From: Candidatus Scalindua sp.
GTDB taxonomy: Bacteria > Planctomycetota > Brocadiia > Brocadiales > Scalinduaceae
Length of the DNA: 34,308 nucleotides
NCBI GenBank assembly: GCA_024654465.1
Contig: JANLHC010000133.1
Coordinates: 1 to 34,308, forward strand
Direction of reading: 5' to 3'
In this document: positions 1-34,308 of the stretch, piece by piece
Layout of the letters: each line of letters begins with the position of its first letter
How positions within the stretch are numbered: position 1 is the first letter of the stretch
The notes under the pieces: model-generated
The model's database searches: none
Told to the model about the DNA's origin: nothing
What the model saw: the letters and a program-made list of their open reading frames with translations, nothing else
Translations under genes and position numbers: made by a program

Positions 1-740
1 CACCTGGTTCCCATTATCAGGCCTTCCAGAGGTGTGAACCCCATAGATGTATCTATAGATTTACCGTACTTAACCGCCGCAATGCTTGCTCCGTTTCCAA
101 GATGACACGTGATAATTTTTAACTTATGTATATCATTCCCAACAATTTCTGCCGCCTTGTTCGCTACGAAGAAATGGCTGGTTCCGTGAAACCCATATCG
201 TCTGAATCGGTATTTTTCATAAAATCGATAGACAAGGGCATATGTATAAACATAATCTTCCATTGTTTGATGAAAGGCGGTGTCAAATACAGCTACCTGC
301 GAGATGCCCGGCAGAAGCTTTTTACATACAAGTATTCCCTTCAAATTATGAGGGTTGTGAAGTGGAGCGAGTTCAATGCAGGCTTCGATCTGTTTGATGG
401 TATCATCGGTTATAAGCACCGATTCCGTGAAGTGCTCTGCTCCGTGAACAACCCTGTGTCCTACTGCAGATATTTCACTTTTATCGTCAATGACTCCGAG
501 CTGGCTGTGCGTGACGGCATCAAGAATTTCTGAAATTGCAGAGCTGTGATCAAGGGTGTCGAACTCTTTAGTAACGCCTTTGTCGCCAAATTTAAATTTT
601 ATAAGCGACTGAGGCAGTCCGAGCCTTTCAACTATGCCACTGGCAAGGACATTTTCATCGGCCATATTGATAAGTTGAAATTTAACCGAAGAGCTGCCGC
701 AGTTAATCACCAGAACTTTTAAATCGCTTTTTCTATTCAT
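1..740 (-). CDS. ackA: Acetate kinase, N-terminal part (cut by window edge)
   Basis: Acetate kinase interconverts acetyl phosphate plus ADP with acetate plus ATP in the cytoplasm. The minus strand is open from an ATG at 740 to the first base of the window, giving about 246 residues of a family usually near 400. The protein begins MNRKSDLKVLVINCGSSSVK, which holds the family N-terminal signature (N-x-GSSS-x-K). Further on are GHRVVHG, the FDTAFHQ segment, RRYGFHGTSH, HLGNGAS and DTSMGFTPLEG, all acetate/propionate kinase landmarks. No disruption is visible in the part present. The phosphofructokinase gene lies 93 bases upstream on the same strand, so the two may be co-transcribed in a sugar-to-acetate setting. 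Propionate kinase is the main alternative, and sequence motifs alone do not exclude it. Confidence 0.95.
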   Translation of the reverse strand, partial: MNRKSDLKVLVINCGSSSVKFQLINMADENVLASGIVERLGLPQSLIKFKFGDKGVTKEFDTLDHSSAISEILDAVTHSQLGVIDDKSEISAVGHRVVHGAEHFTESVLITDDTIKQIEACIELAPLHNPHNLKGILVCKKLLPGISQVAVFDTAFHQTMEDYVYTYALVYRFYEKYRFRRYGFHGTSHFFVANKAAEIVGNDIHKLKIITCHLGNGASIAAVKYGKSIDTSMGFTPLEGLIMGTR

Positions 741-833
741 GCCTTATGCACCACCGGTTATCAAATTATGGCGATTATTTTGGTCTTTATCATTTTGATT
801 AATTCCCCTGACTGTTTGTTTGTTTTTAACCTC

Positions 834-2177
834 TTAATTTTCTGCGCGGGGCGTTGTTCTACGTTCCTGTAAAAGTAGTGGTTGACCCGTTGCCTCAATT
901 ACATCGCGCCAGATTTCCTGATGTGGGTCTATGCGTTTTCTGCCGAAAACTACCAGGCGAATGGGAACATGAACAAAGCGGGAATGAATAAGACTCACGA
1001 TCATTTCTGTCTTTCCAGCCATGGCCGCATGTACTGCGTAAGCGCCGAGCTTGGTGCAGTAAATTGAATCATTAGAATTCGCGGGTGCACTTCTGATCAT
1101 GTAACTTGGATCGATATATTTAAGGTTAATGTCTATTCCTTTCATTTTAAAATATTCGCCAATTCGTTCTTTGAGGAAAACACCTATATCGTTGAACTTT
1201 ACATTACCTGACGCGTCTGTGGCTCTGGAATCTTTCATATACTCCTGCCCTGCGCCTTCTGCTACGAGAATTACGGCATGATTCCGTTGCTTAAGTCTCC
1301 TTTCCAGATTGGCGAATAGACCATTTTCTCCTTCGATATCAAATCGCACTTCCGGAACGAGCACATAATTCACATCATTGACGGCCATAGCGGTGTTCGC
1401 GGCGATAAACCCTGATTCACGTCCCATTACTTTAACAATTCCAATTCCGTTTACTCCATCATGTGCCTCCACATGCGCGCAGGAAACTGCATCTACAGCA
1501 CGGGAAACAGCTGTCTCAAATCCGAATGATGTTTCTACAAAGCTTAAATCATTGTCAATGGTCTTGGGTATACCTACTATCGAAATTTTTAGATCACGCT
1601 TTTTTACCTCTTCAGAAATATCTAGAGCTCCTTTTTGCGTACCGTCTCCACCTATGATAAAAAGCATGTTAATTTTCATACGTTCGAGGGTATCGACGAT
1701 CTCTTCAACACAATCACCGTAGCCTCGCGAAGCTCCAAGGATAGTGCCCCCAAGGCTATGTATCTTAGATACGATCTCTGGTTTTAACTCCATAACCGGA
1801 TGTTTAAATTTCGAAAGGAGGCCGCGATATCCATACCTGAAACCGGATATTCGCTTTGTACCGTAACGATACCACAGGTTCATGACGATAGCCCGAATCA
1901 CGTCATTAAGTCCTGGACAGAGACCGCCACACGTAACTATTCCGGCATGTACTTTGGAAGGGTCAAAATAAATTATTTCTTTCGGACCGGCCTTTTCTAT
2001 CAAATTATTCCGGTTATTGTTGCGGTTCGGTAATTCCCCGGTGACAGCGATATCGTAAAGGATATATTGATCGTCGTTCACATAGCTTGTCCGCCCAATA
2101 TCCTTTTTTCTGGAAATTGAAGATAGCCTGAACGTTGGTTTGCCCAGAACGGGAATGGTGAAATCCGGTTTTTCCAT
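834..2177 (-). CDS. pfkA: 6-phosphofructokinase, plant/TP0108-like type
   Basis: Phosphorylates fructose 6-phosphate at C1 in glycolysis. The 447-residue protein has GGLCPGLNDVIR near residue 84, the nucleotide motif GGDGTQKGA at about 176-184, PKTIDND at about 204-210, MGRESGFIA near 251 and AEGAGQEY further on. In the PFK family, GGDG (rather than GGDD) favours ATP as donor, while PKTIDND (rather than PGTIDND) is seen in PPi enzymes and also in plant ATP-PFKs. The layout matches the plant-like group, so ATP use is the better guess. No good ribosome binding site precedes the ATG at 2177. The stop codon of a decayed glycosidase remnant lies only 21 bases upstream, so this gene may once have been the second gene of a sugar operon that continues to acetate kinase. 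Confidence 0.92.
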   Translation of the reverse strand: MEKPDFTIPVLGKPTFRLSSISRKKDIGRTSYVNDDQYILYDIAVTGELPNRNNNRNNLIEKAGPKEIIYFDPSKVHAGIVTCGGLCPGLNDVIRAIVMNLWYRYGTKRISGFRYGYRGLLSKFKHPVMELKPEIVSKIHSLGGTILGASRGYGDCVEEIVDTLERMKINMLFIIGGDGTQKGALDISEEVKKRDLKISIVGIPKTIDNDLSFVETSFGFETAVSRAVDAVSCAHVEAHDGVNGIGIVKVMGRESGFIAANTAMAVNDVNYVLVPEVRFDIEGENGLFANLERRLKQRNHAVILVAEGAGQEYMKDSRATDASGNVKFNDIGVFLKERIGEYFKMKGIDINLKYIDPSYMIRSAPANSNDSIYCTKLGAYAVHAAMAGKTEMIVSLIHSRFVHVPIRLVVFGRKRIDPHQEIWRDVIEATGQPLLLQERRTTPRAEN

Positions 2178-2198
2178 TTTGATTGTTTTAGATATTAG

Positions 2199-2530
2199 TT
2201 ACTTAGGTTCCAGCCAGACAACATCATAAGGTTTTAACGTAAGGCAAATACAATCCTCTTTAAAAGTATACATTTTCCTGTCTGAATACACGAACTGTTT
2301 TCATGGGAATTTTTATCTGAAACTCATCATCTGAAATATTAATCAAAGAAAGGATATCCTGGTTTTTGTTGGGAAATGTTCTTAAAACAACAAATATCGC
2401 CTTTTTCTTTTTCCAATTAGAGTGTCTGTCATTCTCAATTTTCCATTTGCAAGTTTAAGAAGGCGCACTTTCCAACTTAATTTATCAAAATACATGCCAT
2501 AATCAGGAACCGTTATTAACAATAAACAGC
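2199..2530 (-). pseudogene. Decayed C-terminal end of a GH13-like glycosidase or sucrose phosphorylase
   Basis: On the minus strand three short in-frame stretches line up one after another if two frameshifts are allowed. The first includes VPDYGMYFDKLSWKVRLLKL. The second includes AIFVVLRTFPNKNQDILSLI followed by NISDDEFQIKIP. The third is KEDCICLTLKPYDVVWLEPK and ends at a TAA (2199-2201). The pattern of an FVVLRT strand, an LSLINIS strand and a final LKPYDVVWLE is typical of the C-terminal beta domain of GH13 alpha-amylase and sucrose phosphorylase-like enzymes. The catalytic barrel is absent upstream, so this is a remnant rather than a gene. The family call rests on motif resemblance only. 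Confidence 0.5.
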
Positions 2531-2824
2531 CTAATACTGCCTACGCTTAAGTACCTATAACAATTTGCCTTATGGCTATTCCCAAATTGTATTATTATAC
2601 TGATATTATTAGACGCGTCTATGAAAAAAATGTTTAATATCTATACATCTAAATTTATGTTTAGGAATTTCAAAGTTGACATAAATATTGTAGGATTAGA
2701 GTTAAAAGAAAAAAGAATGATTCACGGGAAAGAAAAAGTTAGAATGAATAGAAAAGAATGTGAAAAAACTTAAAGGGGCAGTTTCGATATAATGTCCATG
2801 TCATTTTCATGTCAGGCTTGGTGA
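2531..2824. other. Intergenic region with no recognised gene
   Basis: AT-rich stretch between the glycosidase remnant and the GGQ protein. Short open frames here have no recognisable product. It presumably holds the promoter of the plus-strand GGQ gene, but I cannot point to a convincing -35/-10 pair. Confidence 0.4.
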
Positions 2825-3172
2825 ATGAAAAAATACTCAATTGATCTGAAAAATTTGAAAAAGGAAGTACGGTTAGATTATTACAAAAACTCTGGTCCCG
2901 GTGGCCAGCACAAGAATAAGACAATGTCTTGTGTGCGATTATATCACAAGATTACAGGTATAAGGGTGATTGCAACGGAATCACGATCGCAAATAAAGAA
3001 TAGAGAGCTTGCCTTTAAAAGACTCCAGGTAAAGTTAATGGAGTTAAACATCAAAGAAAAAGAGCGCATCCTTACAAAAAAACCCCATTATGTAAAGGTA
3101 CAAATCCTGCAAAATAAAAAGAAACGATCTGAAAAAAAACAATCCAGAAAAAGAGTTTCAGGCGCAGAATAA
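2825..3172 (+). CDS. Small GGQ peptide-chain-release-factor-like protein
   Basis: The 115-residue protein contains SGPGGQHKNKT at about residues 23-33, the GGQ motif that reaches the ribosomal peptidyl-transferase centre and hydrolyses peptidyl-tRNA. It is followed by a strand-rich segment (VRLYHKITGIRVIATESRSQ, then KNRELAF) matching release-factor domain 3. The stop-codon-reading domains of RF1 and RF2 are absent. The end is strongly basic (KKKRSEKKQSRKR), like the tail with which ArfB/YaeJ enters the empty mRNA channel. The likely role is hydrolysis of peptidyl-tRNA on stalled or damaged ribosomes. An RF-H-like role or a mitochondrial C12orf65-like rescue role are alternatives. The gene stands alone, and the start has no strong Shine-Dalgarno sequence. 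Confidence 0.85.
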   Translation: MKKYSIDLKNLKKEVRLDYYKNSGPGGQHKNKTMSCVRLYHKITGIRVIATESRSQIKNRELAFKRLQVKLMELNIKEKERILTKKPHYVKVQILQNKKKRSEKKQSRKRVSGAE

Positions 3173-3423
3173 GAGATCTGCAAATTTTTACAGAGATCGG
3201 TGTGTTTCAAGGCAATGACATCCGCGTAGGAAAAGATCGTTGTCAACTGTTTGAAATATCTTGTTTAATATAACCGAATCCTGAAAATATGACTTTTTCA
3301 GAGGGAACTAATTCTTTGCTGACTGGATGTGTCTAATCTTAGATGGGCAGGTCATTCTGCTGAACTGCCGTAAATCACGCAAGCGGTCTTCATGTGAGAG
3401 AAGGTCTATATGTTTTGTATACA

Positions 3424-3990
3424 TCATGCCGAACTTCCCGGCATCTTCATATCTTTTTTTTCTGATATATCTTCAATGTCAAATTTACGCTTATAAAAGA
3501 GATGGTATCTTATATATTCTCTGTCAAATTTACTCAGCTTTAATGATCTGTTCTGTAATGCAATGAAATATTTTAACACCAGGTATTTAGTTACATTTGC
3601 CTGTAGCTCCAGTTCGAGCAGGCTGAAAGGACGATTCGATTTATAGTTCTGAGCTATAAATAAGAAATGATCCAGTTCTTCAACAAAGCTTGCACATAGA
3701 TCAATGTTTTCATCATGTATGCCAAGCCTCGGGTCATTATTTTCCAATTCTCTGATTAGTGCGTCCGGGTAATAAATACTTACTTTAAGCGTATCTCCGG
3801 CATCCCTTATTAAGACCCTTGCTCCCGAACGACTATTAACAACTGTCCTGATTTCTTCCTTTGCATAGAACTCCTCGTAACCTTTGTCACCAATAATATA
3901 CTGTTCGATATTGGTAATACCCGTATCCAGTGCATAGGTTTTTTCTATTTTCTTTTGCAATTCCTTTATCAATGGATGTCTAATTTTCAT
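3424..3990 (-). CDS. Unknown protein, 188 residues
   Basis: I do not recognise this protein. It is soluble-looking, with no signal peptide or membrane segment, and mixed charge. The N-terminal half carries an IRTVVNSRSGARVLIRDAGD segment that looks like beta strands. The second half is helical, with an acidic EELDHFLFIAQNY stretch and an ELELQANVTKYLVLKYFIAL helix. The C-terminus is lysine-rich. It lies 68 bases downstream of, and on the same strand as, another unknown gene, so the two probably form a transcription unit. The start ATG at 3990 lacks a clear ribosome binding site, consistent with reliance on the upstream gene for expression. No metal-binding or nucleotide-binding motif stands out. 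Confidence 0.6.
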   Translation of the reverse strand: MKIRHPLIKELQKKIEKTYALDTGITNIEQYIIGDKGYEEFYAKEEIRTVVNSRSGARVLIRDAGDTLKVSIYYPDALIRELENNDPRLGIHDENIDLCASFVEELDHFLFIAQNYKSNRPFSLLELELQANVTKYLVLKYFIALQNRSLKLSKFDREYIRYHLFYKRKFDIEDISEKKDMKMPGSSA

Positions 3991-4058
3991 TATTATCCGG
4001 TGTGGAAAAATATTTTTTTAACTTAAGGCCATTCAAACTTGGTTTCGGCTATGTCACA

Positions 4059-4865
4059 CTATGCAAATCCTGTTTTTGCAGAGCAAAGATATTCTTTGTT
4101 CATAAAACTGAGAACCTGCGAAACAGCCTCAAACCCTTCTGATAATTGTGATAGTGTACCTGTAAGACTGCTTTTCCTCGCGTTAATGTGTTCCGATGCA
4201 AGGCCGTAATATGTTTTCCCGAAACTTACGTAATAATGTTTATCGACAGGTCTTCGTTTGGATTCATATCTGTACTTAATATATTCCGGAATCATTCCAG
4301 TCAGGAAGAGCGTATAATTTCCTATGTGGCAGTAAATGTAAAACTTTTCAAGGTTATCTGAATCCAGAGAGTCTGTAATCATATCTACTATATATCGGTG
4401 TGACATTTTCTCATCATCATTGATGCTGAACAACTTTGAACTATCAATAAATTGTGCCAGCATGTTTGCAATATAGTTTGAAACCTGGGTATCTTCAAGC
4501 AGGCCCGTAAGCCTGTTTTGATCCCATGGAATGACAAGTTTGGTATTGTTTAATGCATCTATTGTTTTTTCTATAAATTTAGTGTCTTTCCTTTTTTCTT
4601 TAAATGCCCTTCTCAAAAGCAGTGAAAACAGGAAATAGGGGGATATCGCCAGAATACGTCCCGTACAGCTCATCACTTTATTGAATACTCTGTCGCTATC
4701 GACCATTTTAGCGATTATATCTTCATCTCCGTTTATCAAACTTGCAATGTTTTCGTAATCATTCCGTTTGGTCACATAGCTTTCAATAAGGAAAAGGAGA
4801 TCCTTGTCTGATAGTCCCTGTAAGCTCTCTTTTTGAAGTTCCTTAATAGCTTCGTCTCTCTCCAT
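4059..4865 (-). CDS. Unknown helical protein, 268 residues
   Basis: I do not recognise this protein. The longest open frame begins at 4898, but the ATG at 4865 is a better start because AGGGAG lies six bases before it. The protein is rich in charged helices: ERDEAIKELQKESLQGLSDK at the start, a LAISPYFLFSLLLRRAF segment that is hydrophobic but short, then an aromatic-rich stretch KHYYVSFGKTYYGLASEH near the C-terminus. There is no signal peptide and no recognisable catalytic motif. It precedes a second unknown gene by 68 bases on the same strand, and the two are likely co-expressed. The divergent S-adenosylhomocysteinase gene starts about 440 bases away. Confidence 0.65.
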   Translation of the reverse strand: MERDEAIKELQKESLQGLSDKDLLFLIESYVTKRNDYENIASLINGDEDIIAKMVDSDRVFNKVMSCTGRILAISPYFLFSLLLRRAFKEKRKDTKFIEKTIDALNNTKLVIPWDQNRLTGLLEDTQVSNYIANMLAQFIDSSKLFSINDDEKMSHRYIVDMITDSLDSDNLEKFYIYCHIGNYTLFLTGMIPEYIKYRYESKRRPVDKHYYVSFGKTYYGLASEHINARKSSLTGTLSQLSEGFEAVSQVLSFMNKEYLCSAKTGFA

Positions 4866-4898
4866 CGTTTTCTCCCTAATAAATTGAAAAGTATACAT

Positions 4899-5309
4899 TT
4901 AGGAAATCGAACTTTACCAAATACTTCAAAACTCGGATTATATCTCCTTATACGAACAAGTCACAGGGAAATAGTTTGAGATTCACAATGATTAAAATCG
5001 CAACAATTGTACCAAAAAACCAATTAATTTGTTTTTTTCTAACTTGCTATAAAGTAATTGGTTATAACATTCTTACATTTGTGCCTTTACTTTTAGGGAA
5101 ATTTAGTGAGTAATTTTTGTACCAAAAGTGGTCATTTTTAGTAAAAATGTAGCTTAATCCGGCAAATCTGAAAAAAATGGTTGAAAATTTAAGGTCTTTT
5201 GCTATATGATAACGTTCTTGTAAAAAAACGAATTCTTAGTACTTCAAGCAAACTTAGTATCCACTCTTTTTGAACTCTTAATTTGTAACTTTTATTAAAG
5301 GAATATGAT
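4899..5309. other. Divergent intergenic region upstream of ahcY
   Basis: Very AT-rich region between two divergent genes. It holds a perfect 11-base direct repeat, TTGTACCAAAA, at 5007-5017 and 5117-5127 (110 bases apart). It also has AAAAATGTAGC at 5143-5153 followed by TCCGGC, a combination that recurs after the regulator gene at 34037. A candidate promoter is listed separately. I looked for a SAM or SAH riboswitch-like fold by eye and saw none. Confidence 0.5.
5181..5210 (+). promoter_or_regulatory. Candidate sigma70-type promoter of ahcY
   Basis: TTGAAA at 5181-5186 and TATGAT at 5205-5210 are separated by 18 bases. This is a plausible -35/-10 pair about 100 bases before the ahcY start. 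The call is sequence-only, and the background is AT-rich enough that chance matches occur. Confidence 0.35.
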
Positions 5310-6683
5310 ATGACTACCCTTACGTTAGATTACAAGGTTGCCGACATAAACTTGGCGGATTGGGGACGTCGTGAAATTACCCTCGCCGAAGCTGAAATGC
5401 CTGGTTTGATGAACCTCAGAAAAAAATATGAGAAAGAGCAGCCTCTTAGTGGCGCTAATATTATCGGCTGTATCCACATGACAATCCAAACGGCCGTATT
5501 GATTGAAACACTCGTCACCCTTGGTGCGGAAGTTCGTTGGTCTTCATGTAACATTTTTTCCACACAAGACCATGCGGCGGCGGCTATGGCTGATGCCGGC
5601 GTTGCTGTATATGCCTGGAAGGGCCAGACAGAAGAAGAAAGTTCATGGTGTATCGAACAGACTATTCTCAAGGATGGCAAGCCGTGGAACGCTAATGTAT
5701 TACTTGACGACGGTGGTGACCTTACCGCCATGGTTCACGAGAAGTATCCTCAGATGCTTGATAAGATCCATGGTATAACGGAAGAGACCACAACCGGTGT
5801 TCACAGACTTTTTGACATGCTGGCAAAAGGAGAGTTAAAAGTTCCGGCCATTAACGTTAACGATTCTGTTACCAAATCCAAAAATGACAACAAGTACGGT
5901 TGCCGTCATAGCTTGAATGATGCCATTAAACGTGGAACAGATGCACTTCTTTCCGGTAAAAAAGCTCTGGTAATTGGTTACGGTGACGTAGGCAAAGGTT
6001 CTGCCCAGAGCTTGAATCAGGAAGGGATGATTGTAAAGATATCTGAAATTGATCCTATCTGTGGTATGCAGGCATGCATGGACGGATTCGAAGTTGTTTC
6101 TCCTTATGTAGATGGAAACAACACCGGCTCTCCTGAATCCATCGACAAACAATTGTTGGGAAAGATCGACCTGATCGTAACAACTACGGGTAACATTGAT
6201 GTATGTGATCGTCACATGCTGGCTGCCGTTAAACGAGGGGCCATCGTGTGTAACATCGGCCACTTCGATCTTGAGATTGATACCAAATACATGCGTGACA
6301 ACTGGAAATGGGAAGAGGTTAAACCACAGGTCCATAAGGTCTACCGATCCGACGATACGGATGATTACATTATTCTTCTTTCTGAAGGACGTCTTGTAAA
6401 TCTTGGTAATGCAACCGGTCACCCATCCCGTATTATGGATGGTTCATTCACAAATCAGGTACTTGCACAGATGCTACTCTACAAGGGAGCATGGGCAGAC
6501 AAACCCAAGTCTGAACGTGAACCTGTTTACGTAAAGGTTCTTCCCAAGAAACTGGATGAAGAGGTTGCCGCAGAAATGGTTAAAGGTTTTTGTGGAGTGA
6601 TTACTCGTATGACTCAACAGCAGTCTGAGTACATCAGTACTCCAATTGAAGGTCCTTTCAAGCCTGAAACTTACCGATATTAA
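5310..6683 (+). CDS. ahcY: S-adenosylhomocysteinase
   Basis: Cleaves S-adenosylhomocysteine to adenosine and homocysteine, using bound NAD, and so relieves product inhibition of methyltransferases. The 457-residue protein is full length. It shows [18 protein letters not shown] and [19 protein letters not shown] in the substrate domain, [20 protein letters not shown] before the cofactor domain, and the NAD-binding loop [10 protein letters not shown] at residues 221-230. [10 protein letters not shown], the [18 protein letters not shown] segment and the C-terminal KPETYRY (needed for NAD binding in the family) follow. AAGGA lies just upstream of the ATG. The gene stands alone with a candidate promoter and a strong terminator, so it is probably monocistronic and well expressed. 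Confidence 0.98.
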
Positions 6684-6710
6684 TTAAGTCCTTATAAAAG
6701 GATAATTCAT

Positions 6711-6750
6711 AAAAAAAGCACAGGAAATTAATGTTCCTGTGCTTTTTTTT
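6711..6750 (+). terminator. Rho-independent terminator of ahcY
   Basis: A perfect 10-base inverted repeat, AGCACAGGAA / TTCCTGTGCT, encloses a 7-base loop and is followed by an uninterrupted run of T. It lies about 30 bases after the ahcY stop codon. The A run before the stem could also let it act on the opposite strand. Confidence 0.9.
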
Positions 6751-6938
6751 ACTTCAAGTCTTCATCTTCTACGTCTAATGGAGTGTATCCCTCACCTTAT
6801 GAAGTATACGGCGAGATTTTCCTCACATCTTTTTTTTCTGTAGCTTGATAAGTAAACCAGAGAAAACGTTTTTTAGTTTTTATTATTAATTGTGTGACAC
6901 CAAATCATCAATATATAACGTTAATCGTAAATTAAAAT

Positions 6939-8624
6939 TTACTCTCTTGTCAGGTGACGGTATTTCATACGGTGTGGCTGGTCAGCGGTTTTTCCCAACC
7001 TCTTTTTTCTGTCATCTTCATATTCTGAATAATTTCCTTCAAACCACCGAACAGTGCTGTCGCCCTCAAAAGCAAGCATATGTGTTGCTACACGATCAAG
7101 AAACCAGCGGTCATGAGAAATAATGACAGCACAGCCGCCAAAATTTTCCAGGGCCTCTTCAAGAGCCCGCATAGTATTTACGTCCAGATCATTTGTGGGC
7201 TCGTCCAGGAGTATTACATTGGCACCATCTTTGAGCATGCACGCAAGATGAACGCGATTGCGCTCACCACCGGAAAGCACATCTACCGTTTTCTGCTGGT
7301 CTGATCCCGAGAAATTAAAACGTGCAACATAGGCACGTGAGTTTACTTCGTGGTTTCCAAGTTCAATCGTGTCCCTGCCCCCTGAAATAATCTCCCATAT
7401 CGTTTTGCCCGGATCAAGAGTGTCACGCCCCTGATCTACGTAAGCAAGTTTAACGGTATCGCCAATCTTAAGGGTACCTGAATCAGGTTTTTCCAGATCC
7501 GTTATCATTTTAAACAGTGTTGTTTTACCCGCACCGTTTGGACCTATAATTCCAACAATACCTCCAGCGGGAAGAGAGAATGACATCCCCTCAAAAAGAA
7601 TGCGATCTCCAAACGCTTTACTCACATTTTCCGCGTCAATAACTACTGTTCCAAGCCTCGGCCCTGCCGGCATAAACAACTCAAGGTCCTTCTCCCGTTT
7701 TGCAGTGTCCTGGTTGAGGAGTGACTCGTAGGCACTAATGCGTGACTTTGCTTTTGCGTGGCGTCCTTTGGGAGACATACGGATCCACTCCAGTTCTCGC
7801 TGCAGGGTTTTCTGCCGCTCTGATTCACTCTTTTCTTCCTGTTTAAGACGGTTCTGTTTCTGCTCAAGCCAGGAAGAGTAGTTCCCCTTCCAGGGAACGC
7901 CCATCCCCCGGTCAAGCTCAAGAATCCAACCGGCGACATTATCAAGAAAATAGCGGTCGTGCGTTATGGCAATCACAGTACCTTCATACTGCTGAAGATG
8001 CTGTTCAAGCCAGGCGACTGTCTCCGCATCGAGATGATTGGTAGGTTCGTCCAGAAGCAGAATATCAGGTTTCTGCAGTAATAGCCTGCACAATGCCACA
8101 CGTCTTTTTTCACCGCCTGAGATGACTTTGACAAGTGTTTCTCCGGGAGGGCAGCGCAGTGCATCCATAGCCATTTCCAGCCGTGATTCGATATCCCAGG
8201 CATTCTGCTTCTCTATCTCTTCCTGAAGTTCACCCTGACGTTCCAGAAGTTTATTCATTTCATCATCTGACATTGGTTCGGCAAATTTCTCGCTGATTTC
8301 ATTGTACTCCTTGACAATATCCACAATCTCCTGCATGCCTTCTTCCACAACAGCCTTAACGGTTTTTTCTGAATCAACTAGCGGCTCCTGTTCAAGGTGC
8401 CCTACTGTATATCCGGCAGCGAGCCCGGCTTCTCCATTGTACTCTTTATCAACACCAGCCATAATGCGTAGAAGCGAACTCTTCCCTGACCCGTTTAGCC
8501 CAAGGACACCGATCTTGGCACCATAATAATAGGAAAGGGATATATCCTTGATCACAGTCTTTTTCTGGTAAGACTTACTTACCTTCATCATTGAATAGAT
8601 AATTTTCTCAGATGCATTGCTCAT
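6939..8624 (-). CDS. ettA: Energy-dependent translational throttle protein EttA (ABC-F ATPase)
   Basis: ABC-F proteins bind the ribosomal E site and gate translation according to ATP/ADP. The 561 residues match EttA length (555 in E. coli). There are two ABC domains: Walker A GLNGSGKS at 42-49, signature SGGEKRR at 169-175 and Walker B with LLDEPTNHLD near 190-199. The second domain has GPNGAGKT at 361-368, LSGGERNR at 450-457 and LLDEPTNDLD near 482-491. The interdomain linker carries ELEWIRMSPKGRHAKAKSR, the P-site tRNA-interaction motif of this subfamily. The end GNYSEYEDDRKKRLG is characteristic of EttA. No membrane domain is present. GAGGA precedes the ATG at 8624. Downstream lies only a short AT-rich gap before the ahcY terminator. 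Confidence 0.96.
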   Translation of the reverse strand: MSNASEKIIYSMMKVSKSYQKKTVIKDISLSYYYGAKIGVLGLNGSGKSSLLRIMAGVDKEYNGEAGLAAGYTVGHLEQEPLVDSEKTVKAVVEEGMQEIVDIVKEYNEISEKFAEPMSDDEMNKLLERQGELQEEIEKQNAWDIESRLEMAMDALRCPPGETLVKVISGGEKRRVALCRLLLQKPDILLLDEPTNHLDAETVAWLEQHLQQYEGTVIAITHDRYFLDNVAGWILELDRGMGVPWKGNYSSWLEQKQNRLKQEEKSESERQKTLQRELEWIRMSPKGRHAKAKSRISAYESLLNQDTAKREKDLELFMPAGPRLGTVVIDAENVSKAFGDRILFEGMSFSLPAGGIVGIIGPNGAGKTTLFKMITDLEKPDSGTLKIGDTVKLAYVDQGRDTLDPGKTIWEIISGGRDTIELGNHEVNSRAYVARFNFSGSDQQKTVDVLSGGERNRVHLACMLKDGANVILLDEPTNDLDVNTMRALEEALENFGGCAVIISHDRWFLDRVATHMLAFEGDSTVRWFEGNYSEYEDDRKKRLGKTADQPHRMKYRHLTRE

Positions 8625-8797
8625 TAACTTTTCCTCAATTCTTTTGTTATTAAATTATCATGACAATCTTATATTTTCTACAAGCCAACGCCATGCATTA
8701 CTTATCTGGAGTAACCCTGTAAATTGTTTCAAAACGTTTTTAATTCTTTTATCTATGCGGCTATTATACTAGGAACTATTTGAATTTATATTCAATT

Positions 8798-10000
8798 TTA
8801 CTTTCCGGAAATTATCTTTCCCAGAACAACACTCTCCTTTGCGCCTGTAGCGGAGGGAACGTTGCCCGGATTTCCACTTACGGTTTCATTGGCAAGAATA
8901 GCAAATGCCAACGCTTCCTTTGCCTCGGAAGGAATGCCGAAGTCATCAACCGTTCTTACACTTATATCTTCAAGATAGTCTTTCAAGAATTGAAGCAAGA
9001 CAGGATTACTCACACCTCCACCGCTTATGATGACCTCGTCAATTTTGTAACATGGTTGAATAAATTTTGTATAACTGCCTGATATTGACTTAGCCGTAAA
9101 GGCTGTAATTGTCGCAATCGCATCATGAACTTCTATGTTGTCCTGTTTTAATTCCTTGTATAAATCATCAGAAAACTGAATACCGAAGTCCTCTCTTCCC
9201 GTTGATTTTGGTGGGGGTTTCGATAAATAGGGATGATCGCACAGCCGTTCCAACAAATCTTGATTCAATTTGCCTTTTGAAGCTAACTCGCCATTTTTAT
9301 CATACTTTAATCTTCCATCGGTTATAATCTCGGCAAATCGGTCAATTATCATATTACCCGGCCCATTATCAAAGGCAATTATTTCATCAATGTTCCCGTC
9401 AGCAGGTAAAAACGTAACATTAGAAATACCACCAATATTTTGAATTGCCCTGCCAATCTTAGCTCTTCCGAATAAAATAAAATCAGCATAGGGCACAAGG
9501 GGTGCACCTTCCCCTCCTGCCGCAATATCCCTTGTCCTGAAATCGGCAACAGTGGTTACTCCCGTCTCCTGGGCTATTACGGAAGGCTCACCTATCTGCA
9601 GTGTTGATCTTACCTCCTTATCATTATTCTCTTTCAATGAAGAAACATGATAAATTGTATGTCCATGAGAACCAATAATGTCTACGTCTGAAAGTGGAAC
9701 CGACAATTTTACGGCAATCTGCCTGGCCGCATCAGCAAATAATTTACCTAATATAAAATTCAGTTGGCAGATTTTATCAACGGTTCCGGTCTCTTTACAA
9801 GAGGCTTCAAATATTAGCTCCCTCATTTCATTTTCATAAGGGTATGTCTCAACCCCTATAATATCAACTTTAGTTGATAAACCATTCCCGGTTATTTTAA
9901 CCAGACATGCATCAATGCCATCACACGATGTACCAGACATCAAGCCAATAATATTACGGCTCTCTTTTTCTTTTAAACTGATTAAGTTTTTTATCGACAT
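8798..10000 (-). CDS. anmK: Anhydro-N-acetylmuramic acid kinase
   Basis: Phosphorylates and opens 1,6-anhydro-MurNAc released in peptidoglycan recycling, giving MurNAc 6-phosphate. The open frame runs upstream to 10180, but that extension would overlap the next gene and is an unlikely sequence. The start at 10000 (MSIKNLISLKEKESRNIIGL) leaves about 400 residues, close to the family size of about 370. Landmarks are IIGLMSGTSCDGIDACLVKI near the N-terminus, GSHGHTIYH, LQIGEPSVIAQETGVTTVADFRTRDIAAGGEGAPLVPYAD, NIGGISNVTFLP, FDNGPGNMIID, IISGGGVSNP and the C-terminal PSATGA. No clear ribosome binding site precedes the start. A cell wall with recyclable anhydromuropeptides is implied, which matters for an organism that may be a planctomycete. 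Confidence 0.95.
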   Translation of the reverse strand: MSIKNLISLKEKESRNIIGLMSGTSCDGIDACLVKITGNGLSTKVDIIGVETYPYENEMRELIFEASCKETGTVDKICQLNFILGKLFADAARQIAVKLSVPLSDVDIIGSHGHTIYHVSSLKENNDKEVRSTLQIGEPSVIAQETGVTTVADFRTRDIAAGGEGAPLVPYADFILFGRAKIGRAIQNIGGISNVTFLPADGNIDEIIAFDNGPGNMIIDRFAEIITDGRLKYDKNGELASKGKLNQDLLERLCDHPYLSKPPPKSTGREDFGIQFSDDLYKELKQDNIEVHDAIATITAFTAKSISGSYTKFIQPCYKIDEVIISGGGVSNPVLLQFLKDYLEDISVRTVDDFGIPSEAKEALAFAILANETVSGNPGNVPSATGAKESVVLGKIISGK

Positions 10001-10169
10001 TTTGTATTGATTAAAAAGAAGTATACACAGGATTTGAATTTCTGGCGGTACATGGAGGTGAAATGAAAAAGCATGATTGATAAAACCCGATCTTATATTT
10101 TTATCAAAAAAATAGTACAAAACGACAAAAGCAAGAAAAGGATACTGGCATGAATATAGATTAAGTATT

Positions 10170-12836
10170 TTAAGGATCAAACAAGTTTAATTCTTTCTTT
10201 ATACAATTGACTCTCTCTTTAGTCTGCCATATTCTGATTGCCATCAAGTCACGGATGTAACCAAACATTATATTTGATCTCCGCTCCTCTATAATATAAG
10301 TATAAGCGTCCATTGCTTTTCCGTAATAAGCCACCTTTTCATCTTCATATAACAGTGCTAACTCTTCATATAGATTGCCAATTCGACATTGTGCGTTAAA
10401 GGGTGTTATCCCCGTAAACTTATTTATTATTTCATTGAATTTTGTAGTTGCCTTTTCATAGTTGATTTTTGCCCCTTCATCATCACCTACATCATAAAGA
10501 GCCAGACCCACATAATGATACGCTTCTGCTACCGCATACGTATGTTCCTGTGCCTCTTTCTTTACTCCGTCCTTAAGTTCATCCAGTATGTTTTGGTTTC
10601 TCCGTTCCACCGCCTCAACAATACTGATACTGAGTGGAATTCCTGAATCTTCAAGTTCATTCTGGCTCTCAACCCGTACATGTGGAAGTAATAATTTTGA
10701 AAGCGCCTCCAAACCTAGTTCTTTAATAAAAAAGAGTTCACTGACAGAATTAAATTTTTCATGCGTCCTCCTATAATTCATAACTATACCTGTTTCTTCT
10801 TTGCTGATGCCAAATTCTGTAGTCAAAAATAGAGACAACTCTTCATCATTTGCCCGGTTCAATTCTTTATATAATCTTAGCAATTTGATTAAAACAGCCA
10901 ATTTATAAGAAGGTGTTTCTCCGTGCAGGACGGTCCTCCTATAGAAGACAAGCCAAGGATTTCTGCAAGAAAAATTTAGCTTCCTTTTGTAGTCGTAAAG
11001 AATTTCCAGGGCTACTCCAAGTTTGCATTTTCCCATCTCCTTTGTGGCTTTATGACTGAGACCCTGATATATATTATCGATCCGGTTAAAATAGCCAGCT
11101 ATCATGTCTTTCATCTGGATGGCATTTACTTTGCGATGTAGTTTCAGCTCGTGTGGGCTTAACTCTAATGCCTTTTTATAATGTTCAATAGCTTCATCGT
11201 ATAGTTGACAGTGATAGCATGTGTCCCCCTGGTATTCATAAAATCTTTTAACCATTCTCCTTGGTCTGAGTCGCTCCTTCTCTTCCTCATCTAAATGGCC
11301 CGATTTTTCAAAATGTTCTATTATCTCTTTTGGCGTCTGCAAAGATTTTTTTGTAAGAAAGTCTAATCCTGAAATGTATTCATACACCGAATTGCATCTC
11401 TGTATCATATCATTGCTGATACCATTGCATATTTTCGCCTTCTGAATACAATCCCTTGCCTCTTGAAATAAACCGAACTCTGAGTATGCCTTTCCTAATT
11501 GAACAAGCAAGCTCACATTGGCTTCACAATTTGCTTCTTGATTATCTTTGTATTGCTCCAATAACTTACCAATGACAGTCTTATACATAACGGGAACAAT
11601 CTCAACTTTATTATCTGCAACACGAACTACGAATACATTAATATCTCCCGATTCCGGATTAATATTCACCCCCGGTACTTCTTCTCCGTCAGGAAACTTT
11701 ATCCACGGTGTCTTCTTAATAACACTTGCAGTAAAAACTATGTCCTTGCCCTTAACTAAATCTTTTAGAGCTAATATTCTGTTCCACGGTATTTCTCCCT
11801 CTTTTTCTGTACCAGGTCTTACAATCTTAAAATTCCTAAGAATATCAATTTCATTCTTCTTAAAAGAATCCCAATTACTCAGTTTTCCCAATAGTCGTTC
11901 TTGTTGTGCCACCTCAAGCGGCAATATCCTCAATGTCATTTCCCCGCCCAATTGTTCTACCAATATACTACTTAAAACCGCTTCGGGAACACCTCCCACT
12001 CCTATGATCATATCAATTTCACCCCTCGTCACTGCAAATGTGGGAGTCAGGTCATCTTCTTTGACAAGGATTACTTCTGCCCCGAGATTATTAATGGTTG
12101 CTATGAGTTGCTTATGTCTCAACCTGTCCAGGACAACAATCTTCATTTTATGCATTTCGTCAGCAATATTCTGTGGAGTGATCTCCTCATTCTTATCTTT
12201 CAGCATCTTTCCAGCCATGAGCTTTAGATTTTTTGTGATACCATGCGTTATATTAACCCCTGCACCTTTATATTTGTTTCCAACTATGGCCTTCACACAA
12301 TACATATCAGGAGAATTAAATAGCTTCTGCCTTTCACTATAGCCAACTGCGACGATCACCCCTCCCTTAGATTCCGGGTCCACAATACAACGATCATTCT
12401 CGAAAGCGCTCAGCACAATATCCGCCTCGCAATCCTTATTCACTGTTTCAGAACCGAATCTTTCACCTATATACAACATTGGCATCTCTTTTCGCTCCCC
12501 CTCCGCATTTACCACAACAGCCTTCCACCAGTTGAAACTGTTATAAATATGCCTGAACCACCAGACCGCCATACATCTTGCACGAAAGATATTGAACTCC
12601 TCTCCATTCGTACTGAAATACCGTAACGTCCTTGCCGCAACAATTCCGACAGCGTGTCTTAATTCATTTCTTTTCGTCAACTGAAGGCCATTCTCAGAAG
12701 AAAGCTTCAAATCAAAACGTTCCGGAATATAGGCATCCAAGATATAAGGATCATCTATTTTTTCAAAGTCAATACTGTTGTCTTTTATGAATTCAGTATT
12801 ATCTTCCGCCTGTTCATCTTTAATAATATTACTCAT
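10170..12836 (-). CDS. GlpX-like (class II fructose-bisphosphatase fold) domain fused to TPR repeats
   Basis: Residues about 55-400 resemble class II fructose-1,6-bisphosphatase GlpX. They include EMPMLYIGERFG near 117, NSPDMYCVKAIVG, the VLDRLRHKQLIATINNLGAE segment, and GVGGVPEAVLSS near 279 (GlpX has GIGGAPEG). The acidic metal motif DPxEGT of GlpX aligns with SAFEND near 143-148, and GEGEIDE aligns with AEGERKE, so key catalytic acids appear lost. From about 430 onward the protein is helical with TPR-like repeats (near 440-480, 531-570, 770-850). A ComEA-like helix-hairpin-helix segment (NYRRTHEKFNSVSELFFIKE) lies near 687-706. This is probably a scaffold or regulatory protein derived from a sugar phosphatase. 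No signal peptide is present. The gene stands alone. Confidence 0.7.
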   Translation of the reverse strand: MSNIIKDEQAEDNTEFIKDNSIDFEKIDDPYILDAYIPERFDLKLSSENGLQLTKRNELRHAVGIVAARTLRYFSTNGEEFNIFRARCMAVWWFRHIYNSFNWWKAVVVNAEGERKEMPMLYIGERFGSETVNKDCEADIVLSAFENDRCIVDPESKGGVIVAVGYSERQKLFNSPDMYCVKAIVGNKYKGAGVNITHGITKNLKLMAGKMLKDKNEEITPQNIADEMHKMKIVVLDRLRHKQLIATINNLGAEVILVKEDDLTPTFAVTRGEIDMIIGVGGVPEAVLSSILVEQLGGEMTLRILPLEVAQQERLLGKLSNWDSFKKNEIDILRNFKIVRPGTEKEGEIPWNRILALKDLVKGKDIVFTASVIKKTPWIKFPDGEEVPGVNINPESGDINVFVVRVADNKVEIVPVMYKTVIGKLLEQYKDNQEANCEANVSLLVQLGKAYSEFGLFQEARDCIQKAKICNGISNDMIQRCNSVYEYISGLDFLTKKSLQTPKEIIEHFEKSGHLDEEEKERLRPRRMVKRFYEYQGDTCYHCQLYDEAIEHYKKALELSPHELKLHRKVNAIQMKDMIAGYFNRIDNIYQGLSHKATKEMGKCKLGVALEILYDYKRKLNFSCRNPWLVFYRRTVLHGETPSYKLAVLIKLLRLYKELNRANDEELSLFLTTEFGISKEETGIVMNYRRTHEKFNSVSELFFIKELGLEALSKLLLPHVRVESQNELEDSGIPLSISIVEAVERRNQNILDELKDGVKKEAQEHTYAVAEAYHYVGLALYDVGDDEGAKINYEKATTKFNEIINKFTGITPFNAQCRIGNLYEELALLYEDEKVAYYGKAMDAYTYIIEERRSNIMFGYIRDLMAIRIWQTKERVNCIKKELNLFDP

Positions 12837-13021
12837 TCTTTGCTCTACTTAGAAAAGCATATAAACCTCGTCATTCCGTATAGTTAAAGGTATTTTTCCT
12901 TTCTAGAATAACAACTTAAAAACGCAAATCATCACTATGGTTATTTATATCAACAGTAAAAAAAGATTGCAAATTAAAAGCATCAATTTTAAAATTTTTA
13001 CGTATTTCCGGAAACAATATG
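12837..13021. other. AT-rich intergenic region
   Basis: Lies between the divergent GlpX-TPR gene and the broken antitoxin gene. It presumably contains the promoter of the GlpX-TPR gene. No specific site can be supported. Confidence 0.3.
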
Positions 13022-13275
13022 AAAAACCGTAAGTGGTAGCTATACAATTGTTGAACTATATACCGATGTAAACGGAGAGAGGAGAAGAAGTTGTCATCAC
13101 TTACCGAGGAAAACCATGCGCCAAGCTTGTCCCGATTAAACGTGAGATAGCCAAAAGCTCAGGAAAAAATGAATTATTTGGTATCTGGAAAGATTACGAT
13201 AAAACCCAAATAACAGCATTGTCTGAATTGATACAGTTTTTTAGAATTGATTTACATAATCTGAAAATCAAATAA
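13022..13275 (+). pseudogene. Broken Phd/YefM-type antitoxin gene
   Basis: The frame ending at the TAA at 13273-13275 encodes GEEVVITYRGKPCAKLVPIK and then, a few residues on, ELFGIWKDYD. These are the conserved core and C-terminal motif of Phd/YefM prevent-host-death antitoxins (G-E-x-V-x-I-T-x-x-G-x-P-x-A). Upstream, KTVSGSYTIVELYTDV, which resembles the N-terminal DNA-binding segment, is in a different frame and lacks an ATG in that frame, so at least one frameshift is needed. The tail after WKDYDKT does not look like the family. No toxin gene follows. Its stop codon directly abuts the acetyltransferase start, so leftover transcription may still serve that gene. Confidence 0.6.
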
Positions 13276-13821
13276 ATGAGAAACAAAATAGAACTTACTG
13301 ATGGTAATATTATCATACGTCCCTGCCAGCCGGAAGACGCTGCCGTGATTTGCGAAGGTGTGCAGGAGTCAATGCAGGAGATGTTAAAGTGGGCACCCTG
13401 GTGTCATCCTGCCTACTCTATATCAGACTGTAAATCATGGCTTGACTCCAGAAACCAGATGTGGTTGGAAGGGATTGAATATGACTTTGTCATACTTGAT
13501 GCTAAAGACAATACTTTTTTTGGCGGCTGTGCCATCGATCAAATCAACCGGAAGCACAACTTTGCCAATCTCGGCTATTGGGTCCGGACTAGTCAGGAAG
13601 GAAAAGGTATTGCGACCGCTACGGTAAAGCTCATCAGCAGGTTTGGATTCGAAACGTTGGGTTTCACGCGTCTTGAGATTGTCGCGGCAGCGCAGAACAA
13701 GGCCAGTCAACGCGTAGCCGAAAAAGTTGGGGCGGCCAGAGAAGGTATCCATAGAAATCGTCATGTTGTACGTGACAAAATATATGACTCTATCATGTTT
13801 TCCCTAATACCTCAGAGTTAA
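13276..13821 (+). CDS. GNAT-family N-acetyltransferase, RimJ/RimL type
   Basis: The 181-residue protein has the RimJ/RimL layout: IIIRPCQPEDAAVICEGVQE at the start, WLDSRNQMWLEGIEYDFVIL, GGCAIDQINRKHNFANLGYW, the acetyl-CoA loop QEGKGIATATVKLISRFGFE (the Q/R-x-x-G-x-G/A type motif), then LGFTRLEIVAAAQNKASQRV and AEKVGAAREG. Members acetylate N-terminal residues of ribosomal proteins or small amines, and the substrate here is unknown. There is no ribosome binding site of its own. The ATG follows immediately after the stop of the broken antitoxin frame, suggesting expression from that older unit. A cysteine or aminoglycoside substrate cannot be excluded. Confidence 0.9.
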   Translation: MRNKIELTDGNIIIRPCQPEDAAVICEGVQESMQEMLKWAPWCHPAYSISDCKSWLDSRNQMWLEGIEYDFVILDAKDNTFFGGCAIDQINRKHNFANLGYWVRTSQEGKGIATATVKLISRFGFETLGFTRLEIVAAAQNKASQRVAEKVGAAREGIHRNRHVVRDKIYDSIMFSLIPQS

Positions 13822-13906
13822 TAGCACGTAAATTGAGCGATCTTATTTATAGTATCTCTTTAAGTTAGTTATTCGTCAATCCTTCCTTTGCGATCTCTAT
13901 GCCTCC

Positions 13907-13932
13907 TTGCCATCGACGCCTTTTGTCCGGGG
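13907..13932 (+). repeat. Dispersed intergenic repeat, copy A
   Basis: Contains TCGACGCCTTTTGTCCGGGG (13913-13932). The 26 bases from 13907 match 20936-20961 with three mismatches, all between genes and both GC-richer than their surroundings. This suggests remnants of one dispersed element. Confidence 0.55.
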
Positions 13933-13942
13933 GTGGGGGATA

Positions 13943-14000
13943 TGGAGTGCATCATCCGTGATGACGCGTTTTAAAGCAGTGACACGGTCACTGCACTCCA
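13943..14000. repeat. Branched palindromic element
   Basis: Outer arms TGGAGTGCA (13943-13951) and TGCACTCCA (13992-14000) are exact inverted repeats. Inside are two further perfect hairpins: TCATC-CGT-GATGA (13952-13964) and GCAGTGAC-ACG-GTCACTGC (13976-13994). The second shares bases with the outer right arm, so two alternative folds compete. The design resembles REP/BIME-like or transposon-end DNA more than a terminator, as no T run follows directly. Confidence 0.6.
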
Positions 14001-14160
14001 AAAAAGAAGATTTGTTTTTTGCCTCTTCTTCCCCTTGTTTTAATATTTATGATAATATGTTGTACTTTGGTTGGTGTTTGCTTTAGAATTTACTGTCATT
14101 GAAGAAAATAATATTACTATTTAGTATTTAGTATTTGGAAAATAGCTTAAATTTTTTTAC

Positions 14161-14490
14161 AGGAGGTTGAAAATGTCTTATGAATTACCGGCACCGTTTA
14201 AGGAAATGGTAAAGGAGTACCCTGATGTTTGTGAAGCTTTTCAAAGCCTTGGGGCGCAATGTCACAATGCGGGTCCTTTAGACGAAAAAGAGAGAAAGCT
14301 TGCAAAGCTTGGTATCGCAATTGGCAGCGGTTCCGAGGGCGCAGTGCATTCAGCGGTAAGGAATGCGCTTCAGGAGGAGGTATCAAAGGAAGAAATTATG
14401 CACGTCGGTATACTTGCCATTACGACGATCGGCCTACCTCAGGCAGTGGCAGCAATGACATGGATTAAGGACGTATTCTCAAAATCCTGA
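14161..14490 (+). CDS. Carboxymuconolactone decarboxylase/AhpD-like protein
   Basis: AGGAGG at 14161-14166 is an ideal ribosome binding site and sets the start at the ATG at 14173, not the TTG at 14167. The protein has 105 residues. It follows the CMD family fold: ERKLAKLGIAIGSGSEGAVH then SAVRNALQEEVSKEEIMHVG and ILAITTIGLPQAVAAMTWI. The redox CxxC of AhpD is absent (GSGSEGAVHSAV in its place), and the protein has only two cysteines, both near the N-terminus. The histidine of EGAVH is kept. It therefore belongs to the non-thiol subgroup often found as small stand-alone proteins in anaerobes, of unknown substrate. It is not part of an operon, and a terminator follows. Confidence 0.88.
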   Translation, partial: RRLKMSYELPAPFKEMVKEYPDVCEAFQSLGAQCHNAGPLDEKERKLAKLGIAIGSGSEGAVHSAVRNALQEEVSKEEIMHVGILAITTIGLPQAVAAMTWIKDVFSKS

Positions 14491-14540
14491 TAGGAGTTGA
14501 AATTGTTCTAATTGGATGTTGTTGTAATAGAAATCTATAA

Positions 14541-14573
14541 AACTGTAGGGGCTGTTTCCCCTGCAGTTTTTTT
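14541..14573 (+). terminator. Rho-independent terminator between convergent genes
   Basis: AACTGTAGGGG and CCCCTGCAGTT pair over 11 positions with one G-U wobble around a short loop, followed by a T run. It sits about 50 bases after the CMD gene and 8 bases from the end of the convergent korB gene, so it may serve both. Confidence 0.85.
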
Positions 14574-14580
14574 CACTTTT

Positions 14581-15435
14581 TCAAGCAGGTTGATTTAACC
14601 CGTCTCTGACCTGCTTTACATGGTCATCAAACGTAGGGATTTCTTCCCGGAAGAAAAGTCCCTGGTAAATAGGGTTCGTGCTTTCTGCCAACGTAATAGC
14701 GTTTGAACGGTCCAGAGTATTATGCTCTTCAGGAAGCTTTTTTGCTACATTGTTCCAGCTATCATACGTGACATCTTTATTAAATACGACGCAGGGTGAC
14801 AGATCATGGACAAATGAAAAACCTTTATGCTGGATGGCTTTGGTAATTAGTTCAGACACCATATCACGTTCTCTGGAAAACGTTCTTGCCACAAAAGTGG
14901 CTCCGTATGCCAGTGCGAGGGTAGTGGGATTTAGCGGGCGTGCAATATTTCCGTATGGAGACGTGCCGCTCTTCATCCCCATTGGTGAAGTTGGAGATAT
15001 CTGCCCTTTGGTCAGGCCGTAAATGCTGTTATCCAATAATATGTAGGTAAGATTAAAATTGCTCCTCGCGGCATGGGGGAAATGACCTCCTCCTATTCCA
15101 ACACCGTCTCCATCTCCACCAACGACTACAACGGTTAAATTCGGGCTGGCGACTTTAATCCCGGTAGCTATTGGTATTGCTCTGCCGTGCAACCCGTGTA
15201 ATCCAAAGCCTTTAATGAAAAAAGGAAATCTACCGGAGCAGCCAATTCCGGAAACTACTACAAAATCTTTGGGCGGGATTTTCAATTTTTCAGCTGCTTC
15301 ATAGAGACCGTGAAGCCCTGTAAAATGCCCGCATCCGGGACACCATGTGGGAAGATTGTCTCTCCACTCTTTTGTTTTGGACGCCTTTGCTTTTTTTAAT
15401 TCATCTAAAACGGTCTGTTTACTGAGAAAGCTCAC
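14581..15435 (-). CDS. korB: 2-oxoacid:ferredoxin oxidoreductase beta subunit, set 1
   Basis: Thiamine-diphosphate subunit of a 2-oxoacid:ferredoxin oxidoreductase (2-oxoglutarate type likely), which interconverts 2-oxoacid plus CoA with acyl-CoA, CO2 and reduced ferredoxin. The 284 residues hold four cluster cysteines in the expected places: WCPGCG (C32, C35), GIGCSG (C66) and LSPCVVF (C215). The ThDP motif GGDGDGVGIGGGHFPHAARS is at about 106-125, followed by DNSIYGLTKGQISPTSPMG. The start is GTG at 15435 inside the end of korA (17-base overlap), with GGAG upstream, indicating translational coupling. It is the last gene of a four-gene operon. Substrate specificity (2-oxoglutarate, pyruvate or a branched-chain acid) cannot be fixed from motifs alone. 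Confidence 0.95.
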   Translation of the reverse strand: MSFLSKQTVLDELKKAKASKTKEWRDNLPTWCPGCGHFTGLHGLYEAAEKLKIPPKDFVVVSGIGCSGRFPFFIKGFGLHGLHGRAIPIATGIKVASPNLTVVVVGGDGDGVGIGGGHFPHAARSNFNLTYILLDNSIYGLTKGQISPTSPMGMKSGTSPYGNIARPLNPTTLALAYGATFVARTFSRERDMVSELITKAIQHKGFSFVHDLSPCVVFNKDVTYDSWNNVAKKLPEEHNTLDRSNAITLAESTNPIYQGLFFREEIPTFDDHVKQVRDGLNQPA

Positions 15436-17176
15436 TATTGGTCTCCATAATCTTTTGGGCGATTTTTAAAGGGCTTACCGGGTTGACAGCAGGTATGTGT
15501 ATCTCGATCGGTTTTATACCGTAGCGTGATTTTAACAAGGCTGCATACTGTCCCTGGTAATTCATCTCCGGTATAATAATCTTCTTACATGAGTCAAAGA
15601 ATTTCCGAAAGGAATCTTCATGCTGTGGATGAATCATAATGGATTTTATCAGTTTCGTTTTAACTCCCTGTTTTTTTGCTATTTCCATCCCTTCCAGGAT
15701 TGAACCTATCGTTGATCCCCAACCGGCAATTCCAATTTCGGCAGTTTCATCCCCGAGGATGTCTGCCGTAGGAAGATCTGCCACCATAGAATCAAATTTG
15801 CGAAATCGTTTAGCCGTCATCATGCTGTGAACATCAGATTCATAGTTGGGATTTCCTTTTGCTGAATGTTCCAGTCCGGTAGTAGAGTAGACAGCTCCCG
15901 GTTCTCCGGGAACGATAAGGGGAGAAACACCATCGTCAGTAATTTGATAGCGCAGGAAATTTTTTAATTGTTCTGATGTCGGTTTCTTTCTGGTACATCT
16001 ATCCCGGTCAATATTTTCCTTGATCGTAACGGTTTCTGTACGCTGTCCCAGGAACAGATCACTGAGAAAGATAACCGGTGTCTGGTATTTTTCGGCAATG
16101 TCAAAAGCCAGTTGAATGCCACTGTAGCACTCTTCAGTATCAGTGGGCGCCATTACCACCCTGGGAGAATCACCGGCGCCGCCATAAAGGGCAATATTAA
16201 GATCTCCCTGCTCAACTTTAGTGGGCAGCCCTGTAGAAGGGCCGCCACGTTGAACATTAACAATGACTGTCGGGATTTCAGCCATTACCGACAAGTTAAT
16301 CATTTCACTCATCAGTGAAAGGCCGGGACCGGAAGTGGCAGTCATTGCGCGCTTTCCGGCAAACCAGGCTCCCAATACCGCACCGATAGCCGCAATTTCG
16401 TCCTCCATCTGGAGGGTCCATCCACCCAGCTTCGGCAATTCCTTTGCCGCGATCTCCATGATTTTTGTTGCCGGCGTAATGGGATATCCCGCAAAGAATT
16501 TCAAACCGCAATCTATTGCACCTTTGGCAATCGCATCGTTGCCACTTGTCAGTTTCCTGGGTTTTGATCTTTTGTCAATCTCAAACTGGTTATTAAGAGG
16601 ATAATTTTCCTTGAAATATTCATAACCTAAACGGAAGGCTTTAATATTTATCTCTACTACCCGCTCACCCTTTCGGGTGAATAAACCTTTTATCTGATCT
16701 ACAAACATCTCAGGTGGCAATGAATAGAAGTAACATATTGCTCCAATTGCAACCAGGTTTTTCCCTTGATTTGTACCTGATGCTTCATTTGCCAGTTTCG
16801 TAATGGGCAGACCATGTCCTTGTATTTCCGGTGTGATATGTGACACCAGACTATCTTCTTCCACTACATCACCGATCGTGCTGGTGTCATAAATTACATT
16901 ACCTCGCTCCTTAACATCACGCAGGTCAATAATAGATTCTTTACTCACCATTCCCACAAGCAGGTCTAAACCATCACCCATACTATACAGCTTTGATGTT
17001 GAAAACCTGATTGTTGCGGAAGATTTACCAAGGCCCCTGATTTCAGCACTGTAGATATTATTTACCATTACATGCAAACCTATTTTGGCACATGCACCCG
17101 CTAAAATCTTTCCTGAAGCTACTATGCCGTCACCCGCTATTCCACAGAAGCGAATTGTAATTTCGGAATATTTCAT
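15419..17176 (-). CDS. korA: 2-oxoacid:ferredoxin oxidoreductase fused gamma-alpha subunit, set 1
   Basis: About 585 residues. Residues 1-190 are the gamma domain (ITIRFCGIAGDGIVASGKIL, then SAEIRGLGKSSATIR). From about 215 the alpha domain follows, with FAGYPITPATKIMEIAAKEL, ATSGPGLSLMSEMINLSVMA, VNVQRGGPSTGLPTKVEQGD and DLFLGQRTE. YPITPAT and QRGGPSTGLPT are standard for KorA-type proteins that bind the 2-oxoacid and CoA. The ATG at 17176 overlaps the upstream stop as ATGA, with GGTGG just before it. This start is preferred to the GTG codons at 17185 and 17182. It partners the downstream beta subunit. No delta (ferredoxin) subunit is encoded, so a soluble ferredoxin, or the ferredoxin-like tail of the first gene in the operon, is the likely electron partner. 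Confidence 0.95.
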   Translation of the reverse strand: MKYSEITIRFCGIAGDGIVASGKILAGACAKIGLHVMVNNIYSAEIRGLGKSSATIRFSTSKLYSMGDGLDLLVGMVSKESIIDLRDVKERGNVIYDTSTIGDVVEEDSLVSHITPEIQGHGLPITKLANEASGTNQGKNLVAIGAICYFYSLPPEMFVDQIKGLFTRKGERVVEINIKAFRLGYEYFKENYPLNNQFEIDKRSKPRKLTSGNDAIAKGAIDCGLKFFAGYPITPATKIMEIAAKELPKLGGWTLQMEDEIAAIGAVLGAWFAGKRAMTATSGPGLSLMSEMINLSVMAEIPTVIVNVQRGGPSTGLPTKVEQGDLNIALYGGAGDSPRVVMAPTDTEECYSGIQLAFDIAEKYQTPVIFLSDLFLGQRTETVTIKENIDRDRCTRKKPTSEQLKNFLRYQITDDGVSPLIVPGEPGAVYSTTGLEHSAKGNPNYESDVHSMMTAKRFRKFDSMVADLPTADILGDETAEIGIAGWGSTIGSILEGMEIAKKQGVKTKLIKSIMIHPQHEDSFRKFFDSCKKIIIPEMNYQGQYAALLKSRYGIKPIEIHIPAVNPVSPLKIAQKIMETNSELSQ

Positions 17177-18174
17177 TTCCACCACCTTGCTTTCAGTGAT
17201 TGTCCCATAAGATTGAAAACAATTGCTTCTTGAATTTTGTATTCCTCATGTTGTCCCAACATATTCTTACCGGCAATTTTTCCCTGTTCCAACGCGTTAG
17301 GCAGTCCAAAATTAATCCAGTAATCTTTAATGCCGGGATGATAAATTTCTACACAATCTCCAGCCGCGTAGATGTCTTTCTGAGATGTTTCCAGTTTTAC
17401 GTTCACTAAAATACCCAGTTTTTTTTCTATGGCAGAACCTTCTATACATGAGATATTTGGCTTATAATAATCCCAGGCAAAGACAATATCAGCCGTTAAC
17501 ATCGTTTGCTGTATTGATTCGACCTTGTAACCGTGATCTGACTCTTCTATAGAAACAATCTGGTCTGCGGTTATGATTTCTATTCCCTTTTCTTCCAGAA
17601 ACTCATGTAATTCACCTTCAAAATTATATTCATCCAGGGCAAATGTTGCCCGTTCTCCTTTGGTGATATAAGTAACCTGCTTTCCAAGGTTGCGCAACAT
17701 ACAGATCAAATCAAGGCAGCTTACGCCATCTCCAAAAACAACGCACTTCCGGATTTCAGGTAACTTTTCTTTTAATACCAGTGTATCGTATAAAGAATAA
17801 TAGAAGTGGATGTATTTCTTGTATGGTTGTAACACAAGTCCCAGTCCGGGACTGCCGCCGGTAGCAATGAGGAGTTTATCGTAATGCACAACTTCGTTAT
17901 GAAAGAGTTTAATCTCTTTTTTCGAAGGATCAATGGCTTTTACCCATGTACCGTTACGAAGTCTGATTCCCAACTCTTTCAACATGCTCATTGGGAAGAA
18001 AAATAATTCTTTTCTTCTTATGGAGTTACACAGAAATTCCGATAACAAATAGCGCTTGTATGGTAAAAACAATTCATCCCCGATTACCACAACTTCCGCA
18101 TTCCTGTCCAACTCCTTGATGGTTTTGGCGGCGGTGATCCCTGCTACTCCTGCACCAATAATAACATGTTTCAT
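17173..18174 (-). CDS. FAD-dependent pyridine nucleotide oxidoreductase-like protein
   Basis: The 333-residue protein has an N-terminal FAD motif (HVIIGAGVAGITAAKTIKEL), the ATG-type motif LLIATGGSPG near 105, and the closing FAD motif KDIYAAGDCVEIY. The middle nucleotide-binding motif reads VVFGDGVSCLDLICML, where the third glycine of GxGxxG is replaced by cysteine, so NAD(P)H binding may be altered. The family includes rubredoxin and nitrite-reductase NADH reductases and ferredoxin reductases. There is no redox CxxC of the thioredoxin-reductase kind. It overlaps the upstream gene and korA by four bases each (ATGA), so it is co-translated with them. It probably relays electrons between the GltD-like protein and KorAB or ferredoxin. 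The exact donor is unknown. Confidence 0.85.
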   Translation of the reverse strand: MKHVIIGAGVAGITAAKTIKELDRNAEVVVIGDELFLPYKRYLLSEFLCNSIRRKELFFFPMSMLKELGIRLRNGTWVKAIDPSKKEIKLFHNEVVHYDKLLIATGGSPGLGLVLQPYKKYIHFYYSLYDTLVLKEKLPEIRKCVVFGDGVSCLDLICMLRNLGKQVTYITKGERATFALDEYNFEGELHEFLEEKGIEIITADQIVSIEESDHGYKVESIQQTMLTADIVFAWDYYKPNISCIEGSAIEKKLGILVNVKLETSQKDIYAAGDCVEIYHPGIKDYWINFGLPNALEQGKIAGKNMLGQHEEYKIQEAIVFNLMGQSLKARWWK

Positions 18175-19847
18175 TTCTCCTCCACCGTTTCAAGCTTGTA
18201 TTTGGAGATGGAAATGCAATCCACCGGGCAGGCACGAACGCAGTTTCCGCATCGGATGCATTTATCGTTATCTATAGTAATGGCCTCTACTTCACTCCAT
18301 TTTTTTGTTTCTACATAATTTAAATTCCCGTCTTCGGTAACCTCTATATCCTTTGCCATCTTGATACAATCCACCGGCATCACATCGATGCAGGCCAGAC
18401 AGTAGATGCAGCGGCTGATGTCTATCTGGTAATTATAATGGCAGAGATAACACCGTTTAGCTTCAGTAATAGATTTTTCTTTTGAATATCCGGTTTCTAC
18501 CTCTCTGTTTTTAATTGTTCTGTCACGCATGGAAGTTGTGTCCATGGGTTGGACAGGAATAAAATCATAATCTCGTTTTCTTCCGGTATCTTTTACCTCA
18601 CTAATATGGATAGTGTCTTGAAAACCTTTTATACCCGATAGCTGTATATGAACTTCCCTGGCGACCTTACGTCCATCTGCCACAGCTTCGATAACCGTAG
18701 AAGAACCGTTCCTGAAATCACCGGCTATGGAAAAATCATGCTTCAGTTCAACATTTTCAGTTTCCACAATTTTTTCATCGGCTTCCTGTCCAACGGCAAA
18801 TATAACGGTATCAGCTTCCACGACAAATTCAGACCCTTCTATTGGGGTTATTGAACGGTCTTTGTTAATAGAATTGTGAATGAATTGTATGCCTGTGACT
18901 ATTCCTTCATCATTGGAAATCATGCTTACAGGTGAAGCTAAAAATAGTGTGCCAATTCCTTCTGCCTCCATGACTTCAAGTTCATGTGCGCCGACATACA
19001 TATCGTCTTTCGTACGGCGGTAAGCTAACGTAATATTTTTGGCTCCCAGCCGGTAGGACATACGAGTACAATCCACGGCAGTAAACCCACCACCGATTAC
19101 GACGACCTTTTCTAACGGTATATCTAACTCTTCCCTGTTTGCGGCTATCAGGAAATCAAGGCCCCAATATACACCCTTACTGTCGATACCGGGAACAGTG
19201 GTTTGTTTAGGATTTGCGCATCCGCCTGCCAGTATAACCGCATCATAATCTTTTCTCAGTTTTTCAATATCCCTGACATCTTCAACCCGGACATTGGTCT
19301 TGATCGTTACACCCAGATCGGTAATCGATTTTACATCTTCGGCTACCACGTCATACGGCAGCCGGAATTGAGGAATACCGTATCGCAACATTCCACCGGG
19401 CTGGTCGAATTGTTCCAGTATTGTTACCTGGTATCCCTTTAAGGCCAGGTCATTGGCTGCGGTTAATCCGGACGGGCCAGCTCCGATTACGCAAACCTTT
19501 TTGCCGTTAGATTTAATTTCCGGATTTACCGGTCCCATTCCATAATCAGCCGCCGCGCGCTTAAGGAAACATATTGACACGGGATCGCCAAGTCCATCCC
19601 AACCGTGTCGACAGGCAGGCTCGCAAGGGCGGTCACAAACACGGCCCAATACACCGGGCAATATATTTTCCATTCTATTGATACGGTATGCTGTTTTGTA
19701 ATCACCATCCTTGATAGCCTGGATGTAGCCCGGAATATCTGTCATGGCGGGGCAGGCAGCGCTACAGGGTATATTTACGTCTATCCACTTTCTGTCTAAT
19801 TTATCGGTTGAGACATACGTGTCATTTTCTCTGTTTTGCGTTTCCAT
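18171..19847 (-). CDS. GltD-like NAD(P)H flavoprotein with C-terminal ferredoxin domain
   Basis: The 558-residue first gene of the kor operon. The N-terminal Fe-S domain has PCSAACPAMTDIPGYIQAI (C28, C32) and CDRPCEPAC (C71, C75, C79). FAD motif VIGAGPSGLTAANDLALKGY and NAD(P) motif VVIGGGFTAVDCTRMSYRLG follow, as in glutamate synthase small subunit and NfnB. The C-terminus has an extra CxxC (C466, C469) and two ferredoxin motifs. The first reads CIYCLACIDVMP (C480, C483, C486, with Met490 where the fourth cysteine is expected). The second, CIRCGNCVRACP (C530, C533, C536, C540), is intact. It likely passes electrons between NAD(P)H and ferredoxin for KorAB. It is not a glutamate synthase, as no large subunit is nearby. 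Confidence 0.9.
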   Translation of the reverse strand: METQNRENDTYVSTDKLDRKWIDVNIPCSAACPAMTDIPGYIQAIKDGDYKTAYRINRMENILPGVLGRVCDRPCEPACRHGWDGLGDPVSICFLKRAAADYGMGPVNPEIKSNGKKVCVIGAGPSGLTAANDLALKGYQVTILEQFDQPGGMLRYGIPQFRLPYDVVAEDVKSITDLGVTIKTNVRVEDVRDIEKLRKDYDAVILAGGCANPKQTTVPGIDSKGVYWGLDFLIAANREELDIPLEKVVVIGGGFTAVDCTRMSYRLGAKNITLAYRRTKDDMYVGAHELEVMEAEGIGTLFLASPVSMISNDEGIVTGIQFIHNSINKDRSITPIEGSEFVVEADTVIFAVGQEADEKIVETENVELKHDFSIAGDFRNGSSTVIEAVADGRKVAREVHIQLSGIKGFQDTIHISEVKDTGRKRDYDFIPVQPMDTTSMRDRTIKNREVETGYSKEKSITEAKRCYLCHYNYQIDISRCIYCLACIDVMPVDCIKMAKDIEVTEDGNLNYVETKKWSEVEAITIDNDKCIRCGNCVRACPVDCISISKYKLETVEEK

Positions 19848-20071
19848 TTTACTGTTCCATAGAGTGGAAGATTTTCATACTAATGTAAGAGTTCAATAGC
19901 TATAAGGGGAGGTAAATTAGCTTAAAAATCTTCTTCTTAAGTATTGAAACCTTACAAACTAATAACAAAACCAATATACACCTTTTATACATATAATACA
20001 AAATTTTTTCAGAACTGATTACTTACGAATTTTATTCAAGATCGTCCGTTTCTGTTAATATTATAAGCGGT
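19848..20071. other. Region upstream of the kor operon
   Basis: AT-rich stretch that must hold the promoter of the minus-strand kor operon. No clear -35/-10 pair or operator could be singled out. The end nearest the ferritin-like remnant is probably decayed coding DNA. Confidence 0.3.
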
Positions 20072-20371
20072 ATGCACGCCTTCCAGGAAATGATGCTGGA
20101 AGAAGAAACTCATGTAAAAATGTGATAAGAGGAGTATGCGAGATTGGGTGGAACTGAAGAGATCAATTATAAGCCTCAGGAGCATGGAGGTATCGCATTA
20201 CCAAATCTCAATGCAGACGCAACAGTAGCACTTGATTTAGCAATGACAGGCGAGTTAGCAAGTATAAAGATGTACAGTGACTATGTGGGAAAATACAAGG
20301 AAACCGAAACAGTAAATCTTTATGAACAGTTACCCAATGACGAAATGAAAACACCTTGGATATTGGGATGA
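20072..20371 (+). pseudogene. Ferritin-like protein remnant with two in-frame stops
   Basis: One continuous frame reads MHAFQEMMLEEETHVKM, then TGA TAA (20123-20128), then EEYARLGGTEEINYK and a GGIALPNLNADATVALDLAM stretch, TGELASIKMYSDYVGKY and a normal stop. The E-E-E-x-H helix before the stops, the LGG turn and the later E-x-x-x-I-x-x-Y helix resemble the metal-binding helices of bacterioferritin/Dps-like four-helix proteins. The first half is truncated, and the two stops lie inside what would be one helix. No frameshift is needed, so decay is mostly by nonsense change. An alternative is a short protein starting at TTG 20144, for which a GAGGAG precedes, but that would lack half the fold. 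Confidence 0.55.
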
Positions 20372-20461
20372 AATTTATAAAAATAAATTGTCAAATCATA
20401 ATCTCACTTTTTGGTTTCCCGTGAATCTTAATTTTTATTATAACTTAATAAGGGGATTATC

Positions 20462-20710
20462 ATGGCTGTGAACCGATTAAAGGAATTTCTTGGCAATAAT
20501 AACATTAAGTATATATCTGTTTTTCATTCGCATGCTTACACCGCACAAGAAGTTGCCGCTTGCGCGCACATACCGGGAAGAAAATTAGCCAAAACAGTGA
20601 TGGTTAAAATAGATGGTAAGATGGCGATGGCCGTTTTGTCTGCTTCCGACAAGGTAGATTTTACTCTCGTACAGAAAGCTGTCGGAGCGAGCATTTCAGA
20701 TGATAATTAG
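20462..20710 (+). pseudogene. Truncated YbaK/EbsC-like aminoacyl-tRNA deacylase
   Basis: A good start (AAGGGG before the ATG) opens an 82-residue protein: LKEFLGNNNIKYISVFHSHA, YTAQEVAACAHIPGRKLAKT, VMVKIDGKMAMAVLSASDKV and then DFTLVQKAVGA. This matches the first half of YbaK-domain proteins (usually about 155 residues), which hydrolyse mischarged tRNAs. The conserved second half with the GAMPPFG-type loop is missing. The reading frame ends at TAG 20708-20710, immediately followed by repeat-rich noncoding DNA. It is probably a gene cut short by insertion or deletion rather than a complete small protein. Confidence 0.7.
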
Positions 20711-20735
20711 TCATTTGTTATCTGGCAATTCCTCA

Positions 20736-20868
20736 CACGAAGAACACAAAGGGAAAAGCTATTATCTTTTGTTTTGTTTTTTTAAATCTCGTTTCTTAGT
20801 AAACTCTGTGTCTATATGTGAAATTATCTTTTATCCCATATTTTCTGTTTTCCTTTGTGTTCTTCGCG
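20736..20868. repeat. Inverted repeats flanking a ~90 bp core (MITE-like)
   Basis: The left arm at 20736-20757 includes CGAAGAACACAAAGGG. The right arm at 20848-20868 is its near-exact reverse complement, with one mismatch and one gap. The core is AT-rich and noncoding. No target-site duplication could be identified with confidence, so this could equally be a structured RNA or leftover repeat ends. Confidence 0.5.
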
Positions 20869-20935
20869 TCTTCCCGACTGCCAGCCCGACGTCGTTCTGG
20901 CGGGAGTTGGACCTTGAAGCTACTCCTAGGGTGGT

Positions 20936-20961
20936 TTGCCCTCGACACCTTTTGCCCGGGG
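20936..20961 (+). repeat. Dispersed intergenic repeat, copy B
   Basis: Contains TCGACACCTTTTGCCCGGGG (20942-20961) and matches 13907-13932 with three mismatches over 26 bases. It lies in a GC-rich patch within AT-rich noncoding DNA. Confidence 0.55.
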
Positions 20962-21075
20962 AGCGGTGAGCCTGTATCTCTTCTTTTTTAGTTTCGATCA
21001 TCAGCATTTATCTGTGAAAGTCTGTGGCTAAATAAATCTTTTTTCTATTTTAGTGTCAATTCGTCTCTTTCGCCT

Positions 21076-21582
21076 CTACCTCCCTCGACCACCACCTCTG
21101 CCAGCGCCGCCGCTAAATCCTTTTTTACCACCACCGCCTGATCCTCCTTTGCCGCCGTAAGATTTCCTGCCACCGCCAAATTCTCTTTTGCCACTATCAC
21201 TGCCTCCATGACCTCCGTAACCTCCGCCGCCGCCATATCCTCCTGTGTTACCGCCTCCCTGGCCGCCACCATATCCTCCTGTGTTACCGCCTCTCTGGCC
21301 ACCGCCATATCCTCCTGTGCTACCGCCTCTGAAATTCTCGGTGCGAGGACGGGCCTCATTTACGTTAAGTTCTCTTCCTTTCAGCTCTTTGCCATTCAGA
21401 CCATCGATTGCCGCCTGTCCTTCTGCCTTGGAGGACATCTCCACGAACGCAAATCCTTTTGCCTGGCCACTAAACTTGTCTTTTATAATAGTAGCGGATA
21501 TAACCTTGCCGAATTCTTTGCAGGCCAGATGCAAATCCTCTTCTGTGGTATCGTATGACATATTTCCTACATAAATCTTCAT
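21076..21582 (-). CDS. RRM RNA-binding protein with glycine-rich tail
   Basis: The 168-residue protein starts with one RNA recognition motif: RNP2 IYVGNM at residues 3-8 and RNP1 KGFAFVEM near 43-50, with ELKGRELNVNEARPR closing the domain. From about residue 84 the rest is glycine-, tyrosine- and arginine-rich, built of GGNTGGYGGGQ-like units and ending RGGGRGR. In bacteria such proteins bind RNA and are often cold- or stress-induced; the RGG-like tail is disordered and adds RNA affinity. AAGGA lies upstream of the ATG at 21582. The tail is encoded by a 36-base tandem repeat, so its length may vary between strains. The gene stands alone amid noncoding DNA. Confidence 0.95.
   Translation of the reverse strand: MKIYVGNMSYDTTEEDLHLACKEFGKVISATIIKDKFSGQAKGFAFVEMSSKAEGQAAIDGLNGKELKGRELNVNEARPRTENFRGGSTGGYGGGQRGGNTGGYGGGQGGGNTGGYGGGGGYGGHGGSDSGKREFGGGRKSYGGKGGSGGGGKKGFSGGAGRGGGRGR
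21234..21333 (-). repeat. 36-base tandem repeat inside the RRM protein gene
   Basis: About 2.8 copies of a 36-base unit start at 21234, 21270 and 21306, and differ at only a few bases. They encode 12-residue GGxTGGYGGGQx repeats. The near identity at DNA level suggests recent duplication by slippage or recombination. Confidence 0.8.
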
Positions 21583-22177
21583 TCTGTTTTCCTTTCTAAT
21601 TAATAAATTTGTACTTAATCTGTTATTACTTTTTGTGTTGCAGCAGTAAATAGTTGACTATGTATACTGCTTCGTTACCTATGACACAATAATGGTTTGA
21701 CCTGAGAAACGAAAATCAAGTGGTGAAAGCTCATTAAGACATAAGAAATGCGTATTTTACTTTGCTTTAAGGTTAACAGTGAACGTTAAAGACATGCGAT
21801 GCTAAATACTATCGGCATGTATTGTACCATGTCAATCAGAAAAAAATATATTTTTATTCTAATAATTGCTCTGGTATGGGAAATTCTTCCGGAATAGTTC
21901 TAAACGGTTAGGATTGCACGGCAAGGGTCGCCATCCGGCAGATTGTCGTTTCGGATTTTCTCAGGCAATTGGACCAGCCACGGATTACGGCTATTATGTG
22001 TCAAAATAGTTTGGTTTACTAAGGCAAACGGTGATAAATGCTTTCAGCCCATCTGAACTGTGTTTATTATATATATAGAAATAAATAGTCGCTGTTGTTC
22101 CTGTTATTAAGTAAAGAGAAAAACTATTGTCTTTTGTTTCTTAGCGAACGCTGAGTCTTGGTATGATTACTTATTTT
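21583..22177. other. Long intergenic region with degraded sequence
   Basis: No gene can be supported. At 22118-22160 there is a segment starting GAAAAACTATTGTCTTTTG that resembles 20753-20815, including TTTCTTAG and CTGNGTC further on. On the minus strand, near 21905-22000, a roughly 37-codon open stretch (ending before about 21905) reads NPWLVQLPEKIRNDNLPDGD, which could be the leftover end of a gene, but I cannot assign it. The promoter of the RRM gene must lie at the left end. Confidence 0.4.
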
Positions 22178-22834
22178 TTACATATTTCGAAATATCCCAC
22201 ACTCTTTCCATATATTACATTCCCTTTTTTGATCGGGTCCTTTGGTAATATCAAAATGATTTTGGTTAATTGGCAATTTATTTAAAATAAGATATTCATT
22301 TATTTTACAATGGTCCCAATCTAAAATAGGAAGAACCTGGCATATATCTTTATTATATTGAACAAAATTTGCATTTTTTCTCTCTTCTGTTTCATGACTC
22401 ATGATTCCTCCAAGCCATGCTTTAACTTTTAACTCTTTAAATCCTCTATTCAGCGGTCCATGCTTTATAATAGATACAACCTTATTAAAATAATTTGAAT
22501 CAGGATCACCCCAATTTGGATATTTCTCTTCAATCTCCTTTTTAGAAATTGAGCTTTTATAAATTCTAATATCATATCCTTCGTTTTCCAGATATTTCAG
22601 CATATTATGTGTGCAATCATTGAAATATCCTATATCTACAAATATTATAGGAGGGCAAAAACCTAATGCGTCTCTTGTCAGGTTAGGTAAAACTGCTGAC
22701 GTTTTACCGCCACTCGTTGTTAAAAATAAACCCTCTTTGAAGGTTTCATAAGCCCATATGATTCTTTCTTTGCTTTCTTTTTTGACAAAGCTTTTATTTA
22801 TTTCTTCTAAATCCAGTTTCTCTTCAATGTTCAT
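22178..22834 (-). CDS. CysH-like PAPS reductase/PP-loop protein
   Basis: The 218-residue protein has a PP-loop LTTSGGKTSAVL near residues 38-49 (family SGGxDS, with Lys-Thr here), VDIGYFND after the next strand, GGIMSHETEERKNANF, which corresponds to the conserved arginine-containing loop, and ILDWDHCKINEYLILNKLPI, matching the PAPS reductase W-x-x-x-x-I-x-x-Y signature. It ends KECGIF, like the catalytic ECGLH motif of assimilatory (phospho)adenylylsulfate reductases, but with Phe for His. The CC pairs of the Fe-S type APS reductases are not seen. A role in sulfate assimilation is possible, and so is a related adenylyl-transfer role. No other sulfur gene is adjacent, and its surroundings are noncoding. 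Confidence 0.75.
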   Translation of the reverse strand: MNIEEKLDLEEINKSFVKKESKERIIWAYETFKEGLFLTTSGGKTSAVLPNLTRDALGFCPPIIFVDIGYFNDCTHNMLKYLENEGYDIRIYKSSISKKEIEEKYPNWGDPDSNYFNKVVSIIKHGPLNRGFKELKVKAWLGGIMSHETEERKNANFVQYNKDICQVLPILDWDHCKINEYLILNKLPINQNHFDITKGPDQKRECNIWKECGIFRNM

Positions 22835-22939
22835 AAGTAATGCTTATAATTAAATTGGAAAAATCTAAAAAAAGTAAGTTACCCCTCCCTACTGACAAAT
22901 ATTATGATATGATATTATGTGAAGATTATTTTAAATGAT

Positions 22940-24634
22940 TTACATGAGTTTATATTTGGGACCACCATTTCCTTCAGGTACAGTCCATCTGATATTGTCA
23001 AACGGGCACTTTCTTTGACAGGTCTTACAGTGAACACAATTTGAGGGATTAGCCGGACGGGTATCAATTCCAATCTTCTCATAGACCCCGGCAGGACAAA
23101 ACGTTATACAAGCTCGATTAAATAGAGAGTCACATTGATTAATACAAAGGCTGGGGTCTAAAATACTTAGATGTGACGGCTGTTCTTCCCTGTGTTCTGT
23201 GACAGCCAATGCGACAAAAGTAGGCTTGTCAAATTCGCCGGGAGTATAAAAGGTAAACTTCCTGGAGGTCATAGTTTTATAATCTTTTTCCATAGTAAAC
23301 CTGGGAAGAAGATTGCCAGCGATTGAGAGTGGTACACCTATTGCCTGGCCAAATCTTGCAACTATTGCACGGAAATTTCTGGCTGATTTCATCTCATCCA
23401 TCACGGAATTACTTTCCAGCTTTCTGGTATATTCATCAGCAGCTTTCTCTGGGGTTTCCAAGCACTTAATTGCTGCATTGCCTGCGAGTGCGCCTGATTC
23501 TATAGCATTATGTAGTCCCTTTATTTTTTTCATATTTACAAAACCGGCACTGTCTCCAATTATCATTACATTCTTGTAGCCGACAGTTTTCATTGTTTTT
23601 TCATCAGAGCCTGATGGTAAGTAACGAGGTACAGCATAGTATCCACCTTCGGGAATCATCTTTACACCAGCTTCAATAATTTCCCCCCCATCAACGTACT
23701 CTCGGATAACGGTATGCTGCTTGAAATCTTCGAGTGCTTTTTGCGGATTAAAGTTATAATACTTCCAGTCTGCCCCGGCAATTATACCAACAGCAATTTC
23801 GTTTTCACCGCAGCTATACGCGAATCCGCCACCAAAAATTGCAGGTCCAAATATTGGCAACCATAATGGAAACCCCATCGTATGAATTACACGATTGTCA
23901 CCGAACGATTCATACTTCTGTTGACTTACTCGTATGATTTCTTTAACGCCAACCGAAAATACTTGATCGTTCTTACGGTTAAGACCAGCCTTTACGACAA
24001 AATCTTCAGTGACAAGACCATCCGTTCCTTCGGCAAGGATTATGATATCTGCCGTAATCGTTTCGCCCTCAATGTAATTTGGTTGCGGGTTTCCCTCTTT
24101 GTCAAGCCCCTGATCTACAAGCTTAACTCCATGAGCTTTCCTATTGTCCTGATCGTATAAGATTTCCTTTACACCAAAGCCTGTATAAATTTCGATACCC
24201 AATGATAAGGCAATTTCACCCAGTAACCTTGTTAACTTGCTTATTGAAACTATGGAATTGCCGTCATTACAGATTTCACCAAATGATAATCCTAATTTCT
24301 TGCAAATCTTCATCAGGAATGAAATATTAACTGCAAGTTCCTTTCCCAGGAGGAGTTGCACTTCATCGTCTTTTACCTCTCTTCCCAGGATACTATCTGC
24401 TCCTTTTATGGTACGCCAATCCGGTCTGGCTTCGTCAAGCAGGCGTTTTAACGAAGCCGTTTCCAAAACAGCTCCAGACAAGTTATGGTTCCCGACAGCC
24501 TCTCCTTTTTCCAGCACCGCAATGTCTGCATCTTTATTTGCACTTCTTGCTGCAATTGCGGCAGCAAGACCAGCAGGCCCCGCGCCAACAACAAGAATTG
24601 AAATGTGTGTATTATCCTTTTCTTTTATTTCCAT
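22940..24634 (-). CDS. ETF:quinone oxidoreductase, FixC-like with FixX-like ferredoxin tail
   Basis: Moves electrons between electron-transfer flavoprotein and the membrane quinone pool. The 564-residue protein (ATG at 24634 preferred over the TTG at 24643) has the FAD motif VVGAGPAGLAAAIAARSANK, then VLEKGEAVGNHNLSGAVLE, IILAEGTDGLVTEDF and a long ETF-QO core with MIPEGGYYAVPRYLPSGSDE and VMIIGDSAGFVNMKKIKGLH. The C-terminal 60 residues form the ferredoxin part: ACITFCPAGVYE and NCVHCKTCQRKCP, then WTVPEGNGGPKY. This fuses what Fix operons split into fixC and fixX. It lies 51 bases downstream of the fused ETF gene on the same strand, so the two form a functional pair. Confidence 0.95.
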   Translation of the reverse strand: MEIKEKDNTHISILVVGAGPAGLAAAIAARSANKDADIAVLEKGEAVGNHNLSGAVLETASLKRLLDEARPDWRTIKGADSILGREVKDDEVQLLLGKELAVNISFLMKICKKLGLSFGEICNDGNSIVSISKLTRLLGEIALSLGIEIYTGFGVKEILYDQDNRKAHGVKLVDQGLDKEGNPQPNYIEGETITADIIILAEGTDGLVTEDFVVKAGLNRKNDQVFSVGVKEIIRVSQQKYESFGDNRVIHTMGFPLWLPIFGPAIFGGGFAYSCGENEIAVGIIAGADWKYYNFNPQKALEDFKQHTVIREYVDGGEIIEAGVKMIPEGGYYAVPRYLPSGSDEKTMKTVGYKNVMIIGDSAGFVNMKKIKGLHNAIESGALAGNAAIKCLETPEKAADEYTRKLESNSVMDEMKSARNFRAIVARFGQAIGVPLSIAGNLLPRFTMEKDYKTMTSRKFTFYTPGEFDKPTFVALAVTEHREEQPSHLSILDPSLCINQCDSLFNRACITFCPAGVYEKIGIDTRPANPSNCVHCKTCQRKCPFDNIRWTVPEGNGGPKYKLM

Positions 24635-24685
24635 TATTATCAAAAATTGACGGTTTAAGATTGATATCCTTTAATTATCTCGATA

Positions 24686-26770
24686 TCAGTGTCTCAACGC
24701 TTCAGTAATTTGCGGTACAATCTCTTCCGCATTTCCAACCATGTAGTAATCAGAATGCTTAAAAATAGGTGCCAGTGGATCAGAATTAATGGCTACAATT
24801 ATTTCGGAATTTTCAATACCAATTAAGTGTTGTATAGCACCTGAAATTCCGAGCGCTATATAAAGCCTGGGACTGACAGCGGTTCCTGTTTGGCCAACCT
24901 GGTGGGTACGGTTAATAAAGCCTTGCTCTACGGCTGCCCTGGAAGCCCCAAGTTCAACCTGACAGTCAAGTTTCTTTCTAATCACTGCGGCCAAGTCGCT
25001 TACAAGTTTATCATAATTATCCTTGTTCCTGAGACCTCTACCACCTGAAACTACTACATCAGCGTTAGAGAGATTTGCACTTCCACCACTCAATTCGGTT
25101 TTAATAATATCAAACCCGACATCTGATTCGGCAAGAGTAACGCTATGTTCAATTATATTACCCTTTCGGGAATGGTCGGGCCTGTTTTTTTTCATTACCC
25201 CAAGTCTGGCAGTAGCCATTTGTATTTTTGAATCCTTTGTAATAATAGTTGCCATTATATTACCACCGAGGGCAGGACGGGTCTGCATCAATATTGCAAT
25301 ATTGCCTTGTCTTGAATTGTCCCTGATATCCAAACTGGTACAATCAGCTGTTAGCCCACAACCAAGGCGATAAGCAATCATGGGAGCTAAAACTCTCCCT
25401 TGAGGAGTAGCTCCAAACAAAACGATTTGTGGATTATGTTTCTTTATCGCATCAACAACAGCATTCCGGTAAGGTCCGGGCCTGAAATCTTCCAGAAGTA
25501 CATCTTCAATTATGTGAACATCATCTGCACCGGCAGCAATAAGGTCATTTGCCATATGTTTGCATTGGTAACCTGCAATAACAACACCTACTCTTACCCC
25601 TAATGGTTTCGCCAGGTGAGTGGCTTTTCCTAAAAGTTCACAGGTAACGTCATTCGTCTTTTTACCATCATGCTCAGCAATTACCCAGACATCACCGGAA
25701 TAACTGGTCTGTGTCGTCTTATACCCCTCGATCATTTCTTGTAACATTTTTTTAGTTAGTTTTTCCTGGAGATGTTCCTGAACCCTTTCAACAAGGGACT
25801 CATTCAGTTGATCTACTTTGGTGATCCCCAGCTTGGACAGAGCTTGCGTAACCTGTTTATACGCATTGATTTCTTTATCAGTACCTTCATAATTACGCTG
25901 AAACAAACCTCCTGGCCTATCTGACGGAACTATATAATCTGTCTCTTCTCCTTCAAAAGCACCACTCGATCTACCTTTTTTATAGGTCGACACCAACTCT
26001 TTAACAAACTCATCAATATTATGACAATGTTTATTTTTTCTGGCACCCTTCGGTGGTGGAAAAACTCTTGTCACACGTGTCTTAGATCCATCGTAACCAA
26101 ACAATGTGGGTTTTATATCATCTGCGGTCCAATTAATTACTGCAAATTTGTTGGCCCATCGTGAACGCCTAAAAGATGCAAACAATGGGTATTCATAATT
26201 AGCAACTGTTACCACGTATGGTAGCGCCTTAGGACTTACCCACTGATTGCCACCAGAAACGATTTTCTCAATTCGGAACTTACCATTAATAGACTCAACC
26301 TCTGTTGCATATGCAATACAGGGTATTTGTAACTCCTCAGCTATTTGTGCGGGTACCTGAGCGGTATCACCATCAACCGATTGCATACCCGATATCACCA
26401 CATAATCATCATTTCCATTGAATATATCTTTTGCTATTTTCCTTATGGCATATGCTAATGGATTAGCTGTTGCGGGGGTATCTGCACCTCCCAGTACTCT
26501 ATCTGTAAGGAGTACAGCATGGTCAGCACACCGGCTCAACGAATATGTTAATACTTCACTGGATTTTGGTGGCCCCATTGTGAGACAAACTATCTTTCCG
26601 GGTGATAAGTGTTTCATCTTATTGGCAAACGCGAGTGCATCTGCATCAAGTTTGTTGATCACACTGGGTAATGTACCACGTTTTAAGGTACCGGTTTCAG
26701 GATTGAAAGCGTTGCCGGTAATTTGAGTTATGTCGGGGACCTGCTTAACAGTAACAATGTAGTTGCTCAT
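24686..26770 (-). CDS. Fused electron-transfer flavoprotein (EtfB-EtfA in one chain)
   Basis: One 694-residue chain replaces the usual two subunits. Residues about 1-260 are EtfB-like (NYIVTVKQVPDITQITGNAF, DADALAFANKMK, and SGMQSVDGDTAQVPAQIAEE near 127-146). A linker of about 100 charged residues follows. From about 360 comes EtfA (VWVIAEHDG, then GATPQGRVLAPMIAYRLGCG, TRPALGGNIMATI, SRAAVEQGFINRTHQVGQTG, LYIALGISGAIQHLIGIENS, INSDPLAPIF), with the full FAD-binding signature. DGDTAQV is typical of Fix-type/bifurcating ETFs, whereas respiratory EtfB proteins have a different loop. The ATG at 26770 is preferred to an upstream TTG at 26782. With the adjacent ETF-QO it makes a two-polypeptide Fix-like complex. 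Confidence 0.93.
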   Translation of the reverse strand: MSNYIVTVKQVPDITQITGNAFNPETGTLKRGTLPSVINKLDADALAFANKMKHLSPGKIVCLTMGPPKSSEVLTYSLSRCADHAVLLTDRVLGGADTPATANPLAYAIRKIAKDIFNGNDDYVVISGMQSVDGDTAQVPAQIAEELQIPCIAYATEVESINGKFRIEKIVSGGNQWVSPKALPYVVTVANYEYPLFASFRRSRWANKFAVINWTADDIKPTLFGYDGSKTRVTRVFPPPKGARKNKHCHNIDEFVKELVSTYKKGRSSGAFEGEETDYIVPSDRPGGLFQRNYEGTDKEINAYKQVTQALSKLGITKVDQLNESLVERVQEHLQEKLTKKMLQEMIEGYKTTQTSYSGDVWVIAEHDGKKTNDVTCELLGKATHLAKPLGVRVGVVIAGYQCKHMANDLIAAGADDVHIIEDVLLEDFRPGPYRNAVVDAIKKHNPQIVLFGATPQGRVLAPMIAYRLGCGLTADCTSLDIRDNSRQGNIAILMQTRPALGGNIMATIITKDSKIQMATARLGVMKKNRPDHSRKGNIIEHSVTLAESDVGFDIIKTELSGGSANLSNADVVVSGGRGLRNKDNYDKLVSDLAAVIRKKLDCQVELGASRAAVEQGFINRTHQVGQTGTAVSPRLYIALGISGAIQHLIGIENSEIIVAINSDPLAPIFKHSDYYMVGNAEEIVPQITEALRH

Positions 26771-26782
26771 TTTACGTCCCAA

Positions 26783-27102
26783 GAAATTGCTTCTGTGTCA
26801 TAGAGTATTAAGAACAACTTGATAGTAATGTCAGCGACAATAAAGCTTGCATCATAATGCAGTTTAGTCGGCTTTTCTATGCTACATATGTTGGAATACT
26901 AATATCAAGTTAATTTTTAGAGTTTCACAGAATTTATGATGCCTGACACATATGGCATATAAGCCACCGCAACCACCTTTTTCATACAATCTACTCTTTT
27001 TTTTTGTTTTGAAAAGTCTTCATTCTATGTTAAAAATAGCCTAAATTCTCTTTATACGATAACTCTGGAAAGAATTCATGAGAAAGTCATAAAGGTCAAT
27101 TC
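26783..27102. other. Divergent promoter region between etf and aconitase genes
   Basis: AT-rich, with no gene. It must contain the promoters for the minus-strand etf pair and the plus-strand aconitase. One weak candidate for the latter is TTAAAA (27030-27035), a 17-base spacer and TATACG (27053-27058). Neither is strong. Confidence 0.35.
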
Positions 27103-29037
27103 ATGAGTGGTAAAACATTGTCTCAAAAAATATTAGAACAGCACCTTGTAAAAGGGAAACCCATACCTGGTGAAGAGGTAGGTATTAGAATAGATCATAC
27201 TTTAACACAAGATGCGACAGGAACTATGGTTTCTCTAGAGTTTGAAAAAATGGGAATTGACAGGGTACAGACTGAATTATCTGTGTGTTACGTAGATCAT
27301 AATCTGTTACAAACAGATTTTAGAAACATGGATGATCATCTGTTCCTGCAAACGTTTGCTGCAAAGTATGGCGTATTTTTTTCGAAACCGGGGAATGGCA
27401 TTTCACATCAGGTTCATTTCGAGCGCTTTGGAATTCCAGGAAAAACAATGCTGGGCTCCGACAGCCACACCTGTACAGGAGGGGCAATGGGTATGTTAGC
27501 TATTGGTGCGGGGGGATTGGATGTTGCTACGGCTATGGCCGGGGAACCGTATTACCTCAAATACCCAAAAATATTTGGAGTTAAACTAACCGGTAAATTG
27601 CAAGATTGGGTTAGCGGGAAAGATATTATTCTTGAGATGTTGAGACGTCATTCTGTAAAAGGTGGAGTAGGATATATTATCGAATACTTTGGTCCCGGCG
27701 TAAGGTACCTGAGTGCAACAGACCGCGCTACAATAGCAAATATGGGCGCAGAATTAGGGGCGACAAGTACTGTCTTTCCCTCTGACAATCAGACTAAAAG
27801 ATACTTACAATCTCAGGAACGAAGTGACGCATGGGTTGAATTAACGGCTGACAATGGGGCAAAATATGATAAATTGGACGAAATAAATTTGTCCGAACTC
27901 GAACCGCTAATTGCCTGTCCGTCCTCTCCGGATAATGTAAAAAAGGTTAAAGACGTTGAAGGGGAAACTGTTCATCAATGTATTGTGGGTTCCTCTGTCA
28001 ATTCATCTTTTCGTGATCTAATGATGGTTTGCAAGGTTCTGGAAGATAATAAGATTCATGACCGTATATCTTTTGAAATCAATCCGGGAAGCAGGCAGGT
28101 ACTTGAAAACGTAGCAGCCAAAGGTGGTATTATTTCTTTGCTAAATGCAGGAGCGAAGATTCAACAATCGGGCTGCCTGGGGTGCATTGGAATGGGGCAG
28201 GCTCCTGCGTCAGGCACTGTTTCCCTGAGAACATTTCCCAGGAATTTTCCTGGACGTAGCGGAACAAAGGACGACAGAATATATCTGTGTAGTCCTGAAA
28301 CTGCGGTTGCTGCCGGTATATTCGGAGAAATTAGAGATCCCAGAAATCTGGGGACTTATCCCAGAGTGGCAAATCCAAAGAAATATATCATAAACGATTC
28401 AATGATAATCCCGCCAATATCCAATACAGCCAAATTAGATGTCAGGCGTGGACCCAATATCATGCCATTCCCGGATTTTGAAGAACTCCCTTTATCTCTG
28501 GAGTGTAAGGTAGTCCTCAAGGTTGGTGATAATATTACGACAGACCACATAATGCCGGCTGGTAATAATGTACTGCCGTTAAGAAGTAATATCCCCGAAA
28601 TAAGCAAATTTGTCTACAATCAGGTAGATCCTGAATTTCCGGAAAAAGCGAAACTTGCCGGTAATGTCGCAGTTGTAGGAGGAGAAAACTACGGGCAGGG
28701 TTCTTCACGGGAGCATGCTGCGATTGCTCCAAGATATTTGGGAGTGAGGGTGAAAATAGCTAAGAGCTTTGCTCGTATCCATTACTCCAATCTTATCAAC
28801 TTCGGAATCATACCCTTGATCTTTGAAAACCCTGCGGATTACATTTCTATAAAAGAGGGGGATATCATAAGATTTCCAAAAATCAAAGCAGAAGTCTTAC
28901 ATGGAAATCATGTGACTATTGAATTACATGACAAAACTATAAAAACGAGTATTAGTTTAAGCGAAGGAGATAGAAACAAAATTATCTGCGGTGGTTTGTT
29001 AAATTACATAATCAAGAAATCAGAAATCGAAAAATAA
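27103..29037 (+). CDS. Aconitate hydratase, Desulfobacterium type
   Basis: Interconverts citrate and isocitrate. The 644-residue protein has IDHTLTQDATGTMVSLEFEK, MLGSDSHTCTGGAMGMLAIG and INPGSRQVLENVAAKGG, then QQSGCLGCIGMGQAPASG, where two cysteines hold the Fe-S cluster. FPRNFPGRSGTKDDRIYLCS and the swivel domain NYGQGSSREHAAIAPRYLGV with an arginine-serine loop near the end follow. This length and these motifs fit the single-chain 640-residue aconitases of anaerobes rather than AcnA or AcnB. The family GSCTN motif reads VGSSVNSSFRDL here, so the usual third cluster cysteine is absent at that position, though a Cys lies four residues before (HQCIVGSS). Upstream is AAAGG. It is transcribed divergently from the etf genes and precedes the second kor pair. 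Confidence 0.93.
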   Translation: MSGKTLSQKILEQHLVKGKPIPGEEVGIRIDHTLTQDATGTMVSLEFEKMGIDRVQTELSVCYVDHNLLQTDFRNMDDHLFLQTFAAKYGVFFSKPGNGISHQVHFERFGIPGKTMLGSDSHTCTGGAMGMLAIGAGGLDVATAMAGEPYYLKYPKIFGVKLTGKLQDWVSGKDIILEMLRRHSVKGGVGYIIEYFGPGVRYLSATDRATIANMGAELGATSTVFPSDNQTKRYLQSQERSDAWVELTADNGAKYDKLDEINLSELEPLIACPSSPDNVKKVKDVEGETVHQCIVGSSVNSSFRDLMMVCKVLEDNKIHDRISFEINPGSRQVLENVAAKGGIISLLNAGAKIQQSGCLGCIGMGQAPASGTVSLRTFPRNFPGRSGTKDDRIYLCSPETAVAAGIFGEIRDPRNLGTYPRVANPKKYIINDSMIIPPISNTAKLDVRRGPNIMPFPDFEELPLSLECKVVLKVGDNITTDHIMPAGNNVLPLRSNIPEISKFVYNQVDPEFPEKAKLAGNVAVVGGENYGQGSSREHAAIAPRYLGVRVKIAKSFARIHYSNLINFGIIPLIFENPADYISIKEGDIIRFPKIKAEVLHGNHVTIELHDKTIKTSISLSEGDRNKIICGGLLNYIIKKSEIEK

Positions 29038-29342
29038 ACTGAAAATTGAATTTATATCTAACAAAGTAACAGGTAGTTTTATGATTCAAAAAACAAAAAA
29101 ACTACTTGTAGACAAGCATTTTACCATAATTGAGCCGTGAACGGGAACTATAGGAAAGAGTAACTAAAAAAAATTCCATTTAAGAGTAGATATATAGTTT
29201 AATCACTAATATAATTCTGATAAATATTTTACATAAAGGGGAGATTTTCATCTCTTTTTTTTTGTGTAAAATGTATTTACGGTAAAGAAAATTTGTTTAG
29301 TTACCAGGTGTAATGTTATCAGTATTGACAAGGAATTTATAA
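29038..29342. other. Intergenic region between aconitase and second kor pair
   Basis: AT-rich, and apart from a possible terminator near 29241 no site can be supported. A 19-codon frame at 29081-29140 has a weak AGG upstream but no recognisable product. Confidence 0.35.
29241..29263 (+). terminator. Possible terminator after aconitase gene
   Basis: GAGAT-TTTC-ATCTC followed by nine T. The stem is only five perfect base pairs (extendable with wobble pairs), and it lies about 200 bases after the aconitase stop. If real, it separates that gene from the kor pair. Confidence 0.4.
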
Positions 29343-31055
29343 ATGCCATTTGATTTTAATATCACCATCGCCGGTAGTGCGGGACAGGGACTGCAGACAA
29401 TTGCCGGAATTCTCACCAAGGTGCTTGCCAGAAATGGTTATCACCTTTTTACATCCCAGGACTATATGTCCAGAATTCGTGGCGGTCACAACTTCACCAA
29501 TATTCGGGTGAGTGACAAGCCGGTATATGCTCCGACCGTGTCTTCCCAACTACTGGTCGCGCTTGATCAGGAAAGTGTGGAAGTACATTATCAATCTTTA
29601 ACCGGTCCCGCAATCATTGTCCACGATTCCGATACCATAAAAGTAATAAAAGCGCGAAATATTCAAGTCGTTGCGGTTCCCCTGGCAAAATTATCAAATG
29701 AAAGTGGCAGCCCCGTTTATATAAACTCTGTAGCGGCAGGGGTTTTGTTTTCGCTTTTGAGGCTCGACCTTAAAGATCTCGTCGGTTTTCTGGAAACCCG
29801 CTTTGAAGAAAAATCACCGGAACAAATTAAAGGGAATATAAATGCCGCCACAAAAGGATTCACATACACTTCAGAAAATTATCAAAATATTAAAACTACT
29901 ATTGGCACGGTAAGAAAGAAGAACCGGATGTTGATAAATGGGGCGGAGTCAATAGCGATTGGGATGATCGCCGGTGGGGTTCGGTTTATCAGCGCGTATC
30001 CAATGTCACCATCTACAGGAATCTTCATATATATAACCGGTAAGGCCAAGAAGTTTGGAATAATATCAGAACAGGCAGAGGACGAGATAGCTGCTTGCAA
30101 TATGGCGCTGGGAGCAGGGGCTGCAGGTGCGCGTTCCGCTGTCACAACTTCCGGAGGAGGTCTTTCTCTGATGTGTGAAGGTATCAGTCTTGCCGGGGCA
30201 GCTGAAATTCCGGTAGTGATAGCAAATATGCAGAGACCCGGTCCCGCAACCGGGTCTCCAACACGTACCGCACAGGAGGATCTCGACCTGGTTTTGAATA
30301 TAGGTCATGGAGAATTTCCACGCTTTGTTTTTGCTCCGGGTACAGCGGAAGAGGCCTTTTATACCTCCATTCACGCAATGAACCTTGCCGAAAAATATCA
30401 GGTACCCGTGTTTATACTCGGAGATCAGCATCTGGTTGACAGCTCTATTACCCTGGACAAGCTCAATCCAAACAAGGTTAAGTACAAAAGCTATATGGTT
30501 AAAAGCGGCAATCTGAAAAAGCCTTATCTTCGATATAAAAATACGAAGAGCGGTGTATCACCTCTGGCGTATTACGGACAGGATAAGGTAACGTTCATAG
30601 TAGATAGTCATGTACATACTGAGGATGGCCACATTTCCGAAGACATGGTTGTTGCAGAAAAACTGACAGAAAAACGCTTTAGAAAAATTAATGATATGAA
30701 AAAAGAATTTTACGGGCCGCAATATTATGGTCTGCAAAATGCTAAAACAGTTTTAGTGTCATGGGGATCAACGTATGGGGCTGTCAGGGAGACAATAGAT
30801 TATTTGCTTGAGAAGAAAAAGAGCGTAGCAATGATTCATTATAATAAGATATGGCCATTCCCTGTAGAGGAATCGATCAGGCTCCTGAAATCGAGAAAAG
30901 ATATTCGTGTGGTTGAAAACAACTACCAGGCACAATTCAATAGATTGCTTAAGAGGGAAACCAGGATAGATACGGGAGAACCTATCCTGAGGTACGACGG
31001 ACGTCCATTCGATGTGCGGTTTATCGTCAAAAAGTTTGAAAAGAGGCAGAAATGA
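29343..31055 (+). CDS. korA: 2-oxoacid:ferredoxin oxidoreductase fused gamma-alpha subunit, set 2
   Basis: The 570-residue protein has gamma domain 1-190 (FNITIAGSAGQGLQTIAGIL, then SRIRGGHNFTNIRVSDKP) and an alpha domain with SAYPMSPSTGIFIYITGKAK, AVTTSGGGLSLMCEGISLAG, NMQRPGPATGSPTRTAQEDL and HGEFPRFVFAPGTAEEAFYT. Compared with set 1 the substrate loop is YPMSPST instead of YPITPAT, and QRPGPATGSPT instead of QRGGPSTGLPT. The two enzymes are therefore distinct paralogues, probably with different 2-oxoacids. AAGGA precedes the ATG at 29343. The TGA overlaps the korB start as ATGA. Its position after aconitase suggests work on TCA-cycle intermediates such as 2-oxoglutarate, which is inference from context. 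Confidence 0.94.
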   Translation: MPFDFNITIAGSAGQGLQTIAGILTKVLARNGYHLFTSQDYMSRIRGGHNFTNIRVSDKPVYAPTVSSQLLVALDQESVEVHYQSLTGPAIIVHDSDTIKVIKARNIQVVAVPLAKLSNESGSPVYINSVAAGVLFSLLRLDLKDLVGFLETRFEEKSPEQIKGNINAATKGFTYTSENYQNIKTTIGTVRKKNRMLINGAESIAIGMIAGGVRFISAYPMSPSTGIFIYITGKAKKFGIISEQAEDEIAACNMALGAGAAGARSAVTTSGGGLSLMCEGISLAGAAEIPVVIANMQRPGPATGSPTRTAQEDLDLVLNIGHGEFPRFVFAPGTAEEAFYTSIHAMNLAEKYQVPVFILGDQHLVDSSITLDKLNPNKVKYKSYMVKSGNLKKPYLRYKNTKSGVSPLAYYGQDKVTFIVDSHVHTEDGHISEDMVVAEKLTEKRFRKINDMKKEFYGPQYYGLQNAKTVLVSWGSTYGAVRETIDYLLEKKKSVAMIHYNKIWPFPVEESIRLLKSRKDIRVVENNYQAQFNRLLKRETRIDTGEPILRYDGRPFDVRFIVKKFEKRQK

Positions 31056-31906
31056 CAAAAGAAAACCACTTCCATTATTCTGTTGAGAGGGCATGGTGTC
31101 CGGGATGCGGGGATTACAGCATACTTTCTTCGGTAGAAAACGCACTTGCTAATTTGAAGAAAAAACCACATGAGGTGCTCATGGTTTCAGGAATAGGGCA
31201 GGCGGCAAAACTGCCGCATTATATCAAAGCAAATGGTTTCGACGGTTTACATGGGAGGGCATTGCCGGCAGCCTTTGGGGCAAAAGTTGCAAACCACAAA
31301 CTCATGGTGCTTGTTACAAGTGGAGATGGAGACATCTATGGGGAAGGTGGCAACCATTTCATACATGCTATACGCAGAAATATCGATATTACCTTAATCG
31401 TTCATAATAATCAGATTTATGGCCTTACCAAAGGACAGGCATCTCCCACTTCTGATCTGGGAATGGTAACGAAAACTCAGCCCGATGGTGTATTTACCAT
31501 CCCTTTTAATCCATTAGAGATGGCGGTTACTCTGGACGCAGCTTTTGTCGCGAGGAGCTTTTCAAAGGATATGGCGTTTACCACAAAGCTGATAGAGGAA
31601 GGAATTCGCACTCCCGGTTTTTCACTCATCGATGTACTTCAGCCGTGCGTTTCTTTTAACCATGTCAATACTTACAAGTGGTACAGTGACAGGGTGTACC
31701 AACTTGACAATTCCTATGATCCTACAGACAAATCAAAAGCATATAAAAAATCAAGTGAATGGGGAGATAAAATACCGATAGGCGTAATTTTCAAAAATTC
31801 CCGAAAAACCTATCTGGATAATTTTATAAAACATAAGGACCTTCCGTTAATAAAAAGAAAAACAAATATTAAGGAGGTAGATTCATTAATTAATGAACTC
31901 TATTGA
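31052..31906 (+). CDS. korB: 2-oxoacid:ferredoxin oxidoreductase beta subunit, set 2
   Basis: The 284-residue ThDP subunit pairs with the overlapping upstream gene (ATGA). It has WCPGCGDYSILSSVENAL (C16, C19), the ThDP motif SGDGDIYGEGGNHFIHAIRR near 90-109, HNNQIYGLTKGQASPTSDLG, and LQPCVSFNH (C199). At the position of the third cluster cysteine it reads SGIGQAAKLPHY (Gln50), whereas set 1 has SGIGCSGR. This points to a different cluster type or a missing ligand. The same GIGQAAK pattern marks a recognisable subfamily of these enzymes, so it is not a random change. The spacer after the stop has no strong terminator. The role is CO2-fixing or oxidative 2-oxoacid metabolism with ferredoxin. 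Confidence 0.94.
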   Translation: MTKENHFHYSVERAWCPGCGDYSILSSVENALANLKKKPHEVLMVSGIGQAAKLPHYIKANGFDGLHGRALPAAFGAKVANHKLMVLVTSGDGDIYGEGGNHFIHAIRRNIDITLIVHNNQIYGLTKGQASPTSDLGMVTKTQPDGVFTIPFNPLEMAVTLDAAFVARSFSKDMAFTTKLIEEGIRTPGFSLIDVLQPCVSFNHVNTYKWYSDRVYQLDNSYDPTDKSKAYKKSSEWGDKIPIGVIFKNSRKTYLDNFIKHKDLPLIKRKTNIKEVDSLINELY

Positions 31907-32070
31907 ACGGTTTTAGTAGCCAATAACGTTTTAGACTCTTTAAATTTAATACTAAAAACTCTCATTACTTGTATAGGAATTGTGATTCCGATCTCGGTTT
32001 GGAATCAAATACTTTTGTAAATACTTATAATTTCTGAATCTCGTAATTTCATTGCGCTTGTAATTAGATC

Positions 32071-33993
32071 ATGGAAAAAAAGGAAAAAGATCAGGAAACA
32101 AAAAAGGTTTTTGTACTTCGCAAAAGAGCAGAAGGAAAGCTCAAATCCGATGTGATACCAATAGAGAAACTGTCGGATAGAGAAGTCCGTAAACAGGCAC
32201 ATGAGCTTCAGGTACACCAGATCGAACTGGAAATGCAGAATGATGAACTTCGCGAAGCCCAGTTACTGATTGAAGAGTCTCGACAGAAATACTTAGACCT
32301 GTTTGACTTTGCCCCGGTTGGATATTTTACCGTCAGTGAAAAAGGATTGATCCTGGAAGCCAATCTAACAGGCGCTGCAATGCTGAGAACAACACGAAGT
32401 TTGTTGGCTAAAGAACCCATATCAAAATTCATTGTGAGTGAAGATCAAGATAAATACTACCTATACCGCAGAAATATTTTTGATGGGAAACAAACCAGGG
32501 CGTGTGAATTAAAGATGGTTAGGAAAGATGGTACAGTTTTCCATGTACAACTTGAATGTACTGTTTTACACGATGCAGGCGAGGGCTCCAGACAATGTAG
32601 AACATTATTAACTGATATCACCGAACGAAAGTTTGCAGAGAGTAAAGTTGATGCAGCACATGAAGAGATCAAGAAATATAAAGAAAACCTTGAGGCAATC
32701 TTCAAGAGTATCAGGGATGGCATTATTTTGGTAGACAGAGAACTACAAATAGTTGAATTCAATGAATCTGCCAGAAAGATTTGCGGCTTACCTGGTATTA
32801 ATGAAGCCAGGGGTAAAAAGTTTAATTTAGTGCATAAATATTGTGAAGGGGAATGTATTGACGCCCTTATGGAGACAAAAAATACAAAACTTCCTGCAGA
32901 AAGGAATCGCTTTGAATGTTTCAACATTAAGAGGTACAGATGTTTAGTTAGCGTTATCACGTACCCGCTGTTAGGAAACAATAACAAATTTAACGGTTGT
33001 GTCGTCGTCGTGAGAGATGAAACCCGGCTTGCGGTCCTTGAGAGTACGTTACAAGAGCGCCATCAATTTCGTAATATTATTGGTAAAAACGAAGAGTTAC
33101 AGAAAATTTTCTCTTTGATTGAGATGTTGTCAGATACACCGACGACGGTGTTGATTACGGGTGAAAACGGTACAGGGAAGAGGTTGGTAGCTGAAGCATT
33201 GCATTACCATAATAAAGGAGCAGAAAATGTTCCTTTTGTCGTGGTTAGTTGTTCCTCCTTGTCCGACAGTGTACTGGAGAGTGAGCTGTTTGGGCACGTT
33301 AAGGGCTCGTTTACCGGTGCTATCAGTGACAGAATGGGAAGGTTTCAAAAGGCTGAAGGCGGCACTATTTTCCTGGATGAAATAGGAGATATATCAAACA
33401 CTATGCAATTACGTTTACTAAGGGTGCTTGAAGAAAGAGTCTTTGAAAAAGTCGGAGATTCAAATACCATCAAAGCAAATGTCAGAGTGATAGCGGCTAC
33501 GAACCAGGACCTGAGAAAAAAGGTCAGTGAAGGTAAATTCAGGGAAGATTTGTACCACAGACTGAAAGTAGTGGAATTGAAGATACCTCCTCTCAGGGAA
33601 AGGTATGAAGATATTCCCCTCCTGGTAGAGCATTTTATACAAAAACTTAATACGAGATTAAACAAAAACATTAAATCGGTATCTACAAATGTTCAAATAA
33701 TCTTTATGCACCACAAATGGCCTGGAAACGTAAGGGAACTCTATAATACTATGGAATATGCATTTATTACGTGTGATAATACGGTCATCACGATAGAGAA
33801 CCTGCCCTCAGAATTTGAAGACACGAGAGCTCGTGATAGAAGACGTGTAGAAACAGGCAATGTCATCGATCGGCAGCAAATCGTCCAGGCATTAGAAAAA
33901 GCCGGCTGGAACAAGTCCAAAGCCGCACGCTTACTCGGCATACATCGGGTTACAATCTACAAAATGATGAAAAAATTCTTTATAAAAGAATAG
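32071..33993 (+). CDS. Sigma54-dependent activator with two PAS domains and Fis-type HTH
   Basis: The 640-residue regulator has a charged, coiled-coil-like start (35-75), a first PAS domain at about 71-190 (LDLFDFAPVGYFTVSEKGLI, then TDITER) and a second at about 205-320. The AAA+ domain follows: Walker A GENGTGK at 364-370, GSFTGA at 412-417 (family GAFTGA, contacts sigma54) and Walker B GTIFLDEIGD at 431-440. The Fis-like helix-turn-helix is near 603-635 (NKSKAARLLGIHRVTIYKMM). The second PAS domain carries C258 and C262 (HKYCEGEC) plus C283 and C291, a pattern common in activators that sense a redox or metal signal. There is no response-regulator receiver domain, so input is probably direct. 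Its target is unknown; a sigma54 promoter could not be identified nearby. Confidence 0.92.
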   Translation: MEKKEKDQETKKVFVLRKRAEGKLKSDVIPIEKLSDREVRKQAHELQVHQIELEMQNDELREAQLLIEESRQKYLDLFDFAPVGYFTVSEKGLILEANLTGAAMLRTTRSLLAKEPISKFIVSEDQDKYYLYRRNIFDGKQTRACELKMVRKDGTVFHVQLECTVLHDAGEGSRQCRTLLTDITERKFAESKVDAAHEEIKKYKENLEAIFKSIRDGIILVDRELQIVEFNESARKICGLPGINEARGKKFNLVHKYCEGECIDALMETKNTKLPAERNRFECFNIKRYRCLVSVITYPLLGNNNKFNGCVVVVRDETRLAVLESTLQERHQFRNIIGKNEELQKIFSLIEMLSDTPTTVLITGENGTGKRLVAEALHYHNKGAENVPFVVVSCSSLSDSVLESELFGHVKGSFTGAISDRMGRFQKAEGGTIFLDEIGDISNTMQLRLLRVLEERVFEKVGDSNTIKANVRVIAATNQDLRKKVSEGKFREDLYHRLKVVELKIPPLRERYEDIPLLVEHFIQKLNTRLNKNIKSVSTNVQIIFMHHKWPGNVRELYNTMEYAFITCDNTVITIENLPSEFEDTRARDRRRVETGNVIDRQQIVQALEKAGWNKSKAARLLGIHRVTIYKMMKKFFIKE

Positions 33994-34308
33994 CCAAGAT
34001 CATAACAGGCAAACCATGTTTTATGTAGCCGCTTACAAAAATGTAGCACAAGCACAAGTATATCCGGCTACATTTTGTCTCGCTTTGCTAAATCATTATG
34101 GCAGAAAAACATCATGAAATATGGAAATTTTTTTCGTATTTCATGATGTTTTTCAGGACTGTTTTTCACCGTAGAATATTCTACTTATCCTGGCATCATC
34201 TCATATCTTCAAACTATCACCTGACCATATAAGACGCTACTTACATGGAACTTAAGAAAGCTTTTCTACCTTTGTACCCCATACAACCCATCTCTCTATT
34301 GCCCCTAG
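33994..34308. other. Downstream noncoding region with inverted repeats
   Basis: No gene is visible. It contains ATGTAGCCG (34023-34031) and its inverse CGGCTACAT (34065-34073), a second AAAAATGTAGC at 34037-34047, a perfect 18-base hairpin at 34104-34154 and a 14-base palindrome GTAGAATATTCTAC at 34171-34184. Sites near a sigma54 activator are often its binding sites or those of a neighbouring gene beyond the window. Confidence 0.5.
34104..34154 (+). terminator. Long perfect hairpin after the regulator gene
   Basis: GAAAAACATCATGAAATA (34104-34121) and its exact reverse complement (34137-34154) form an 18-base stem with a 15-base loop containing seven T. The right arm ends in T-rich sequence, so it can terminate plus-strand transcription about 110 bases after the stop. 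The perfect symmetry could also let it act on the opposite strand. Confidence 0.65.

Follow-up and report, generated by a model that had tools for sequence, protein, structure and literature searches.

Gene organization and domain architecture

The window analysed here is a stretch of 34,308 nucleotides from a metagenome-assembled genome (MAG) of 2.5 Mb in 380 contigs that is 86% complete, and, among named organisms, the locus has close relatives in Candidatus Scalindua and other Brocadiales. An open reading frame with an ATG start on the minus strand (10170..12836) encodes a protein of 888 amino acids in which a degenerate GlpX domain (class II fructose-1,6-bisphosphatase, FBPase) is fused to TPR and helix-hairpin-helix (HhH) segments. 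Forty orthologous fusion sequences sharing 54-93% identity were aligned and are co-linear over the full length. The GlpX fold occupies residues ~60-420 (11577..12659) and is flanked by an N-terminal extension of ~60 residues and a TPR/HhH arm of ~450 residues. The arm is composed of a first TPR block (residues ~437-625, 10962..11528), a divergent ComEA-like (HhH)2 element (residues ~658-722, 10671..10865) and a conserved C-terminal TPR-like block (residues 723-888, 10173..10670) that has 23% of its columns invariant and carries a near-invariant SQNELED-x-x-IPL motif.

The adjoining ORF for AnmK (8798-10180, minus strand) is listed with a TTG start that overlaps the stop of the GlpX-TPR gene; an ATG at ~10000 (MSIKNLISLKEKE) is the likelier start, and ~170 bases then separate the two genes. 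Elsewhere in the window, a 698-residue protein (24686-26782, minus strand) with two electron-transfer-flavoprotein (ETF) domains and an ETF-alpha FAD domain is apparently a fused ETF beta and alpha, adjoined by an ETF-QO-like gene (22940-24643). The 34-kb window also holds two separate 2-oxoacid:ferredoxin oxidoreductase alpha/beta pairs (14581-17185, minus strand; 29343-31906, plus strand).

The GlpX fold named in the original prediction was borne out by profile and structure alike. Residues 90-379 match PF03320 with 140.9 bits against a cut-off of 27, and all 40 orthologues match it as well. The score for the GlpX equivalog TIGR00330 (114.1 bits) lies below its cut-off of 259, so the domain is homologous to GlpX but not an equivalog. 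An earlier full-length AlphaFold model built from orthologues only had rendered the GlpX half poorly, which was remedied by adding canonical and paralogous sequences; with 66 sequences as input (fusion orthologues, paralogues and canonical GlpX from Planctomycetota), residues 1-435 were modelled by AlphaFold2 with a pLDDT of 91.5 and a pTM of 0.91. Foldseek matched this domain model to 24 class II FBPase chains (E 4e-25 to 6e-20), with a best TM-score, normalised to the target, of 0.83 to E. coli GlpX (3big), and returned no other fold below 1e-3. In the full-length model residues 421-882 form a helical array, and the Foldseek matches following those to GlpX are TPR proteins.

TPR and helix-hairpin-helix arm

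The TPR assignment holds on a TPR_2 match at residues 532-562 (45.8 bits against a cut-off of 27, E 3.7e-12), which recurs in 39 of the 40 orthologues and lies in a region of paired helices in the model. Weaker repeats extend to residue 888, including a TPR_10 match at 769-796, and the last 166 residues are TPR-like and strongly conserved.

The ComEA-like HhH was right as a domain, but it is a divergent one. In the window's protein the ComEA-type profiles TIGR01259 and TIGR00426 reach E values of about 0.01 (range for ComEA-type HhH 0.01-0.15), and HHH_3 scores 12.6 bits, below its cut-off of 27; among the orthologues HHH_3 is matched in 4 of 40, with a best E of 1.1e-4. A comparison of the region's profile with E. 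coli YbaV by hhalign, covering 50 columns, suggests a collinear arrangement (probability 71%, P 3.7e-5), and the model places the helices accordingly. A PDB search with the same profile gave chance matches only. The hairpins read FGIS/FGMS and LGLE/LSLE, so that the glycines of GxG are mostly lost, and because these are the hairpins that contact DNA, DNA binding is unlikely; judged from these residues, the element may be structural or serve for docking.

In-frame insertions of variable length lie between the two HhH hairpins in some Brocadiaceae orthologues (L044:2390-2542, with equivalents in L041, L043, L048, L049 and L053). The insert of L044, 153 bases long, folds strongly (-47.6 kcal/mol) and is matched in part by the inserts at other loci, which is the behaviour expected of an interspersed palindromic repeat.

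Substitutions in the catalytic site

The catalytic site of class II FBPases comprises, in E. coli numbering, Asp33, Glu57, Asp85, Glu88, Thr90, Tyr119, Lys164, Arg166, Asp188 and Glu213, and an Arg/Arg/Tyr triad contacts phosphate-6 (PMC5892879). Replacement of the corresponding threonine in the M. tuberculosis enzyme (T84A) leaves it inactive (PMC5892879). D84 has been described as the high-affinity ligand of metal M1 and T89 as the proposed nucleophile (Asp85 and Thr90 in E. coli numbering), with the RDR (RxR) motif binding phosphate-6 and the DGD motif binding the furanose hydroxyls (PMC10289334).

The replacement of DPxEGT by SAFEND, as originally read, is exact. In a gap-free alignment DPxEGT (E. 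coli 85-90) corresponds to S143-A-F-E-N-D148 (12393..12410), where S, A, F, E and N are found in 40 of 40 orthologues: D85 is replaced by Ser143, G89 by asparagine, and T90 by Asp148 in 37 of the 40 (alanine or glycine in the other three), while E88 is kept as Glu146 (40/40). The change reported in GEGEIDE stands in part. The motif GEGEID (E. coli 56-61) corresponds to A111-E-G-E-R-K116 within N110-A-E-G-E-R-K116 (12489..12509); its real changes are G56 to alanine and D61 to Lys116 (39/40, alanine in one), but EGER is normal in GlpX of Planctomycetota, where the canonical form is EGERDEA. E57 is kept as Glu112 in every orthologue. We found an additional lesion, absent from the original prediction, at D33, which activates Thr90 and, together with Glu57, coordinates metal: it is replaced by Arg87 (12576..12578) in 40 of 40 orthologues and in all paralogues shown. 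Canonical GlpX proteins from other Planctomycetota retain D33, E57, D61 and DPx(E/D)GT together in 19 of 20 cases.

A complete metal site is thus not present in the sequence, as D33, D85 and T90 have been replaced, leaving only E57, E88 and E213, the last as Glu285 (39/40; glycine in paralogues) in G281-G-V-P-E285 (11982..11996; E. coli G209-E213). The loss of FBPase chemistry predicted from these substitutions is near certain.

The residues that hold the sugar phosphate present the reverse picture. Tyr179 (12300..12302; E. coli Y119) and both arginines of R238-x-R240 (12117..12125; K/R164 and R166) in the phosphate-6 pocket are invariant in all 66 canonical, fusion and paralogous sequences. 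The furanose-binding DGD motif is largely retained as E/D260-D-D262 (12051..12059), with Asp262 (D188) invariant in all 66 and D261 in the fusions; D186 has drifted to glutamate in part of Scalindua.

Conservation and selection pressure

These four residues are among the 14 columns that are invariant across all 66 sequences. The 19 canonical GlpX proteins in the alignment have 61 conserved columns, of which 31 are kept by the fusion and 20 by fusion and paralogue together, and all four phosphate-6 and furanose residues fall within those 20, for which the hypergeometric probability is ~0.009 by our own arithmetic. The figure is suggestive and not overwhelming, but its direction is clear, with the sugar-phosphate pocket kept and the chemistry lost.

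The dN/dS values of eight pairs (0.07-0.21, about 0.1) are similarly low in both halves of the gene, and conservation along the protein peaks in the GlpX domain, where 28% of the columns are invariant. This purifying selection together with the conservation of the GlpX domain indicates that the gene is not decaying.

Paralogue and gene neighbourhood

A second protein of ~1000 residues, encoded in seven Scalinduaceae genomes, is co-linear with the fusion over the GlpX and TPR parts at 23-25% identity. Pfam scores for its GlpX half are borderline or too low for detection (18.6 bits in the window's own genome); this half has arginine and lysine at D33 and D61, asparagine or threonine at D85, glutamate or glutamine at T90 and glycine at E213; the phosphate-6 clamp and D188 are kept. 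In a tree of GlpX domains, a branch with 100/100 support splits the canonical proteins from fusion and paralogue, which is most simply explained if the fused, degenerate form arose once; the placement of the paralogue inside or beside the fusion has a support of 39/90.

In the region L138:3359-8890 (G000:C154), genes for a RimK-like ATP-grasp protein, an AstE/AspA-like protein and a PF05618 Zn_protease come after the paralogue in the same orientation, separated by gaps of <60 bases. The cluster is found beside the paralogue at only three of the seven loci (L138, L142, L143) and is an apparent operon of peptide-modification type.

Across the loci compared, no conserved gene context that could point to a partner was found around the fusion. 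AnmK and EttA lie downstream of it in several Scalindua loci and not in those of Brocadiaceae. A CO-dehydrogenase/prismane-family gene (PF03063 in L034) stands upstream in divergent orientation in six Scalindua loci (L034, L035, L036, L037, L039, L045); it is found neither in the Brocadiaceae loci nor in the window, which has an acetyltransferase gene at that place. As this context is not conserved in Brocadiaceae, nothing was drawn from AnmK, EttA or the CO-dehydrogenase-family gene as functional partners.

A second degenerate enzyme with an HhH module

The best match to the fusion's HhH elsewhere in the genome is a protein of >1000 residues (~1100) with a phosphoglycerate kinase (PGK)-like N-terminal domain and a ComEA-type HhH scoring 47.2 bits; its C-terminal half, read by eye, appears to be a glutamate dehydrogenase (GDH). 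This PGK-HhH-GDH fusion was found in 13 genomes, all of family f1 (Scalinduaceae), for example at L170/L188 (G000:C322:413-3502, minus strand), L187 and L189. In the aligned PGK parts GGGDT and the arginine of ENLRF are lost and the lysine of GGAKV is changed, and a canonical PGK is also present alongside. In two genomes (G015 and G016) the PGK fusion and the GlpX-TPR gene share a strand and are 11-20 kb apart. More divergent PGK-like proteins were also seen as open frames of 471-509 residues (L190/L191 in G000:C258; L186 in G016:C55). The presence in the same bacteria of two degenerate gluconeogenic enzymes with HhH modules is striking, and their joint working is conjectural. It is imaginable, though we hold it doubtful, that in Scalinduaceae the FBPase pseudoenzyme with its TPR/HhH arm, the more degenerate paralogue and the PGK-HhH-GDH protein, whose PGK has lost its ATP motif, form a sensory set which reads intermediates of the gluconeogenic trunk and, by way of an HhH-type connector common to them, links carbon status with nitrogen assimilation.

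Distribution of the fusion and of other FBPases

Orthologues that are full-length or nearly so were recovered from 43 of 59 searched relatives. The search for the same architecture in related genomes, proposed with the original prediction, thus came out positive: the fusion is present in 46 of the 75 genomes of the class, all 46 of them within the order Brocadiales (46 of its 62). Outside this order, a sample of 392 genomes of the phylum yielded nothing but canonical GlpX. Long frames of 870, 857 and 1743 residues in other Planctomycetota were rejected as fusions of this kind, being canonical GlpX at the C-terminal end with no match to TPR or HhH.

The fusion is absent from all nine genomes of family f2, most of which carry hydrazine synthase, and another family has genomes that lack it although they are nearly complete and carry hydrazine synthase (G026, G036, G041, G042). 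The fusion is thus widespread among anammox bacteria but dispensable for anammox, and its use as an anammox-specific marker was rejected.

Of 58 Brocadiales genomes, 43 encode class I FBPase and none was found to encode a canonical GlpX. The archaeal-type FBPase_3 occurs in all nine f2 genomes and in none that bears the fusion. For gluconeogenesis Brocadiales can rely on class I or archaeal-type FBPase, and a need for the fusion as the sole FBPase of the cell was rejected on these counts. Fusion and class I FBPase occur together in 36 of 42 fusion-bearing genomes by our own count, which is confounded by descent. The other six show neither class I FBPase nor FBPase_3, and these absences may be MAG gaps.

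Proposed role and alternatives

The reading of the gene as a phosphatase turned into a sugar-phosphate sensor or scaffold, already put forward in the original prediction, is the best supported, since the hydrolytic residues are replaced, the pocket is invariant and the fusion to the arm is conserved. Between the two, we infer a sensor. On balance we favour a non-catalytic FBPase whose phosphosugar pocket gates protein binding by the TPR arm and so reports hexose-phosphate status; this is somewhat better than an even chance in our judgement, and in it we infer the ligand, the metal independence, the coupling, the partner and the output. The N-terminal half would be a class II FBPase pseudoenzyme that does not hydrolyse fructose-1,6-bisphosphate (FBP), because T90, D85 and D33 are replaced by aspartate, serine and arginine. 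A phosphosugar such as fructose 6-phosphate (F6P), FBP or a relative would be held by the Tyr/Arg/Arg clamp on phosphate-6 and by the aspartate that reads the furanose. R87 and K116 probably take the place of the lost cations near the former phosphate-1 site, beside the retained E112, and would make this binding independent of metal. Occupancy of the pocket could then alter how the TPR superhelix engages a protein partner, the divergent HhH serving for packing or docking, and the protein would report hexose-phosphate (gluconeogenic) status to that partner. Counting against a sensor, the retention of E57, E88 and E213 makes a weak or altered metal site possible, and the invariant pocket could mean a new reaction instead of sensing. 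The drift of D186 in part of Scalindua, the variable gene context and the dispensability for anammox also weigh against this reading.

The loss of catalytic residues in every orthologue and the conservation of the TPR/HhH arm would also suit a pure scaffold, in which the GlpX domain binds no metabolite and is a folded, perhaps tetrameric platform for the arm. Oligomerisation of the arms through this domain is conceivable, since canonical class II FBPases form 222 tetramers (PMC5892879). However, such a platform leaves unaccounted for the invariant Tyr, Arg, Arg and Asp in both the fusion and a paralogue 25% identical to it, in which two thirds of the other conserved positions are changed in one or both, and we regard it as unlikely. 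The dense invariant charged residues around the former active site and the strong purifying selection might instead reflect a pocket rebuilt for a metal-independent phosphosugar reaction through R87, K116, E112, E146 and S143. This appears quite improbable to us, as D148 is alanine or glycine in 3 of 40 orthologues, K116 is alanine in one, S143 is asparagine or threonine in paralogues, and no pathway genes are conserved nearby.

A class II FBPase/SBPase that is still active with a rearranged metal site could draw on E57, E88 and E213, which remain among the acidic residues of the catalytic site. We give it very little weight, as D85 (M1), T90 and D33 are gone in 40 of 40 orthologues, T84A inactivates the M. 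tuberculosis enzyme (PMC5892879) and the same genomes usually have a canonical FBPase of another class. The incompleteness and fragmentation of the MAG raise the thought of a sequence error, frameshift or pseudogene in one assembly, which has practically no chance: co-linear open frames occur in dozens of independent genomes, closed ones included, dN/dS is about 0.1, and the uniformity of the substitutions in 40 of 40 orthologues rejects a sequencing or assembly error.

The favoured sensor is of interest because most of the order, which is environmentally important, has kept the fusion. From its pocket one would predict that F6P, FBP or a relative is bound with no need of metal and is not turned over. 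Annotation pipelines can call the gene an FBPase, and the number of FBPases in these genomes is then overstated. Anammox bacteria make sugar by gluconeogenesis from fixed CO2, and to our knowledge there is no established account of how they regulate it.

Comparison with known systems

Pseudoenzymes that act as sensors or regulators are known as a kind. The GlpX-TPR family itself appears to be undescribed: in the open full-text literature, to which our search was confined with subscription papers outside its scope, we found no class II FBPase (GlpX) pseudoenzyme, GlpX-TPR fusion or study of GlpX in anammox bacteria. A bacterial precedent for a regulatory role in the wider lithium-sensitive phosphatase superfamily is SuhB, an inositol monophosphatase acting in rRNA transcription (PMC6614801); SuhB consists of a single domain, belongs to another family and lacks a TPR arm.

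With ComEA-type (HhH)2 proteins (PF12836; E. coli YbaV) the fusion appears to share the order and spacing of the helices and the signature N-A-x-x-EEL ... YR ... F-x-SV-x-EL ... V-x-x-L, but most of the DNA-contacting GxG hairpins are lost. With TPR proteins (TPR_1/TPR_2/TPR_12) it shares helical hairpin repeats that exceed the Pfam cut-off at 532-562, but has only one or two near-consensus repeats, an attached phosphatase fold and an interrupting HhH. In comparison with GlpX of E. coli and the class II enzymes (FBPaseII) of M. tuberculosis and F. tularensis, the fold, the Tyr/Arg/Arg clamp on phosphate-6, Asp188, Glu57, Glu88 and Glu213 are held in common, whereas the fusion differs at Asp33, Asp61, Asp85, Gly89 and Thr90, in its equivalog score below the cut-off and in carrying an N-terminal extension and a TPR/HhH arm.
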